From Halobacteriales archaeon QS_1_69_70 (GTDB lineage: Archaea > Halobacteriota > Halobacteria > Halobacteriales > Haloarculaceae): DNA of 64,000 nucleotides. Positions 1 to 64,000 of the stretch are shown here, in pieces. The position numbers and the translations under genes are program-made. Numbering within the stretch: position 1 is the first letter of the stretch; each line of letters starts with the position of its first letter. The stretch covers positions 1,980 through 65,979 of the forward strand of contig PXRI01000017.1 in NCBI GenBank assembly GCA_003021005.1, written 5' to 3'. The notes beneath the pieces are model-generated. The model saw only the letters and a program-made list of their open reading frames with translations. It was not told the origin of the DNA and did not search any database.

Positions 1-478
1 GGTAGAGGACGGTGTGTTCGGTGCCGCCGGCGCGGCCCGTCATCTCGTCGAGCAGGTTCAGGAGGAACTCCTCGTTGCCCTGCGGCCAATTGGTGCCGTC
101 GATCGCCAGTAGGCCGCCGGTGCCGGCGACGACGCCTTCGTTACGGTCGTCGATTGCGACGAGCGGGATGGGCGTCTCCTCGGGGTACACGACTCCCGGC
201 CCGTCGCGTTGGTTTCCAGAGTCGTTCGTCAGCAGTTCGTTGCGTGCGGTGGATTCGGCCCAGACGGCGACGAGTTCTTCGTCGGTCAGTGGCTCCTCGT
301 TGGCGTTGAGGAGGCTGAGGGGGTTGAAGAACTCCATCGGGGCGATGCGTCCCTCGCGGGTCGTCGCAGCCGTCTCGTTCGCCGTTACGGTGTCCGAGAG
401 TGCGGTTCGACCGGCCAGAGCCGCGGCCGACCCGGCGAGGATGCTGCGTCGCCGGACCGGGAGGTCTTCGGAGTCCAT
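1..478 (-). CDS. Tat-exported protein of unknown function, N-terminal part
   Basis: Reading leftward from the ATG at 478, the protein runs off the window edge with 159 codons visible. The N-terminus carries a twin-arginine signal: RRR at residues 8-10, then a short Ala/Gly-rich hydrophobic stretch. The mature part starts acidic, contains an EEPLTDEELVAVW segment and then VPxVAIDD-like and GTGGLLAIDGTNWPQGN stretches that resemble an extracellular alpha/beta domain, but I recognise no family. A TATA-like ATAATATAAGG lies about 27 nt upstream of the ATG, which fits a leaderless haloarchaeal transcript. The reading is good; the function is unknown. Confidence 0.7.
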   Translation of the reverse strand, partial: MDSEDLPVRRRSILAGSAAALAGRTALSDTVTANETAATTREGRIAPMEFFNPLSLLNANEEPLTDEELVAVWAESTARNELLTNDSGNQRDGPGVVYPEETPIPLVAIDDRNEGVVAGTGGLLAIDGTNWPQGNEEFLLNLLDEMTGRAGGTEHTVLY

Positions 479-499
479 CGAGGTCGACTTCGTGAGGGT

Positions 500-516
500 G
501 CCTTATATTATTTCTA
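500..516 (-). promoter_or_regulatory. TATA-like promoter element of the Tat-exported gene
   Basis: Read on the minus strand, this AT-rich block sits about 27 nt before the start codon at 478, the spacing expected of a leaderless archaeal promoter. The rest of the interval up to the tRNA gene at 860 is GC-rich and shows no other convincing signal or gene. Confidence 0.4.
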
Positions 517-859
517 GCAAAACTCTCCAAAAATATATCCGTAATAACGAGGTATAGAGCTATATACTGGCATATAGGCTGGGTTAGACATAGGCCATCA
601 AACCCGCGAAACGGACCGACGAAGGGCCCTCAGCCGGTACGCGACGAGAGGCCGATCAGTCGCGACACCGGGGGTCGCGGTCCCTCCCAGGCGAACGGAG
701 AGACACGGGGACCGAGCGCGTCGGCCTTGGTCGACTCCCGAGCCTTGGCCGTCCCGCCGACGTCATCGACAGAGAACACGCGGACGCGCCGTCCGTCGCC
801 GGAGTGCCGGGGAGAAGCGAAAGCCCTATTTACAGAATCGGAGTAAAACGAGACGACGA

Positions 860-932
860 GCCGCCGTAGCTCAGTTGGTAGAGCACCTGGTTGTTACCCA
901 GGTTGTCCCAGGTTCGAGACCTGGCGGCGGCG
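860..932 (+). tRNA. tRNA-Asn (GTT)
   Basis: A full cloverleaf is visible: acceptor GCCGCCG pairs with CGGCGGC (925-931), with discriminator G932. The D-arm has AGTTGGTAGA, the anticodon stem CCTGG/CCAGG encloses loop TTGTTAC (anticodon GTT), and the T-arm is CCAGG-TTCGAGA-CCTGG. There is no intron and CCA is not encoded, as usual in haloarchaea. Confidence 0.97.
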
Positions 933-949
933 CTTCTTTCCGCGACAAC

Positions 950-971
950 GCGCCCAGCTCCGGCTGGGCGC
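950..971 (+). terminator. GC hairpin just downstream of tRNA-Asn
   Basis: GCGCCCAGC and GCTGGGCGC form a perfect 9-bp stem around the loop TCCG, 18 nt after the tRNA. It could be a terminator or processing hairpin. No T-run follows, so termination is not certain. The CAT tRNA at 2435 also has a hairpin immediately behind it. Confidence 0.4.
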
Positions 972-998
972 AACCGAGCGGGAAGTGATAGCCGGGAC

Positions 999-1136
999 CC
1001 AGGTCTCGAGCCGGCGAGTCGCAGCCCGCGAGACGCGACCGAAGGGAGCGTCTCGAAACGAGCGAGCGGTGGAACCGCGAGCCGAACGAGCACCGCGAGT
1101 GAGGACCGTCTCCACTCGTTCGAGACCTGGCGGCGG
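999..1136. repeat. Inverted T-arm copy and direct copy of the tRNA-Asn 3' end
   Basis: At 999-1012 an inverted version of the tRNA-Asn T-arm (CCAGGTCTCGAGCC) is followed by GCGAGTCGCAGCCCG. At 1118-1136 the 3' end of tRNA-Asn is copied directly (GTTCGAGACCTGGCGGCGG). The spacer between is built from GAGCGAGCGG/CGCGAG-type words. The same arrangement recurs behind the CAT tRNA at 2435-2540. Confidence 0.75.
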
Positions 1137-1168
1137 TGTCTCTCGCTCTACCCACCGAGTTGCGAGCC

Positions 1169-2350
1169 TCACCACGCCGCCCGCAGGACCGCCTCCAGGT
1201 CCTCGACCGTCGGATCCAGGCCGTCCGGGCAGTACGACATGAGCCCGTCGCCGTGGACGTCCCGGGCGACGGCGGGGAGGTCGCGTTCCGCCATGTCGTC
1301 GACCTCGCGGAGCTGCGTCGGGAGCCCGAGGGCGTCGCGGATCCCGGCGACGCGGTCGACGATGGCGTCGGCACGGCCGTCGGTCGTCGACGCCTCGATG
1401 TCGAGCCCGTCGGCCAGCAACGCCCGGCCGCCGTCGACCTCGTCGAACAGGTACCGGAGGGCGTGCGGGGCGATGATGCCGTGGGCGGCGCCCTGCTGGA
1501 CGGCGTAGCCCCGGGCGATGCCGTGCCCGAATGCGTGGACGAGCGACAGCGTCAGGCCGTCGGCCCGCGAGCAGCCGTACTGGGCGAGGAGCGTGCCGAC
1601 GACGACGTCGTCCATCGTGTCGGCATCCCGGTCGCCGGCGCCGAGCGCGGGCAGTCCGCGATCCAGACGGCGGAGCGCTCCGACGGCGGTCGCGTCGGTG
1701 ATCGGCGTCGCCGTCGCGGCGTAGGCGGTCTCGACGGCCTTGTCGAAGCCGTTCATCGCCGACGCAGACAGCACGTCCTGTGGCGTCGTCGCCACGAGGT
1801 CGGGGTCGTAGTGCAGCGCCGCAGGCATCAGTTGCTCGTCGTAGGCACCGCCGCGAACCAGGCCGTCGCGGCGGGAGGTGATGCCGGCGACCATCGAGAG
1901 GTCGGCGCCGGCGAGCGTCGTCGGCACTGCGACCACCGGCGGCACGCCCGCCGCAGGGACCGCGACCACTCCGGTGTCCTCGAAGGTGTCCTGGGCGGCC
2001 TCGGGCGTGTCGGCGGCCGCCGACAGCGCCGCGACGATCCTCGCGACGTCGAGGCTGCTGCCGCCGCCGACGGCGACGAGGGCGTCGGCGCCGCAGTCGG
2101 CGAACCGCTCGGCGCCGGCGAGGGCCGTCTCGAACCGCTTCGCCGGGGTCGTCTCGGCGAACTCGGCGGCCAGCCGGTCGCCGAGGCCCGCCCGGACCGG
2201 CTCCATGACGGCGGCAGTCGCGCCGACGGTGCGACCGGTCACGACGAGGGCGTCGTCGGCACCGACTGCCGCCAGTTCGTCGGCGAGGGCGTCGATGCAC
2301 CCTTCGCCGTACCGGATCGTCCCGGGCGCGTAATCGAAGTGGAACGTCAT
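1169..2350 (-). CDS. Iron-containing alcohol dehydrogenase family protein
   Basis: A 393-residue member of the group III (Fe-type) alcohol dehydrogenase and maleylacetate reductase family, NAD(P)-dependent enzymes that interconvert carbonyls and alcohols with a divalent metal. The nucleotide-binding loop GGGSSLDVAR is at about residues 95-104, followed by PTTLAGADLS. NGFDKAVE, the VHAFGHG histidines and GAAHG match the usual metal-site positions. The length is normal. The ATG at 2350 is chosen because it gives the standard family N-terminus; upstream in-frame sequence is Arg-rich and unlike coding. The substrate cannot be told. It stands alone between two tRNA genes. Confidence 0.88.
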   Translation of the reverse strand: MTFHFDYAPGTIRYGEGCIDALADELAAVGADDALVVTGRTVGATAAVMEPVRAGLGDRLAAEFAETTPAKRFETALAGAERFADCGADALVAVGGGSSLDVARIVAALSAAADTPEAAQDTFEDTGVVAVPAAGVPPVVAVPTTLAGADLSMVAGITSRRDGLVRGGAYDEQLMPAALHYDPDLVATTPQDVLSASAMNGFDKAVETAYAATATPITDATAVGALRRLDRGLPALGAGDRDADTMDDVVVGTLLAQYGCSRADGLTLSLVHAFGHGIARGYAVQQGAAHGIIAPHALRYLFDEVDGGRALLADGLDIEASTTDGRADAIVDRVAGIRDALGLPTQLREVDDMAERDLPAVARDVHGDGLMSYCPDGLDPTVEDLEAVLRAAW

Positions 2351-2434
2351 GCGGTCGGTTCGGCGGCGTCCGGCTTGCCTCTTGGGTCCCTGGCCCGGCA
2401 CATTAATGAGCCCGCGATGAATAGCTCCGCCCAC

Positions 2435-2540
2435 GGGCCCTTAGCTTAGTCCGGATATAGCACCCGGCTCATACTTCCCCGTGGACGGGCGCGAGGAATG
2501 GGATACCGGGCGGTCGCCGGTTCAAATCCGGCAGGGCCCA
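2435..2540 (+). tRNA. CAT tRNA with a 31-nt intron (elongator Met, possibly Ile2)
   Basis: The acceptor GGGCCCT pairs with AGGGCCC (2533-2539), discriminator A2540, and the T-arm is GCCGG-TTCAAAT-CCGGC. The anticodon is CAT at 2470-2472. A bulge-helix-bulge intron fits 2474-2504: anticodon stem CCCGG/CCGGG, 3' bulge ATA, central helix CTCA/TGGG, 5' bulge TAC, intron helix TTCC/GGAA. Splicing gives the 7-nt loop CTCATAA. G1:C72 excludes the initiator. Haloarchaeal elongator Met genes are known to carry introns, but the GGGCCCTTAGCT start also resembles tRNA-Ile2 (CAU decoded after agmatidine modification), so the amino acid is left open. Confidence 0.92.
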
Positions 2541-2991
2541 CTTCTCCCGACGAGCGGACGCGAGGAGGGAGAAGTGCCGCCCGAGGATTTGAGCCCTGGG
2601 AGACGCAGCCCGGAACGACCGAGCGAAGCGAGGTCGAAGCCCGGACCGTCTCCCTCCGGTTCAAATCCGGCAGGGCCCACTCGCCCTGTGAACGACAGTG
2701 AACAGTGGCGAGTGTCATCTGGCGGATTTGAGCCCTGGGAGTCACAGCCCGCGCAGCGAAGCGAGCAGGACCCTCTGGCTCCGGTTCAAATCCGGCAGGG
2801 CCCATCGCTTCTGCGACGAGCGGACGCGAGGAGCGAAGCGGTTCACCTCCGGATTTGAACCCTGGGAGTCACAAGCCCGCACAGACGAGCGTGGCGAGGC
2901 GCGACCGGAGGGAGCGTCTCAGAATGTCGAGCGGCGAAGCCGCGAGACGAGCGAGCCGGGCAGGAATGTCTCCCTCCGGTTCAAATCCGGC
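2541..2991. repeat. Ladder of tRNA 3'-end copies with inverted T-arms and hairpins
   Basis: The 3' end of the preceding tRNA (T-arm plus acceptor) is repeated at 2656-2679 and 2781-2804 (24 nt, identical) and partly at 2976-2991. Between copies lie inverted T-arm-like blocks (GGATTTGARCCCTGGGAG followed by WCRCAGCCCG) starting near 2584, 2722 and 2849. Hairpins also occur, for example CTTCTCCC/GGGAGAAG at 2541-2574 and CGCTTC/GAAGCG near 2806-2840. Translations of this stretch are artefacts of the tRNA-like sequence. It may be scars of repeated integration at a tRNA, or a family of structured repeats. Confidence 0.8.
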
Positions 2992-3010
2992 GGTGCCGAT
3001 TTGGTGCCCG

Positions 3011-5234
3011 TCACCCGGCATGGGCGGCCCGGAACTCGAGGACGAACGTGGCGCCGCCGCGGTCGTTGTCCTCGACGGCAACGTCGCCGCCGTACTCGGA
3101 GAGCATCGCGTCGACGAAGAAGAGACCGAACCCGGACCCGGTCGACGGTCCGGCGCCCGTCTCCGAGCGGCCGAAGATGGCCTCCTTCCGGTCGTCGGGG
3201 ACGCCGGAGCCGTCGTCGGCGATCCGGACGACGACGCGGTCGCCATCCGGCCGTTCGGCCGACACCTCGAGGGTGAGGTCGGCGGGGTCGTTGTGGTCGA
3301 CGGCGTTCGTGAGCACGTTGCCCAGCACCTCGCCGAGCAGGTCGTTGGCGAGGACCTTCGTCCCGTCCGGCACGCGCGTGTCGACGGTGAGTTCGGGGTA
3401 GGTCGATTCGATCCGATCCAGCTCGGAGCGGAGCGCGGGTGCGATATCGACCGGCTGGAGGTCCGTCTCGGCCTCCCCGGTGAGCGTCTCCAGGACGGTG
3501 CGGACGCGGTGGATGATCGCCTCGATGTCCTCGCCCCACTGGATGATCGTCTCGGCGTCCCGGGCCGACTCGCCCTCGAGGTCGTCCGCGAGGAACCGGG
3601 CGCGGCCCTTGATGATGGTGACGCCGTTGAGGACGTCGTGGCGGAGGATGGAGTTGAAGAACTCCATCCGTTCGGTGTGCCGCTCGAGCGTCCGCTCGCG
3701 CTCCGTGCGTTCGAGGGCGACCTCGAGGTTCGCCACGAGGAGCCGCGCCAGGAGGAGGTCGTTGTCGGTGAAGTCGTCGGGTTCGACCGAGCCGACGTTC
3801 ATGACGCCGTACTCGCCGATCGGGATGATGAGTTCGCTCCGGAGTGCCGTCTCCGGGTTGTGACGCTCGGGGTGGTCCTGGAGGTCGGCGATCACGCGGG
3901 CTTCGCCCTTGTCGAAGGCCCGCCAGGAGAGGCTGTTGCCGGCGGCGAACGTCGGCATGGGGTCGAACATCTCCCGGGCGGCCTCCGTCGAGGCGACCGG
4001 TTCCAGCCGCTCGCCGGCGTCGTCGACCAGCCAGATGGTCGTGACCGGGAGTCCGAGGACGTCGTCCGCTCGCTGGACGGCGGTCTCACAGGCCGCCGCG
4101 CGGTCGGGGGCCTGGATCATCTCCCGCGTCGCGTCGTGGAGTCGCGTCAGCTGCCCTTCGCGCCGCTTCCGCTCGCTGATGTCCCGTATGATGCCGGTGA
4201 AGAGGTGCTCCTCGCCCGTGGACAGCTCGCCGATGCTCACCTCGACGTCGCCCCTCGTGGTGGTCCTCGTGCAGCCGGTCCGGGATGATCCGGGTCAGCG
4301 ACTCGCCGGTGACCTCGTCAGGATCGTGGCCCAACAGCCGCTTTAGGCCGCTGTTGGCGTACTGGATGGTGCTGGTCTCGTCGATCGTGACCACGCCCAG
4401 TGACGTGTTCTCCGCCAGGGACCGGAAGCGCTGTTCGGCGCGCTGGAGGCGGTGCTCGTGGGCCTTGCGGTCGGAGATGTCCCTGACGAACGCGATGAGC
4501 TGCATCTCGTCACCGAACTGCACGTGGTCGAGCGACACCTCGACCCAGCGGTGGCTACCGTCGGCCCGCTCGGCCAGCCAGTCGAACGTCTGGGTGTCGC
4601 CCGCCATCGCCCGCTGCATCCGGTGGCGGGCCGTCTCGGCGTCGAAGCCGGAGACGTCGGCGGTGATATCACCGACGCTGAGACCCTCCAGTTCGGCCGG
4701 TTCGTAGCCGAGCAGCTCGGCGCCCCGGGGGTTGACGTCGCGGATCCGGCCGTCCTCGGGGTCGTGGACGAAGATCCCGATCGTCGCGCTCTCGAACAGT
4801 GCGGCGTACTCTTCCAGCGCCTGCCGGCGGTCGGCCTGGCGCTTTCGAACCCGGGCGGACAGGATCCCGATGGTCGTGCCGCCCAACATTCCAACGGCGA
4901 TGGCCGTGATCGCGGCGAACAGCGGTGTCACCTCGCCGATGACCGTTTCCAGGACCCCGAACCAGCCCACCAGCGCGGCCACGAGCCCCGTGGCGGTCAC
5001 CGTCCAGCGGGCGACAGTACCCGCGTGGGCCTCCGGCAGGTCGCTCCTCGCGTAGTATCGATAGCCCACCACCGCCACCCCGAGTGAGAGCACGAGCGCC
5101 AGGGCCCCTTCGCCGATCGCTGCAGGGATCGAGCGGTCGTCGTCCAGCGCGACGAGGACGAGCGTCGACCCTGCCACGAGACACCCCAGGATCGAGGGGA
5201 ACCAGGTTTCGGCGCGGCGGCGAAGCGGCGACAT
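3011..5234 (-). pseudogene. Membrane PAS/PAS/GAF sensor histidine kinase, frameshifted
   Basis: The first part (ATG at 5234) has about four membrane segments, a PAS domain and most of a second PAS domain ending in IIPDRLHEDHHEG. The second part, in another frame from about 4250, resumes with DVEVSIGEL, then RDISERKRREG, a GAF domain, an H-box (NSILRHDVLNG) and an ATPase domain with N-box GNVLTNAVDHN, G1 DDGSGVP and G2 GSGFGLFFV. By comparison with typical haloarchaeal PAS domains, roughly 25-30 residues are missing at the junction (about 4245-4260) and the frame changes. Either the gene is dead or the sequence has lost a short segment. Intact, it would be a cytosolic-output two-component sensor; no response regulator is next to it. 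Confidence 0.8.
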
Positions 5235-5427
5235 CGATTCGCCCCGGCTAAGGGCCCGTCGTGACTTAATGGCTGGTAAGCGGCACGCGGGACGACTGCC
5301 CCGGGCTGGTGCCGACCGTCGGACGATGACTGATAAACTGCCCGAACTGAACCGGCGCAGCTGCGGTAGCGGCTAGTTTCCCAAACTTTAATGCCGGAAG
5401 TTACTACCTCACGGGGGAGGCACCCAC

Positions 5428-8103
5428 ATGAGCCATGATGACCCGGGACCGACCGGACAGCTCGATCGACGCGACGTCCTCAGGACGACCGGCGCCGGTC
5501 TCGTCGGCGCGGCCGCCGTCCCCACAGTCAGCGCCCAGGAGGGCCCGCCCGAGGACCGCGGGCGGGGTGACGGCCGGCCGACGAAGGCCATCCTCACCGT
5601 CGATCAAGAACGGCCCAGCCCGGGAGAGACGGTGACGCTCTCCGGGGAGAACTCGCTCCCTGGCGGCGACGCCGAAGCCATCGAGACCTACGCGTTCGAG
5701 GCCCGCGACGGCGACGGCGACGTCCTGCTGGAGACCTCGGGCTCGTCGGCGACGGAGAGCGTGACGCTGCCGTCGGCGGGCGAGTACGTCGCGACGCTGT
5801 CGGTGACCGACAGCGCCGGCGGCACCGATACCACGACGCGGACGATCACGATAACCTTCCCGCGGGAGCTGTTGAACCCACGGGCCCGGAACGCGGGCCA
5901 CGCCTGGGACCGCGGCTACCGGGGCCGGTCGGACCGGACGGTGTTCGATCCCGACACGGGCTTCGACGCCCGCCACACCGACCTCGGGCCCTGGTCAGGT
6001 GTCACGGTCGACTTCTCGGACGGCCTCGAGGTGACGACGGGGGCCGACGGCCTCGACGCCGTCGCGCCGCCGGAGTCCGACTCCATCCCGGAATTCGTCG
6101 GGTGGCTCCGGGCCGGAAGCGACCCCGAACTCCCGCGGGATACCGACGACCACGGTAGCCACACCGCCGGCATCATGGCCGGGACGGGACGGGGCCGCGT
6201 GCTCGACACCGAGGCACTGCTGGAACAGTGGGGCTTCGGGGGCGAGGCGACCGTCGGGGGCGGTGACTCGGTCGAACGGTCGTTCGTCGTCCCGGCCGAC
6301 GCGGCCGACCGCGAGCTGTTCGTCGCGGTCGCGGGCCGCTGGCTTGACGTCAGCCTGGTGGCGCCGGACGGGACGGAACTCGCCACCGAGACGACCCAGA
6401 TCAACGCCGTCGAGCACGGCGGCGGGAGTTTCCAGGAGAACGAGTACGGCGAACGGGAGATACTCGCTGCCGAGGCGGTCCACGACGCCGACGCCGCCGA
6501 GGCCGACCGGACGTACCGCCTCGTGGTCGACGCCAACGGTGACGCGCCCAGCGGCGAGGGCGTGGTCCGGCTCGCGGCGGCGTCGCTCAAGACCGAGCGT
6601 GGCACGGCACTCGCCGCGTCCGGCGACATCGACGACGCGACCGTGACCGGCGGGCTGGCCGACGACGGGCAGCCGGCGGTCCACCCGGGCGTCGCGCCCC
6701 GGCAGAGCTTCGTCGCCACACCGAACACATTCGACATCGTGAACGGCACCACGCCGGTGCTGGAGGCCATCGCCGAGGAGGCCGATGCGTACGCGCAGGC
6801 GTTCGAGTCACGAGCAATCAACATGTCCTGGGGGCAGCCGCTCGGCATCCCCTCGGCGGCCGTCCAGAACCCCTACGACGAGGTCCACGAGACGATATCC
6901 GATCTCGCACGGGCCGGTCTCGTCTCCACTCACGCGGTCGCGAATTACCCGGGGACGCCGACCGGCGGCAACGACACCGTCTCCGGGGCGCCGGAGGCCG
7001 TCTCGGTGGTCCGGACTGACCACCTCTCCGGGATCAGCACGTCGTCGTCCGGGGGTGCCGCCACCGTCACCGACGACGGCGACGCATTCCGGACGCCGGA
7101 CGTCTGCGCCTACGGGCAGGACGAACACGCCGTCGAGGCCCGCACCGACACCGACCCCGGCGAGTACGGCGAGGTCGACGGCTACGTCGCCTTCACCGGC
7201 ACCTCGATGGCCGCCCCCTCCACGGCAGGGCTGGCCGCGCTGGTGATGCAGGCGATGGAGGAGGACAGTCCCGACGGGCTCGAGTTGCCCGCGCCGTCGG
7301 CGCTGTTCGAGGACGGCCGCGACGAGAGCGACCGCCTGGCGTGGACGCTGCGGACGAAGGCGACGCTGCTCGCGACGGCGACCACGACGGCGTTCAACGC
7401 CATCCCCTGGCACGGCGACCAGCAGCCGACCTACTCGCCCGGCACGCGGGACCCCTACGAGGGCTTCGGCCGCCTGAACCACGGCGCCGCCGTCGACGCC
7501 ATCTCGCGGAACATCCACAAGGAGGGTGAGGCCACCGAGACCCTCGGGTTGGGCGTCCCGGATGACGAACAGTCCGCGGCGGGCTACATCGCCGGCCCAG
7601 GCACGTTCGAGATCGACGTCGCCTTCGAGGGCTACGAGGGCCTCGACGCGGACCTGACGGCCGGCGATCCCCACCTCGACCTGTTCGTCTACGATGCCCG
7701 CTCGCCCGAGGGCGTCGAGGGCGACACCCCGACCGGGACGCCGACCGTCGTCGCCCAAAGCTACGGGGTGGCGGCGTCGGATGGCAGCCTCACCGTCACA
7801 CTCGGGCCGGACGACGTCTACCAGGTCGCCGTGAAGCTCGTGTCCGTCCCCGGGGACGGCGCTAGCCAGCTCGCCGGCACCGACGTCGAGGTGCCGGCGA
7901 CGGGCGAGGGACTGCTGTTCAACGGCGCCGACGTGCGCGCCGAGGTCGAACTCGAGGTCGAACGGGGCGGGGTCCGGATCCACGACGACGGCGAAGCCGG
8001 TGACGCGACGGACGAGGTGGCGGCGACGGTCGCCGAGGCCGAAGACGAGGTGGCGACGATGGCCGAGATGGAGACCGAGTCCCTGGACATCGGGGACCCG
8101 TAA
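5428..8103 (+). CDS. Tat-exported subtilisin-like serine protease (S8), PKD-like domain
   Basis: An 891-residue secreted halolysin relative. The Tat signal has RRDVLRTTGAG at 14-24 and probable cleavage after VSA (about residue 36). A PKD-like beta domain covers about 55-143. The catalytic triad is visible: Asp in DPDTG (about D176), His in DDHGSHTAG (about H242) and Ser in GTSMAAP (about S593). A jelly-roll-like insert lies between His and Ser, and an acidic C-terminal beta domain follows. GGAGG lies 9 nt before the ATG. The final segment (about 850-891) is Glu/Ala-rich. It probably degrades extracellular protein. No inhibitor or chaperone gene is adjacent. Confidence 0.93.
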   Translation: MSHDDPGPTGQLDRRDVLRTTGAGLVGAAAVPTVSAQEGPPEDRGRGDGRPTKAILTVDQERPSPGETVTLSGENSLPGGDAEAIETYAFEARDGDGDVLLETSGSSATESVTLPSAGEYVATLSVTDSAGGTDTTTRTITITFPRELLNPRARNAGHAWDRGYRGRSDRTVFDPDTGFDARHTDLGPWSGVTVDFSDGLEVTTGADGLDAVAPPESDSIPEFVGWLRAGSDPELPRDTDDHGSHTAGIMAGTGRGRVLDTEALLEQWGFGGEATVGGGDSVERSFVVPADAADRELFVAVAGRWLDVSLVAPDGTELATETTQINAVEHGGGSFQENEYGEREILAAEAVHDADAAEADRTYRLVVDANGDAPSGEGVVRLAAASLKTERGTALAASGDIDDATVTGGLADDGQPAVHPGVAPRQSFVATPNTFDIVNGTTPVLEAIAEEADAYAQAFESRAINMSWGQPLGIPSAAVQNPYDEVHETISDLARAGLVSTHAVANYPGTPTGGNDTVSGAPEAVSVVRTDHLSGISTSSSGGAATVTDDGDAFRTPDVCAYGQDEHAVEARTDTDPGEYGEVDGYVAFTGTSMAAPSTAGLAALVMQAMEEDSPDGLELPAPSALFEDGRDESDRLAWTLRTKATLLATATTTAFNAIPWHGDQQPTYSPGTRDPYEGFGRLNHGAAVDAISRNIHKEGEATETLGLGVPDDEQSAAGYIAGPGTFEIDVAFEGYEGLDADLTAGDPHLDLFVYDARSPEGVEGDTPTGTPTVVAQSYGVAASDGSLTVTLGPDDVYQVAVKLVSVPGDGASQLAGTDVEVPATGEGLLFNGADVRAEVELEVERGGVRIHDDGEAGDATDEVAATVAEAEDEVATMAEMETESLDIGDP

Positions 8104-8155
8104 CGCTCGTTCGGCGACCGGGTGGCCGGTGCGCTGGGAGGGGAGGCCGGCGGCG

Positions 8156-8732
8156 TCACGGCGCGATGGCCGCCATCACCTGCGCCTCGATCTTGCGGAG
8201 GTGCTCGCCGACGGTGCCGTCCGACCGGTCGAGGTCCTCGGCGATGTCCTGGGAGCATCGCGAACAGCCGCTGTTCCTCCGGGACGTAATCGCTGATCCG
8301 CTCGAGTTCCAGCCCGACGTCGTTCGGGACCTGCGGGACGACCTCCCGGATCACCTCCTCCTCGCCGACGATGTGGGCGCGGAGCGACCGCCTGCCGGTG
8401 TACTCGAGCGGCATGTCGAGGATGAGTTCGTACTCGCGGAACAGCGACAGCAGATCCACGATCGTCTCGGTCGGGACGAAGTGGGCGTAGACGGTGACGT
8501 GGTCGTCGCCCGCCGATACCTGGTGGTCCAGCACCTCCCGGGCGGCGTCGGCGATTTCGCGGGCCCGCTCGGCGTCGCCCGACAGCTGGAACAGGGTGAT
8601 CGCAGTTCCGTCGTCCAATAGGCTGACGTTGTGCAATAGCTCCCGGGTGACGGCGGGGTCGTCCGCCAACGCCTCGTCGACCGGGTGGATGCCTCCGTCC
8701 TGCGGGGTGATGACCGTCCGGACGTAGCGCAT
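8156..8732 (-). pseudogene. Bat-type HTH-10 regulator, frameshifted
   Basis: The N-terminal part (ATG at 8732, MRYVRTVITPQDGG) matches the sensor-like region of haloarchaeal Bat/HTH-10 regulators up to RISDYVPEEQRLFAML. It then leaves frame. In another frame, the end of the HTH domain appears: DIAEDLDRSDGTVGEHLRK to a stop at 8156. The related intact gene at 51271 has about 26 extra residues (TERQQEILAAAVEAGYYREP and following) exactly where this copy is broken, near 8249-8253. So about 75 nt holding the first half of the DNA-binding domain are missing. It is convergent with the protease gene. Confidence 0.82.
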
Positions 8733-8956
8733 GTTACCCGTCACACCGCGACTGCGACGCATAAACGTGTTCACCCGGGTCGGGATGGGCAGCACTGGCT
8801 TTGATGACTGGAGACTCGGAGGCCGTGGTCGATGGACCGCCATCTCGACTGTGGGTGTGTTGGCAACCGATCCACCTTTCACGTGACAAACGGTTACAAC
8901 TCGTACCATTACCGTCGAGAGAAATGGTTAAGCCGGCAGCGAGACAATACCCACGT

Positions 8957-9343
8957 ATGTCAGACACCGACCGGGACGAGGGCGGAAAGTACACCGTAAC
9001 GGTGTCCGACGAGGAGATCCTCGCAGCGATCGACCACGCGCGGACCCCTGTCGTGACGGCAGTGGACCTCGAAGCGGTGCTTCCGATCGGGCGAGGGGCG
9101 GTCCGCGAGCGGTTGCTCGATCTGCTCGACCAGGGCCGCGTCGTCCGGAAAAAGGTCGGGAGTCGGGCCGTCGTGTGGTGGCGTACGGACCACGGGGAAT
9201 ACGACGCTCCCGACGGGGAGGCCTCGAAGGAGGATCCGGTTTTCGATCTGCCGACGTTCGCGAGCGGCGCGAGTGACGTCTCGGCGACCGTCGACGAGTA
9301 CGTCGCCGACTCGATCGCTGGCGAATCCGATCCTGAAAGATGA
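8957..9343 (+). CDS. Winged-helix antitoxin-like protein
   Basis: 128 residues starting at ATG 8957. The first 80 residues read as a winged helix domain (VSDEEILAAIDHARTPVVTA, then AVRERLLDLLDQGRVVRKK and a VVWW wing); the rest is an acidic tail. Its stop overlaps the start of the following PIN-domain gene (ATGA), the usual layout of a VapB-like antitoxin and its toxin. It probably binds its own promoter and the toxin through the tail. The partner assignment is inference from context. Confidence 0.8.
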   Translation: MSDTDRDEGGKYTVTVSDEEILAAIDHARTPVVTAVDLEAVLPIGRGAVRERLLDLLDQGRVVRKKVGSRAVVWWRTDHGEYDAPDGEASKEDPVFDLPTFASGASDVSATVDEYVADSIAGESDPER

Positions 9344-9825
9344 GCGGACAGATGGACGATGCATCGACGCCCACCCCGCAGGCGACGGCGAACCCGCTGT
9401 TCATCGACACCGGTGCGTTCTACGCTCGGATGGACCAGGACGACGCCCACCACGGTCGGGCGACGGCGGTGTTCGACGCGATTCAGAATGGGACCCTTCC
9501 ATATCGACCGCTGTACACGACGGGCTATGTCCTCGCCGAACTCGTCACGCTCGGTCTCGTTCGAGCGAACTCTGCGCTGGCTGCAACCGCCCTACGACGC
9601 GTCCGCGCCTCGCCATCGGTGACGGTACTCCATCCGGACGAGTCGAGTTTCGCGGTCGCCTGTGAGGAGTTCTACCGCTACGACGATCAGAACATCTCGC
9701 TCGTCGACCACGCGACCGGCGTTCTAGCCGACGAGCGCGACGTCGAACACATCTTCACGTTCGACCCGGACGATTTTCGCACTCTCGGATTCACCGTGGT
9801 TCCCGATGACACGGGCGAAGCGTAA
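9340..9825 (+). CDS. PIN-domain ribonuclease, VapC-like toxin
   Basis: 161 residues with a PIN fold. The first acidic residue lies in LFIDTGAFYA, the conserved Glu in VLAELVTLG, and the later acids in NISLVDH and FTFDPDDFRTLGF. PIN toxins cleave RNA using Mg2+ held by these acids. A 15-residue polar N-terminal extension precedes the fold, so the true start could be the in-frame ATG 12 nt downstream. It is translationally coupled to the upstream winged-helix gene and together they look like a complete type II toxin-antitoxin module. Confidence 0.87.
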   Translation: MSGQMDDASTPTPQATANPLFIDTGAFYARMDQDDAHHGRATAVFDAIQNGTLPYRPLYTTGYVLAELVTLGLVRANSALAATALRRVRASPSVTVLHPDESSFAVACEEFYRYDDQNISLVDHATGVLADERDVEHIFTFDPDDFRTLGFTVVPDDTGEA

Positions 9826-10049
9826 CTGTTCACTCGGCCAGTGGCCGACGCTGTCCACCGCTCCCGCCTCGACCCCTGGCCGACACCGTAACAACGGACA
9901 GCGAGTCAGGCGCCGCGGGCGCCATCCGCCGTGGGCCCGCCGCAACCCGCGGATCGACGCCGGCCCCGGGCCGCGGCCGGCCGAGACCGCCGCGAGCGCC
10001 GCTGGGCGGTTTCAATACCCTTTTGCCGCCGCGTCCAGTGCGTCCTCCC

Positions 10050-10439
10050 ATGGCTGACTTCCAGGTCGTCGTGGGGGACCCGGACGAGGGTACGACCTAC
10101 GCCGTCGACGTGGACGGACAGGACGCGAACCGGTTCGTCGGCCGGTCGGTCGGCGAGACGGTCGACGGCGACGCCGTCGGCCTCGCCGGCTACGAACTCG
10201 AGATCACCGGCGGCTCCGACACCTCCGGCCGGCCGATGCGGGAGGACGTCGGCGGCACCGAAACCGCCGCCATCCTGCTGGAGGGCGGCGTCGGCTTCGA
10301 CCCGACCGTCGACGGCGAGCGCAAGCGCGTCACGGTCCGCGGCGCGGAGATCTCCGAGGAGACCCGGCAGATCAACGCCAAGATCGTCGCCCGCGGCGAC
10401 GACGCCATCGACGACCTCCTCGGCGGCGAAGAGGAGTAA
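10050..10439 (+). CDS. rps6e: Small ribosomal subunit protein eS6
   Basis: 129 residues matching archaeal S6e: ADFQVVVGDPDEGTTYAVDV at the start, GYELEITGGSDTSGRPM (the strongly conserved core) at about residues 49-65, then GERKRVTVRG. It belongs to the 30S subunit. The start at ATG 10050 places the conserved MADFQ at the N-terminus. A TTCAATACCCTTTT tract 25-40 nt upstream may be its promoter. It starts a short cluster with the next gene 26 nt downstream. Confidence 0.97.
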   Translation: MADFQVVVGDPDEGTTYAVDVDGQDANRFVGRSVGETVDGDAVGLAGYELEITGGSDTSGRPMREDVGGTETAAILLEGGVGFDPTVDGERKRVTVRGAEISEETRQINAKIVARGDDAIDDLLGGEEE

Positions 10440-10465
10440 GGACGTCTCACACACGCGTCCAACCG

Positions 10466-10879
10466 ATGGCACGCCTCCCCTCCGACGGCCTCGAGACGAT
10501 TCATTTGACCATCGTTGAGAGCGGCGCGCTCGACCGCCTGAAGCTCAGTGTCCCCGACGGCGCGATGCCGGACGGCGTCGTCCGGGTGGATGCGGGCCGA
10601 TCCACCTACCACGCGCCCCTCGAGGTCGGCCTCGACGGCAACCTCGAACTCCGCGGACTGTACGACAACGCCCGCATGGCCCGCGAACGGGACGGCCAGA
10701 ACCACCTCGAGGACTGGGTCGCGGACAACGGTCTCGAAGCCGGCCGCACCGTCCTCCTCGACGTCGTCGTCGAGGGCGCACAGTACGGCCTCCGCGCGCC
10801 CGGCGAGGACGCCGTCTACCGCGTCGTCGAGCGGCCGGACGACGACCTGGCCGCCATCGCCGAGGACGTCGACGGATGA
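10466..10879 (+). CDS. Conserved haloarchaeal protein, rps6e neighbour (DUF7112-like)
   Basis: 137 residues, acidic and apparently soluble, with no membrane segment. It starts LPSDGLETIHLTIVESGA and has a beta-rich middle (STYHAPLEVGLDGNLELRGL). I recognise it as a haloarchaeal conserved hypothetical that sits behind rps6e, but the DUF number is from memory and the function is unknown. Its stop overlaps the ATG of the next, truncated gene (ATGA), so the three were probably once cotranscribed. Confidence 0.8.
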   Translation: MARLPSDGLETIHLTIVESGALDRLKLSVPDGAMPDGVVRVDAGRSTYHAPLEVGLDGNLELRGLYDNARMARERDGQNHLEDWVADNGLEAGRTVLLDVVVEGAQYGLRAPGEDAVYRVVERPDDDLAAIAEDVDG

Positions 10880-11001
10880 CCGCCGGCGACGCGACCGACG
10901 GCCGCTACGAGGCCTTCCTGGCCGGCGACCGCACCGACGACATCCTGGTGTATAGTAGAATTTGCAACCGTTTGCACAGGCGCTCGCACGCGGTCGTGTG
11001 A
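10876..11001 (+). pseudogene. 5' remnant of a gene cut by a small insertion
   Basis: It starts at an ATG overlapping the previous stop and reads MTAGDATDGRYEAFLAGD, typical acidic haloarchaeal coding sequence, for about 24 codons. Then at about 10948 the composition changes abruptly to AT-richer sequence and a stop follows at 10999. Coding-like sequence resumes at about 11038 (GAHVGSVEDLLGIGEAES). The simplest reading is a gene interrupted by the 90-nt insert described next. The product family is not recognised. Confidence 0.5.
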
Positions 11002-11039
11002 GCGTACGTGTCATTACGTTCAAATCCTCTATCTACACG
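10948..11039 (+). mobile_element. Short hairpin-bearing insert, possible MITE or IS605 end
   Basis: About 90 nt of atypical composition between coding-like sequences. It carries a stem CGCTCGCAC/GTGTGAGCG (10981-11004, one G-T pair) and the words TTTGCAACCGTTTGCAC and CGTTCAAATCC. It encodes nothing. A subterminal hairpin without a transposase gene is what a miniature element mobilised in trans by an IS200/IS605-type transposase (PATE-like) would look like. The boundaries are estimates. Confidence 0.4.
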
Positions 11040-11203
11040 GGGCCCACGTCGGCAGCGTCGAGGACCTGCTGGGGATCGGTGAAGCAGAGTCGGCGGCGAC
11101 GAGCGCGGGGCCGTCCGCGCAGGTCTCTCGGCGAATCTCACGGATCGATCCGAGATACCGATTTTTTGGAAAAATCTACATTCTCTTGGAGGTCAATGAC
11201 TGT

Positions 11204-11428
11204 ATGGACGTCGATGCCAGCGACGGTCGCATCTACCTCCCGAAGGACCTCCGGGAGCGGTTCGGCGAACGATACAAGCTCGTCGAACGGGGCGACCGGC
11301 TCGTCCTCATTCCCGTCTCCGAAGACCCACTGGCCTCGCTCCGGGCGGCATTTGCAGATGTCGATGGAAGCGCGCTCGAACTCCGCGAGGACGGTCGGGA
11401 GACCGCGCTCGACGAGTCGGGCTCGTGA
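11204..11428 (+). CDS. AbrB/MazE/SpoVT-type antitoxin-like protein
   Basis: 74 residues. The SpoVT-AbrB fold is visible in DASDGRIYLPKDLRERFGER followed by YKLVERGDRLVLIPV, and a short acidic tail (DDP-like LASLRAAF) would bind a toxin. GGAGGT at 11188-11193 supports the ATG at 11204 over an in-frame TTG at 11186. In haloarchaea such antitoxins normally precede a PIN toxin. Here only about a dozen codons of open frame follow before a stop, so the toxin appears lost. Confidence 0.8.
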   Translation: MDVDASDGRIYLPKDLRERFGERYKLVERGDRLVLIPVSEDPLASLRAAFADVDGSALELREDGRETALDESGS

Positions 11429-11709
11429 TGTGCGCCGCGGGTCGTCCTCGCGGCACCTGACGACCTCGGCCGACTCACGAGGTCGGTTCGGTCTCGGGGG
11501 GTTCCGTGCCCTTGGATGGGGCCCGGGCTCCGGTGATCCGTGTGGTGTTGGTGTTGTGCCGGGTGTGGGCCCTGTCGCTGGCGTCGGTGGTGGTTTCGGC
11601 GGTCGATATCAACCGCCCGACGGTTCGTTCGGCAGCCACATACCCTGTGGCCCGTTGCGATCCAGCGGCTATCGGACCTTTTAGTGCAGGCCGTCCCGAA
11701 GTCTCTGCT

Positions 11710-12926
11710 ATGTACGACGGTCTGAAGGGGTTCCGCGATCTCTACCCCGGGGAGATGTCGGCCCGGCGGGCGGTCATCGACGTCCTCGAGGCGACCGCGC
11801 GCCGCTACGGCTTCCGGGAGAGGACAAGGGCGGCCGCGAGGTTGCGTTGGCGCCGGAGCTGACCCCGACGGTCGCCCGGATGGTCGTCGCGCGGCAGGGT
11901 GCGCTCGCCGAGCCGATCAAGTGGTTCTCCACGCGGCCCTTTTGGCGGTACGAGCAGGTCCAGCAGGGCCGGTTCCGCGAGTTCTACCAGACCAACGTCG
12001 ATGTCTTCGGCTCCGCGGAGCCGGAGGCGGACGCGGAGGTCCTCGCGTACGCGGCCGACGCCCTGACCGGGCTCGGCCTCACCGGCGAGGACTTCGAGTT
12101 CCAGGTGTCCCACCGGGACGTCCTCGGCGGCCTGCTCGCGTCGCTGTCGGGCGACGTCGACACCCGGGCGGCGATCCGCGCCGTCGACAAGCGCGCGAAG
12201 CTCGACGACGCGGCCTACCACGACCTGCTGGGCGAGGCGGGGCTGACCCCGGACCAGGCAGCATCGGTCGACGAGCTGCTGGCGACGGACGACCTCGAGG
12301 AGCTCGTCGCGTTCGCCGGCACCGAGCGCGTCGAGGCCGCCGTCGAGAACCTCCGGGCCGTCCTCGAGGCCGCGGCGGACGTCGGCGCCGGCGAGTACTG
12401 CGAGGTGTCGCTGTCGACCGCCCGCGGGCTGGACTACTACACGGGCGTCGTGTTCGAGTGCTTCGACTCGACGGGCGAGGTGTCGCGGTCGGTGTTCGGC
12501 GGCGGCCGGTACGACGACCTCATCGAGTCCTTCGGCGGCCAGCCGACCCCCGCCGTCGGCGTCGCCCCCGGGCTGGCTCCGCTGTCGCTGCTCTGTGAGC
12601 GCGCCGGCGTCTGGCCCGAGGAGGCGCTCTCGACGGACTACTACGTGCTCACCGTCGGCGACACCCGCGCCGTCGCGGCCGACGTCGCCCGGGGGCTCCG
12701 CGACCTCGGCCACATCGTCGAGACGAACCTGACCACCCGCGGCTTCGGCGACCAGCTGTCGTACGCCGACGGCATCAACGCCGAGACCGTCGTCGTGGTC
12801 GGCGAACAGGACCTGGCCGAGGACGCGGTCACGATCAAGGACATGGCCTCCGGCGAGCAGACCCGGGTGCCGCTCTCGGCGTTTCCGCCCGAGGAGGGCC
12901 GACCCACCTACGAGGATTACGCGTAG
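11710..12926 (+). pseudogene. hisS: Histidyl-tRNA synthetase, broken by a short internal loss
   Basis: From ATG 11710 the frame gives YDGLKGFRDLYPGEMSARRA to RYGFRE, then leaves frame at about 11820. In another frame from 11823 the protein resumes with DKGGREVALAPELTPT, motif 2 (FSTRPFWRYEQVQQGRF), ARGLDYYTG and GGGRYDDL, and a C-terminal anticodon-binding domain to 12926. Family comparison puts about 28 residues (roughly 82 nt, between FRE and DKGG) missing. HisRS charges tRNA-His and is essential, so a sequencing or assembly loss is more likely than a dead gene, unless another hisS exists. A TATA-like CCTTTTA lies about 30 nt before the start. Confidence 0.85.
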
Positions 12927-12967
12927 CGCGACCGCTCGCGGCAGTCACCTCGGGGTTCGCCACCTAT

Positions 12968-13100
12968 GAGCCAGTCGCCGTGCCTGCCACCGACGTCCGT
13001 CACTGGTGGCCGGTCGCCGTGCCTGCCACCGGCGTCCGTCACCGGTGAGCCCGTGGCCGTACCTGCCACTGGCGTCCGTCACCGGTAAGCCCGCAGCCCT
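12968..13100 (+). repeat. 40-nt tandem repeat between hisS and truA
   Basis: Three imperfect copies start at about 12968, 13008 and 13047, each containing CCTGCCAC followed by a CGTCCGTCAC word and ending in a GGT boundary. A fourth degraded copy runs into the truA start. The stretch has no gene. Confidence 0.75.
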
Positions 13101-13112
13101 GCAACCACCGGC

Positions 13113-13874
13113 GTGCGCGCCTACCGGCTGGCCTACGACGGCACCGGCTACCGCGGCTTCCAGCGCCAGCCACACGGCGAGACCGTCGAGGACGCGCTTT
13201 TCGGGGCGCTGCGGGACCTCGACGTCGCCTTCGAGGACGGCTCGCCGGCCGGCTACACGGCGGCGGGCCGGACCGACGCCGGCGTCTCCGCCCGGGCCCA
13301 GACGGTCGCCTTCGAGGCGCCCAAACGGCTCCGGCCGCGGGCATTCGACGCCGAACTGCCCGCTTGCGTCCGGGTGTGGGCCGTCGCGGCCGACTTCCAC
13401 GCCACCCGCGACGCCGCCGCTCGGACGTACCGCTACTTCCTGTACGCCCCCGACGCGGCCGACGACCTGGCCGAGGCGGCCTGCGAACGGCTGACGGGCC
13501 GCCAGGACTTCCAGGACTTCACGCCGGACGAGGATGGCACCGTCCGTGACGTCGCCATCGACGTGGTCCGAGACGGCCCCTTTCTGGTCGTCGACGTTCG
13601 GGCGGGCGGGTTCCCGCGACAGCTCGTCCGGCGGCTCGTCAGCGCCGTCGAGGCGGTAGCCAGGGGCCGCCGCGAGCCCGCGTTCCTCGACCGCGCGCTC
13701 GGGCCGACGCCGCTCGAGGGCCCCGAGGGGATCGCGCCGGCCGCCCCGGAGCCGCTCGTCCTGGCGGACGTCGCGTACCCCTCGGTGTCGTTCGAGGTGG
13801 ACGAGCCGGCCGCCGCCGGGCGGCGCGACCCGGGCGGCCGACCGGAGGGAGGCCGCCGGTTGAGCGAGCGGTGA
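13113..13874 (+). CDS. truA: tRNA pseudouridine synthase TruA
   Basis: 253 residues from a GTG start. TruA isomerises uridines in the tRNA anticodon stem-loop (positions 38-40). The catalytic Asp lies in AAGRTDAGVSARAQ (about residue 53), and RLAYDGTGYRGFQRQP is the typical N-terminus. The Arg/Tyr-rich segment ARTYRYFLYAP and the C-terminal GGFPRQLVRRLVSAVEAVARG follow the family. The last 25 residues are Gly/Arg-rich and run into repetitive spacer, so the original C-terminus may be earlier. hisS-truA linkage is common in haloarchaea. Confidence 0.93.
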   Translation: MRAYRLAYDGTGYRGFQRQPHGETVEDALFGALRDLDVAFEDGSPAGYTAAGRTDAGVSARAQTVAFEAPKRLRPRAFDAELPACVRVWAVAADFHATRDAAARTYRYFLYAPDAADDLAEAACERLTGRQDFQDFTPDEDGTVRDVAIDVVRDGPFLVVDVRAGGFPRQLVRRLVSAVEAVARGRREPAFLDRALGPTPLEGPEGIAPAAPEPLVLADVAYPSVSFEVDEPAAAGRRDPGGRPEGGRRLSER

Positions 13875-13876
13875 AC

Positions 13877-14110
13877 GAAGTGAGCCGCGAGCAAGGGAGC
13901 GTCGCCGAATGAGCGAGCGGGAGGTGCGAGGCGCGAGCGAAGCGAGCGCCTCGAAGTCGCGAGCGGCGAGCGGAGCGAGCCGCGAGCGGAGCGAGCCGCG
14001 AGCACCGACCGCAGGGAGGGACGACACGCGAGCCGCACGCGACGTCTTCGCGAAGCGCCGCCGTGGGCGGCTCGCCGCCGCCCGGGTGGCGGGGAGCCTC
14101 GCGAGCCTGG
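13877..14110. repeat. GAGCGAGCGG-family spacer repeats
   Basis: The interval between truA and pepF is made of near-copies of GAGCGAGCGG, GAGCGAAGCGAGC and CCGCGAGC in both orientations, forming many small potential hairpins. No gene is visible. The same vocabulary fills 38699-39020 and 43600-43860. Confidence 0.7.
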
Positions 14111-14155
14111 ATCCGTGACGTGGGGTTTAGGGGACCCCCTGCCGAACGGGCGGGC

Positions 14156-15943
14156 ATGAGTTCGGTTCCCGAGCGGGGGGAGATCGCCGAGGAGTACACC
14201 TGGGACCTCACGGACCTCTTTGCCGACGACGGGGAGTGGGAGGCCGCCTACGAGGCGGTCGAGGGACGGCTCTCCGAGCTGGAGGCGTACGAGGGGCGGG
14301 TCACCGAAGAGGCCGAGACCCTCCAGGCGGTGCTGGAGCTGCGGGAGGAGATCGGCCGGCGGGTGGAGAACGTCGCCTCGTACGCCCGGATGCGGCGGGA
14401 CGAGGACACGACCGACGGGACCTACCAGGCCTACTGGGCCCGGGCGCAGTCGCTGTCGGCCGACGCCGCGAGCGCCGCGAGCTTCATCGAGCCGGAACTC
14501 CAGGAGGCCGACCCCGAGCGCGTCGAGGCGTTCCTCGAGGAGAACCCGGACCTGGCGGAGTACGACCACTACTTCGAGGACGTCCTCCGGATGAAACCCC
14601 ACACGCGGTCGCCGGAGGTCGAGGCACTGCTCGCCGACCTCAGCGAGGTCACGGGCGCCGCCGGCGAGGTCTACACCATGCTCACGAACGCCGACGTCGC
14701 GTTCCCCGCCGTGGAGGTCGACGACGAGGACCGACAGATCACGCTGTCGAACTTCACGACGCTCCAGAAACACCCCGACCGCGACGTCCGCCGCCGGGTG
14801 TACGAGGCGTTCTACGACGAGTGGGCGGACTACCGGAACACCATCGGGACGGCCTACGAGAACAGCGTGACCGCCGACAGCAAGCTGGCGGAGGCGCGCC
14901 ACTATGGGACTGCCCGGGAGGCGGCGCTGGACGGCCCGAACGTCCCGGCCGAGGTGTACGACACCCTGCTGGACACCGTGGAGGCGAACCTCGACGTGCT
15001 CCACCGCCACGCCGAGCTGAAGCGGGCCTGTCTCGACGTCGAGGAACTCCGGATGTGGGACCTGTACGCGCCGATGACCGGCGAGGAGACGCCGGACGTC
15101 GAGTACGACCGCGCCGCGGAGTACGTCGTCGACGCGGTCGCGCCGCTCGGCGAGGCCTACCGCGACCGGATGGCAGCGGGGCTGGACGCCCGGTGGGTGG
15201 ACGTCTACGAGACGGCGAACAAGCAGTCGGGCGCCTACAGCGGCGGGACCTACGACAGCCAGCCGTACGTCCTCATGAACTACCAGGACGACGTCGCCTC
15301 GATGTTCACGCTGGCCCACGAACTGGGCCACTCGATGCATTCGGAGTTCACGAGCGACAGCCAGCCCCACGTGTACGCGAGCTACGACATATTCGTCGCG
15401 GAGGTCGCCTCGACGGTCAACGAGGCGCTGTTGACCCACCACCTCCTGGAGACGGTCGACGACGAGCGGTTCCGGCGGGCCGTTCTCGACGAGTACTTAG
15501 AGCGGTTCCGGTCGACGCTGTTCCGCCAGACGATGTTCGCCGACTTCGAGCACCGCGCCCACGAGTCGAGCGAGGCCGGCGAGGCGCTGACTCCCGACCG
15601 GCTGGACGAGTGGTTCCGCGAGGTGAAGGCCCGGTACTACGAGCCGGCGGTCCTCGACGAGCACATCGCCCGCGAGTGGATGCGGATCCCGCACTTCTAC
15701 CGGGCCTACTACGTCTACCAGTACGCCACCGGCATCAGCGCCGCAAACGCCATCGTCGACCGCATCCTCGAGGCGGGCGAGCCGGCGGCGGCCGACTACC
15801 GGGAGTTCCTCCGGTCGGGCTCCCGCGGCTACCCGCTCGAACTCCTGGAGACCGCCGGCATCGACATGTCCTCGCCGGACCCCATCGAGGCCGCGATCGA
15901 CACCTACGACGGGCTGGTCTCCGAGTACGAGTCGCTCCGGTAG
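14156..15943 (+). CDS. pepF: Oligoendopeptidase F, M3 family
   Basis: 595 residues, full length for PepF, a cytosolic zinc metallopeptidase that cuts short peptides. The zinc motif HELGHSMH (H-E-x-x-H) is near residue 387, followed by the conserved VAEVASTVNEALL with the third ligand Glu. The N-terminal helical region (WDLTDLFADDGEWEAAYEAV) is typical. The start at ATG 14156 follows a GGTTTAGG promoter-like tract about 30 nt upstream, so the transcript may be leaderless. It probably works after the proteasome in peptide turnover. Confidence 0.95.
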   Translation: MSSVPERGEIAEEYTWDLTDLFADDGEWEAAYEAVEGRLSELEAYEGRVTEEAETLQAVLELREEIGRRVENVASYARMRRDEDTTDGTYQAYWARAQSLSADAASAASFIEPELQEADPERVEAFLEENPDLAEYDHYFEDVLRMKPHTRSPEVEALLADLSEVTGAAGEVYTMLTNADVAFPAVEVDDEDRQITLSNFTTLQKHPDRDVRRRVYEAFYDEWADYRNTIGTAYENSVTADSKLAEARHYGTAREAALDGPNVPAEVYDTLLDTVEANLDVLHRHAELKRACLDVEELRMWDLYAPMTGEETPDVEYDRAAEYVVDAVAPLGEAYRDRMAAGLDARWVDVYETANKQSGAYSGGTYDSQPYVLMNYQDDVASMFTLAHELGHSMHSEFTSDSQPHVYASYDIFVAEVASTVNEALLTHHLLETVDDERFRRAVLDEYLERFRSTLFRQTMFADFEHRAHESSEAGEALTPDRLDEWFREVKARYYEPAVLDEHIAREWMRIPHFYRAYYVYQYATGISAANAIVDRILEAGEPAAADYREFLRSGSRGYPLELLETAGIDMSSPDPIEAAIDTYDGLVSEYESLR

Positions 15944-16235
15944 ACCCGGGCCGCGTGGGGATACAGATACGGGATCGGCCGGTCGCGAGGGTGGCGGACG
16001 CTCGGACGTCTCGTTGCGCTGTTGCTCGCGGGAGTAAACGTGGCGCTTCGGACGGTGGAACGAAACCGCGGTGACCGAAGAAGGGCTATCTTGATTCAGC
16101 GAGAGAATCCCGGCCTTCAGGCCGGGCGTGAATCGCGTGAGCCCGGTTGTCTTTTCAACGGGGACTGCCGGGCTGGATATTCCACTTTCATTCCGGCAGG
16201 CTACCAATAATAATCTCGCATACAAGTGGCTATGT

Positions 16236-17489
16236 ATGGCGAATCAGGTCACGCGCACCTACGTTGCGTCCGTTCGCAACCACCAGCAGGTGCGTGCCGA
16301 CCTGGATTCGCTCGGGTTCGCCGCCTCGAAACTCTGGAACATTGCCCGGTGGACCTGCGACCGGATCTGGGAGGAAACCGGCACGATTCCAGACCACGGC
16401 ACGCTCAAAGCGTACCTCAAGAATCACGAACGCTACGCGGATTTGAACGCTCAATCCAGTCAGGCAATTCTCGAAGAATTGGCTGAGGCGTTCGACTCGT
16501 GGTACGTCCATCGTGAGAACGGTAACGGGAACGCGAACCCGCCCGGCTACCGCAAGCACGGCGACGACCATCCTCGCTCGACGGTCACGTTCAAAGAAGA
16601 TGGGTTCAAGCACGACTCCGACCACGACCGGATTCGGCTCTCCAAAGGCCGAAATCTGAAAGACGGGCGGAGCGATTTCATCCTCTGTGAGTACGCCGCC
16701 GACCCGGACGTGGACGTAAAGAATGTCCAGCAAGTCCGGGCGGTCTGGAGTGGCGACGAGTGGGAATTACACATCGTCTGCCGCGTCGAGATCGAAGACG
16801 TCGATTCCCCCGGTGACCGTGTGGCGGGAATCGACCTCGGTATTTGCAACTTCGCGGCGGTCGCCGTTGGCGATGACGCCCTACTGTATCCCGGTGGGGC
16901 GCTCAAAGAGGATGACTACTACTTCCAAAAAGAGCGGGCGAAGTGCGACGATAGCGGCTCACAGAAGGCACGGCGACTGAACCGCAAACGCGACCAGCGC
17001 CGCACCCACTTTTTCCATGCCGTCTCGGCGGACATAGTGGCGGAGTGCGCCGCCCGGAATGTTGGGAAGATTGCCGTCGGCGACCTCTCTGGTATCCGCG
17101 AGGACACCGATTGGGGCGACCACGGGAATCTGGACTTGCACGGCTGGACGTTCGACCGCTTCACCGAGATGCTGGAATACAAAGCCGCAGAACGCGGCAT
17201 CAGCGTCGAGCGCATAGGCGAACGCGACACGTCGAAATCGTGTGCAACCTGTGGGTTCACCGACGACAGCCAGCGCGTCGAGCGTGGCCTGTACGTCTGC
17301 GAGTCGTGTGAGACGGTTGCCAACGCCGACGTGAACGGTGCCGAGAACATCCGACAGAAGGTACTCCCGAGTCTCGCCTGTGATGGGGGAGATAGGGATA
17401 ACGGCTGGATGGCACAGCCAGCGGTGCGCTTGTTCGACAAATCTACGGGGCGGGTCGCCCCACAAGAGCAGGTGCGCCGCGAACCATAA
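16236..17489 (+). CDS. tnpB: TnpB, RNA-guided nuclease family; RuvC-II Glu replaced
   Basis: 417 residues. The RuvC-I Asp is in RVAGIDLGICNFAAVAV, the zinc ribbon is CATCGF...CESCE, and the RuvC-III Asp is in NADVNGAENI. At RuvC-II, where TnpB nucleases usually have an E-D-L motif, this protein reads IAVGDLSGIRED, so Gly occupies the usual catalytic Glu position. This variant may be widespread in haloarchaeal copies, and nearby acids could substitute. The ATG at 16236 gives the usual MANQVTRTYVASV start. The C-terminus is extended past the zinc ribbon by about 60 residues and runs into the probable omega-RNA region. Confidence 0.9.
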   Translation: MANQVTRTYVASVRNHQQVRADLDSLGFAASKLWNIARWTCDRIWEETGTIPDHGTLKAYLKNHERYADLNAQSSQAILEELAEAFDSWYVHRENGNGNANPPGYRKHGDDHPRSTVTFKEDGFKHDSDHDRIRLSKGRNLKDGRSDFILCEYAADPDVDVKNVQQVRAVWSGDEWELHIVCRVEIEDVDSPGDRVAGIDLGICNFAAVAVGDDALLYPGGALKEDDYYFQKERAKCDDSGSQKARRLNRKRDQRRTHFFHAVSADIVAECAARNVGKIAVGDLSGIREDTDWGDHGNLDLHGWTFDRFTEMLEYKAAERGISVERIGERDTSKSCATCGFTDDSQRVERGLYVCESCETVANADVNGAENIRQKVLPSLACDGGDRDNGWMAQPAVRLFDKSTGRVAPQEQVRREP

Positions 17490-17585
17490 TATCCCAACGC
17501 TTGGGAAACCCCGGCGTCGTCGGGCTACGCCCGACTGCTTGCGGGATCTTCGATCCCGCTCTGTTCACACCGGGGAGGATGTCAT
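17490..17585 (+). ncRNA. Candidate omega-RNA 3' part / right end of the tnpB element
   Basis: Directly after the tnpB stop are CCCAA/TTGGG (loop CGC), then an outer stem CCCCGG (17509-17514)/CCGGGG (17570-17575) enclosing GTCGGGC/GCCCGAC (loop TAC, 17519-17535) and GCGGGATC/GATCCCGC (loop TTC, 17541-17559). The guide RNA of TnpB is known to come from this end of the element, with the guide starting just outside, here at about 17585. The boundary is inferred. Confidence 0.5.
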
Positions 17586-17618
17586 AGATTAAGTCCTTGC
17601 GTCGCCAACACTGCTCTC

Positions 17619-18455
17619 ATGCGTGAATACGTCTTCGTGCTCGAATACGACTATGGCGTCCATCCGGTGCGAGATGTCTTCATCGACAACCCGGACGTCG
17701 TCGCCACGACGCTCGACATCTCGATCGCACAGGACACCGGATGGCGAATCGAACGCGTAACCGGTCCCGAACACGCGCTCGATGAACTCGAGTCAGTCTA
17801 CCTCGACGAGCACCGCAGCGGTAGTTCGTCTCCTTCTTCGAATCCCGCCTGCGATTCGACGCTTGAATACCACGAGACGCTCGACTACCAGGTCATAGAA
17901 CGCGAGCCGACCGCCCGGACGATCTATCGACACGAGAACGACATGCGCTACTGTTCTTCGTTGGGCTATCTCGCGCTCAAGAGCCTCGGCGATGGGCTCG
18001 TATTCGATGCAACCCAGCGCGGGCCGTACTACGAGTGGCGCGTCCTCGTGCCCACCGAGCGCAACGTCGACGCGTTCGGCCAAACCCTCCGGGAGGAACT
18101 GCCTGCGGGCGTCTCACTTACCATCCGGCGGATCGGGGAGTCCGAACGCTGGCTCGAGACCACACGTCCACGGTCCGAGACTGAACTCTCTTTCGAGCAA
18201 CGCGAGGCGATCGAGACGGCCCGGCGGATGGGCTACTACGACCATCCGCGCGAGGCGACGATGGCGGAGATCGCTGCTGAACTCGACCTCCCGAAGACGA
18301 CGCTCCGCTACCGGCTTCACCGGGCCGAAGCCTGGGCCACCGCGACTGCTCTCGACGACGGGGAACCCGATACGATTAGCTCTATCACCCCCGACGGCCC
18401 GGAAGGGCCTGGTGACCTCCCAGCACCGCCTGTACGCATGGATGAAGAACAGTAA
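17619..18455 (+). CDS. Bat-type HTH-10 transcriptional regulator
   Basis: 278 residues. The N-terminal sensor-like domain (about 1-185) starts REYVFVLEYDYGVHPVRDV. The HTH-10 domain lies at about 190-240: LSFEQREAIETARRMGYY, then PREATMAEIAAELDLPKTT and LRYRLHRAEAW. A Pro/Asp-rich tail follows. This is the DNA-binding module of the bacterio-opsin activator family; targets are unknown. It begins only about 35 nt after the tnpB element, whose right end now forms its upstream region. Confidence 0.88.
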   Translation: MREYVFVLEYDYGVHPVRDVFIDNPDVVATTLDISIAQDTGWRIERVTGPEHALDELESVYLDEHRSGSSSPSSNPACDSTLEYHETLDYQVIEREPTARTIYRHENDMRYCSSLGYLALKSLGDGLVFDATQRGPYYEWRVLVPTERNVDAFGQTLREELPAGVSLTIRRIGESERWLETTRPRSETELSFEQREAIETARRMGYYDHPREATMAEIAAELDLPKTTLRYRLHRAEAWATATALDDGEPDTISSITPDGPEGPGDLPAPPVRMDEEQ

Positions 18456-18759
18456 GAGTAACCCGCTCTCTTAGCGCTCGCTTCTGTTCGCCGCTCTCAC
18501 TCCGGCCGAGTTCGTATCACTGCGAACTCGAACCTATCCATCTCACCGATCTACTCTCTGGTATGCCAGCGCGATCGTATCCGTGGCACATCCGCCCGAG
18601 ATGGCGCTCACCGGACCGGCACCGACATCGCAGCGAACGACGCCCGCAGGTTCGCGGTACTACGCAGTCGGCGGTCCTCTCGACTGATGTACCGGATCGA
18701 TCCGATCATCACCGACGCACTGTTCGAAGCCTATCCATTGCGCTCGCAGGTGAGCGGCC
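18456..18759. other. Intergenic region without a clear gene
   Basis: GC-moderate sequence with short open frames in several phases but no start and codon pattern I trust. Phrases on the plus strand (for example around 18687-18750) may be a decayed reading frame. Confidence 0.4.
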
Positions 18760-19032
18760 ATGAACACGCTACTCGTGTCCGTGTCAACTCTTTCGACGAT
18801 CGAATCCATGGGGCTATACGTCCTGCTCTGTGTGCTCATCGTCGTTTGCTATCAGTATCCGGACATATCGCCCGGTGGACGAAGCAGTGCACTCGTTGAC
18901 TCGCTACCCGAGCCGAGTTCGCAGCAACACACCTGTGGATCGAACTGTATACAGTGTCCCGACTGCGGCGCCGAGAACGATTCCGCCTATCTGTACTGTG
19001 CCACCTGTGCGGGGAGAGTATGGAAGCGATAG
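18760..19032 (+). CDS. Small membrane protein with C-terminal zinc ribbon
   Basis: 90 residues: one hydrophobic segment (about 16-32, MGLYVLLCVLIVVCYQY), a polar linker, then CPDCGAENDSAYLYCATCAG, a CxxC...CxxC double-cysteine zinc ribbon. Its end overlaps the start of the EamA transporter by 13 nt in another frame, so the two are probably translated together. The role is unknown. It may be membrane-anchored with the ribbon in the cytosol. Confidence 0.6.
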   Translation: MNTLLVSVSTLSTIESMGLYVLLCVLIVVCYQYPDISPGGRSSALVDSLPEPSSQQHTCGSNCIQCPDCGAENDSAYLYCATCAGRVWKR

Positions 19033-19970
19033 CGGGCCGCCTTCGGCTGCCGGCGGACGAGACGACGATCGGTGGCCTGCTGGTCTTCGCAGCGGAAGCA
19101 GGCTTCGGCACCCTTGCGATCTTCGGCAAACTCGCCGCTACAGCCGGCCTCAGCACGTCGACGCTGCTGTTGTTTCGGTTCGTCGTCGCGACGATCACCG
19201 TCTGGGCAGTCTTCGGGTTCCGCGGGCGAGCGCAGTTGCTCTCCGGTCGGGCGCTATGGATCGCGCTCGCGATCGGGACGATGTACGGCGTGATGAACGG
19301 GTTGTTCTTCGAGGGCCTGGCCTATCTCCCGGCAGGACTGACGGCGATCGTGTTCTACACGTACCCGGTTCACGTGTTCGTCATCGCGACGGTCGCGCTG
19401 GACGAGCGGGTAACGCGGCTGAAGGTGCTCGCACTCGGCGTCGCAGTAGCGGGCGTGGGTCTCATCGCCGGCGCGAATCCGACGCGGGCGGATCCGTTCG
19501 GTATCGGCCTCGTACTGTTGGCTGCGGTCGCATACGCGATCTACACGACCGGCATTCGGGCGACCCTCTCGTCGGTCGATGCGGGCACGCTCACGGCCAC
19601 CGCGCTGATCGCAACGACGCTCAGCATACTCCCGTATGGCGTACTGGCTGGTGGCCTGTCGGTTCCAGTCGGTATCGAGCAGTGGTTGATCGTCTTCGGG
19701 ATCGGTCTGATCGGAACTGCCGCGCCGATCGTGTTGTTCTTTCGCGGACTCGATCGGATCGAGGCGAGCCACGCGAGCGTTATCGGGACGTCCGAACCGA
19801 TGGCGACGGTCGTTCTCGGCGTGGCGCTGCTCGGTGAGAAGATCACGCCGATACTTGTTATCGGTGGTGGCTTCGTGCTTTGCGGAGTCCTTCTCATCCA
19901 GCGAGAGAGCCGATCAACAGGGACGGTCGAAGAGAGCCAGAGCATAGCACGACGACACTGCTCGAGCTAA
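19020..19970 (+). CDS. EamA/DMT-superfamily transporter
   Basis: 316 residues with ten predicted membrane helices in two EamA repeats (about 15-140 and 155-295). The second repeat ends in the typical ASHASVIGTSEPMATVVLGV and LGEKITPILVIGG. These are drug/metabolite carriers whose substrate is not predictable. The start at ATG 19020 is preceded by GGGGAGAG; an upstream in-frame extension is possible but would translate the zinc ribbon gene out of frame. Confidence 0.88.
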   Translation: MEAIAGRLRLPADETTIGGLLVFAAEAGFGTLAIFGKLAATAGLSTSTLLLFRFVVATITVWAVFGFRGRAQLLSGRALWIALAIGTMYGVMNGLFFEGLAYLPAGLTAIVFYTYPVHVFVIATVALDERVTRLKVLALGVAVAGVGLIAGANPTRADPFGIGLVLLAAVAYAIYTTGIRATLSSVDAGTLTATALIATTLSILPYGVLAGGLSVPVGIEQWLIVFGIGLIGTAAPIVLFFRGLDRIEASHASVIGTSEPMATVVLGVALLGEKITPILVIGGGFVLCGVLLIQRESRSTGTVEESQSIARRHCSS

Positions 19971-20219
19971 ACTAATAGATAAACATGTACGTACTACACA
20001 AATGGAGAAAATTCGAGAAGGAACGGGCAAAATAGCCACTGATGATCAAGCCGGTATAGACGCACTCCAACCGTGTAACTCAGATAGTGGGATCCTGGGG
20101 ACTAGCTTATCCGTACCCCCGTCAGGAGTCCGGGTTCCGACCGGGTGTTGCCGTCTGACGCAACGACGACCATCACCCAAACCCCTTTTGGACCTCGGTC
20201 TCTTAGGCTCCCTACATCG

Positions 20220-21366
<1,147 letters not shown>

Positions 21367-21648
21367 CCGGCCGTCGGTCCGATTGGTCGGCTGCTCCGAC
21401 TCGCCACGGCCGTGGGTCCGATTCGCCGGCTCATCCGACTCACCGCCCGGTCGACTGGAACGGGCGGCGGCACCCACCACGTCGACACCCTGCGGTTCGT
21501 TGCACGATATGTGGACGTAAATGAATACCCGGACGTTCGTTGCGGAGTGTAGCGATCCGAATGAACTGTTTGAAGGGTCGTGAAACCAGTTAAGTCACCG
21601 AAACGGGGAGGGCGTTTAATGCGTGATGGCCGTCATCTACCGATCGGT

Positions 21649-22599
21649 ATGGCTCGACTCCAGCGACGACAGTTCATCAAGGTAGCAGGTGCAACGGGGA
21701 CGGCTGCGCTCGTCCCGACCGCCGCCGGGGCGCCGGTGGCGCCATCAGGCTGGCGGATCGCGGAGACGCCCGTCGAAGTCTCGCTGCACGACGTCGCACA
21801 CACGTCGACGAACGCCCACGCGGCGGGCGAGGCGGGCATCCTCATCGAGCGGACCCCCGCGGGGTGGCGGAAGGTCCTCGACGGCGGGCCGGGCGGCAAC
21901 GGCAACGATCTCTACGGCGTCGACACGACGGACGACGGCAAGCGGCTCTGGCTCGTCGGCGCCTCCGGAGCCATCGGCGAGTACGACGTCGTCACCGGGA
22001 ACCTCGTCGATCACTCGGCGCCCAACGACACCACGACGAACTTCAACGACGTAGCCGTCACCGGGCCGGCCGGCGACGCAAACGTCTACGTCGCCGACGA
22101 TTCCGGCGCCATCCACTACAGCTTCGACAACGGCGAGCAGGGCACCTGGGAGTACACGGCCCCGGGGAGCGGGTCCGCCTTCCCCGCCATCGAGTTCCAC
22201 GACAGCCGGTCCGGCCACGCCATCGACACGAACGGCAAGGTGTTCGTCACGGACGACGGCAGCACCTACGAACCGATCGGCATCGAGGACGTCGACATCA
22301 CGTTCTACGGGCTCGACAGCGACGCCGACTCCGACGTCACCGTCAGCGGCGGGAACGCGACGGTGTACACCTACGACGGCAGCCAGTGGACCCCCGAGAG
22401 CCTGGGCGACGCCGACCTGTTCGACGTGGAGACGGACGCCGATACCGGCTACACCGTCGGCGCCGGCGGCGTCGTCTTCGAGGCGACCGGCGGGGAGTGG
22501 CGGCGCAACCAGACGCCGACCGGCCAGAACCTCACGGCCGTCGCGACCGGCCCGACCGACATCGCCGTCGGGGCCGGCGGAACCGTCATCGAACGCTGA
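21649..22599 (+). CDS. Tat-exported beta-propeller-like protein (Ycf48/BNR-like)
   Basis: 316 residues. Tat motif RRQFIKVAG at 6-14, hydrophobic stretch and probable cleavage near AAGAP. The mature part has six or so repeats of the type LYGVDTTDDGKRLWLVGASG and FDVETDADTGYTVGAGG, the G-x-x-G-x-hydrophobic turns seen in Ycf48/BNR propellers. The protein is likely extracytoplasmic; the ligand is unknown. A GCGTTTAATG promoter-like element lies about 35 nt upstream of the ATG. It is convergent with the PitA-like gene. Confidence 0.8.
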   Translation: MARLQRRQFIKVAGATGTAALVPTAAGAPVAPSGWRIAETPVEVSLHDVAHTSTNAHAAGEAGILIERTPAGWRKVLDGGPGGNGNDLYGVDTTDDGKRLWLVGASGAIGEYDVVTGNLVDHSAPNDTTTNFNDVAVTGPAGDANVYVADDSGAIHYSFDNGEQGTWEYTAPGSGSAFPAIEFHDSRSGHAIDTNGKVFVTDDGSTYEPIGIEDVDITFYGLDSDADSDVTVSGGNATVYTYDGSQWTPESLGDADLFDVETDADTGYTVGAGGVVFEATGGEWRRNQTPTGQNLTAVATGPTDIAVGAGGTVIER

Positions 22600-22632
22600 A
22601 TCCCCGGGGGTCGGGTCCGGGAGTCGACCGCC

Positions 22633-25392
22633 TCAGGCCAGGAACACGTGCCGCGGCCGGTCGTCGAGTATCTCCCGGCCCCACTCGACGGTGTCGCGGA
22701 ACTCGTCCGAGCGGAAAAAGTCCATCGCGTCCGCCTTCGCCCGCCACTGGCTGGCGATGAACATGTCGTTTTCGTCCGCCACGTTCACCATGAGCCGGGT
22801 GTCGAGGTGGCCCTCCATCGCGGCGAGCGCCTCGCCGACCTCCTCGAAGGTCTCGACGAACGCCTCGCGGTGGGCCGGCTTCACGGAGTAGAACATTCCC
22901 ATCGTCCCGAACCCGCTTTCGGCCTCGCCGGCCCGCCCGACGACGCCGGGGAGCGCGGAGAGGTAGTCGGCGGCGTCGTCGGCGGACTCCGGGTCGTCCC
23001 AGATGGAGACGACTGCCGACCGTTCGCCCTCGGCCGCGTCGACGTAGACGGCGGAGGTGACGTGGTCGTCGTAGTACCGCTCGAGACGGTCGGTCATCGT
23101 CGACACCTCCCCCTCCAGGGCGTCGGGGTCGGCCTCCGAGTACAGTACGAGCGCGTGGACGTCCTCGCCGTGGGGCTTGCCGGCGTAGACGCCGAGTTCG
23201 GCCAGCTCCGCCCGGACGTCGCCCTCGTCCCCTCCGACGGTCGGGCTCCCGCTGGAGGCGGCCGTGGCGGAGTCGGCAGTCGCCTCGTCAGTGTCGTCGT
23301 CCGTGGGGGGGTCGGCAGTCGCCTCGTCGGGGTCCTCGTCTGTGGCGGGGTCGGCAGTCGCCTCGTCAGTGTCGTCGTCCGTGGTGGAGTCGGCAGTCAC
23401 CTCGTCCGTGTCCTCGTCTGTGGCGGAGTCGGCAGTCGCCTCGTCAGTGCCCTCGTCCGTGCCGAAGTCGGCGCCGACGCCGGGGCCGGAGCCGGGCAGG
23501 TCCGCAAGGTGGCCGGCGGCGGTGTCGGCGGCGTCCGCCGTCGCCCACAGCGAGATGACCGCGGTGTCGCCGGAGTCGGCCCGGACCGTGGTCAGCACGT
23601 GGGCGTCGGCGTCCTCGAAGCGCCCGCGGAGATCGTCGACGTCCTCGACGAGGTCCTCCGCCACCCGCTCGGACCGGAACAGGAGCGCGTAGTCGGCCGC
23701 CGGGTGGTCGTCGGGGTCGACCCCGAACCGGTGGACGAGCCGGCGGAACTCCCGCCGCTCGATGCCCTCGTGGGGGCTCTCGGCGGGCTGTGACGCCCCG
23801 GCACGGCCGGCCGGCCGCTCGTCGGTGTCAGGTCCGGCGTCGTGGTCGGTGACGTCGGCGCCGACGCCCCGAGTGACGCCGGGCAGGTCGGCGAGGAAGC
23901 CGGAGGCGGTGTCGGCGGCCCGCTCGTTCGCCCACAGCGAGCCGACGACCGTCGTCGAGTCGTCGGACCGGACGACCGTCTCGACGTGGGTGTCGTAGTG
24001 GTCGAAGTTCGCCCGCAGCCCCTCGACCTCCTCGGCGACCGCCCGGGCGTCGGCCTCGGACTCGAATAGCAACCCGTAGCCGGCCGCGTCGGCGGCGGCG
24101 TCGACGCCGTAGGTGCTGGCCCACCGGGCGAAGCGCTCGGCGTCGACCTCCTCGTGGGCCGGCTCCGCGTCGGGCCGTCCGCCGCCGTCGCGGCCGTCGC
24201 CATCGCCGCTCTCATCGGCGGCCGCGTCATTCCGGTCGGCCGCGCCCTGGGGCTCCGTGGCCGCTCCGCTGCCGGTGGCGTCGGCCGCTGTACGGGAATC
24301 GCCGGCGCCTGCACCCGGGGCGGTGGCCGTCCCGTGCTCCCGCTCGGCGGCCCCGCCGCTGCCGGTGGCCACGCCGTCGTCCGTTTCGGCGGTCGTGGCT
24401 GCGTCGTCGGTCGTCCCAGCGTCGTCGTGCGTCCCGGCGGCCGCCGGGCCGTCGGCGGTCGGCTCCGGGTGGGTGTCCGTCCCGGCGTTGGTGGCTGCGT
24501 CGGCGGCCGACGGGTCGTCGGCGGCCGGGCCCTCCTCGGCCGTCTCCGGCGTGGCGGCCGCCGCGCTCGCGGCCGCGTCGGACGCCTCGGCGGGGCCCGA
24601 CCCGTCGGTCGGGACAGCTTCGCCGGCGAGCAGGGCACCGAGGTCCGCCGGCGGGAACCGCCTGCCGACGTGGAAGCTGCCGAACTCGGCGTACCGGGAC
24701 GAGGAGGGGTCGAACCGCATCTCGTAGAGCAGTCGCTTGATGTCCGTGGGGTCGTCGGCGAACAGCGTCACGCCCCACTCGTGGTCGTCAAGCCCGATGC
24801 TGCCGGTGATGATTTGTCGCACGCGGCCGGCGTACTCCCGGCCCACCTCGCCGTGGGTCTCCATGTGGGCGGCCCGCTCCTCGAACGGGAGGTCGTACCA
24901 GTTGTCCGTCTCGCCGCGGCGCTTGTTCATCGGGTAGAAGCAGACGTGGTCGGTGTCGGGAATCTCGGGGTGGATGCGTTGCTGCATGTAGGTGCGCGTC
25001 CCCCGGTCGTCGACGTCCTCGATGCCCTCGGAGAGCTCCTCGTGCATGTAGCCCGACACTTCCGTGACCGAGACGAACGAGTCGGCGCGTTCGGTGAAGC
25101 CGGCCAGCGCGGTCGCCTCGAACCGCCGCTGGGCGCGGTCGAGGTGTGCGAGCGCCGGCCGGAGGTGGAGGATGAGGAGGTCGGCGTCGTGGCCGACCAC
25201 GGAGAAAATGGCCGAGGCGCCCTCCTCGGCGTCCTCCAGGCTCTCGTGGGCCTGCAGATACTGTACACCTTCCCCGACGGCGCGCTCCCGCTCCTGCGCG
25301 GGCGCGCCGCGCCACCCGTCCCAGTCGATGCGCCGGAAGTCGTGGAGGGCGTACCAGCCCTCCTCCGTGCCCGGCGGTCTGCGTCGCTCCAT
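22633..25392 (-). CDS. Expanded PitA-like protein: chlorite-dismutase fold plus ABM domain
   Basis: 919 residues. Residues 1 to about 260 form the chlorite dismutase/coproheme decarboxylase-like domain (VCFYPMNKRRGETDNWYDLP and GSIGLDDHEWGVTLF), which in haloarchaeal PitA proteins binds heme. The end (about 830-919, MGMFYSVKPAHREAFVETFE) is an antibiotic-biosynthesis monooxygenase (ABM) domain. Between them are an acidic Ala/Asp/Thr linker and three repeats of an unnamed alpha/beta unit (about 414-515, 542-641, 723-824), each with a xVVxSLWA-type strand and an ADxLADLPGxxxGxGA-type end. Known PitA proteins are roughly half this length. ATG 25392 gives the conserved family start. Confidence 0.85.
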   Translation of the reverse strand: MERRRPPGTEEGWYALHDFRRIDWDGWRGAPAQERERAVGEGVQYLQAHESLEDAEEGASAIFSVVGHDADLLILHLRPALAHLDRAQRRFEATALAGFTERADSFVSVTEVSGYMHEELSEGIEDVDDRGTRTYMQQRIHPEIPDTDHVCFYPMNKRRGETDNWYDLPFEERAAHMETHGEVGREYAGRVRQIITGSIGLDDHEWGVTLFADDPTDIKRLLYEMRFDPSSSRYAEFGSFHVGRRFPPADLGALLAGEAVPTDGSGPAEASDAAASAAAATPETAEEGPAADDPSAADAATNAGTDTHPEPTADGPAAAGTHDDAGTTDDAATTAETDDGVATGSGGAAEREHGTATAPGAGAGDSRTAADATGSGAATEPQGAADRNDAAADESGDGDGRDGGGRPDAEPAHEEVDAERFARWASTYGVDAAADAAGYGLLFESEADARAVAEEVEGLRANFDHYDTHVETVVRSDDSTTVVGSLWANERAADTASGFLADLPGVTRGVGADVTDHDAGPDTDERPAGRAGASQPAESPHEGIERREFRRLVHRFGVDPDDHPAADYALLFRSERVAEDLVEDVDDLRGRFEDADAHVLTTVRADSGDTAVISLWATADAADTAAGHLADLPGSGPGVGADFGTDEGTDEATADSATDEDTDEVTADSTTDDDTDEATADPATDEDPDEATADPPTDDDTDEATADSATAASSGSPTVGGDEGDVRAELAELGVYAGKPHGEDVHALVLYSEADPDALEGEVSTMTDRLERYYDDHVTSAVYVDAAEGERSAVVSIWDDPESADDAADYLSALPGVVGRAGEAESGFGTMGMFYSVKPAHREAFVETFEEVGEALAAMEGHLDTRLMVNVADENDMFIASQWRAKADAMDFFRSDEFRDTVEWGREILDDRPRHVFLA
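23262..23466 (-). repeat. 39-nt (13-residue) tandem repeat inside the PitA-like gene
   Basis: Five imperfect copies of TDEATADSATDED-type units encode an unstructured acidic linker between the second and third alpha/beta repeats. The unit length of 39 nt keeps the frame, so copy number can vary without breaking the protein. Confidence 0.8.
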
Positions 25393-25709
25393 ACGCCGGC
25401 TTCGAGCCGGCAGGTTATGGTGTTTGTGCGTCGGACGCACGTCGTGGCCGCCTGGCCCGCCGGACCGCCAGCCACGACAGTCCAACGTCTGAACGCGGAC
25501 GGTCCAGCGGTCAAACCGGTTCCGACCACGCCTCGGCCGTTACCGACGTGAATCCATCGATAAAAGTTCTGGAGGCCGCTGAAACCGTCGTTAAACGTCG
25601 GGTGGGTGGCAGCAAAACGACGAGAACGGCGTGAACGGCGCGAATTCATCGCAAGCCTCGTGCGTTTATATGGGGGTGGGGGTCCATGCCCGGTGTACGG
25701 AGCGCCCCG

Positions 25710-25949
25710 ATGTCGACCGCGAATCCCAGCCCACCAACGTTCGGACTCTCCCGCCTGGTCCAGCGAGCAACCGGCCTCGTCGTCGACGGCGTCCGGGCCG
25801 TCGCGTTCTGGACCGCGGCCCTCCTGCCGTTGGCCCTGATCGCGGGCCTGTTCGCCGGCGTCTTAGAGCAGCACCTCGGCACCGTCGGCGCCGCGCTGCT
25901 CGTCAACGTCGTCGCCGCCGTCGTCGGCCACGGTCACTCCCCGAACTGA
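25710..25949 (+). CDS. Small membrane protein
   Basis: 79 residues. A polar N-terminus is followed by one or two hydrophobic segments (about 30-53 and 57-74). A TTTATATG box at about 25665-25673 predicts transcription from about 25695, so ATG 25710 is preferred to an in-frame ATG at 25686 that would lie outside the transcript. No family is recognised. The 260 nt after it hold nothing I can identify. Confidence 0.6.
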   Translation: MSTANPSPPTFGLSRLVQRATGLVVDGVRAVAFWTAALLPLALIAGLFAGVLEQHLGTVGAALLVNVVAAVVGHGHSPN

Positions 25950-26211
25950 CGGCCAGACGCCCGACCGACCGAGGCCCGCCGCAGGGCGCGCCTCGAACCG
26001 CAGCCCCACAGCCCCACCCGCTCCCGCAGGTCCGCCGACGCGGGGCGCTCCACATTCCAAACCCGAGCCGACGAGCGACGGCCGGCGACCGGTCGACGTT
26101 CCGTGGCCACCGGGCGGCGACGGCCGGCGGTCGAGGGAGGTCCCGTTGCAGGGTGACGGCAGGGCTGTCGCGGTCCTCGGGAGCCGTCCCCGGCGGCCGC
26201 GTTCGAGGCGG

Positions 26212-27984
26212 TCAGTTCAGAAGCTGTGGGAGGAACAACAGCCCGAGGAGGCTGAGGATCATCGACGCGCTGATCGCGCCCGTCAGGGCCGTCGCCACCG
26301 CCGGGCTCGGGTCGCCCGGCAGGCGGGCCAGGAGTGCCTCGACGGCCGACCGGAGGATGTGGCCGCCGTCGAGTGGGTACGACGGGATGCAGTTGAACAG
26401 CCCGAGGTTGACGTTGACCCACCCGGTCCAGAACAGCACGTTCGCGAGCCCGAAAACGGCGCCGGCCCCGAGCGGGCCGGAGACGGCGTAGAAGTCGGTG
26501 ACGAACCCGTTGAACCCGGCGAAGTTGTAGTCCAGTCCGGGGAGGGCGACGTTGGCGAACGGCATCGTGAGGAGGATCACCATCCGGAAGACGAACGTCG
26601 AGATGGGGTCCTCGCCGAACCCGGTGCCGCCCAGGAAGGCGTGGTACTGGTCGGCCGGATAGGTGTCGATGCCGAAGTCGTCCAGGAGTACGCCGCTCGT
26701 GCCCTCCTGGAGCCCGGCGACGCCGAGGAACCCGCCCTCGGTCCGCGGGTTCTCAACGAGGGTGACCTCGTAGACGTGGCGGTCCCCGCGCCAGGGCTCG
26801 GTGCCGGTGCCGTGGTAGGCGACCACCTCGACGGTGTCGTTCGCGGACCGGTTCGCCAGGACGGCGGCGAGCGCCTCCGGGGTCGGGGTCGGCTCGCCGT
26901 CGACGCTGGCGACCAGCATCGGCGTGTCGGGGGCGCCGGCGCGCGCGAGGGGGTCGTCCCGCGGCACGCTGCTCACGAAGACGCCGACGGGGAACCGGAC
27001 GGTGCCCTCGTCGGTCCCCAGCGCGACCACCTCCCGGCCGTCGACGGCGGCCTCGAATCCGGACTCGGTGTGGACCGCCTCGCCGTCGACGGTCCGGACC
27101 GCCGTGCCGGTGTCGAGCGGGGCGTCGACGACGGCGCGGGTCACGATCAGTCGGCGCTCGACGGTGACGTCGTCGCCCTCGGCCCGGCCGACGGTGACTT
27201 CGCGGTCGGCGCCGGCCAGCGCGGCCTCGAAGGCCGACTCGTTGGCGACGGGCTGGCCGTTCACCGACGTGATGACGTCCCCGCGCTGTAGGCCCGCCTC
27301 CTCGGCCGGCGACCCGGGGAGGGCGCCACCGACCGGGACGCCGGCGATGACAGTGACCAGGCCGCCGACGACTACGAACAGCAGGCCGAACGCCACCAGG
27401 GTGACGAGGAAGTTGTTCGTGACGCCGGCAGCGAACATCCTGGTCTTGCCGCCGCGGTCGGCCCGCTCCCGGCTCGGCTCGTCCGGCTGGACGAACGCGC
27501 CGAGCGGGACGAACGCCAACAGCGCGACGCCCATCGACTCGATCTCGATGTCCTCGACGCGGCAGAGGAGGCCGTGGCCGCCCTCGTGGACGACCAGCCC
27601 GACGAGCAGGCCGAAAAGGATGTCGACGGCGGCGGCCCACGGGAGAAACCGGTTGACGCCGGGGATGACCAGCGCGTCCTGAGGCCGGGTGATGCCGCCG
27701 ACGGCGCCGGGGTCCGACAGCGCGCTCACCGCTGACAGGAGGACGCCGAAGAACGAGCCGACCATGATGACGACGGCGAGTCCGACGCCGAAGTTCCCCC
27801 ACGCGCGCCAGAACCGCCGCGGGGCGGCCAGCCGGTCGAGCAGCGCCTTGCCGCGCTCGGTGTGGACGGTGAGGAGGGGGCCGGCGACCCGGAGCGAGGC
27901 GGGCAGGAGGCCGCGGGCGGACAGCGCCATCGCGACCGCGGTGTACAGGGTGATCCCGGCGAGGATCCACCACAGTGGTCTCAT
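26212..27984 (-). CDS. Site-2 protease family membrane metallopeptidase with PDZ domain
   Basis: 590 residues. The zinc motif HEGGHG follows membrane segments at the N-terminus, and PLDGGH (with NCIPSYPLDGGHILRS) near residue 550 supplies the third ligand, as in M50 intramembrane proteases. A PDZ domain lies between (VGGALPGSPAEEAGLQRGDVITSVNG begins near residue 215), and a second PDZ-like stretch is at about 300-345. It cleaves substrates within the membrane, typically releasing regulators. The start at ATG 27984 gives the usual MRPLWWILAG. It shares no operon with lysS, which starts beyond a 150-nt gap. Confidence 0.9.
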   Translation of the reverse strand: MRPLWWILAGITLYTAVAMALSARGLLPASLRVAGPLLTVHTERGKALLDRLAAPRRFWRAWGNFGVGLAVVIMVGSFFGVLLSAVSALSDPGAVGGITRPQDALVIPGVNRFLPWAAAVDILFGLLVGLVVHEGGHGLLCRVEDIEIESMGVALLAFVPLGAFVQPDEPSRERADRGGKTRMFAAGVTNNFLVTLVAFGLLFVVVGGLVTVIAGVPVGGALPGSPAEEAGLQRGDVITSVNGQPVANESAFEAALAGADREVTVGRAEGDDVTVERRLIVTRAVVDAPLDTGTAVRTVDGEAVHTESGFEAAVDGREVVALGTDEGTVRFPVGVFVSSVPRDDPLARAGAPDTPMLVASVDGEPTPTPEALAAVLANRSANDTVEVVAYHGTGTEPWRGDRHVYEVTLVENPRTEGGFLGVAGLQEGTSGVLLDDFGIDTYPADQYHAFLGGTGFGEDPISTFVFRMVILLTMPFANVALPGLDYNFAGFNGFVTDFYAVSGPLGAGAVFGLANVLFWTGWVNVNLGLFNCIPSYPLDGGHILRSAVEALLARLPGDPSPAVATALTGAISASMILSLLGLLFLPQLLN

Positions 27985-28132
27985 TGGCCCCCGTAGGGGC
28001 GGGGGCGTTCAAAAGTCGTTCCGTCCCGGGCTCTCGTGCTTCCGGACGTACCTACGGGAATCGCAGTCCCGTCTCCGGTCACGGCCGCGGATATCCGGAC
28101 CGGTACCGTTCGGGAACTGACGCCCGGCAGTA

Positions 28133-29770
28133 TTAGCCCGCCCGGCGGAGCCGCCGCACGACGAACTCGGTGTCCATCGGCGCGAGGAACGGCCCGAGCC
28201 GCGGGCCCTCCGTCTCCTCGAGGAACAGCCGGTAGCCGGCCTCGAAGAGGTCGCCGACCGGGACGTCGTGGCGCTTTGCGGTCTCGTAAATCTCGCCCTG
28301 CAACGTCTCGGCGTCCGGGTCCGCCCGTTCGACGAAGTCGGCGAGCGCCTCCAGCGCCGCGGCGGTGGCCGCGTCGAACGCGACGTCGGGGCGGGCCTCG
28401 GCCAGCCGGTAGTTGAACTCGTTGTCCGTCCGCTCGGCCCACGCCCGGGCCCTCGGGACGCGCTCGAGTGCCGCGTCGAGGGTCGCCTCGTCGGCGTCCG
28501 GCGAGATGTGCCCGGAGCGGCGGGCCATCTCGACGCGGAGTTCGCGGTTGTCGGTCATCCCCAGCACGGCGGCGAAGGCGTACGGGATCCGGACCGGTCG
28601 GTCGTCGGCCGGCTCCCCGACGACCATCGGGTAGGCGCGGTCGGCGCGCTCGGCCGCCATCTCGTCGGCCTCGCGGTCGCCGTAGTAGACGGCCTCGAAG
28701 CGGTCGAACTCCTCGACCAGCCGGTCGATCGAGTCGACGTCGAAGTCCCGCTGCTTCGAGGGGTTCTTCGTGAAGAAGTACCGGACCACTGCGACCTCCA
28801 GGAACTCCAGGACCTCATCGACGGTGATGACGGTGCCGGACGACGACGAGAGCGCCTCGCCGGCCAGCGTGAACCACTCGTAGACCATCGGCACCGGCGG
28901 CGCCCGGTCGAACACCTCGCGGGCGATGGTCTCGCCGGACGGCCAGGAGCCCTCGGCGTGGTCCTTGCCGAACGGCTCGACGTCGACGCCGAGGGCGGCC
29001 CACTGGGCGGGCCACTCGAGCCGCCAGGGGAGCTTCCCCTCCCGGAGCGTCGCCGTCCCGGCGTGGCCGCAGCCCTCGATCACGTCTTCGCCCGCCGCGA
29101 CGTCCTCGCAGACGTACGCGACGGTCCCTGCCTCGAGGTCGACGTCAGTGATGGTCTCGGTGAGGTGGCCGCACACCTCACAGCGGGCGAAGAAGGGGAC
29201 GTAGTCGTCGTCGACCGTGTCCTGGAACCTGGCGAGCACCGCACGGACCCGCTCGCGGTGCTCGAGGACGTGGTGGACCTGGGCGTCGAACTGGCCGCTG
29301 TCGTACAGGTCGGTGGTGGAGACGACGTCGATGGGGACGTCGAGGGCGTCGGCGGTCCGCTCGAGCAGTGCCGTGAAGTGGGCGCCGTAGCTGTCACAGC
29401 AGCCGAACGGGTCGGGCACGTCGGTGTAGGGCCGGCCGAGGTTCCGTCCGAGGGCGCCGGCGTCGACCGCCTCGAGGCCGACGACGTTCCACTCGAGGTC
29501 CGCCAGGGTCCGGGGTAGCGCCCGCAACCGGTCGCGGTCGTCGGTCGTGAAGACCTGGCGGACCTCCCGGCCGCGGTCCCGGAGCGCCTCGGCGACGTAG
29601 TGGCCGCGCATCACCTCGTTGACGTGGCCGAGGTGCGGGACGCCGGACGGCGAGACGCCGCCCTTGACGACGACGGGGTCTGTGGGGTCGCGCGCGAGGA
29701 CCTCGTCGGCGACGGCGTCGGCCCAGAAGGCCCGCCGCGTTCCAGTCCCGACCTCGTAGGGGTCAGTCAT
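28133..29770 (-). CDS. lysS: Lysyl-tRNA synthetase, class I
   Basis: 545 residues. This is the archaeal class I type: the HIGH-like motif HLGH at 46-49 within GGVSPSGVPHLGHVNEVMRG, and a KMSKS-like SSSSGTV near 290. It has a four-cysteine zinc site (CEVCGH...CEDVAAGEDVIEGCGH) in the connective region and the helical anticodon-binding part at the C-terminus. It charges tRNA-Lys. The start overlaps the end of pyrH by 8 nt, so pyrH-lysS are cotranscribed. Confidence 0.96.
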   Translation of the reverse strand: MTDPYEVGTGTRRAFWADAVADEVLARDPTDPVVVKGGVSPSGVPHLGHVNEVMRGHYVAEALRDRGREVRQVFTTDDRDRLRALPRTLADLEWNVVGLEAVDAGALGRNLGRPYTDVPDPFGCCDSYGAHFTALLERTADALDVPIDVVSTTDLYDSGQFDAQVHHVLEHRERVRAVLARFQDTVDDDYVPFFARCEVCGHLTETITDVDLEAGTVAYVCEDVAAGEDVIEGCGHAGTATLREGKLPWRLEWPAQWAALGVDVEPFGKDHAEGSWPSGETIAREVFDRAPPVPMVYEWFTLAGEALSSSSGTVITVDEVLEFLEVAVVRYFFTKNPSKQRDFDVDSIDRLVEEFDRFEAVYYGDREADEMAAERADRAYPMVVGEPADDRPVRIPYAFAAVLGMTDNRELRVEMARRSGHISPDADEATLDAALERVPRARAWAERTDNEFNYRLAEARPDVAFDAATAAALEALADFVERADPDAETLQGEIYETAKRHDVPVGDLFEAGYRLFLEETEGPRLGPFLAPMDTEFVVRRLRRAG

Positions 29771-30446
29771 CGGGGACCACGTCGGTGCCGTCGACGTCCC
29801 CGGCGACGGCGTCCGTGACCCGCGATGGCTCGGTGCCGTCGAGCACGACCGCCCGGAGCCCGGATCGCTCTATGACCTTCGCCGCCAGGAGGTCGACCGG
29901 CGCCTGCGAGCCGGCGGCGGTCTCGATGGAGGCGATCACGTCGACGAGTTCGCCGGGCGTGAGGTGGTCGTGGCGGACCGCGGCGTCGTCCTCGTCCGGG
30001 TCCGTCGAGTAGACGCCGTCGACGCTCGTCGCGTAGACGAGCAGGTCGGCCGACAGCGTCTCGGCCAGAAGCGCCGAGACCGCGTCGGTCGTGTGGCCGG
30101 GGACCGTCCCGCCCATCACCGCCGTCTCGCCGCGCCGGACTGCGGCCCTGGCCGCCTCGTGGCTCTCGACCGGGTCGGTGTCGGCCGGGGCGTCGAGCGC
30201 GGTCGCCAGGAGACGGGCGTTCAGCCGGGTCGCGTCGATGCCGACCGCGTCGAGGTCGTATTCCGTCGCTCCAAGCTGTCGGGCGGTCTCGATGTACCGA
30301 CGGGCCACGGACCCCCCGCCGACGACGGCGGCGACGTCGTGGCCCTCGGCGACCAGGCCGTCGATGACGTCGGCGTGGGCACCCACCCGCTCGGCCGACC
30401 GGTCCGGGGCGAGCACGCTCCCGCCGATCGAGACGACGATCCTCAT
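29763..30446 (-). CDS. pyrH: Uridylate kinase
   Basis: 227 residues of the amino acid kinase fold: VVSIGGSVLAP at the N-terminus (phosphate loop), VVGGGSVARRYI, and LLVYATSVDGVYSTDPDEDD for the nucleotide site. It phosphorylates UMP to UDP. The ATG at 30446 matches the family N-terminus MRIVVSIGG. It is followed by lysS with an 8-nt overlap, a haloarchaeal arrangement. Confidence 0.95.
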   Translation of the reverse strand: MRIVVSIGGSVLAPDRSAERVGAHADVIDGLVAEGHDVAAVVGGGSVARRYIETARQLGATEYDLDAVGIDATRLNARLLATALDAPADTDPVESHEAARAAVRRGETAVMGGTVPGHTTDAVSALLAETLSADLLVYATSVDGVYSTDPDEDDAAVRHDHLTPGELVDVIASIETAAGSQAPVDLLAAKVIERSGLRAVVLDGTEPSRVTDAVAGDVDGTDVVPDD

Positions 30447-30529
30447 TGCCCATCGCTTGCTCGGTTGCACGCTTAAGGGTTGTCACGCGCGGCGACACCT
30501 ACAAGCCCGAGCGGCCGCAGAGCCCACGT

Positions 30530-31402
30530 ATGCAAGTCTTCGCAGTCGGCGGCGCGAACGCCGAGGCGGGACTCGACCGACTCCTCGCCGCCCTCGACGG
30601 CCGGGTCGGGGTGGTGCGGACGGCGGCGGCCCGCCGAGCGGGCGACGGCGGCACGGCGGCCCTCGCGCGGGGCGACACGCGGTACGATCTCGAGGACGGC
30701 TGGCGGGCCGAAGGTGCCACGCTAACGGTCAGAGGGGCGCTCGAACGGCTCGCGCCGGACCACGAATACGCCGCCGTCGTGGGCGACCCAGGCCTCGACG
30801 CACCGCGGGTCGTCGTCGGCGAGGACTCCCGGGACCACCACGCCGACGACGCGGGTGGCCCGGACGTCCGCGCCGAAGACGCGGATTCCCTGGACCTCCA
30901 CACTGACGATGCCGGTGGCTCGGACGTCCGCGCCGACGACGCTGCTGGCCTGGACGTCCAGGCGGCGGTGGCGGCGATCGACGACGCCGAGCCCTTCGAG
31001 ACCCTCGACTCGCTCGTGGCCGCGGTCAAGCGGTCGGCGTCGGCCGACCGCGCCGGCGCCATCGCCACCTTCACCGGGCGCGTGCGCGAGCGGGACGGCC
31101 CGGACGACGACCGGACCCGGTACCTCGAGTTCGAGAAGTTCGACGACGTCGCCGACCGGACCATGCGAACCATCGAGACCGACCTCGAGGCCCGCGAGGG
31201 CGTCATCGACGTCCGGCTCCACCACCGGACCGGTCGGGTCCACGCCGGCGAGGACATCGTCTTCGTCGTCGTCCTCGCCGGCCACCGGCGCGAGGCGTTC
31301 CGGACCGTCGAGGACGGCATCGACCGACTCAAGGACGAGGTGCCGCTGTTCAAGAAGGAGGTCACGGCCGCCGACACCTACTGGGTACACGAGCGCGAGT
31401 AG
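30530..31402 (+). CDS. moaE: Molybdopterin synthase catalytic subunit MoaE with N-terminal extension
   Basis: 290 residues. The MoaE domain covers about 150-290: GAIATFTGRVRE, YLEFEKFDDVADRTM, RLHHRTGRV and the conserved Lys in VPLFKKEVTA near the end. It transfers sulfur from MoaD to precursor Z to make molybdopterin. The N-terminal 85 residues look like a small nucleotide-binding (MobB-like) extension seen in haloarchaeal MoaE. The linker (about 105-142) holds an internal repeat based on DDAGGxDVRA. The gene is divergent from pyrH. Confidence 0.9.
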   Translation: MQVFAVGGANAEAGLDRLLAALDGRVGVVRTAAARRAGDGGTAALARGDTRYDLEDGWRAEGATLTVRGALERLAPDHEYAAVVGDPGLDAPRVVVGEDSRDHHADDAGGPDVRAEDADSLDLHTDDAGGSDVRADDAAGLDVQAAVAAIDDAEPFETLDSLVAAVKRSASADRAGAIATFTGRVRERDGPDDDRTRYLEFEKFDDVADRTMRTIETDLEAREGVIDVRLHHRTGRVHAGEDIVFVVVLAGHRREAFRTVEDGIDRLKDEVPLFKKEVTAADTYWVHERE

Positions 31403-31667
31403 GCCCGCGTCCCCGGCAGCGACGCCGCGAGACCCGGAAATCCGTGCCGTGTACCGACGCCGATCGGCAATCGACGAGCGGAACGTCGTCTCGCCGCGCA
31501 CGCGCCCCAGGAAAGACCGAGAGCGCTCGATGAAACGTCTACACGACGCAGCGTCGTTCGTGAAAGGTCCGTTTTCCGCCCCTTCACCCCGAATTCGACC
31601 GAAGGCACCCGAAGCTTCCTCCCTTTATATGCTCGTCCGGGGCTACGGTCCGGGCACGGTGTCACGC

Positions 31668-31907
31668 ATGAGCGCAACGACGGAACCCTCCACCGACAAC
31701 AAGGAACGCCGACTCCGCTCGTACCTGCGGCAGCGCGCCGCGGACGGCGAGGTCTACGTGAAGAGCAAGTTCATCGCGGACGACGTGGGCCTCTCGCCCA
31801 AGGAGATCGGCGCCCTGATGGTCAAGCTCAGAGAGTCGGCGACCGACCTGGACATCGAGAAGTGGTCCTACACGTCCGCCACCACCTGGCGCGTCGCGCG
31901 GCCCTGA
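31668..31907 (+). CDS. Small conserved haloarchaeal protein (DUF7123-like)
   Basis: 79 residues, winged-helix-like: NKERRLRSYLRQRAADGEVY, then SKFIADDVGLSPKEIGALMV and a beta hairpin WSYTSATTWRV. I recognise the family as a haloarchaea-specific small protein; the DUF number is from memory. It might bind nucleic acid. A CCCTTTATATG box lies about 45 nt upstream. Confidence 0.8.
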   Translation: MSATTEPSTDNKERRLRSYLRQRAADGEVYVKSKFIADDVGLSPKEIGALMVKLRESATDLDIEKWSYTSATTWRVARP

Positions 31908-31977
31908 CGTCTTCCGTCCTCCGAACGCACCGCCGCTGTCACGGGTTTTATCCGGGCGAGTCCCCTCCGGACGCGTG

Positions 31978-33150
31978 ATGGGCCAGTCCGACCCGGCGGC
32001 GGCCCCCGACGGCCCGCCGCCGGAGGCACTGCTACCCGCCTTCGAGGTCACCGACATCGAGGTGACCGACGGCGGCCAGCTCCGCTACTTCGGGCAGCCG
32101 CGGACCGAGTACCGCCGGCTCGAGCGACAGCTCTGGCCGATCTTCCGCGAGCACGGCTACGAGGTCAGACTCGACGTCGTCGAAGAGGCCGAGGCGGATC
32201 CGATCACGGGCGTCGACGTCACCCGGACCCGCCAGGCGCTGGTGGCCACCCCGCACAGCGTCGGCGTCGACGGCGTCCCCTGGACGAACGTCGCGACCTT
32301 CGTCGCGACCGTGCTCACGACGCTGTACGCCGGCACCATCTGGTACTACCAGCCGGTCCGTGGCCCGCTCGACCTGCTCGCCGGCTGGCCGTTCGCCCTC
32401 GCCGTCCTCGGCGTCCTCGGCGTCCACGAGCTCGGCCACTACGCCCTCTCGCGGTACCACGACGTCCAGGCGAGCCTCCCGTACTTCATCCCCGTGCCGA
32501 CGTACATCGGGACCTTCGGCGCGGTCATCAAGATGAAAGGCCGCATCCCGGACCGGAAGGCGCTGTTCGACATCGGGGTCGCCGGGCCGCTGGCCGGGCT
32601 CGCCGCGGCCGTGGTCGTCGCCGTCGTCGGACTCCACCTCGACCCGATCGCCGTCCCCGAGACCGTCCTCCGCAGCGAGGACGCCGTCCGGATCGAACTC
32701 GGCTACCCGCCGCTTTTGGGGTTTCTCGCGTGGGTCACCGGGGAACGGCTGACGTACGCGGACCCGTCGGTCGCCGCCAGCCCCGTCATCTTCGGCGCCT
32801 GGGTCGGCCTGTTCGTCACCTTCCTCAACCTCATTCCCGTCGGCCAACTTGACGGCGGCCACATCAGCCGGGCATTGCTCGGCGAACGCGCCGAGACCGT
32901 CGCGGCGCTCGTGCCCGCCGCGCTGTTCTCGCTCGCGGGCTACCTGTACCTGTTCCGGGACGTCTCCGCGAACGCGCCGTTCCTCTGGACGTTCTGGGGG
33001 CTGCTCGCCCTCGGGCTGGCCTACGTCGGCCCGACCACCCCCATCTTCGACGACCCGCTCGACGAGAAGCGAAAGACCATCGGGGCACTGACGTTCCTCC
33101 TGGGGCTGCTCTGCTTCACCCCGGTCCCCATTGAGATACTCAGTGCGTGA
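31978..33150 (+). CDS. Site-2 protease family membrane metallopeptidase (CBS/PDZ-less)
   Basis: 390 residues. A soluble N-terminal domain (about 1-95) is followed by membrane helices with HELGHY and, near residue 290, NLIPVGQLDGGHISRALL, the two M50 zinc motifs. No PDZ domain is present, unlike the other M50 protein at 26212. ATG 31978 is preferred to the adjacent GTG. Its 3' end overlaps the convergent thiL by 11 nt. Confidence 0.92.
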   Translation: MGQSDPAAAPDGPPPEALLPAFEVTDIEVTDGGQLRYFGQPRTEYRRLERQLWPIFREHGYEVRLDVVEEAEADPITGVDVTRTRQALVATPHSVGVDGVPWTNVATFVATVLTTLYAGTIWYYQPVRGPLDLLAGWPFALAVLGVLGVHELGHYALSRYHDVQASLPYFIPVPTYIGTFGAVIKMKGRIPDRKALFDIGVAGPLAGLAAAVVVAVVGLHLDPIAVPETVLRSEDAVRIELGYPPLLGFLAWVTGERLTYADPSVAASPVIFGAWVGLFVTFLNLIPVGQLDGGHISRALLGERAETVAALVPAALFSLAGYLYLFRDVSANAPFLWTFWGLLALGLAYVGPTTPIFDDPLDEKRKTIGALTFLLGLLCFTPVPIEILSA

Positions 33151-34009
33151 AGCCCCGGTCGGCGAGCGGCTCGTCGTCCAGCCGGACGCCGGCGTCGGTC
33201 ACCCGCCCGACCCTCGTCACGGCGACCGGGGCCTCGGCCCTGACGTCCTCCACGGCGGTCTCCGGGACGGTGAACACGAGTTCGAAGTCCTCGCCGAAGT
33301 GGACCGCCAGTTCCCGCCGATCCGCCGCATCCGCCGCCACGTCGTCGACCGCCGGATCGACGGGGATGGCGTCGGCAGTGACGTCGAACCCGCAGTCGCT
33401 TTCGGCCGCCAGCTGGTGGAGCGACCGGGCCAGGCCGTCGCTCGAGTCGATCATCGCCGAGGCCTGCGGCGCCACAGCCCGGCCCGCGGCGACCCTGGGG
33501 TGGAACCGGAACAGGTCGTTGGCCCGCTCGTGGCCGCCGCGCTCGAACAGCCGCACGGCGGCGGCGCTCCGCCCGACCGTCCCCGTCACGCAGACGGCCT
33601 CACCGGGTTCGGCGCCGCTCCGGCGGACCGGGTCGGCGGCCTCCCCGACGGCGGTGGTCGCGACCGTGAACTCGTCGTGTCCGTCCAGGTCGCCGCCGAC
33701 GTACTCCGCCCCGACCGCGGCACAGACCTCCGAACAGCCGGACAGGAACGCCGACAGTTCTCCGTCGTCGAACGCGGGGGCCGCGTAGACGGCGACCGCC
33801 GCGGTCGCCTCGGCGCCCATCGCGGCGACGTCCGACAGCGACGCTCCGACGGCGCGCCAGCCGGCCGTGTACCGCGTCGTGCCGGCCGGGAAGTCGGTCC
33901 GCTCGTGGAGCATGTCCGTCGTCACGACGAGGCCGTCGACCGTCGCCGCGTCGTCGCCGGCGTCGGCGACGCGGTCGCCGACCAGCGCGAGCGCCGCGCG
34001 TTCGTCCAT
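33140..34009 (-). CDS. thiL: Thiamine-monophosphate kinase
   Basis: 289 residues of the PurM/ThiL fold. GDDAATVDGLVVTTDMLHER is the N-terminal phosphate/metal region, AGWRAVGASLSDVAAMGA the conserved helix, then GGDLDGHDEF and the substrate loop SAMIDSSDGLARSL. It converts thiamine monophosphate to the diphosphate cofactor. ATG 34009 gives the family start MDERAAL; longer versions are Arg-rich non-coding sequence. The gene stands alone between divergent and convergent neighbours. Confidence 0.94.
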   Translation of the reverse strand: MDERAALALVGDRVADAGDDAATVDGLVVTTDMLHERTDFPAGTTRYTAGWRAVGASLSDVAAMGAEATAAVAVYAAPAFDDGELSAFLSGCSEVCAAVGAEYVGGDLDGHDEFTVATTAVGEAADPVRRSGAEPGEAVCVTGTVGRSAAAVRLFERGGHERANDLFRFHPRVAAGRAVAPQASAMIDSSDGLARSLHQLAAESDCGFDVTADAIPVDPAVDDVAADAADRRELAVHFGEDFELVFTVPETAVEDVRAEAPVAVTRVGRVTDAGVRLDDEPLADRGFTH

Positions 34010-34079
34010 ACCGGCCGCACGCCCGCCGCCGGCAAATGGCCATCGGTGGCTTGAACCCGGGGAGGGCCGATGGCCGGCC

Positions 34080-35096
34080 ATGGACCTGGACCTGCGGGCG
34101 ACGGCCGCCGGGTTCCTCGGCGCCGTGGCCGCGCTGGGCGTCCTGGCCCACCTCGTCGGGATCGGGGACCTCCTCTTCGCGCTCTCGCTGGCACGGCTCG
34201 ACGTCGTCGCCGCCGTCGTCGCCGTGGCCGGGGTCTGGCTGACTGCCTGGGCCCTCGCCCTCCGGACCGTGCTCGCGGCCCTGGGCGCCGCCGTCTCCCC
34301 CTGGCGGGCGTCGGCGGTGTACGCCGGCGTGCTGTTCGCCAACAACGTGACGCCGTTCGGCCAGGCCGGCGGCGAACCCGTGAGCGCGCTCTTCGTCGCC
34401 GAGTCGACGGGCACGGGGTACGAAACCGCCCTCGCCGCCGTCGCCAGCGCCGACTCGCTGAATTTCGTGCCCTCGACCGCGCTCGGTCTCGCCGGCGTGG
34501 CCTACCTCTCCGTGACCGCGGCCGTCGGCGACCGGCTCCGGGTCGCCGGCGCCGCCGTGGCCGCATTGGCGGTGGCCCTGCCGGCGGCCGGCTACCTCGC
34601 GTGGCGGGCCCGGGCCCGGCTGGAGGCCGCAGCCGTGGCCGCCATCGCTCCGGCGGCCTGGGTCGTCGGTCGCGCCGTCCCCCGCCTCGAGGCGCCGACC
34701 CGCGACGCGGTCGCGACCCGCGTCGAGGGGTTCTTCCGGGCGATCGAGGTCGTCGGCACCGACCGCCGCACGCTGGTGTTCGCCCTCGGGTTCTCGACGC
34801 TCGGCTGGCTGGCGCAGGCCGCCGCCCTCTGGCTGTCGCTGTACGCCGTCGGCGTCGTCGCGCCCGTCGCCGCCGTCCTCGTCGCCGTCCCGGTGGGCGC
34901 CATCGCCGGCGTGACCCCGCTCCCCGGCGGCCTCGGCGGCGTCGAGGCCGTCCTCATCGCGCTGCTCGTTCCGCTTGCCGGCGTCACCGCCGCGACCGCC
35001 GCCGCGGCCGTCTTCCTCCACCGCGGCGCGATATACTGGCTCCCGACGCTCATCGGCGGCGGGGTCGCTGCCGCCCTGGGCGCCGACCGCGTGTGA
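34080..35096 (+). CDS. Flippase-like integral membrane protein (UPF0104/LPG-synthase TM)
   Basis: 338 residues with about eight hydrophobic helices. Family marks are NNVTPFGQAGGEP near residue 90 and GVTPLPGGLGGVEAVLIALL near 280, characteristic of the AglD/UPF0104 membrane family linked to lipid-sugar flipping or transfer. The start at ATG 34080 follows the thiL promoter region (divergent, 70 nt). The substrate is not predictable. Confidence 0.88.
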   Translation: MDLDLRATAAGFLGAVAALGVLAHLVGIGDLLFALSLARLDVVAAVVAVAGVWLTAWALALRTVLAALGAAVSPWRASAVYAGVLFANNVTPFGQAGGEPVSALFVAESTGTGYETALAAVASADSLNFVPSTALGLAGVAYLSVTAAVGDRLRVAGAAVAALAVALPAAGYLAWRARARLEAAAVAAIAPAAWVVGRAVPRLEAPTRDAVATRVEGFFRAIEVVGTDRRTLVFALGFSTLGWLAQAAALWLSLYAVGVVAPVAAVLVAVPVGAIAGVTPLPGGLGGVEAVLIALLVPLAGVTAATAAAAVFLHRGAIYWLPTLIGGGVAAALGADRV

Positions 35097-35163
35097 CCCG
35101 CTCTCCGCACGGAATCGGGCGATACCAACAGCGTTAAACGCGGTCGCCGGGAATCCGCGGGTA

Positions 35164-35619
35164 ATGACGACGCTGTTCGACGTGCCTCCCGAGGACCTCA
35201 TCGAGGCGGTCGCCGACGAGATCGGCGACGACCTCGAGGAACCGGCCTGGATCGAGTACGCAAAGACCGGCCACGGCCGGGAACTCCCGCCCGAGCAGGC
35301 GGACTTCTGGGCCCGCAGGGCCGCCAGCCTCCTCCGGAAAGTCGCCATCGACGGTCCCGTCGGCGTCGAACGACTCCGGACCCACTACGGCGACGTCACG
35401 AACGGCTCCACCCGGTATCGCGTCCGCCCCGAGCAGCGGACCGACGGCTCCGGCAACATCGTCCGGACCGCCCTCCAGCAGCTCGAGGAGGCCGGCTACA
35501 TCCAGACCCGCGAGGGCCGCGGCCGCACCGTCACCGGCGAGGGTCGCGCCCTCCTCGACGACACCGCCGAACAACTCATCGAGGACCTCGACCGCCCGGA
35601 ACTCGAGCGCTACGCGTAA
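35164..35619 (+). CDS. rps19e: Small ribosomal subunit protein eS19
   Basis: 151 residues matching archaeal S19e: MTTLFDVPPEDLIEAVA, PAWIEYAKTG, FWARRAASLLRKVAIDGPVGV and the C-terminal QQLEEAGYIQTREGRGRTVT. It is part of the 30S subunit. In many haloarchaea it is followed closely by the PDCD5-like gene; here a tnpB element and a hairpin-rich spacer separate them. The tnpB gene ends 11 nt after this stop on the other strand. Confidence 0.97.
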   Translation: MTTLFDVPPEDLIEAVADEIGDDLEEPAWIEYAKTGHGRELPPEQADFWARRAASLLRKVAIDGPVGVERLRTHYGDVTNGSTRYRVRPEQRTDGSGNIVRTALQQLEEAGYIQTREGRGRTVTGEGRALLDDTAEQLIEDLDRPELERYA

Positions 35620-35623
35620 ACTA

Positions 35624-35673
35624 CCCCACCCTACTCGCTCACGGCTTGGCCGTTCGCTTCGTTGAGGGTGGGG
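35624..35673 (-). ncRNA. Candidate right-end / omega-RNA hairpin of the second tnpB element
   Basis: CCCCACCCT (35624-35632) and AGGGTGGGG (35665-35673) form a perfect 9-bp stem across the tnpB stop codon. Such a structure at the 3' end of tnpB is where the guide RNA scaffold lies in characterised elements. The flanking DNA that would serve as guide is the antisense of the rps19e 3' end. Confidence 0.45.
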
Positions 35674-36908
35674 CTTTCGCGTGGACTCCCGCTCTGGCCG
35701 GGATCTCCCGCAGGAGGGTCATACTCTCCGTTCGCGTTCAGTGTCCCGCGATTCAAGCGCACGCCTACGGGTGCGCCTCCGCCGTCCCCAGTTTGGGTAC
35801 GGCGGAGATACCGCAAGCCGATATTCTTTGCCGCGTTGTAGTCAGCGTGGTTCTCGTAGCCACATTTCAGGCACTCGAAGTCCTCACCGTCGCGGTTGTC
35901 CGGGTGCGTGAACCCACACGTCGAACACCGCCGGGACGTGTTCTCCGGGTCAACCTGTTCCACGTCGATGCCGAGTAACTCGGCTTTGTATTCGACGTAC
36001 TCGTACAGCCGTTCGAACGCCCACTCGTGGCCCCACGACGCGCCAGAAAGCCGGTCGCGGATGCCCGTCAACTCCTCGAAGGCAATAACCGTACACCCGT
36101 TCTCGGCGGCCTCCTCAATGATGCCGTTGGCAATCCGATGGAGCATCATTTTGAACCGGCCCGTCTCTTTCCGACCGACTGCTTGAATGTTCTCGTGGGC
36201 GTGGCGACTCCCACATTGCTGGAGTGATGCCCGCCGTTTCCCGTACTCCCGTCGCCAGTGGTCGAACTCGCGGCCGCTCCAGAACACCCCCGTTGACGTG
36301 ACCGCGAGTTGGTTCACGTTGAGGTCAACGCCGAGGACCGTTGGGTGCTCGGTCGTTGCCTGTTCCAGCGTGTCGGACTCCAGCTCCGCCTTTGTGCGGA
36401 GATGAAGTAACCACTCGCCGTCTCTGTGGTGTAGTTCCGCTCCTGTCACCTCGTAGTCGTCGTTGTGGAGGTACCGACTGTGAGGTGTGTCGCGGTCGGG
36501 GTCGGGGAGGACGTACTCGACTTCGATGCGTCCATCCACGGTCGCCAGCGACACGGACTCGTCGTGAAAGGTGGCACACCGCTTGTCGTAGACCGCGGTG
36601 GGCTTCGAGAAGTGTGGTTTGCCAGCGTACTCGCCCTGTTTCCAGCGCGCGACGACACTCTGTACGGCGTCGGCGGCTTTGTTGCGGGCATTCTGGACGA
36701 GATTCGCGTGCAACCGTGTCTGGTCGCGAACGTCGTCGTATGTTTCCTCTTGCAACTGTGCCTTGCTCGTCGTTTTGTATTCGCCCTGCCACGCGTGGTC
36801 TACGACGTAGTTGGCGGCCCTCAGAAATTCGGCTACGGTCTCGTGCAGAAGGGCGGCGTCGTCGCTGTCCACGTCGAGTTTGACCGGGACAGTTCGCCGC
36901 ACCTCCAT
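35631..36908 (-). CDS. tnpB: TnpB, RNA-guided nuclease family, catalytic residues intact
   Basis: 425 residues. RuvC-I Asp in [14 protein letters not shown], RuvC-II Glu in [13 protein letters not shown], the zinc ribbon CSTCGF...[11 protein letters not shown] and the RuvC-III Asp in HADYNAAKN are all present, unlike the copy at 16236. No tnpA is near. The start at ATG 36908 has TTATAAAGTA about 27 nt upstream, a plausible leaderless or short-leader promoter. The C-terminal 55 residues are Pro/Gly-rich and overlap the candidate guide-RNA hairpin. It is inserted between rps19e and the PDCD5-like gene. Confidence 0.93.
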
Positions 36909-37123
36909 ACGTTAGGTGGGTGCCCAATACTTTATAAGTATCAGGGGAGAACGGGCGGTAACAGTACGTGGACAGTGGCGGAGTTGTCGGCTTCCTCTCC
37001 GGCCTACTCGGTTGTGCTTCCGCCGAGGCCGGAAGCCCCTCGCTCCTTGAGGCTGGAAGCTCCGCCTCGAAACTGCTGAGAACCCTTTTCTCACGCTCGG
37101 CGCCGCGGAGCCGCGCCTCGCGC

Positions 37124-37374
37124 GTTGCGGCTCCGCCGCAACGCCATGCGGCGGCGGCCGAAGGCCGCTGCCCGCGGCAAAAACGTTCATGAAAAAAGAC
37201 ACGGCGGCCTCCAGCCGTGGTTCGAGAGAGCGAGAAAGCTCTCTCGTCATCCCGAAAGGCGCTCGGCGCCTTTCGGGCGACGGCGCGAAGCGCCGCGTTA
37301 GTCGGCCCTTGGTCCCGCGTCTCGCTGGCGCTCGACGCGGTGAACCGCGTCGGGCGGGTTCGGAGAACCCGCCC
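37124..37374. repeat. Array of eight tight GC hairpins
   Basis: Consecutive palindromes, mostly with 3-6 nt loops: 37124-37142 (8 bp, TCC), 37150-37172 (10 bp with one G-T, GAA), 37200-37219 (6 bp, 8-nt loop), 37224-37245 (8 bp, GAGAAA), 37251-37277 (12 bp, TCG), 37281-37295 (6 bp, GAA), 37333-37352 (8 bp, TGAA) and 37352-37374 (10 bp, GGA). The stems are unrelated in sequence. No gene is convincing in 36909-37509. The array might be transcribed as a structured RNA, or be a hotspot left by IS605-type activity. Confidence 0.75.
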
Positions 37375-37509
37375 TCGCGGATGCTCGCACGGCCGTTGCT
37401 CGCCCGTTGCTATGCCTTGGTAGGCTAGCCTGAGAGCCACTCGAGGGTCGAGACGACGTCGAGTCCCCGACGCCATCTATATACGATCTCCCGTCGAGAC
37501 GTTACCACC

Positions 37510-37713
37510 ATGAGCGAGGAGATCACGTCGAACGGCGGAACCGACCCCGCCCACGTCGAGGCCGTCCTCGTCGGGTTGGCGATGGTGGCGCCGGCGTTCG
37601 CGGTCGCCATCGTGGTCGGCCCGCGGGAGGTCGTCGCACTGGTAGGGGTCGCGCTCTACATCGGGCTCCTGGTCGGCGGCGCAGCGGTGACCGGGCTCCT
37701 GGAAACGCTGTAA
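37510..37713 (+). CDS. Small two-helix membrane protein
   Basis: 67 residues: an acidic N-terminus (MSEEITSNGGTDPAHVE), then two hydrophobic helices (about 18-38 and 42-63). A CTATATAC box about 35 nt upstream supports the ATG. No family is recognised. It lies between the hairpin array and the PDCD5-like gene. Confidence 0.65.
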   Translation: MSEEITSNGGTDPAHVEAVLVGLAMVAPAFAVAIVVGPREVVALVGVALYIGLLVGGAAVTGLLETL

Positions 37714-37854
37714 GGCGGCGTCGTCAGTCCGGCCGCGAGCGCCCTCGCGGGACGTCGGGCGCGCGTCGGTGGACGATCCTGATGCCCCACACAGGTCCCC
37801 CGGTGCCGGGCGGACGCCGCAACGGTTTTTCCTCCGCCCGACTATGAAGTGGAC

Positions 37855-38176
37855 ATGAGCGACGACCCCACGGACGAGGAACTCGAGGACCTCCGCCAGG
37901 AGAAGATGGAACAGCTCAAAGAACAGCAGGGCGGCGAGGGCGGCGAGGAGGCGATGGAAGCCCAGCGCCAGCAGGCCGAGGCCCAGAAGGAGGCGATGTT
38001 GAAGCAGGCGCTGACCGACGGCGCCCGCAAGCGGCTCAACACGGTGAAGATGTCGAAGCCGGAGTTCGGGGAGACGGTCGAACAGCAGGTGGTCGCGTTG
38101 GCCCAGAGCGGCCGCCTGCAGGGCCGGATCGACGAGGAGAAGATGAAGCAGATCCTCGACGAGATGAAACCCGAAC
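37855..38176 (+). pseudogene. PDCD5-like DNA-binding protein, 3' end missing
   Basis: About 107 codons from ATG 37855: an acidic N-terminal helix, [20 protein letters not shown] and [20 protein letters not shown], then [11 protein letters not shown]. Archaeal PDCD5 homologues end a few residues further with a basic tail (typically ...SFxIRRR). Here the frame runs directly into sequence of the next gene at about 38176, so the last 7-10 codons and the stop are absent. The likely role is nucleic acid binding; biology in archaea is poorly known. An ATG is chosen over a GTG two codons earlier. Confidence 0.8.
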
Positions 38177-38698
38177 GAGGTCACGCTCGTGACCGCCCAC
38201 TTCGGGTTCACGGCGGACTGGCGGCACGCCGAGGAGGCGGCCGAGTCGCTCGAGTTCGCCTTCCAGGCGGTCGAACTCGATCCGGCGGTGGCTGAGTCGG
38301 CGGCCGAGCAGATGCACGCCGACGGCTACCCCCGCGGCGGCGTCCAGCAGGTCCACGAGGCGGCCCTGGAGGCCGTCGGGCCCGAGTACGACGTGGTCGC
38401 GGACGGCACGCGGCGGGACGACCGGGTCCCGACCGTCTCCCGGGCGGTCGCCCAGAGCCTCGAGGACCGCCACGGCGTCGACTACGTCGCGCCGCTGTCG
38501 GGGTTCGGGCGGGGCGCCGTCGACCGCCTCGTCGAGACGCACCTCCGGGTGGAGTCCGGGCCGAGTGCGGCGGTCCCGAAGGGCGACTACGAGACGGAAC
38601 TGCGGACGTTGCTCGCAGACCGGTGGGGTCCGGACGCGGTCGAGGAGGTCTTCCCGGACCACGAGCAGACCCGCGTGGTGGGTCGGGTCGGTGAGTAG
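38177..38698 (+). pseudogene. PP-loop ATPase-like protein (DUF7411-like), 5' end missing
   Basis: The reading frame opens at the fusion point with [21 protein letters not shown] and continues through DGTRRDDRVPTVSRAVAQSL and PLSGFGRGAVDRLVE to a stop at 38698. Haloarchaeal relatives, as I recall them, begin about 24 residues earlier with an SGGKDS-type PP-loop that binds ATP; that part is missing here. A GTG at 38189 could restart translation but without the ATP loop. The loss also removed the end of the PDCD5-like gene. Confidence 0.7.
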
Positions 38699-39030
38699 CA
38701 GGGCGGCGCCAGCAGAGAAGGGTCGCCGAACGAGCGAGCGGGGGACGGCGTGACCGACAGGGAACGCCGCCGGATGGGCGAGCGGGAGGCGCGAGGCGCG
38801 ACCAACGGGAGCGCCTCGGACTGGCGAGCGGGGAGCGATAGCGACCCGCGAGCAGTGAGCGAAGCGAACGACGACACGCGAGCCTGGATCGAAGCGACCA
38901 TCGGAAGTGCCGCCTGCTGGTGAGCGGCGACCGGAGGGAGCCGCGAGCAGCGACCAAGGGGAGCGCCGCCGGAGGAGCGAGCAGTGAGCGAAGCGACCCG
39001 CGAACCAGGCGCCGCCGACGGCCGCCCATC
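38699..39030. repeat. GAGCGAGCGG-family spacer repeats
   Basis: Between the PP-loop gene and trkA the sequence is a patchwork of GAGCGAGCGG, GAGCGAAGCGA, CGCGAGC and ACGACACGCGAGCC words, as behind truA and rdgB. No gene is visible. Confidence 0.7.
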
Positions 39031-39060
39031 TTTTTGACGGACGGCGTCGTACGCCGCGGC

Positions 39061-39714
39061 ATGAAGATCGTGATCGTCGGGTACGGCCGCGTGGGGAAGC
39101 GGACGACGGACGTCCTCACGAGCGAGGGCCACGAGGTCGTCATCATCGAGCAGGACGCGGAGAAGGCCCAGCGGGCCCGGGAGGACGGCCTGGAGACCGT
39201 CGAGGGCGACGGCGAGGACGAGCGCGTCCTCGAGCGGGCCGGGCTGGACGACGCCGACGCCGTCGGCGCGCTGACCGCCGACCTGAACGTGAACTTCACG
39301 GCCTGCACGGTCGCCAACGGCCACGGCTGCCGAACCGTGCTGCGGATCGACGAGGACTACCGCCGGGACATCTACGAGCAGTACGCCGCCGACGTCGACG
39401 AGGTCGTCTACCCGGAGCGGCTCGGCGCCGCCGGGGCCAAGACGGCGCTGCTCGGCGGGGACCTGAACGTGCTCGCGGACCTGACCGAGCACCTGACCGC
39501 GACGACGATCCCGATCCCCGAGGGGTCGCCCGTCGTCGGCACCCGGGTCGTGGAGCTGGACATCCCCGAGGGCGCGCGGCTGTACGCCCACGGCGGCGCC
39601 ACGGAACCGATGACCATCCCGATGCCGCGGACGGCCATCGAGCCCGGCGACCGGGTCGCACTCATCGCCGAGCAGCCGGCCGTCGAGGCGGTCCGCGAGA
39701 TGGTCGCCGCCTGA
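39061..39714 (+). CDS. trkA: TrkA-family potassium channel/transport regulatory protein
   Basis: 217 residues. The Rossmann RCK domain starts KIVIVGYGRVGKRT (NAD-binding GxGxxG variant), with VEGDGEDERVLERAG and NFTACTVANG following, and a TrkA-C domain covers about 140-217. It senses NAD(H)/ATP and gates a K+ uptake partner, which is not in the window. The ATG at 39061 is the natural start. Confidence 0.92.
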   Translation: MKIVIVGYGRVGKRTTDVLTSEGHEVVIIEQDAEKAQRAREDGLETVEGDGEDERVLERAGLDDADAVGALTADLNVNFTACTVANGHGCRTVLRIDEDYRRDIYEQYAADVDEVVYPERLGAAGAKTALLGGDLNVLADLTEHLTATTIPIPEGSPVVGTRVVELDIPEGARLYAHGGATEPMTIPMPRTAIEPGDRVALIAEQPAVEAVREMVAA

Positions 39715-40179
39715 CCCGGCGGTCTACACCCCGCGTGAACGGTCCAGCGCGTTCCGGAGGCCCCTCGGGGACACTCCTCGCAGTGAAGAAACGGCAGTCG
39801 TCCGTGGGGGCTCGGGATTGGGAACGCGCTGGGTGGACGTGAACGGGCCCGGTGAAGTGAAGGCGGCCGGGAGGAGGCGAAGCGGTGCGGAGAAGGCGAA
39901 GGCGAGAGTGGCGGCTGAGGGAGGTATCGGAACGTCCGGGCGCGCGGGGAGGATGGGGAACGTCTGAGGCCGTCGGTGCGCGCCCGACCGGTTCCAGGGC
40001 GGGCTGGCACATAAATCCGCGTCAGACGGGCGTGTGACCGCGGTATTGGGCCGCCGCCGGCCGGGGTGCCGAACTACGCCGTCATCGCGGGGTAACCGCG
40101 CGTGGTTGCGCGAACCCCGACCCGGAACCCGATCTCGTTACTGGAAACTGTCATGTTCCCGGGGCCTCCTGTGACCGGT
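39715..40179. other. 465-nt intergenic region, strand-biased, no gene recognised
   Basis: GC-rich with a long purine-rich stretch on the plus strand (about 39840-39960) and a CACATAAATCC promoter-like element at 40009-40019. The open frames here lack plausible protein content. A short RNA or a long leader for the MOT1-like gene is possible but not shown. Confidence 0.4.
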
Positions 40180-41286
40180 ATGGCGACGGCCCGGCACGTC
40201 CGTTCCCGGCGGCACGTCCGCGTCGGGGACCTCACGGGCGCGGTGGGCGACGCGGTCACGGTGTTGCCACTCGTCGCCGCGGTCGGGCTCCTGACGCCGG
40301 CGTCACTGTCGCACGTGCTCGCGGGATTCGCCGTCTTCCAACTCGTCTGGGGCGTCGCCTACGGCGTGCCGCTGTCGGTCGAACCGATGAAGGCGCTGGC
40401 GGGACTGGTCGTCGCCGGCGCCATCACGCACGGCGAGCTCGTGGCGGCCGGACTGCTCGCCGGCGGCCTCCTGCTCGTGGCCGGGCGGGCCGGCGCGGTG
40501 TCGCGGCTGGCTGCGGTCGTCGGTGAGCCGGTGATCCGCGGGGTGCAGTTCGCCGTCGCGTGCCTGCTGGTCGTCGCGGCCGCGGGCCTCGTCGCCGCGT
40601 CGCCCGCCGTCGCCGTCGTCGGCGTCGCCGTCACCGCGGTCGTCGCCGTCCGGTCGGTTCCGGCGGTGGCGCTGGCCGTGCTCGCGGTCGGGCTGTTGTG
40701 GGCCGTCATTGCGGGCGGGGTGCCGGCGGCGTCGGTGCCGACGCCGGCGGCCTTCCCCGCGGGCGGACCGACGCTCTCCCCGGCGGTGGCCGAGGCGACG
40801 GCCGCCCAGCTGGCGATGACCGTCGGGAACGCGGCCGTCGCGACGTCGCTATTGCTGTCGGACCTCTACGACGCCGACGTGTCGCCGGACCGGCTCGCGG
40901 AGAGCATGGGGGCGATGAACCTGGCGGCGGTCCCGCTCGGCGCGCTCCCGATGTGTCACGGCTCCGGCGGCCTGGCGGGCAAACACGCCTTCGGCGCCCG
41001 GACGTCGGCGGCCAACGTCGCCGCGGCGGCCCTCTACGCCGGCCTCGCAGTCGCGGCCGGGCTGTTCGAGGCCTTCCCGACGGCGCTGCTCGGGGTCCTC
41101 CTTTTAGTCGTCGCGGCGTCGCTGGCCCGGGTCGCCATCGCGCGGACCGACCGGCACCCGTTCGTCGTCGCCGTGGGCCTGCTCGGGGTGGTCGTGAACG
41201 TCGGCGTGGCCTTCGTCGCCGGCGCCGCGTGGTGGCTGGTCCGGACGCGGGGCTTTAGGCGGCCCGGTGCGAACTCCGGACCATGA
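40180..41286 (+). CDS. MOT1/SulP-like molybdate or sulfate transporter
   Basis: 368 residues, about ten membrane helices. The family motifs are visible: GDLTGAVGDAVTVLPLV near the N-terminus, VPLSVEPMKALAG, and PMCHGSGGLAGKHAFGART in the second half, as in plant/bacterial MOT1-type permeases. Molybdate is the likelier substrate given moaE in the same region. ATG 40180 is chosen because the conserved RRHVRVGDLTGAVGD follows closely; an ATG at 40153 is also possible. Its stop overlaps the next small gene. Confidence 0.85.
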   Translation: MATARHVRSRRHVRVGDLTGAVGDAVTVLPLVAAVGLLTPASLSHVLAGFAVFQLVWGVAYGVPLSVEPMKALAGLVVAGAITHGELVAAGLLAGGLLLVAGRAGAVSRLAAVVGEPVIRGVQFAVACLLVVAAAGLVAASPAVAVVGVAVTAVVAVRSVPAVALAVLAVGLLWAVIAGGVPAASVPTPAAFPAGGPTLSPAVAEATAAQLAMTVGNAAVATSLLLSDLYDADVSPDRLAESMGAMNLAAVPLGALPMCHGSGGLAGKHAFGARTSAANVAAAALYAGLAVAAGLFEAFPTALLGVLLLVVAASLARVAIARTDRHPFVVAVGLLGVVVNVGVAFVAGAAWWLVRTRGFRRPGANSGP

Positions 41287-41378
41287 CCTGGCGGGAGCTG
41301 TTCGAGCGCGCCGAGGCCTACGAGGCGACGCCCGACGCCGTGATGGCGGCGCTGGAGGCGCGACGGGATGACGGGTGA
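41283..41378 (+). CDS. 31-residue conserved mini-protein
   Basis: ATG 41283 overlaps the permease stop (ATGA), and its own stop overlaps the following PIN-like gene. The product MTWRELFERAEAYEATPDAV... is acidic, helical and of a type often seen beside haloarchaeal PIN-like (DUF7384-like) genes. It may act as a small antitoxin-like partner; this is inference from coupling. Confidence 0.6.
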   Translation: MTWRELFERAEAYEATPDAVMAALEARRDDG

Positions 41379-41850
41379 GGATGCCGGTCCAGACTCGACC
41401 CGGGTCGTCGCCGACGCCGACGTCCTCGCGGCGGACCTCCTGGTCGACGGCGCGGCCCGCGACGCCCTGGACGTCGTCCGGCGACACTCCTGGCTCGACC
41501 TGGTGGCGACCGACCCGTTGCTCGCCGACGCCGAGGCGGTCGTCGCCGGGTTGGCCGACCCGGGGCTGGCCGACGACTTGCGGGGACTGCTCGCAGCGCG
41601 GGCCGTGCTCGTCGACCAGCCGGCCGGCGACCACCCGGCGCTGGCGGCGGCCCTCCACGGCGACGCAGCCCACCTGCTCTCGTTCGACGAGCGGCTGCGG
41701 AGCGCCCGGGCCGGTGCCGAACTCCGCGGGGTCGTGGAGGTCAGCGTCCGGTCGCCCGACGCGTTCGCGACCGTCTTCGATCCGGCGGCGGTCTACGAGA
41801 CGGCCGTCGGGAGCGACTACCCCGGTCCGGACCGGGACCCGCGGGCGTAG
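41368..41850 (+). CDS. PIN-like conserved haloarchaeal protein (DUF7384-like)
   Basis: 160 residues. PIN-like acids are seen in VVADADVLAADLLVDG at the N-terminus, LLADAEAVVAGL in the middle and LLSFDERLRSARAG toward the end. It might be a ribonuclease. It is coupled to the 31-residue upstream gene, giving a toxin-antitoxin-like look in a stable chromosomal position. The DUF number is from memory. Confidence 0.75.
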   Translation: MTGEDAGPDSTRVVADADVLAADLLVDGAARDALDVVRRHSWLDLVATDPLLADAEAVVAGLADPGLADDLRGLLAARAVLVDQPAGDHPALAAALHGDAAHLLSFDERLRSARAGAELRGVVEVSVRSPDAFATVFDPAAVYETAVGSDYPGPDRDPRA

Positions 41851-41869
41851 GCCCCGCCGACGGGGGAGG

Positions 41870-42649
41870 TCAGTCCGGCGTGTTTCGGTCGGCGGCCAGC
41901 CTGCCGGTGAGCCGGTTCGGGAGGACGTTCGACAGCCGGGTCAACAGCTCGTACTTCCAGCCGGTGACGACCACCCGCCGGCCGGCCTGGAGGCCCTCGT
42001 ACCCGCGGGCGGCGACCGCGTCGGCGGCCTGCTCGCCCTGCCCCACCGGCGTGTCCTCGTTGCCCGCACGCTCCTGGAACTCCGTGTCGACGGGGCCGGG
42101 ACAGAGGGCGGTGACGGTCACGCCCTCCGGCCGGAGTTCCGTGGCAATGGCCTCCGAGAACTGTTTGAGGTACGCCTTCGAAGCGTAGTAGGTCGCCATG
42201 AACGGCCCGGGGAACCACGCCGCCGTGGAGGCGACGTTGAGGATGCCGCCGTGGCCGCGCTCGGCCATCTCGCTGCCGTAGCGGTGGGTCAACTGGGTCG
42301 GGGTCGTCACGTTCAACTGCAGCAGGTCGAGTTCGCGGCCGAGGTCGTTGTCGACGAACGCGCCCTGGGTGCCGATGCCGACGTTGTTCACGAGGACGTC
42401 GACCCGGACGTCCCGGTCTTCGGTCTCGGCGTGGAGGTCGTCCGCAGCATCGATGGCGGCCAGGTCCAACTCGATGGCGTGGGCCCGGACGCCGTGGGCG
42501 TCCTCGAGGTCGTTCGCGAGCGCGAGCAGTTCCGTCTCCCGGCGCGCCACGAGGACGACGTCGTGGCCGTTGGCGGCGAACTCCTTCGCCAGCGCGCGGC
42601 CGATGCCAGCGGAGGCGCCCGTGACGAGCGCCGTGCCGTCGACTGTCAT
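41870..42649 (-). CDS. Short-chain dehydrogenase/reductase
   Basis: 259 residues of the classical SDR family. The cofactor loop TGASAGIGRALA is at 10-21, NNVGIG near 88, catalytic Ser in NVASTAAWF, and YYASK (Tyr, Lys) near 157. CPGPVDTEF follows. ARRETEL after the second strand suggests NADP(H). The C-terminal GRRVVVTGWKYELLTRLSNVLP is usual for the SDR group annotated DltE-like. The substrate is unknown. Confidence 0.92.
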   Translation of the reverse strand: MTVDGTALVTGASAGIGRALAKEFAANGHDVVLVARRETELLALANDLEDAHGVRAHAIELDLAAIDAADDLHAETEDRDVRVDVLVNNVGIGTQGAFVDNDLGRELDLLQLNVTTPTQLTHRYGSEMAERGHGGILNVASTAAWFPGPFMATYYASKAYLKQFSEAIATELRPEGVTVTALCPGPVDTEFQERAGNEDTPVGQGEQAADAVAARGYEGLQAGRRVVVTGWKYELLTRLSNVLPNRLTGRLAADRNTPD

Positions 42650-42875
42650 GTGGCCCTCCTCGACCGCCCCCGGCTTAGGCGTGGGGGCCGACCCACCGCG
42701 AACGGCGGACTCCAAGGCGGAACGTCGTGGCGGCCCGCGGTCCCCCAGACCGCCCGCCGAGCCGTCTTCGCGGCTCACCCCGCCCCGACCCTGGCCCGTC
42801 AGCGTGTCGTCACTCGTGGACGGATAGCCCGCGTGGGGTGTTGTGCGGCCCGCCCGACGACCGGTGGCCACCGCG

Positions 42876-43523
42876 CTACGTGTCCCTGTCCTGGAACCAC
42901 TCGGCGAACGCCGACAGCGCCCGCCCGCGGTGGGAGACGGCGTTCTTTTCGGCGGCTGACATCTCGGCGAACGTTCGGCCGTCGTGTTCGAAGATGGGGT
43001 CGTAGCCGAACCCGCCGTCGCCGCGCGGCTCGACGAGCCGTCCCGGAACGGCCCCGGTGAACAGCTTCACCGGGAGCCCGCCCCCGGCGACCGTCTCGTC
43101 GGTCGCGGCCGACGCGCGGTCGTCGGCCGCCAGGTCCTGGCCGCGCCGGTCGGCCGTGTCGACCGGCTCCGGGGAGGCCTCGAAGGCGGCGCCGTCGCAG
43201 TAGGCGACGACACACCGGAACCGGGCGCGCGTGGCGTCCTCGCGGCGGGCGAGCCGGCCGACGCGCTCGACGCCGAGGGTGTCCTCGACGTACGCTGAAT
43301 ACGGGCCGGGAAAGCCCTCGAGGTCGTCGACGAACAGGCCGGCGTCGTCGACGATGACCGGCGCGTCGGCGTGCCGGTAGGCCGCACGGGCGCCCTCGGC
43401 GGCGACGGCCTCGATGGAGTCGGCCTGTATCTCCGGGTAGTCGTACTCGAGTGCGGCCACCTCCTCGAGGTACGCCTCCGCCTCCCGCACCTTCCCGTCG
43501 TTCGTCGTCACGTACCGGAGCAT
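42876..43523 (-). CDS. rdgB: Non-canonical purine NTP pyrophosphatase (Ham1/RdgB)
   Basis: 215 residues. TTNDGKVREAEAYL is the substrate-binding N-terminus, VIVDDAGLFVDDLEGFPGPY the catalytic core with Asp, and GFGYDPIFEHDGRTFAEMS and HRGRALSAF the family end. It hydrolyses ITP/XTP to protect DNA. ATG 43523 is the family start. The middle segment (about 105-155) is an unusually long polar insert. Confidence 0.94.
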   Translation of the reverse strand: MLRYVTTNDGKVREAEAYLEEVAALEYDYPEIQADSIEAVAAEGARAAYRHADAPVIVDDAGLFVDDLEGFPGPYSAYVEDTLGVERVGRLARREDATRARFRCVVAYCDGAAFEASPEPVDTADRRGQDLAADDRASAATDETVAGGGLPVKLFTGAVPGRLVEPRGDGGFGYDPIFEHDGRTFAEMSAAEKNAVSHRGRALSAFAEWFQDRDT

Positions 43524-43599
43524 GGCCACCGCTGGGGCCCGCCGGGAGAAAGCCCCACCGATACCGGGCCGGGGGGGCGAGGCCGATGAGCGGGTCGTG

Positions 43600-43870
43600 G
43601 CGGGCGTCGCGCGGCTCGCGTGTCGCTTTTCCCACCGCTCACCAGATCGAGGCGCTACCTTGCTCACGGCTCACTCCGTTCGCCGTTCGCACATTCGGCG
43701 GCACTCGCTCCGCTCGTGCCGCCCGGGTCGCGCCTCGCGGCTCGCGTGTCGTCCCTCCCGCTGGTCGGTCCTCCCGCTCGCCCATTCCGAGGCCTCCCTC
43801 CGGTCGGCCTCGCACCTCCCGCTCGCTCGTTCGGCGGCCTCCCTCCGGTCGGCCGCCGGCCCGGAGGCTT
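43600..43870. repeat. GAGCGAGCGG-family spacer repeats (reverse orientation)
   Basis: Made of CCGCTCGCTC, CGCTCGCC, CTCCCTCCGGTCGGCC and GCTCGCGTGTCG words, the complement of those at 13877 and 38699. CTCCCTCCGGTCGGCC occurs twice. No gene is visible. Confidence 0.7.
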
Positions 43871-43898
43871 ATGCCGGCCTAAACCCTACCCTCGGCGG

Positions 43899-44288
43899 AT
43901 GACGGACGGGGACGACGCGCTCCGATCGCTCCTGCTGGACCACTCGGACCACCGGGCCGTCCGGAACGTCTTCGAGGCGCTCACCGGTCAGGGCGAGGCC
44001 CCGCTGCCGGACTACGTCGAGGCGATGCGAGCGACCGACGGCGCCCTGGCCGTCGTCGCCACCGACGGCGCCGCCGAGGTCTACGCCCGCTGGAACGGCA
44101 GCGGCGGCCGGTACGAGCACCTCACCATCTGGCCGCCCTCGACCATCGGGGGCGGCGACCACGCCGACGGCGACCGGCTGGCCTCCATACTCGAGGAGAC
44201 GGACCACGTCCGCCCGACGCCGCACAGCGAGACGCCGTTCGAAGACCAACAGGTTCTGTCGAGCCTGTCAAACCGGATCTGGCCTTAG
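43899..44288 (+). CDS. Conserved haloarchaeal hypothetical protein
   Basis: 129 residues, acidic: MTDGDDALRSLLLDHSDHRAV, then a beta-rich centre (ALAVVATDGAAEVYARWNGSG). A CCTAAACCCTACC element about 20 nt upstream suggests a nearly leaderless transcript. The last 15 residues do not look like the rest, so the 3' end may be altered. The function is unknown. Confidence 0.65.
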   Translation: MTDGDDALRSLLLDHSDHRAVRNVFEALTGQGEAPLPDYVEAMRATDGALAVVATDGAAEVYARWNGSGGRYEHLTIWPPSTIGGGDHADGDRLASILEETDHVRPTPHSETPFEDQQVLSSLSNRIWP

Positions 44289-44380
44289 GTCCTTGCGTTT
44301 CTAAGGCCCGCTTCGCACCTTCGACGGCCCGGTTTCGGCGGGACTCCTCGATGTGAACGTGGCTGGGGATTGCCGCCGCC

Positions 44381-44752
44381 GTGCTGACCGGTGGTATGGT
44401 CACGTTGGCCGGGTCGGCAGCCGCCGACACCGAATCCGGCACATCGTTCAATAATGATAATGGCGACAGTGGCGGTGGCGGTGAAGTCGCCGTCTCGACC
44501 GCCGACGACACCGGCCTCGTCCCGGATGCCCGGAGCACCGCCGACGGCCTCGTCCACTTTGCCCCGGACGGCCAGGGGCCGGCTGACAGTGACAACGATA
44601 ATTCGAGAGAAACAGGTGACAGCTATGCTGAAGACCACGTCGACTCTGGCGCTGGTACCTCCGCGCAGGTCTGCTCGAACGGAGGCCAGCAGGTCCCGCC
44701 CCTGGTTGACGTCGGAGACGACGAGGAGAACACCGGCAACTGCATTGCATAG
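44381..44752 (+). CDS. Possible exported Asp/Asn-rich protein, start uncertain
   Basis: 123 residues from a GTG. The hydrophobic signal-like stretch extends upstream in frame (WLGIAAAVLTGGMVTLAGSA) but is cut off by a TGA at 44354, so the normal start seems destroyed by a small change, or the GTG is used. The mature part is Asp/Asn/Ser/Gly-rich with ICSNGG-like and NTGNCIA end containing two cysteines. It resembles haloarchaeal exported repeats of low complexity. The function is unknown. Confidence 0.45.
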   Translation: MLTGGMVTLAGSAAADTESGTSFNNDNGDSGGGGEVAVSTADDTGLVPDARSTADGLVHFAPDGQGPADSDNDNSRETGDSYAEDHVDSGAGTSAQVCSNGGQQVPPLVDVGDDEENTGNCIA

Positions 44753-44963
44753 TAACGTCGGCCCGCGTTCTCTTTTTCCGCCGGTCGACGTGCACATGTA
44801 TCGCGGCCTGCGTGACGCTCAACCTATGAACCGATATTGAGGACTATAGAGAAAAAATATTCATTTTTGGATGGTTTTGTCACAAGCTTGGTCATCCCAA
44901 CACGAAACTCACGCACGCTGTGTCACCTCACATCCGATCGCGGACGACCCGGGAGTGTATCGC

Positions 44964-47120
44964 ATGACGGACCACGACGACGCCGGCGACAGCCACGTCA
45001 GCCGGCGAGCCGCACTTCGCGGCGTCGCCGGCGCCGCGGCAGCGCCGTTCTTCACCCATTCGGTCGCCGGGCAAGCGGACGACACGTTCGACCCGAGCAA
45101 TCAGAACGACGACCAGGAACTGATTCGTGGCATCCGCACCGCTCCCGGGAGCGAGCCATGGCGTGAAGTCAAGGTCGGCTTCGGGTCCGACCTCCCGCCG
45201 GAGGCCATGTCAGCGACCCTTGAGTACGGGCCTGACGGAGAGTTCGACAAGAATGAGTTTTCCCCCGACAAATTCAATGACGAAAACGGGTCGGTCTCAC
45301 GAGCGCTTCCCGGTGGACGGTACGTCTACACGTTCACGGCCGACGAACTCGAGCCGGACACGACCTACCAGTATCGCATCTCGGTTCTCGACGAAGCGTC
45401 GGACGTCTACACGTTCTCGACGGCGCCGGCGCCGCATGACGTCGAGGAGTTCACGGTCGCGCAGTTCGCCGACCACGGCGTCGACGACGACTCCAACCCC
45501 TGCAACCGGACGACTAACCACCGGCCGCGCTACGTCACCAAACGGGCCGGGCCGGCCGACCTCGAGCTGCCGAACTGGATGGACGGCGATCCGATCGACC
45601 CGGAGTTTTTGATGATCAGCGGCGACACGAGCTACGCCAACGGGAAACCGAGTACCTGGGAGCAGTACTTCGAGGTCAACGAGGACGTGTTCGCTAACGT
45701 CCCCATCGCGACGGCGGTCGGCAACCACGAGCGGGAACCCGGCTTCGGCTTCCAGCAGTACGACGGCCACCTCAACCAGCTCATGCCGACCGGGACCGTG
45801 CCGGTCGCCGAGGAGGACGGCGAGGCCGAAAAGCGCCGCTGGTTCGACGTCCGGTACGGCAACGCCATTTTCATTACGCTGAACCTCGAAACCGCCACCT
45901 ACGGGGAGGGCATCCAGTTCTACCCGATTCTGGACGGCGGCCAAGGCGGCTACGACCAGTACGGCGATGACCTCCCCGATAGCTCGATCGAGTTCCTCCT
46001 CGAGGGCCCACAGCTGGAGTACCTCAAGGAGACGCTGCGGCGCGCGAGTGACGACGACACGATCAAGTGGACGGTGGTGCAGTTCCACAACCCGATGGTG
46101 TCGGCGAACTACCGGAAGCACCCGGATCACCCGACGGCCCGGGAGGTGTGGGGTCCGCTGTTCGACCAGCACAACGTCGACCTGGTGCTGACAGGCGACA
46201 ACCACTACTGGAACCGCTCCCGGCCGCTCCGGAACCTCAGCAAGGAACCGAACGTCTCCGAGGCGCCAGGGTTCGGCACGACGTACGTGACGAACGGCGC
46301 CGGTGGCATCTCCAACTACACCGCTAGTGAGGCAGACGCGGGCGGGGAATCCGTGGCGATCCGGGACCAGGGCTTCGGGGTGACGAAACTGACGTTCAGC
46401 GACGAGCGGATCGAGGTGAGCTACGTCGATTACAAGACCGGCGAGACGGTCGATTCCTTCGACATCGTGAAGGACGAGCAGGGTCGGCCACGCCAGCGGC
46501 CCGACCCCGGCGGCAAGTCCGAACCTCGATGGCTCAATCACAAGACGATTAGTGCTGGGGAGGGCGATGGTATCGGCATCGAAACCGAACTGACGATCAA
46601 GAACGTGACGGAGCCCGCGTACGGCTCCAATGGAAACCAGGCGTTATTCGCGACCGGGCAATACGTGGAGTTCAAAGTCACCCTCGAGAATCCCCCACGC
46701 GTGCCATCCTGGACCCCGTATCGACAGGGCCCCGATCCGGAGCCCCGACCGCCGGTGCGGGTCCGGATACAGGTCCCCGGCGACTTCGAGTACATCGGTG
46801 ACGGGAACGGCGACGAGGTCGCCCGGGTCGAAAAAATCGCCGACGGCACGGAGACATACCTCTACCTCTGGACCCCCGACGGCGGGCCCAGGGAGACCGG
46901 AACGGCGAAGTTCATGCTCAAACTCCCCGAGGAAACATCGGGGGGTCGGTACTATCAATCCCGGCCGAAGGGACTCTGCCCGGCGACCAAAGACCCCGAG
47001 GGCCACCTCAACTGGTCAGCGGTACAATCTTGGGAGACGCCCGAGGGCCAGGGCTCGACCATTAGGATCGTGGGGCCGGACGGAACGTACAACGAGGACA
47101 ACTGCGCGAACCGCTTCTGA
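44964..47120 (+). CDS. Tat-exported metallophosphoesterase (purple acid phosphatase-like)
   Basis: 718 residues. The Tat signal SRRAALRGVAGAAAAP covers about 14-29. An FN3-like domain spans about 70-155 (PDTTYQYRISVL). The metallophosphoesterase core has AQFADHG, LMISGDTSY (GD), AVGNHE (GNHE), VVQFHNP and LTGDNHYW (GDNH), the standard metal ligands except that AQFADHG carries the first Asp. A C-terminal beta domain (about 545-718) follows. ATG 44964 places the Arg pair correctly. It probably releases phosphate or acts on surface phosphodiesters. Confidence 0.9.
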   Translation: MTDHDDAGDSHVSRRAALRGVAGAAAAPFFTHSVAGQADDTFDPSNQNDDQELIRGIRTAPGSEPWREVKVGFGSDLPPEAMSATLEYGPDGEFDKNEFSPDKFNDENGSVSRALPGGRYVYTFTADELEPDTTYQYRISVLDEASDVYTFSTAPAPHDVEEFTVAQFADHGVDDDSNPCNRTTNHRPRYVTKRAGPADLELPNWMDGDPIDPEFLMISGDTSYANGKPSTWEQYFEVNEDVFANVPIATAVGNHEREPGFGFQQYDGHLNQLMPTGTVPVAEEDGEAEKRRWFDVRYGNAIFITLNLETATYGEGIQFYPILDGGQGGYDQYGDDLPDSSIEFLLEGPQLEYLKETLRRASDDDTIKWTVVQFHNPMVSANYRKHPDHPTAREVWGPLFDQHNVDLVLTGDNHYWNRSRPLRNLSKEPNVSEAPGFGTTYVTNGAGGISNYTASEADAGGESVAIRDQGFGVTKLTFSDERIEVSYVDYKTGETVDSFDIVKDEQGRPRQRPDPGGKSEPRWLNHKTISAGEGDGIGIETELTIKNVTEPAYGSNGNQALFATGQYVEFKVTLENPPRVPSWTPYRQGPDPEPRPPVRVRIQVPGDFEYIGDGNGDEVARVEKIADGTETYLYLWTPDGGPRETGTAKFMLKLPEETSGGRYYQSRPKGLCPATKDPEGHLNWSAVQSWETPEGQGSTIRIVGPDGTYNEDNCANRF

Positions 47121-47241
47121 AGACAGGGCGGCCCGACTCGGATTCGGGCCGGCCGGCGGTCACGGACGCCCGAGAGTCGGCCACGTTTCATCCGGCTTCT
47201 ATTTTGCGCCACCCGGGCGGGTCGTCTCCGAGGCGACGGGG

Positions 47242-47493
47242 TTACTCCGGATCGGCGTCGTCCGGCAGGCCGACCTCGGCGGTGGTGTCCTCGACGTCCT
47301 CGATGAGCCGGTCGGTCGGGGTGCGGGCGAGTTCCTGCAGTTCGACGCGGCCCTCGGGGACGCGGTAGCGCCGCGACATCCGGCGGTCGGCGTCGGCGCT
47401 GTCGTCCTCGCGATCGACGTCCCAGGCGGTGTCGGTGCAGCCGTCGCGGCCGATGTCGGGCACTGTCGCGAAAAATTGATTTCGAATCACCAT
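47242..47493 (-). CDS. Small acidic hypothetical protein
   Basis: 83 residues from ATG 47493: MVIRNQFFATVPDIGRDG, an acidic middle (DREDDSADADRRMSRRYRVP) and a helical VELQELARTPTDRLIEDVED. It diverges from hsp20 with only 25 nt between the starts, so the two share a promoter region. No family is recognised. Confidence 0.5.
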   Translation of the reverse strand: MVIRNQFFATVPDIGRDGCTDTAWDVDREDDSADADRRMSRRYRVPEGRVELQELARTPTDRLIEDVEDTTAEVGLPDDADPE

Positions 47494-47518
47494 CAATTAC
47501 CTACCGAGGTGACGTGCG

Positions 47519-47890
47519 ATGGTACTACCAACTGACCCAGCCAGCTCGTGGCTTTCCGGCACCGGCAGTCAATCACGCCTGTTCGGCACCGGTTCGGACG
47601 ACTACGAACTCTACGAACAGGACGGCGAGTTCGTCCTGAGCGTCGAAATGCCGGGGTTCGAACGCGACGATATCGAGATCGGTTGGTACGAGGGGCGTCT
47701 GACGGTCGCGGCCGAACACGAGGACGACCGCCGTGATCGAACGCGGACCTATCGTCGGTCCTTCCGGATGCCGAAGGAAATCGACGACGACAACATCAGG
47801 GCCCGATACCAGAGCGGGATCCTCGACGTGTACCTCCCATCCCTCGAGGGCACCACGACGAAAGGCAAGACCATCCCGATCGAGGAGTGA
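47519..47890 (+). CDS. hsp20: Hsp20/alpha-crystallin family small heat-shock protein
   Basis: 123 residues. The alpha-crystallin domain runs from about 25 to 120: FVLSVEMPGFERDDIEIGWY, LTVAAEHEDD, SFRMPKEIDDDNIRARYQSGILDVYLP. A C-terminal KTIPIEE contains the I-x-I/V anchoring motif. It holds unfolding proteins in the cytosol. The upstream AAAAATTGATTTCGAATC tract may be the heat-responsive promoter. Confidence 0.93.
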   Translation: MVLPTDPASSWLSGTGSQSRLFGTGSDDYELYEQDGEFVLSVEMPGFERDDIEIGWYEGRLTVAAEHEDDRRDRTRTYRRSFRMPKEIDDDNIRARYQSGILDVYLPSLEGTTTKGKTIPIEE

Positions 47891-47896
47891 TCGACC

Positions 47897-48054
47897 TCGG
47901 TAATCGGGGGCAGATGTCTGCGGATGGACGGGCTGTCCGTCAACTACCACGATGTCGGCGATCCTGAACGCACCGTCGGTAATCGGGGGCAGATGTCTGC
48001 GGATGGACGGGCTGTCCGTCAACTACCACGATGTCGGCGATCCTGAACGCACCG
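47897..48054 (+). repeat. Perfect 79-bp tandem duplication after hsp20
   Basis: The 79-nt unit beginning TCGGTAATCGGGGGCAG (47897-47975) is repeated at once (47976-48054) with no mismatch seen. It has no gene. Its length is close to the sizes of the missing segments in hisS, pan and others, so it could be an assembly join that kept its overlap. The rest of 47891-48297 holds a GCGTTTATTAG promoter-like element near 48162 but no gene I trust. Confidence 0.9.
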
Positions 48055-48297
48055 CTCCGAGTCCCGTGGTGAAAGCCGCCCGAGAACGCCCCGTCTTCGA
48101 ACGGAGTGGGCGTGGGGCGTTCCTGCGGGAGCGCAGGCCGGGAGTCCACCGACGAGCCCACGCGTTTATTAGTGGGTAGCTGACCCAAGAGCCGTCTCTC
48201 ATTTCCAGCGATGCCGGAAGACGCACACGGCGTCATTCGCGCCACGCCGGCGCCGCAACGCGGGCAACGCAGGCGCAACGTGCAAGATGTAGGTGTG

Positions 48298-49614
48298 TTA
48301 GTTCCCGACGGCCATCGCCCGATCAACGACTTCGGCGCCGTACAGCTCCGCGAGGTCGTCGTGCTGGTCGGGCCGGTTCTCGTGGACGTCCTGGAACAGC
48401 TTGATCGGCGTCATCAGCGCCTGGTAGGTCGCCTCGTCCCACATGCGGTCGCTGGCGACGTCGACCCGGACGCCGTCGATCTCGACGGTCGCCGACCGCG
48501 TCATCGCGATGGCGCCCTTGCCGGCCTCCTTGGCGGCCTCGAACTCCTCCATGGAGTCGACGACGTCGTCAAGGCCCGGCACGTAGTCGAGCAGATCGAG
48601 CAGGTCGTCTTCCAGGTCCTCTTCCGTCTCGAGGAACCGCTCGTCGCCGCCGACCGCGAGTTCGTAGCCGCCGTCTTCCGCCTCGAGGTCGATGCGGTCG
48701 CCGCGGTAGACCTCGGCGCCGTCCCCGCTGTCGAGTTCGACGGTGCGGCCGTCGGCGTCGATGGTCCAGTAGCCCTCGGCCGGCGGGAGCGGGCTCTGGT
48801 TCGCCTCGACGACCTGGCCGGGCGTGAGCGACCAGATGCCGAGCATCCCCATCGCGCTGTTTTCCGTGATGCGGTCGTGGTAGCCCTCGACGTCGCGAAT
48901 GTCGTCGTACGGGCCGTCGACGGCGATGAGGCCGGCGGCGGAGGCGGCCCGGGAGGTGTTGTGGCGGAGTTCCTTCCACTCCGGGAGCCCGCCGGTCGGC
49001 GTGATGGCGCGCATGTCCTTCGTGTAGTCGACCTCGCCGTCGACGAGCAGGAAGAGCCGCTCGAGGTTGTTCGTGGGCTTGGCCATCTCCTCGCGGAGCG
49101 TCTCGAGGGCGAGTTCGGCGGCGCCGGACTCGACGATGACGCTCATCGCGAGGCTACCCGCCTCGAGGCCGTACTCGGTCTCGACGATGGAGATGAACTC
49201 GTCGGCCTTCTTCCAGTCGTCGACGCCGCCGACCTCCGGGATGACGAACCCGTCGATGTGCTCTATGGCGCCGTTGTCGGGGTCGGCGATCTCGAGCATG
49301 TGCCGGAAGCCCCGGTACCTGGTCTCCGGGCTGTCGCGGTGCCAGACGACGCGGGGGTGGATCTCGCCGGGGAAGTCGGCGCCGCCCCCGGCGACGACCT
49401 CGGCGACGTTCGCGGCGCCCTCCTCGCGCATGGTCGGCGCGGTGGCGTCCTCGTTGTCCGGCACCCACACGTCCGGCGCCTGCATGCCGCGGAGCCCGAT
49501 GGCGCTCCGGAGCTTCTTCGCGGAGTCCGCCTCGCCCTGCTCTGCGGTCGGCGTCGTGAAGAACGTCCGCACGAACGCGCGGTCGTGGGTCCGCTTGTCG
49601 ATTGCAGTCATCAT
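48298..49614 (-). CDS. aceB: Malate synthase, haloarchaeal type
   Basis: 438 residues resembling the haloarchaeal AceB (related to HpcH/CitE-type lyases, shorter than bacterial malate synthases). RTFFTTPTAEQG is the N-terminus, then VWVPDNEDATAPTMREEG, HPRVVWHRDSPETRYRGF and a conserved acid-rich region. It condenses glyoxylate with acetyl-CoA. The start may be either of two adjacent ATGs (49614 or 49611). A GTATTAAAG-like promoter lies about 25 nt upstream on this strand. It forms the glyoxylate bypass with aceA immediately upstream. Confidence 0.93.
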   Translation of the reverse strand: MMTAIDKRTHDRAFVRTFFTTPTAEQGEADSAKKLRSAIGLRGMQAPDVWVPDNEDATAPTMREEGAANVAEVVAGGGADFPGEIHPRVVWHRDSPETRYRGFRHMLEIADPDNGAIEHIDGFVIPEVGGVDDWKKADEFISIVETEYGLEAGSLAMSVIVESGAAELALETLREEMAKPTNNLERLFLLVDGEVDYTKDMRAITPTGGLPEWKELRHNTSRAASAAGLIAVDGPYDDIRDVEGYHDRITENSAMGMLGIWSLTPGQVVEANQSPLPPAEGYWTIDADGRTVELDSGDGAEVYRGDRIDLEAEDGGYELAVGGDERFLETEEDLEDDLLDLLDYVPGLDDVVDSMEEFEAAKEAGKGAIAMTRSATVEIDGVRVDVASDRMWDEATYQALMTPIKLFQDVHENRPDQHDDLAELYGAEVVDRAMAVGN

Positions 49615-49741
49615 TGTCGTTCCGACGGTTTGCTCGGCGGGTATTAAAGATGGCCGAAACGGACGCATTGCTTCCAATTCGGCGTATACGGCGGTTACAG
49701 GGCTATCCGGACGCGGACGGACGGCCGGGGGCGCGGCGGGC

Positions 49742-50812
49742 TCAGTCGTCGTCCTGCTCGGAGGTGACTGGCTGGCTCTCGTCCTCGGTGAAGCCCTCGC
49801 TGGCCTGCATCCGGCCGGCCGCCTCGGGGTCGTACCGGGCCTCGATGTCCTGGAACCGGGAGACGAACGACAGCTCGTGGTGGCTCTCGGTCTCGTGGTC
49901 CAGGTAGCGGCCCTCCAGGTCGAACTGGGCCGCCTCGTCGCGCTCGGCGATCGCCTTCAGGTCCTCGTAGACGGCGTGGGCGCCGGAGTGCAACGCATAC
50001 AGCGTGATGAAGATGTACTGGTAGCCGAGGTCGCCCAGCTCCCGGAACGTGAGCGGGTCCGCTTCCTCGCTCCAGGCGAACGAGCTGGAGTAGTTGAACG
50101 CGAGGTCGACCTCGGGGTGGGTCTCCTGGAGTGCCTCGGCGTAGGCGACGGCGTCCTCCCGGGAGGGGTCGGGCATCTCGGGCCAGACGAGGTCGACGCC
50201 GCAGTCGGCGTACAGCCGGCCGCGGGCGAGGTGTTCCTCCCAGTCGCCGTTCGCGGAGCCGTAAGCGTCCGTCCGGGCGATGACAACGGTGTCGTCGCTC
50301 TGGGTGGCGTCGACGGCCGCCGAGAACCGCGCCTCGGCGTCCTCCCGTGAGACGATCTTCTTGCCGGCGATGTGGCCGCAGCGCTTCGGCGTCGTCTGGT
50401 CCTCGATGTGGACGGCGGCGACGCCGGCCTTCTCGTACTCGCGGACGGCCCGCCGGACGTTGTGGATGCCGCCGTAGCCGGTGTCGCAGTCGGCGATGAC
50501 CGGGAGGTTCGTCGCCTCGACGATGCGCTTTGCGTTCTCGACCATCTCGGTCATCGACACCATCTCGAGGTCCGGGAAGCCGAACTGGCCGAGCACCGTC
50601 GAGTAGCCCGACATGTAGGCCGCGTCCAGGCCGGCCATCTCGGCCAGCCGCGCGTCCAGCGCGTGGTACAGCCCCGGCGCGAACGTGAACTCCTGCTCGT
50701 CGAACTTCCGGCGGAGTTCGCGCGCGGCGGGGTTGTCGACGTTTCGAACGATCGATTCGGTGTCCCGGACTCGGCTCGCGACCTTGTCCGCTCCGTCGTT
50801 ATCGTGTGCCAT
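49742..50812 (-). CDS. aceA: Isocitrate lyase
   Basis: 356 residues. The catalytic loop [11 protein letters not shown] (KKCGH in other family members) is near residue 140, preceded by [11 protein letters not shown] and HIEDQ. IARTDA and FNYSSSFAW follow. It splits isocitrate into succinate and glyoxylate, letting the cell grow on acetate or fatty acids. The ATG at 50812 gives the family start. Upstream on this strand, CATTAAAGATCATAAGG near 50965-50985 is a likely promoter. A 130-nt gap to aceB suggests separate or shared transcription. Confidence 0.95.
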
Positions 50813-51270
50813 GGATATCAGGTGGGGCCGACGCCCGACCGGACGCCGGCGGTCGTGCTCGAGCGCACACGGCCCGGCCCTCCGGCCCCGCGTCGGACGT
50901 CTCGGCGCCGGCACCGTGGGTCGCTCATCGTGTGCGTTCGAGCGGAGCAGCGATGCGTACAAAACCCTTATGATCTTTAATGTTAATAGTGGTTAGACTG
51001 TTTCGAGTCCTTAAGGGAGTGGGAATCTCTAGCACTCCCTCGCCGGCTAACCGGGCCCCGACAGGACGGCTCGACAGGGATCGACCGCTGCACCGGTGAC
51101 CTGGCCGACGCAGCACGCCGCAGCGTCGGGCCGATCGGCCAATGTGGTCCGCGTCGCGTGGTGTCGGCCCCGTCTTCGATTGGCACACCGCCCGGCACCC
51201 CTGGTCCGGAAACGCTGCCCCGGGCGGCCGCGGCGAAACGCGTATGCCCCTCGGTGTCACTATCGGCGGT

Positions 51271-51918
51271 ATGCGGTACGCGACCGTCGTCATCGCCGAT
51301 GACGAGGGCGGCCTCCAGCCGGCGGACGCCGCCCTCACGGCCGACCCGGCGGTCACCCGCGACGCCATCCACCAGGTCAACCTCCTCTCGGACGACACCT
51401 GCGTGTCGCTGTACGGCGTCCGGGGGCCCCTCGACCGGGCCGCCGAGATCCTCGACGGCCAGCCGGACGTCATCGGCCACGACGTCTCCGGCGACCGTGA
51501 GGGGCTAGCGTACATCCACTTCCGGCCGACGGAGACGGTCCACCGGCTTCTTTCCATCGTGCAGGACAACGAGATCGTGCTGGAGACCCCGATCGACTGC
51601 CTCGCCGAGGGCGGCGTCCGCGTCACGCTCGTGGGCGACGACGCGGTCATCCAGCGGGTGGTCGGCGAGGTACCGGACTCGCTCCGCCTACACCTCGAGG
51701 GGATCGGCGACTACCACCCGGACTCCGACCAGCTGTTCTCGGTCTTGACCGAACGCCAGCAGGAGATACTTGCCGCCGCCGTCGAGGCGGGCTACTACCG
51801 GGAGCCACGGGAGGCGACCCACGAGGACGTCGGCAGGGCGGTCGGGGTCTCGGCCGGCACCGTCGGCGAGCACCTCCGGAAGATCGAGGGGAAGGTCCTC
51901 TCCTCGCTGGTGCGGTGA
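51271..51918 (+). CDS. Bat-type HTH-10 transcriptional regulator
   Basis: 215 residues. The N-terminal domain starts MRYATVVIADDEGGLQPADA and closely resembles the broken gene at 8156-8732. The HTH-10 domain at about 160-212 is intact: LTERQQEILAAAVEAGYY, PREATHEDVGRAVG, VSAGTVGEHLRKIEGKVL. It binds DNA; given its position divergent from aceA it may regulate the glyoxylate genes, which is inference. A possible upstream ATG at 51244 is less likely by comparison with the paralogue. Confidence 0.9.
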   Translation: MRYATVVIADDEGGLQPADAALTADPAVTRDAIHQVNLLSDDTCVSLYGVRGPLDRAAEILDGQPDVIGHDVSGDREGLAYIHFRPTETVHRLLSIVQDNEIVLETPIDCLAEGGVRVTLVGDDAVIQRVVGEVPDSLRLHLEGIGDYHPDSDQLFSVLTERQQEILAAAVEAGYYREPREATHEDVGRAVGVSAGTVGEHLRKIEGKVLSSLVR

Positions 51919-51999
51919 GGGGGCCGTCGGCCTGACCCCGACCAGGATCCGCCGGCTCGTACCGTGGGCGTTTTTACGGGGGTCGGCCGAACGCTGGGT

Positions 52000-52371
52000 G
52001 TGTCGGTAGGGAGCTTCGAACTGCGGCAGGTCGAATGGTCGCCGCCGAAGGCAATCACCGTCGCGGCGGCGCTTCTGTCTGCCGGCATCCACCTGGCCAT
52101 CGCGACCACGTCGGGGAACGACGCCTTCGCCGCTCTCGGCCTCGGAATCTTGCTCGGCTTCGTGGTCTTTTTCACCGACCTCTGGGCGCCGGTCCTCTAC
52201 CTGGTCGGCGCCGTCTACGTCGGCGCGACGACCGTCTTCTGGCTGGTGGCGGGCCTCCCACAGCCGGTCCTCGGCGGCCTAGACAAGGCTGTCCAGGCAG
52301 TTCTCATCGTGTCGCTCGTGTACCTCATGGTCGTGGAGATGCGGGAGGGCGCGGCGGTGTCGGAGGACTGA
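52000..52371 (+). CDS. Four-helix membrane protein (DUF7475-like)
   Basis: 123 residues from a GTG. About four hydrophobic segments: AITVAAALLSAGIHLAIA, ALGLGILLGFVVFF, PVLYLVGAVYVGATTVFWLVAG and AVQAVLIVSLVYLMVVEM. A GTTTTTACGGG element 25-30 nt before the GTG at 52000 favours that start over a GTG at 51964. The family name is from memory; the function is unknown. This is the last gene of the GC-rich core before the accessory region. Confidence 0.65.
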   Translation: MSVGSFELRQVEWSPPKAITVAAALLSAGIHLAIATTSGNDAFAALGLGILLGFVVFFTDLWAPVLYLVGAVYVGATTVFWLVAGLPQPVLGGLDKAVQAVLIVSLVYLMVVEMREGAAVSED

Positions 52372-52530
52372 ACGTGGCGGGCGGCGGTCCGGGGACGCGA
52401 GTTGAGAATGAGGATGGTATCCGTCGCCAGAATTCGCTAGCCCGTGAAATCTCTCGCCTGTATTGGGAGCAAGACACCCGAGTCATTTTGGTCAATCATA
52501 ATGACCACGGTCAACAATACTGTCCAAGAT

Positions 52531-52692
52531 TTACATAGTGTGGGAGGAACTGGAATCACTCCTCCAACCCATATCCGGCTTATCTCGCCTGTTCGCGTCA
52601 TTTCCATGGGCCGCGACGATATCTTTGGCCTGCTCGAGGAGTCGCTGTCGCTCGTCGGTCATCCGGATCGTCGTCCGCTTGGTCGAACCCAT
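52531..52692 (-). pseudogene. Truncated ribbon-helix-helix protein (DUF7386-like)
   Basis: 53 residues from ATG 52692: MGSTKRTTIRMTDERQRLL, then EQAKDIVAAHGNDA, the N-terminus of a haloarchaeal RHH protein. Full-length relatives continue with a second helix and are about twice as long. Here the frame degenerates into Ser-rich sequence and stops. CTACATAAGG about 25 nt upstream is a good leaderless promoter. It marks the edge of the accessory region. Confidence 0.55.
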
Positions 52693-52699
52693 CGTACCC

Positions 52700-53471
52700 A
52701 ACCTTATGTAGCCAAGCTCCTAGAGTGTTTTCCCGGCCTCTACGGTTAGCCATGGCCGGCGGGTAGCGATAATCGCCCTTTTGGGGCCTACCAGGCCGAC
52801 CTATGGTATTGAATGAACGATTACGACAGGCCGGCCATTCCCCCGCCGCATCGATCCTTGTTGCCGGCCATAGTGGCCGGGTTACACGACCCGTCACCGA
52901 TTTCACCCACTGAGTGAAACCAGCGTTATCCAGGGTTGAACTGTAAAACGGGATTCGCGTTTTTAATCAAAATATGTACCCCGACGGAAATTCGTTCTCC
53001 TCGGTTATCAATAGCTCTCTATGGCAAAAATGCTGCATGAGACCCACTGGATTGCTGGGTCCGCCCCCGGCCATTCCTACTGAAATCTATGGACATCCCC
53101 GGGTCGTCCGACCCCTGGAATGTGCATAGAATCAGGATGGTGATTACATCGACACCAAACCCCGGGGGTGTCCCCATCAACGAACTGAGATAGTGTCGAG
53201 TACGAGAACCTGCTCGACGATTAGGTCAATCCGTCGGGCAAGCAGCTCCACTGCAAAGCGACCTCGAGAATGGTTGAGAGTGTCAGCTACAAAGCTCCTA
53301 GCTCGCGTATATCTTCCCGTTCTTCGACGACGATGCCTAACCCCGCTCGCTTGGCGTTCGAGCTAAGCATCGCCTTCAGGTGCGGCTCGGAGTTCATCCC
53401 GGTAGGTACCTCTGCGAGTTTCGGGAGTATAGGGGAAATTTGATAGCGGGTCCGTTCAAGAAGTGCCCCAC
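52700..53471. other. Gene-poor boundary region with remnants
   Basis: AT-richer, with palindromic words (GGCCGGC, GGCCATAGTGGCC) and many stops in all frames. On the minus strand a 63-codon open frame ending at 53287 (LAEVPTGMNSEPHLKAMLSS and on) looks like the C-terminus of a lost gene; I do not recognise it. The upstream promoter of the nuclease gene probably lies at about 53425-53450. Confidence 0.45.
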
Positions 53472-55214
53472 ATGCCAATACTGGCGTTTCTCTCGCTCCA
53501 AGAGAAAAGCGATTCCTTCCCTCCAGTCACCAATTACGGGTTTGAGTCTGGTTTTTTCAGCGAGATTGATGAGCTATTTCGTCAGATGAGCTTACATGAC
53601 GAAGAGCTTGATAGGCAAGATACCGATCGTATCAAGGCGAAACTTCTCCGAACCGGTCCCTGCCCTGGAAATGCTCGTGTCTATCATCAGTTCGTATCTG
53701 ATCCCGAGATAGAGGGAGGGAATGAGCAAATTGAGAAACTCCTTGGAAGATCTGTGAATCTGTCACGAAGGGATGCAGGCCAAGCACTTGAGGATTGGGT
53801 GGATGAGGCAAATGAATCTCTGAATGAATGGTTAGAGACGAGGGACTCCCAAGCATTAGAAGAGATGGATATCCCGGAAAAACTACGGGAACATTACCTT
53901 AATCGACTTGACCAAATTGAGGAGAAAGCAGAAGAGTTGGATATCGAGAAGAGTCAATTGAAAATCGACGTCCAGCACGAAATATTCACTCGCTACTTTC
54001 ATGCAGCTGAACCTGATGGGGCCTGGATACCAGATGAAATCCCTGGTGGCGTGTTTGAATCCAAATTAAGTCTTCCTCCAGAGCCAGTTGATAGACATGA
54101 ATTAGCGGGGTACGCAGTCCATATAGAACGCGCACAGGATTTACCTGTGGATTTTGGCGTGTACTTGTATTTAGACGACGATATGAACGAAATTGAGCTA
54201 AAAGAAATATATATAGACGATGTTCTCCGTGAAAGAATCAAGGAGAATATAGAGATTTTTTCGGCCTTAGCATTTGACAGTATATCTGAAGAGGCGTGGG
54301 ATGAATCGATTCCATTAAGCAGACGACTTCTTGAACCACATGAACCAAAGTATAATCGAGCATGCCGGAACTGTGCCTACACACGATCCTGTCACGAGGG
54401 TGGGAAGTATTTCGATCTACGGGATGACACATACCAAGACATATCAAATCTGAAGCTTAGTGGTACTCACCTGGAACCTATACTTGAGGCTATTTTTGAT
54501 GCGCAGCCCCACCGAGATGATGTCGCCGACAGAGTGATGGAGAACTTCCCCGGGAAATCGCGAAAGAGCGTGTTCCGGGGTATGGTAATCCCGACCCTGA
54601 AGAGACTCCAATTAATCCGGATCAAAGCAGACGCGTCCCGCATCATGGTATCACCGAATGGGAAGATGATTTTTGAATACAGTTCAACACATGAAGGACT
54701 GAAACAGTGTGTACGAGATTATACTGTATCTGAGCTTAACTTTAGTCGTAACGCAGTTGATTACTTCCGAGAAAACGCATCTCTCCTCTCCGAAGGAACT
54801 CATGAAAACTTCGAAGAGAACATAGGTCGGTTCTATAATCAGTATCTGGATTATTTTGATATTAGACTGCCAGAAGAAGATGATGCAGAGGAGCTCGTAG
54901 ATGCGGTATACCGGGGTGAGAGTGCCGAACCCTACCTTACCAATCGAGAATTAAGAAGGGAGTGGCTGCTAGGTGCTCTCCCACACCATGAAATGACACA
55001 GTTTGACCGTGGAAGGTGGAGGCTTCTAAAATGGCTTTTGGACCATGATGTTCTAGCCACCACTTGGTTGGTTGATACTGCCCTTTGGCGTGAATGGCGG
55101 AGTGAAGGACGGGTAATTGATTTATGGGAGGGGTCCACTCATTCAGATGCTAGACTATCCAGAAACGGTTCTACATATGATGCAATTATTGTAGAGAGAA
55201 ACAATGACAGATGA
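53472..55214 (+). CDS. Cas4-like PD-(D/E)XK nuclease with Fe-S cysteines and C-terminal extension
   Basis: 580 residues. The nuclease core covers about 55-310: Cys64 (TGPCPGNARV), an acid in IPDEIPGG (about 186-193), E196-x-K198 in GVFESKLSL, the helix HELAGYAVHIER (Q/H-x4-Y type motif) and CRNCAYTRSC (Cys298, 301, 307). Four Cys in Cas4/AddB-like spacing suggest a [4Fe-4S] cluster. The C-terminal half (about 330-580) includes a winged-helix-like part (SRKSVFRGMVIPTLKRLQLI) and is unknown. ATG 53472 is preferred to GTG 53463. It overlaps the ATPase gene by 11 nt. Codon use is AT-rich compared with the core. Probable nucleic acid end-processing or restriction. Confidence 0.78.
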   Translation: MPILAFLSLQEKSDSFPPVTNYGFESGFFSEIDELFRQMSLHDEELDRQDTDRIKAKLLRTGPCPGNARVYHQFVSDPEIEGGNEQIEKLLGRSVNLSRRDAGQALEDWVDEANESLNEWLETRDSQALEEMDIPEKLREHYLNRLDQIEEKAEELDIEKSQLKIDVQHEIFTRYFHAAEPDGAWIPDEIPGGVFESKLSLPPEPVDRHELAGYAVHIERAQDLPVDFGVYLYLDDDMNEIELKEIYIDDVLRERIKENIEIFSALAFDSISEEAWDESIPLSRRLLEPHEPKYNRACRNCAYTRSCHEGGKYFDLRDDTYQDISNLKLSGTHLEPILEAIFDAQPHRDDVADRVMENFPGKSRKSVFRGMVIPTLKRLQLIRIKADASRIMVSPNGKMIFEYSSTHEGLKQCVRDYTVSELNFSRNAVDYFRENASLLSEGTHENFEENIGRFYNQYLDYFDIRLPEEDDAEELVDAVYRGESAEPYLTNRELRREWLLGALPHHEMTQFDRGRWRLLKWLLDHDVLATTWLVDTALWREWRSEGRVIDLWEGSTHSDARLSRNGSTYDAIIVERNNDR

Positions 55215-56298
55215 AAAAGTAAGAAACCTGTTGCAGACAGCACCGTTCAATCTCGGTGGCGGGCTTAATCTCGAAACAGGTCGGGAAACGTTCGTGCCGC
55301 TCGAGATGCATAAACAATTCCGCAACAGGGTCATTCAGAACCGGGCACGCGGAGTTTCGATATGGCCGTTGGCAGGACCGGTTGGTATTGGAAGGACCTG
55401 GACGCTGGCTTGGACGGGGAGACAGGCAATTGATAAAGACATGGAGAAAGCGGATGAAAGGTGGGAAGCAGCCCTAGTTCCTGGCCTCGGAGAGGGGAAA
55501 GTACGCGATCTCTACGAGTCCATTTTTGCGTCTACAGAATACCTAAGAGAGGAAGCGAAGAAGGAGCTGCCGGAGAATCAAGACAACGTCTCCGGCCAAG
55601 GGAGAGAAGGAATTCTGAATCACGCGCTCCTTGATGATTCCAGTTGGGCAGTCCTAACTGGAGATAAAGGGCGTTTCCCGACAATAGAGGGGGTTGATCA
55701 GAAGCCGAAATGGACTCGAAGGCAGACGCAGGTTGAATTCTTAGTTGAATGGTTGAGGAGGCTCCATGAAGTTGGTGTTGACAACTTTATCATCCTGATT
55801 GACGAATTCGAAACGACGGTCACTCGTCTTAGTTCTAACAAGATGACTGATTTTAGTGATGGTCTACGTAGGCTATACGATGTGGTTGAAGAAAATCAAG
55901 AAGATATGCCGAATTTGGAGGTTATCCTGAGCGCCACTACGCAAGCTGCTACGAAGATTGATCCATCAGCATCCTCTGAAGACTTACCGGGTTGGCTAAC
56001 GGCTCTACAGTCCCGCATGGACCGAGGATTCGTACTAACCAAGATAGACGAAGAGGAGGCAATGGAAATTGCAGCTAAGTGTATTGACTACAGGCGCACA
56101 GAAGACGCTGAAACGGCTATTCATCCATATACAGAAGAAGCGATCTCGACAGCGTACCGCGCCTCAGACGGCCTCCCTCGAAGGCTCAGCGAGATTCTGA
56201 ACGAAATGTACATAATCTCGTATGATGATACTTTGATTACCGAAGAAGATGCGGAAGAAGCGATTGAGATTCTCGGATACGATTTGAGGCCTGCCTGA
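55204..56298 (+). CDS. AAA-type ATPase partner of the Cas4-like nuclease
   Basis: 364 residues. The P-loop GPVGIGRT (58-65) has Arg in place of the usual Lys; Walker B is FIILIDEFET (about 200), with a sensor-1-like VILSATTQ and an Orc/Cdc6-like C-terminal region (GLPRRLSEILNEMY). The fold resembles ORC/STAND-like AAA+ proteins. A K-to-R P-loop often weakens hydrolysis, so it may bind nucleotide as a switch. The 11-nt overlap with the nuclease gene implies coupled translation. The two probably act together; the target is unknown. Confidence 0.75.
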   Translation: MTDEKVRNLLQTAPFNLGGGLNLETGRETFVPLEMHKQFRNRVIQNRARGVSIWPLAGPVGIGRTWTLAWTGRQAIDKDMEKADERWEAALVPGLGEGKVRDLYESIFASTEYLREEAKKELPENQDNVSGQGREGILNHALLDDSSWAVLTGDKGRFPTIEGVDQKPKWTRRQTQVEFLVEWLRRLHEVGVDNFIILIDEFETTVTRLSSNKMTDFSDGLRRLYDVVEENQEDMPNLEVILSATTQAATKIDPSASSEDLPGWLTALQSRMDRGFVLTKIDEEEAMEIAAKCIDYRRTEDAETAIHPYTEEAISTAYRASDGLPRRLSEILNEMYIISYDDTLITEEDAEEAIEILGYDLRPA

Positions 56299-56335
56299 CA
56301 CATAAGATAATATAAATTATAATTAACTCGGTTCT

Positions 56336-56770
56336 ATGGCTATCGCCTGTCAAAAACCGGTAGCTTTGCAACTCCTCGACAGGCGTTCGTTAGTGAAGTG
56401 TCTAATTCGGTCGCTGGAAATTATAATAATAGCCGAAGGCGGCGAGCTAGTGGTAGGCGCTGGCGCAGTCGGCATCCGTTTGATGAAAACTGTCGATCCG
56501 CATAGCGAGCGTCTGGAACCACTTTTCGAGCAGATTCCGATCGACGTAGTCGACGTGACCGGTTAAATCGCATCGCGCGAGAGTGGTCAGGTAGCCCATC
56601 CCCTCGACGAGAAATATCGTCTCAGATATACTCGGTTGCCGGATCCGTTCCGAGTCGCTCAGAAACGAATATATCTAGTAGCGGTTTCGTCTCGAGATCG
56701 ATCGCGGCATACAGCCATTGCTACTCCGTGCCAATCAGTACCGCTGTTTCCTCGACCGTGGCACGTGACG
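56336..56770 (-). pseudogene. Decayed DDE transposase (IS6-like haloarchaeal ISH)
   Basis: Read on the minus strand, fragments in shifting frames match the catalytic region of a DDE transposase: ETAVLIG, QWLYAAIDLETKPLLDIF, SERLGTDPATEY, then GHVDYVDRNLLEKWFQTLAM, RIDSFHQTD and YNFQRPN...RTPVEEL. In-frame stops and frameshifts interrupt it. The IS family is assigned from memory of similar haloarchaeal elements. It separates the two modules of the accessory region. Confidence 0.65.
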
Positions 56771-56791
56771 GCCATGCCCAAGAACGGAAAT

Positions 56792-57793
56792 TTATGGGAT
56801 TATATTTACAGAATCGTATTTGTCAGGATGTCGATTAGTGTTATACCATCCTCGACGTCTCCCTCGCTCTAAGATTCCAAGTTCGACCATCCGGCTAATA
56901 GCACCACCAGCGTTGGATCGCACATTGTTGTCGGAGGGGTCGTCCCCAATGGCAGGCGAGTCTTCCAGGAAATCACGGAACTTGTCTAGATAGTTGGTAT
57001 AGGCTCCTTCCCCCTCCTCTAGGATGTTGTAGACGTGCTTCATGAACCGATATTCCTCATCCATCTCGTTTCGGATGGTGGTGATTATGAATGCCTGCTC
57101 CTCCTCACTCAGAGTTGGAGCATCCGGACCATTCTCCAGCAGCGGATTGTCTATCTGAATAAATCTAGACCCCTTTAAGCTCAGTTGAATCTCCCAATCC
57201 ATTCCATCCTCCTGAAAGGAGACGTAACCGAGATCATGGCCGAAGCCATCGGCTTGCCCCTTCTGGGTCTGGACTTTCCCGACGTAGTGGTCCAGAAACC
57301 GTTTCATGGACTGATCTTTGTCCTTTGGGAACCCGGTGGATTTTCGGTTCTGCTTCTTTATGTCGTGGCGGTCTTCCCAGTCAACAATCGCTTCGCGGAT
57401 TGGCCAAACCTCTTCGGCGATATACTTTCTCGCTTCCTTTAGCGGGACTGCACCACCAGTATCGGCACTCAGCTCGGCGAGCTTATAGAGCGCACATTTC
57501 AACGGGAAGAACCGATAGTACTGCGAGAACAGGAGTATTCCGTCTCGGTGCTCGCCGAATGGCGGTCCTGTGGGGATCTCTTGCGGCGGGGAGTAGCTCC
57601 AATGTCTAATACCGGATTCCTCAGTTGTCGTAGACTGATTGGACTGGTCAGTGTCTTCCTGGGAACGTTCAATGGCCAGTTGATTCTGCGCAGCAACCCG
57701 CAGAAACTGTTCTACGGAGTCATACTTTTCTTCTTGTACCAGCTGCTGTACCTCCTCGTACGCGGCTGGTTCGAGTTCTGCAAACAGTCTCAT
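56792..57793 (-). CDS. Unrecognised protein, last gene of the methylase/GHKL operon
   Basis: 333 residues. The N-terminal 45 residues (MRLFAELEPAAYEEVQQLVQ, then YDSVEQFLRVAAQNQL) look like a short dimerising helix pair or degenerate RHH. The rest is mixed alpha/beta with an acidic core and a winged-helix-like end (SNAGGAISRMVELGILERGR). No catalytic motif is recognised. It begins 4 nt after the previous stop. A DNA-recognition role is possible but unproven. Confidence 0.7.
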   Translation of the reverse strand: MRLFAELEPAAYEEVQQLVQEEKYDSVEQFLRVAAQNQLAIERSQEDTDQSNQSTTTEESGIRHWSYSPPQEIPTGPPFGEHRDGILLFSQYYRFFPLKCALYKLAELSADTGGAVPLKEARKYIAEEVWPIREAIVDWEDRHDIKKQNRKSTGFPKDKDQSMKRFLDHYVGKVQTQKGQADGFGHDLGYVSFQEDGMDWEIQLSLKGSRFIQIDNPLLENGPDAPTLSEEEQAFIITTIRNEMDEEYRFMKHVYNILEEGEGAYTNYLDKFRDFLEDSPAIGDDPSDNNVRSNAGGAISRMVELGILERGRRRGWYNTNRHPDKYDSVNIIP

Positions 57794-57797
57794 GAAA

Positions 57798-58475
57798 TCA
57801 TTGTGGCTCCCTGAGTGCCATTTCTATCTCCTCATCGGCGGGGAAGTTGTGCTCTCCGAAGAGCCGGTAGATATTCTTGACGTTCTTCGGAGACGGGTTT
57901 CGCACTCGGCCAACCGCCTTCTCAGCGATCACGTCGAGGTCGGGTTCATTGATTTCCACGCGGGCATCGTCCCAAGCACGGATTTCGTTGCGGGTGAGTG
58001 AGTCCTCAGCGTCGCGGATGTGGACGTCGTATGTCTCGCGTGCTTGCTCGGGTCCCAGCTTCTGGGCGAGTTCCGAGATGGTCATCGGCGCGTCTTTTCT
58101 ATCCCACTCCTTGTCCGGAAAGACCTCATAGAATCGCTGGTAGAGGTAGCTGGCGCGGTTCTCCTTGCTGTCCACGAACGGCAGGAGTGGTGTCAGGATG
58201 TCCATATCCCGGTGTTCGTCCTCGCGGACTTGCTCCTTGTACACCTTCCCCATCTTCCAGGCGCTGTGGTATTTGTCGGCCTCCTCGTTATCGGCGTCCC
58301 ATAAGTCGAGAATAATCTCCTGGTAATCGTTGAGAAGGTCGCTCAGTTCCTGATGCTCGCTCTCCGTCAGCGTCCGCTCACCGCCCTTGTTGAGCGTCAC
58401 GAGCCGCCCAACACGCGTCTCCTTGATCTCGATAGAGTAGTTCCCTTCTTCGATTTTCGAGTGTAGATCGGCCAT
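57798..58475 (-). CDS. Unrecognised acidic protein of the methylase/GHKL operon
   Basis: 225 residues from ATG 58475. An N-terminal beta part (NYSIEIKETRVGRLVTLNKG) is followed by helices (TESEHQELSDLLNDYQEIIL, then SYLYQRFYEVFPDKEW) and a basic-hydrophobic C-terminal helix pair (SPKNVKNIYRLFGEHNFP). No known motif is present. It lies 25 nt after the GHKL gene and 4 nt before the last gene. Being small, helical and tightly linked, it could be an adaptor. Confidence 0.7.
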   Translation of the reverse strand: MADLHSKIEEGNYSIEIKETRVGRLVTLNKGGERTLTESEHQELSDLLNDYQEIILDLWDADNEEADKYHSAWKMGKVYKEQVREDEHRDMDILTPLLPFVDSKENRASYLYQRFYEVFPDKEWDRKDAPMTISELAQKLGPEQARETYDVHIRDAEDSLTRNEIRAWDDARVEINEPDLDVIAEKAVGRVRNPSPKNVKNIYRLFGEHNFPADEEIEMALREPQ

Positions 58476-58500
58476 ACAAGGGACTCGTGCCCCGCTGCTA

Positions 58501-60630
58501 TTAAGACTCATATTCAAGACCGAATTGGTCCGCGATGGACGATTCCATGAGGGCGAGCTTGCCGGCACGATCCTTCATCATCTCTTCTAGCACCTCGGCA
58601 GCTCGGTCACCGTCGACAGTTATCTCACCGAGGAGCTCGTGTATCTCGTCGATGTTGCGGTGAAGGATGACTTCCTTGACGCCCCACTCGGTCCCGAGTC
58701 GCTTCTGAATTCTGTCTCGACGGTCCTCGTCATCCTTGATGCGGGTGGCGGCGACCCACTCATCCCGATTTACGTTGATGGTAAGGTCGATTCCGCCTTC
58801 ACCGTGTTCGGTAGCTACGGCTTTCCAGCTCTCATCTTCACCGGGATAGAACGTGGTGTCGCGGACGATGGACATCCGCGTGGGCTCATCTCCACCACCG
58901 TCCTCGCCGTTGGCGATCTTCTGTGACTTCGGTTTGACGTCGCCGACGTAGAACGTGACCCGAGAGCTGTCGAGCTCCTCGGGGTTTTCTCCATTGAGCT
59001 CTAACACCTCGGGCTGTGCGCGAATACTCGCACGGAACGAGTAGATGCCCTCCTCCGTGGGCCGGAACTTGCTAATCGAGATGGTTCGGTGCTTATTCTC
59101 CGGCACCTCGATGACGCGTGACGGGAGCGACTGGTTCAGGCCCAGGTCGTTTGCTCCGACCTGAAGGTCGTAGACTTCGAACCGTTCATCTTCGGCGTCT
59201 TTGGGGTTCTCTATTTGAACAGCTAAAGGGACCTCCTCCCCAACGTCGAACTCGCGCTTCCCGACCTGGCACTTGAGTAGATTCTTGCTCAGTGGGGGTG
59301 GGGGCGTGTCCTCACCAGGCCCCTCGTCTTCATTACCACCGAGCTCGGTGATCTGACCGTCTTCGACCTGGTAGTCGTCGAAGTCTTCGTACTCGGCCAG
59401 CAGGTCGTTGATGGAGGACGTGATGTCTGACGCGAGCTCCTGGCGTTCCTCCGTCGTTCGGCCCTTCTTGAAGTACTCCTGGTGGAGCTCGTTCAGGACG
59501 GGCTTGATCCCACTATCCGTCTCGTTGCCGCGGAATGACGTGTGGGAGTTGTTTTCGAGATCGGGGCAGAGTTCGCTCGCGTCGCACCACCCAATCATCT
59601 CAGGTGGACTCTTGATTGAGGGGATGTTCTGTGGTTTGTACGCCTTGACTGTCATGAAGGGGTGGTCGAGATACTTGTTGCCCTTCAGCATCGCCACACC
59701 CTCCCACGGGACCTCCTTATCGTCGTCCATCACGTCCGTCCGCATCACGGAGAGATCGCGAACCTGGTATGTGCCGCCCTCGGCGGAGAACTCCGGTAGC
59801 TTCTCCTTGTAGATGAGCTGTCCTTCCTCCAGGTACTCGTCGAGCCGAGGCGCGTCTGGAGTATTACGCTCCCCGTCGATGTAGTACTCGACGGTCACAT
59901 CGTCCCTGAGCAGAAGGAACGTGAAGCTGTGCAGAAGCACCTTCTCGACTTCCTCCCAGTCGCTCAGGAATTCCATGTCGTGGTTTAGAACGCCTTCAAC
60001 GTGGATGTACGTCCCCTGGACCCCCTCAGGGAACTTCCGGTTGGTAGGCTCTTTTGGTTCACTGTATTTCCCGACGTTTGTCACCGTTGAGGAGTAGTGC
60101 TCGCCACCGTGACGGGTCTCGACGTAGGTCTTCCCTTCGCCGCACATGGAAACCACGTAGAACCCGCGTCCGTACGCGCCTGCGCCCTCGCCTGCCTCTT
60201 TGTCCTCGTCGGGCGTGTCGATACCCAGGAGATTGTCCTCCAGCGTCTCCTTGCTCATGCCCCCGGCGTTGTCCTCGTAGGTGAACATCTCCCGGGCAGT
60301 GTCCACGCGAATTTGGATTCCGAGTTCCGCGTCCTCGTCGAGGAAGCCTTCGGTCTTGTTTCGACCGAAGGCGTCACCACCGTTCTGGAGTGCCTCCCGG
60401 ATCGACCCTTTCCAGGGCTCGTCGTAGTCCTCACGGATCCGCTTCAGCGTGTTCCCCCGTTTGATGGGAACCTTCTCCGTTATCTCGTCGTCGTCCGCGA
60501 ACTCCGGGGTATCGTCGGTTTCATTGATACTTTCCACGTTCACTTCGGGCGGTTCCCGATTAGGGGTGTCGATCGGCACCTCGTCATCTATCGGGTCTTC
60601 GTCGTCGGATCGTTCGTCGTCAGTCCTCAT
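58501..60630 (-). CDS. GHKL (MORC/MutL/Hsp90-type) ATPase
   Basis: 709 residues. After an acidic N-terminus (1-50), the GHKL nucleotide fold shows IREALQNGGDAF (N-box: E79, N83, D86), YEDNAGGM (G1, D120) and GEGAGAYGRGF (G2 lid, about 148-158). An S5-like transducer region follows (to about 330), a Pro-rich linker near 450, then an Ig-like beta domain (about 460-575) and an acidic C-terminus. Such ATPases open and close as dimers around DNA or clients. GAGGTG, 9 nt before ATG 60630, decides the start over a GTG at 60642. MORC-like ATPases are known in prokaryotic restriction-modification-type operons. Confidence 0.8.
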   Translation of the reverse strand: MRTDDERSDDEDPIDDEVPIDTPNREPPEVNVESINETDDTPEFADDDEITEKVPIKRGNTLKRIREDYDEPWKGSIREALQNGGDAFGRNKTEGFLDEDAELGIQIRVDTAREMFTYEDNAGGMSKETLEDNLLGIDTPDEDKEAGEGAGAYGRGFYVVSMCGEGKTYVETRHGGEHYSSTVTNVGKYSEPKEPTNRKFPEGVQGTYIHVEGVLNHDMEFLSDWEEVEKVLLHSFTFLLLRDDVTVEYYIDGERNTPDAPRLDEYLEEGQLIYKEKLPEFSAEGGTYQVRDLSVMRTDVMDDDKEVPWEGVAMLKGNKYLDHPFMTVKAYKPQNIPSIKSPPEMIGWCDASELCPDLENNSHTSFRGNETDSGIKPVLNELHQEYFKKGRTTEERQELASDITSSINDLLAEYEDFDDYQVEDGQITELGGNEDEGPGEDTPPPPLSKNLLKCQVGKREFDVGEEVPLAVQIENPKDAEDERFEVYDLQVGANDLGLNQSLPSRVIEVPENKHRTISISKFRPTEEGIYSFRASIRAQPEVLELNGENPEELDSSRVTFYVGDVKPKSQKIANGEDGGGDEPTRMSIVRDTTFYPGEDESWKAVATEHGEGGIDLTINVNRDEWVAATRIKDDEDRRDRIQKRLGTEWGVKEVILHRNIDEIHELLGEITVDGDRAAEVLEEMMKDRAGKLALMESSIADQFGLEYES

Positions 60631-60774
60631 ATTGTGTTTCACCTCATTGTGGTAGCGCCTACGACAGCTTGTGGTTCACATACAAGCGATCCAATAGAGA
60701 TTCAAAAATGTTCGGATGGGCCCGAGTATAGTGGACAAAGGCTATCTAGCTGCTAAAATCGGGAGAATTGGCCC

Positions 60775-61077
60775 TCAGTTTAGGGCTTCTTCGACTTGTT
60801 GTGTATGATCAAGCACAAGTTCACGATGTGTATCGAGCAACTCTGCGCCTTTTGTGGTCAACATATAGCAATTCGAGCGTCCGTCTATCGGCTTTTTTTC
60901 GACAAAGTCTAGGTCGTCTAATCGTTCCAAGGCCTGGTACACGCTTTGGTATGCGATATCTGTGTCATGCCATCCCTCATATTCATCTTGAAGAGCGCTT
61001 ACATCCGGCTCATACTTATCAGCGATGAAGCACAGCAACTCCAGCTGCAGCCCACCGATGTTAGATTCGTTCATCAT
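60775..61077 (-). CDS. PadR-like winged-helix transcriptional regulator
   Basis: 100 residues. LQLELLCFIADKYEPDVSAL, YQSVYQALERLDDLDFVEKK and the wing PIDGRSNCYMLTTKGAELL match the PadR/phenolic-acid-regulator-type winged helix used widely in haloarchaea. Its ATG overlaps the methyltransferase stop, so both are cotranslated. It probably autoregulates the operon. The 144 nt to the GHKL gene may hold an internal promoter. Confidence 0.82.
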   Translation of the reverse strand: MMNESNIGGLQLELLCFIADKYEPDVSALQDEYEGWHDTDIAYQSVYQALERLDDLDFVEKKPIDGRSNCYMLTTKGAELLDTHRELVLDHTQQVEEALN

Positions 61078-62837
61078 CGTGGTTTCTGAAGGATGACGAC
61101 CCATTCACGTTCAATGACTCCGTTGCCATGATCTCTCCCGTAGAATAGGTCGCGGTTGGAAATCTTATCCCAGGCCATTCCCGCGAGCCGATATCCGGCG
61201 TCTGTTGGGATGTTTTTGTCTTGACTATTGAACTTTCCGAGATTTTGAGCGATATCAGCCACGAATTTGTGGCTCTGTATCCGGCGGCCGCTGATCGTAT
61301 TCTCGCCGATAATGAAGAAGAAATACGCATCCGGCTTTAGGTGTCGATAGACGCTCGTCAGAGTCTCTAGCATGTCCTCTGCGAAGAACTTCCACGTGAT
61401 GTAAGCACGACTCTTGGCTTCGGTTAAATCACCGTTGTGTATTTTCAGGATGTGGTCGTCCAGCTCAGGGAGCGAAGTTTTCTCGTATTCGTCCCAGGCA
61501 CCGCCCCACTGGTCGTTCATCATGAATGGGAGATCTTCCTCTATGTCGCTGATAGTAGCCGAGTTTGTCCCGATAAACGACCGTCGGAGGGTTTCGGCGT
61601 CTACATCTGTGGTTTCCTCCAGGAGGTCGTGAATCCAGAACAACCGAAGTTTCGTCCCTCTATAGTAATTTATTGCGTTGATGTACGGTGGAGACGTGAT
61701 GGCCATATCCACACCATTAAAGTAATCAGGGAATTCGAAGTCGCGAGCGTCCCCTAACTGAATATTCGAGGTAGCCTGGTGCGACTGGTTTTCCTCCAAT
61801 GGGAGCCAGTTATCCGAGAAGCTGTGTAGAGTCGACCGGGTCATCCGTTCGGTGGTCAACGTTTGACTGGCGCCACCTGGAACGTTTGTACGATAAACCT
61901 CATTCCACAGGTCAATGAGTTTCCCAACCGACCGATCGAGATGTTCCTGGTACCGCTCAATCGCATTCGGTGGGTGCTCCCCGTTTTCGATACGCTCCCT
62001 CATCTTCTTCGATTTGTGGGCCTTCGAAACCTTCGGATCCGCGTTTGAAACATCGAAGACCGTATTCGCTATCAAGAGGATGAGCCATTTCGGTACAGCC
62101 GTTTTGAGAAGTTTCTCCGAATTCAGATCGGCCACCACTTTCCGTTCCCGTGGTTCAATTCCGGCCATCAAACCCACTTCGTCATCGATAAATTCGATTA
62201 CTACCTTCCGAATTGTTGTCAGCCCCTCGATTGCTGAATCCTCGAACCAGTGGTGCTTGTCGGTCTCATCCAGAAATTCCACGTCGTGCTCCTCATAGTA
62301 TTTTGTCTCAGTCGCTTCCAGCCCTTGAAGTATTTCATATTTGGTGTTACGAAGAACAGTGTACGGGATTGGGGTGGTTGCGGCATCGGTAACCAACTTT
62401 GAAACGGGATTTATTTCTACTCCGAGGAAGTCGCGCCCCGCTACCTTTGACACTACGCCTGTTGTGCCGCTCCCACAAAAGGGATCGAGGATGACTGGGC
62501 GGTCCCCGTCCTCGTTTCTTTCCGACGAAAATGTGTTGATAAGGTACCGTGGGATGTGGGGTATGAATATCGCAGGGTGCTTGTGAATGCCATGAGTCAA
62601 GGGAGCTGTATCCGACCACGAGATCGTGTCCGCCAGCCGGCGGAAGTTCATCTCTGGATACTCGTTCAACTCTTGGTTCGAATTTGTATCTGAGAGCAGA
62701 TATCGGGGAGCCGCGATGCGCTCGTCCATCGCGGGATTGTCCTCAATTCGAAAGTCAATATCTGCAGCATTCTTACTCGGGTTTTCTTCCGCACCAGATT
62801 GTGGAGAAATATCCTGTGTAGATTCGCCGCTACCCAT
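61074..62837 (-). CDS. Amino-DNA methyltransferase, alpha class (N4-C or N6-A)
   Basis: 587 residues. The AdoMet motif DPFCGSGTTGVVS is near residue 120, and the catalytic TSPPYINAINYYRG is near 395, about 270 residues later; that order with a recognition region between is the alpha class. A TSPPY sequence occurs in both N4-cytosine and N6-adenine enzymes. FFFIIGEN and VVILQKP follow in the C-terminal fold. It is the first gene of a leftward operon. No restriction subunit with helicase motifs is adjacent. It would mark host DNA. Confidence 0.85.
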   Translation of the reverse strand: MGSGESTQDISPQSGAEENPSKNAADIDFRIEDNPAMDERIAAPRYLLSDTNSNQELNEYPEMNFRRLADTISWSDTAPLTHGIHKHPAIFIPHIPRYLINTFSSERNEDGDRPVILDPFCGSGTTGVVSKVAGRDFLGVEINPVSKLVTDAATTPIPYTVLRNTKYEILQGLEATETKYYEEHDVEFLDETDKHHWFEDSAIEGLTTIRKVVIEFIDDEVGLMAGIEPRERKVVADLNSEKLLKTAVPKWLILLIANTVFDVSNADPKVSKAHKSKKMRERIENGEHPPNAIERYQEHLDRSVGKLIDLWNEVYRTNVPGGASQTLTTERMTRSTLHSFSDNWLPLEENQSHQATSNIQLGDARDFEFPDYFNGVDMAITSPPYINAINYYRGTKLRLFWIHDLLEETTDVDAETLRRSFIGTNSATISDIEEDLPFMMNDQWGGAWDEYEKTSLPELDDHILKIHNGDLTEAKSRAYITWKFFAEDMLETLTSVYRHLKPDAYFFFIIGENTISGRRIQSHKFVADIAQNLGKFNSQDKNIPTDAGYRLAGMAWDKISNRDLFYGRDHGNGVIEREWVVILQKPR

Positions 62838-63188
62838 CTTATCTGTCCCCTTTACCTGAGTTTATTATAAAAGTGGCTACTGGCCAATTTGGGATGCTGC
62901 GAACTATTCCCTCCGGTAGGTTGGTTAATATCGTGCACATTTGTATCTAAACTCTCTAATATCGATTCAATACTTTACCGATATCTGTTTTGTATTAGTA
63001 CTGTTATACTTATTCCATCAAAGGGCATCCAATTCGCTGTTTGAGTTCTCCATTGCCAGAGAGAAACATTGCTTCGTTACCAGTCCTATCCGGCGAAGAG
63101 AAAACGGCGATCGATAATCAGAATGCTGAATCATCTTGACAGCCGTCTTATATTCCACCACTTCATTTACGTATGCACTTCGTTCCAT
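62838..63188. other. AT-rich intergenic region
   Basis: It contains the promoter region of the methyltransferase operon (TTATTATAAAAGTGG near 62862-62876 on the plus strand reads as a TATA-like element on the minus strand) and further AT-rich tracts. Several short open frames occur (63069-63437 plus strand overlaps the next gene) but none is convincing. Confidence 0.4.
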
Positions 63189-63512
63189 CTAAATAATATC
63201 TTCAGCAACGGCTCGAGCGTCTTCTCTGGACCATTCAATATCCGGCTGACCGGTTCCATCGAAATAAATACTTCCAACATATCCTGTTTCGACACTCTCA
63301 GTATTAAACCGCGAGACGAGATCTGTGATATAATGATTAGCTTGTATTTCCAGTTCAGTCATTCCTCGAAAGCCGCTTGGCGCAGCCTTATCCGAATATG
63401 TGAGTATTTTACCCTGTCTTGTATCTTTTACCTCTAACCGGATTTCACCTTCCAAGAACCCATCGCATCCACTACTGGCCACCAAGTGGGTCACGCTCAC
63501 GTTACTATCCAC
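63189..63512 (-). CDS. Small unrecognised protein
   Basis: 107 residues from a GTG at 63512 (the nearby ATG is out of frame). It has a beta-rich sequence (GEIRLEVKDTRQGKILTYSD) and an acidic C-terminus (FDGTGQPDIEWSREDARAVA). No motif is recognised. It is transcribed toward the methyltransferase operon across the AT-rich gap and could be the operon's upstream member. Confidence 0.5.
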   Translation of the reverse strand: MDSNVSVTHLVASSGCDGFLEGEIRLEVKDTRQGKILTYSDKAAPSGFRGMTELEIQANHYITDLVSRFNTESVETGYVGSIYFDGTGQPDIEWSREDARAVAEDII

Positions 63513-63576
63513 ATGGCTAATAACTTAGTTCTTTCCCAAGTGGCCAAGAATATCTCGCTTCATAGACAATAATAAT

Positions 63577-63846
63577 ATGAATAGGGTCGGGTCATACGAT
63601 GTGCCTCGGCCACCCGAACCGCCACTCCCGGAAGAAGTCCTCGACCAAATGGTCGAAAACCGTTGCTACGTTGTGGCCGATCTCGTAGTTGAGTTTGAGG
63701 ACCAATATAATCCGGCCAGGGGAACTATACGAAACCGTCTAGAGTCCCTCGTTGAAGAGGGCTATGTAGAACGACGAAAACATGCCAATACTCGGGTGAC
63801 CTATCGACGTGTGGTGAGCGACGAAAGTTCCCCGTCTTGTAGGTAG
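63577..63846 (+). CDS. Small winged-helix DNA-binding protein
   Basis: 89 residues. A Pro-rich start (YDVPRPPEPPLPEEVLDQM), then MVENRCYVVADLVVEFED and ARGTIRNRLESLVEEGYVER and a wing RKHANTRVTYRR, a typical haloarchaeal winged helix, often found as phage or mobile-element regulators. It diverges from the gene ending at 63512 and could control both. AATAATAATATG covers the start region. Confidence 0.75.
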   Translation: MNRVGSYDVPRPPEPPLPEEVLDQMVENRCYVVADLVVEFEDQYNPARGTIRNRLESLVEEGYVERRKHANTRVTYRRVVSDESSPSCR

Positions 63847-64000
63847 GCCCCTCTATTTCTTATGCGAAATTCCCATCCCGCTGCGGTATATTTTGATATT
63901 GTGCCCTTAGGCACACCTCTAAGAGGGAATATGACCCATCCGGTCGATTCTGTCTCAGAGGATAGACAGGGACGGCAAGCAGATATCTAACCGCGGACAA

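Follow-up and report, generated by a model that had tools for sequence, protein, structure and literature searches.

Which genes belong together in the low-G+C island at the end of this haloarchaeal DNA, and do they form a defence system outside those already named? An initial annotation of the window (the whole stretch of DNA analysed, 64,000 nucleotides) had proposed a restriction-modification-like island at 53472..63846 made of two modules, a rightward nuclease/ATPase pair and a leftward methyltransferase/GHKL group. Our verdict is that the island probably holds a rare new restriction-modification variant, together with an accessory of a known kind, and that its genes are to be grouped differently.

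Extent and composition of the island

The G+C content is mostly 0.60-0.77 over the first 52 kb of the window and drops to 0.45-0.58 at 53-64 kb, in line with the lower value claimed, and the seven reading frames listed there are all open where they had been placed. The bounds first drawn do enclose genes of the island, but the island is larger: synteny extends it from ~52.4 kb (52358..64000, unstranded, for the part inside the window) to ~65998, the start of a tRNA-Thr(GGT) situated 2 kb past the window end. No repeat of the tRNA of at least 12 bases, as an attachment site, occurs between 50.0 and 66.0 kb, and the flanking DNA of the island has no match in plasmids. The source draft genome is 82% complete. 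A clear gene was not found at 52.4-53.4 kb, and a frame past the window end matches the middle of DUF7845 alone.

PADLOC detected no complete named system among the island proteins, only the single components Cas4, MTase_II, a weak BrxD, AriAB and Csa3, which agrees with the original placing of the island outside the named systems. The BREX set PglX/BrxC/PglZ was absent from the island proteins scanned in profile searches; membership in BREX, whose sole support is a weak BrxD-like stretch in the AAA protein, was rejected. Neither cas1 nor cas2 was found among the island proteins scanned, which argues against a CRISPR-associated Cas4.

An IS6-family transposase remnant (approximately 56367..56772, no strand assigned) lies between the genes of the AAA protein and U333. 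It carries stops in its frames and matches 62 plasmid records, IS6 transposase being annotated for two among the eight matches listed, and is the dead transposase noticed earlier between the two modules. Two small regulators are also present. A winged-helix protein (63577..63846, plus strand), divergent from the methyltransferase gene, matches Penicillinase_R (E 1.3e-4, 22.7 bits against a cut-off of 22.6). The listed frame of a PadR-like/winged-helix protein (60775..61104, minus strand) shares 31 bases with the end of the methyltransferase gene; it matches the PadR profile below cut-off (6e-4) and phrog_4278 at 2.8e-13. Genes of relatives were called by a home-made longest-ORF/acidity rule, so small neighbouring genes in the relatives may be wrong.

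A methyltransferase, a Cas4-like nuclease and an AAA ATPase

The nuclease gene (53463..55214, plus strand) and the AAA+ ATPase gene (55204..56298, plus strand) overlap by 11 bases. Of 391 genomes of the haloarchaeal class, the same 3 contain both, and neither is found alone in any. In both other genomes the adjacent gene encodes a relative of the DNA amino-methyltransferase of the window (61074..62837, minus strand), with 51-53% identity over 565-571 aa. It is co-directional with the nuclease/ATPase pair in one genome and divergent in the second, and flanking DNA is not shared between the loci (blastn), indicating that the order of the trio has changed and its content has been kept. The nuclease is therefore linked to the methyltransferase in every Cas4-like locus (3/3), these being the only three loci from which the trio is known. 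The split between nuclease/ATPase and methyltransferase/GHKL does not survive this comparison, and the five leftward genes recur together in no locus examined. In neither of the other two genomes was a GHKL relative found within the 20 kb read around the trio, implying that the trio does not need the GHKL module.

The methyltransferase matches PF01555 at 8e-17 and carries DPFCGSGTT followed, ~260 residues later, by TSPPY; the motifs DPF-GSGT and TSPPY are invariant in all three members. Searches against plasmids and phages returned only 23% matches. Partial matches occur in 13 genomes, of which the surroundings were read only at G067 and at a second place in G152, where they fell within loci already read.

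A PD-(D/E)XK core and four cysteines in a set order are the hallmark of the Cas4 family. The 583-aa nuclease is tentatively assigned as Cas4-like (Csa1-type) from profile matches at or near cut-off and from invariant residues: PF06023 at E 3.8e-6 (26.9 bits, just under the cut-off of 27, and 27.9 bits when genomes were searched), TIGR01896 at 5.7e-7, far under its cut-off, and PADLOC Cas4a at 1.5e-7, every one of these matches spanning only ~50 residues. C67, D185, E199-x-K201, C301, C304 and C310 are invariant in the three members. Cas4 did not come up in a profile search of the PDB, the C-terminal region of ~260 aa has no match, and an AF2 model built from three sequences reached a pLDDT of 34, too low to be used.

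The AAA+ ATPase is weakly BrxD/ORC-like, with weak profile matches only (BrxC/D 0.0037, AAA 0.0083) and nothing from the PDB profile search. Its Walker-type motifs are invariant across its three known members. The Walker A motif reads GPVGIGRT, with Arg in place of Lys in 3/3, which makes ATP hydrolysis doubtful. Neither the nuclease nor the ATPase has relatives among plasmids, and none came up in viral contigs in the five scans made out of eight, which used the GHKL query (twice) and the methyltransferase, Cas4-like and AAA queries.

On these comparisons, we give a probability of about 0.62 that the methyltransferase belongs with the Cas4-like nuclease and the AAA ATPase, the trio forming a restriction-modification-like unit. 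We read the nuclease and the ATPase as the putative restriction half, in a layout resembling LlaJI. Its likely action is to mark the DNA of the cell and to cut DNA without the mark.

The GHKL module

The GHKL ATPase (58501..60642, minus strand) contains ExxQNxxDA, DNAGGM, GAYGRG and, at residues 363-367, ExxxH. It matches PF13589 at 1.5e-5 (25.4 bits, cut-off 25), and E83, Q86-N87, D90, DNAGG and GRG are invariant in seven aligned proteins, so the N-terminal GHKL motifs are present. ExxxH stands at the aligned place in 8/8 members of the GHKL clade and in 0/5 more distant GHKL proteins. Judged from these alignments, the protein carries the paraMORC2 ExxxH signature, expected towards the C-terminal end of the S5 domain, in a putative S5 domain; the earlier remark on MORC/MutL-type ATPases was right in kind, the signature being the one published in 2008.

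U256 (57798..58475, minus strand) adjoins the GHKL gene in 8/8 loci. The ORF is listed from 58568; judged by start codons and alignment, a start at 58475 agrees better with the relatives. U256 stays below the cut-off of every family, and a PDB profile search returned nothing. A DNA methyltransferase is nearby in 7 of the 8 GHKL loci. Six have an N6/N4 methyltransferase, by motif, at most 5 kb from the GHKL gene, against a background of none in 155 kb of the window genome and four same-genus loci; the seventh, Ods02, pairs an Eco57I-type methylase with a neighbouring XhoI endonuclease, and the eighth, KK48, has no methyltransferase by motif. The motif scans missed C5 methyltransferases and GHKL members that Pfam shows and were therefore used for the N6/N4 counts only. 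The loci counted leave out two weak bacterial GHKL loci and the G422 fragment. The GHKL query found no relative in phages. XhoI- or MvaI-type endonuclease genes occur in two GHKL-U256 loci, so an effect of the module could be gauged with enzymes whose types are well known. Rather than forming one module with the methyltransferase of the window, as initially supposed, GHKL-U256 turns up elsewhere as a unit in itself, next to other methyltransferases.

U333 (56792..57793, minus strand) has an RHH-like N-terminus and two domains read as winged-helix-like in an AF2 model with a mean pLDDT of 79.6. RHH_1 matches weakly, under its cut-off, and no family cut-off is reached; Foldseek returned nothing below E 0.001, FokI ranking third at E 0.43. 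Relatives occur at 12 places in 11 of the 391 genomes, with a GHKL neighbour at 8 of the 12, and U333 accompanies GHKL-U256 in one other genome, of the same clade. U333 and the PadR-like protein look like DNA-binding or regulatory parts. From this gene content, GHKL-U256-U333 is predicted to be a separate module placed inside the trio.

The tRNA-Thr site

G152, from another family, has the same methyltransferase close to that tRNA-Thr, accompanied by a wHTH protein and a 642-aa protein; the Cas4-like and AAA genes are absent from the 20 kb read there. The methyltransferase thus appears to have a different partner, the 642-aa protein, in our reading. Since that protein matched no family, calling it a restriction enzyme is a guess. 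Comparison rejected it as a Cas4-like relative, and the idea that the window island retains a piece of it was likewise rejected (best E 2.0). In G252 and G288 the site is occupied by homologous type IV pilus genes, perhaps long-standing residents, and in G352 it holds only ~1.7 kb; for these reasons a hotspot with foreign cargo in the same-genus genomes was too strong a reading and was dropped. The site varies between genomes, and two families carry this methyltransferase there.

Proposed mechanism and alternatives

In the proposed mechanism, a target sequence in the cell's DNA would carry a mark set by the amino-methyltransferase; DNA lacking it would be cut by the Cas4-like nuclease working with the AAA+ ATPase. 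The ATPase may act as a nucleotide-dependent loader or switch, and the C-terminal region of the nuclease is a candidate DNA reader. The paraMORC2-like GHKL-U256(-U333) would probably be an ATP-gated clamp or sensor controlling restriction. In its fullest form, the proposal is a new nucleotide-dependent restriction class whose restriction half, a Cas4-type iron-sulphur nuclease and a noncanonical AAA ATPase, can be swapped at one tRNA site for another restriction protein, and which is controlled here by a paraMORC2 GHKL module able to join many restriction systems as a portable add-on. This is tentative, and the odds are against it in full. Cas4-family nucleases are known mainly as CRISPR adaptation enzymes; if the proposal is true, they extend into restriction, and haloarchaea offer a setting for a direct test of the role of MORC-like GHKL proteins in restriction.

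Only a little short of even odds is a site at which two independent systems, the trio and GHKL-U256-U333, are stacked with no functional tie. Its odds overlap with those of the best explanation because the two have a common core and only the tie differs. Both other genomes have the trio without the GHKL module, none of the seven other GHKL loci matches the Cas4-like or AAA proteins at 1e-4, the IS6 remnant marks a join, and the site beside tRNA-Thr is variable. However, 7/8 GHKL loci lie beside a methyltransferase, and the nearest one here belongs to the trio itself, lying upstream on the same strand. That arrangement could also mean that the methyltransferase serves the GHKL module as its modification enzyme, with the nuclease and ATPase a separate nuclease, for repair or defence, nearby by chance: the PadR-like gene overlaps the methyltransferase gene, GHKL is next on the same strand, and other GHKL loci have methyltransferases of other kinds. 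This is unlikely, as the methyltransferase is adjacent in the two other Cas4-like/AAA genomes, where GHKL has no match.

Slightly less likely again, the nuclease and ATPase could be a type IV, McrBC-like or abortive system attacking foreign modified DNA, the methyltransferase having some other role. The AAA and PD-(D/E)XK layout resembles McrBC as outlined in the available text of the LlaJI paper (PMC1459862); there, McrBC comes without an associated methyltransferase, whereas one is kept here in 3/3 loci. Least probable is a decayed or silent, functionless island, which would suit the IS6 remnant, the kilobase with no clear gene, the partial DUF7845 frame and the incomplete draft but not seven open frames with intact key motifs.

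Comparison with known systems

The preferred reading, a restriction-modification-like trio, is closest by layout to LlaJI, likened from its published description: in that restriction-modification system, one subunit binds NTP and another is of the PD-(D/E)XK kind. In the available text both subunits are needed in vivo, and the NTP-binding subunit binds DNA containing the site; the purified subunits gave neither cleavage nor GTPase activity (PMC1459862), so the mechanism of the analogue is itself unproven. R1.LlaJI is described there as McrB-like with a GTP-binding domain (PMC1459862), whereas the AAA protein here resembles BrxD/ORC weakly and has Arg in Walker A, and the nuclease here is Cas4-like with four invariant Cys.

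The PADLOC candidate PDC-M33 touches the island through U333, PDC-M33A (GHKL) genes lying near distant U333 relatives at 4 of the 12 places; the one DUF6339 protein tested matches PDC-M33C. Neither the GHKL protein nor U256 of the window matches PDC-M33 in PADLOC, and the GHKL protein was rejected as PDC-M33A on that ground; its profile comparison with the GHKL proteins of PDC-M33 loci was weak. U256 as a divergent PDC-M33C, or as the 320-aa protein of those loci, was rejected on an empty profile comparison.

For Cas4, the accessible part of one survey places solo-Cas4 outside CRISPR beside restriction-modification genes in some DPANN archaea, and UvrD-Cas4 fusions near type III systems or Dcm (PMC5704561). 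The protein here differs in being larger and in having its own AAA partner.

The paraMORC2 family was described in 2008 as a restriction-associated GHKL family, its role being proposed from gene neighbourhoods (PMC2292703). For MORC proteins the same paper gives a GhXhhpXXRhl motif in the S5 domain. As far as the available text goes, the likeness covers the GHKL motifs, the downstream ExxxH, methyltransferase and endonuclease neighbours, and sporadic spread; that text stresses SFII-helicase neighbourhoods and cyanobacteria/Gram-positive bacteria (PMC2292703). No helicase was identified next to GHKL among the neighbours scanned in our eight loci, which are haloarchaeal and have U256 as a constant partner.

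Extent and Content of the Island

The initial annotation described two compact modules in DNA of lower G+C content, and this observation is confirmed. All seven reading frames are open where it placed them, and the G+C content of the DNA holding them is 0.45-0.58, compared with mostly 0.60-0.77 across the first 52 kb of the window (G000:C17:1980-65979, from a draft genome that is 82% complete). A Cas4-like protein (583 aa) and an AAA protein (364 aa) are encoded rightward, the AAA gene overlapping its neighbor by 11 bases. The leftward genes encode, in order, a methyltransferase, a PadR-like protein, a GHKL ATPase, and two proteins without known family, U256 and U333; the PadR-like frame as listed overlaps the methyltransferase gene by 31 bases. 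An IS6-family remnant sits between the AAA and U333 genes.

In three same-genus genomes (G252, G288, and G352), the left-flank match ends at 51.9-52.36 kb and the right-side match restarts at 65998-65999, the start of a minus-strand tRNA-Thr(GGT) gene. The island therefore covers ~52.4-66.0 kb, with the tRNA at one end. In a fourth genome (G099), the matches were limited to the left flank and one short piece farther away. No attachment-site duplicate of at least 12 bases was found for the island and no integrase was identified in it, two of the 64-66 kb frames having been scanned. Near the tRNA end, a 170-aa frame on the minus strand (L009:2920-3432; 64941-65453 in the window) has a match (1.5e-56) confined to the central part of DUF7845 and looks like a truncated remnant.

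The Nuclease-ATPase-Methyltransferase Trio

Among 391 genomes of the class, the Cas4-like protein is found in three (the window's, G035, and G306), and the AAA protein in the same three. The three genes are consecutive in G306, while in G035 the methyltransferase gene is divergent from the Cas4-like-AAA pair. Identity to the window proteins is 51-52% (Cas4-like), 66-69% (AAA), and 51-53% (methyltransferase), and blastn detects no relatedness among the flanking DNA of the three loci. The view that the trio is one system rests mainly on all three genes being kept although their arrangement differs at each locus and the DNA around them is unrelated. A restriction-modification-like role for the trio has a probability of roughly 0.6. 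The interpretation in the initial annotation, which grouped the methyltransferase with the other leftward genes, is partly supported: two modules are kept, with the boundary between them redrawn so that the methyltransferase joins the nuclease and the AAA ATPase, and GHKL, U256, and U333 form the second module.

A Cas4-like profile search of 146 family genomes returned the window, G306, and a weak fragment in G422 (E 3.6e-4). The methyltransferase search, in a sample of 272 genomes outside which G306 falls, gave 16 with a match at 1e-10; full-length relatives came from the window, G152, and G035 (there split into two pieces), the other 13 genomes giving partial matches only.

Eleven Cas4-like residues are invariant in all three members (C67, D169, H172, H180, D185, E199, K201, Y217, C301, C304, and C310). 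The Walker A motif of the AAA protein reads GPVGIGRT (window 55375-55398), with Arg replacing the usual Lys, in all three members found, and Walker B DE, R271, R326, and R327 are also invariant. In the methyltransferase, DPF, GSGT, and TSPPY are invariant in all three; TSPPY is frequent among N4-cytosine enzymes. One record annotates a weak relative (23%) from Haloarcula virus HJTV-2 as an N4-cytosine methyltransferase.

The tRNA-Thr Site in Other Genomes

At the tRNA-Thr site (L009:3978-4049), the gap is ~1.7 kb in G352 and ~5.4-5.5 kb in G252 and G288, where it holds homologous type IV pilus genes (T2SSE, T2SSF, and pilin-like; L086:3349-8759 and L087:2829-8139). Unlike these two genomes, the window DNA read contains no type IV pilus genes. 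The pilus genes of G252 and G288 could be long-standing residents; the site is therefore described as variable, its reading as a hotspot for foreign cargo being unproven.

G152, a genome from another family, has a methyltransferase with 51% identity over 589 aa, placed ~2.8 kb away from that same tRNA-Thr. The DNA beyond the tRNA is common to G152 and the window, implying one chromosomal place in two families. The interval between this methyltransferase and the tRNA encodes a divergent winged-helix protein of 94 aa and a second protein of 642 aa (L075:12056-13984, plus strand). Neither Pfam nor PADLOC gave a match for the 642-aa protein, and it does not resemble the Cas4-like profile; its position allows the guess that it is an alternative restriction partner, a candidate new restriction enzyme.

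The GHKL Module

Relatives of the GHKL ATPase occur in seven of the 391 class genomes, the window's counted, with one further on a Salinibaculum KK48 plasmid, and U256 adjoins GHKL in all eight loci. Iyer, Abhiman and Aravind (2008; PMC2292703) list an ExxxH motif toward the end of the S5 domain among the marks of paraMORC2. This motif is present at one aligned position in 8/8 clade members vs. 0/5 more distant GHKL proteins. Hsp90-type GHKL domains were the best solved relatives in a profile search.

The GHKL neighbors are U333, a methyltransferase, and MvaI/BcnI endonuclease in G067; a TFIIB-like protein, XhoI endonuclease, and Eco57I-type methylase in Ods02; a TFIIB-like protein and a methyltransferase in G093; a methyltransferase in G109; a methyltransferase, a 200-aa protein, and a deaminase-like protein in G007; and, by annotation, a methyltransferase and hypothetical proteins in Salarchaeum. 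In KK48 they are type I-D CRISPR genes, with no methyltransferase by motif. An N6/N4 methyltransferase was recognized by motif within 5 kb of GHKL in six of the eight loci (a DNA methyltransferase in seven with Ods02), and never in 155 kb of control DNA, a small set drawn entirely from the window genome and from four loci of the same genus.

On the KK48 plasmid, the GHKL-U256 pair is found close to the type I-D CRISPR genes (L023:2511-12987). TFIIB-repeat proteins of ~205 aa follow GHKL-U256 beside restriction genes (L013:14674-15303 and L011:7901-8515) and are perhaps dedicated transcription factors of those systems. At one GHKL-U256 locus, a cytidine-deaminase-like protein (L014:4606-5097; PF00383, 4e-4, below the cut-off) lies past a methyltransferase and a 200-aa protein.

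U333 relatives were found at 12 places in 11 of the 391 genomes, eight of these places having a GHKL-like neighbor. GHKL proteins of various kinds are present in the window, G067, G132, and G152-C20 (the last with an HATPase match of only 0.007, below the cut-off), and the GHKL-like neighbors in G299, G275, G267, and G146-C3 match PDC-M33A, the GHKL component of the PADLOC candidate defense system PDC-M33. The places in G162, G146-C2, G024, and G318 have one gene set in common; the G162 copy, which was scanned, includes a ResIII helicase together with a protein that shows weak NERD/CARF-nuclease matches. A C5 methyltransferase and an HhH-GPD glycosylase are near the G275 place. More than one PDC-M33-like GHKL cassette per 20 kb is seen in L038, L040, and L044, and in L040 a C5 methyltransferase and an HhH-GPD glycosylase are near these cassettes. 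The predicted structure of U333 (pLDDT 79.6) has two helix-rich domains with short strands, which we read as winged-helix-like; Foldseek gave no significant match to the model.

Proposed Mechanism and Comparison with Known Systems

Because GHKL ATPases of this type form ATP-gated dimers, the add-on module could act as a clamp on DNA and license or restrain cutting. For the trio, the AAA protein would, by analogy with LlaJI, load or switch the Cas4-like nuclease at unmethylated sites. According to the LlaJI report (PMC1459862), the system needs in vivo both an NTP-binding subunit, which binds the site, and a distinct nuclease subunit, and the purified subunits gave neither cleavage nor GTPase activity; the analog thus offers a layout, the mechanism being unproven.

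Among the matches listed from titles and abstract openings of the open-access literature, no system of Cas4-like, AAA, and methyltransferase proteins is named, and the terms GHKL and MORC are absent from the main text of PMC12988326. According to PMC5704561, solo-Cas4 occurs next to restriction genes in DPANN archaea, and UvrD-Cas4 is accompanied by type III or Dcm genes. We judge the island to be a rare restriction-modification variant joined to an accessory of a known kind.
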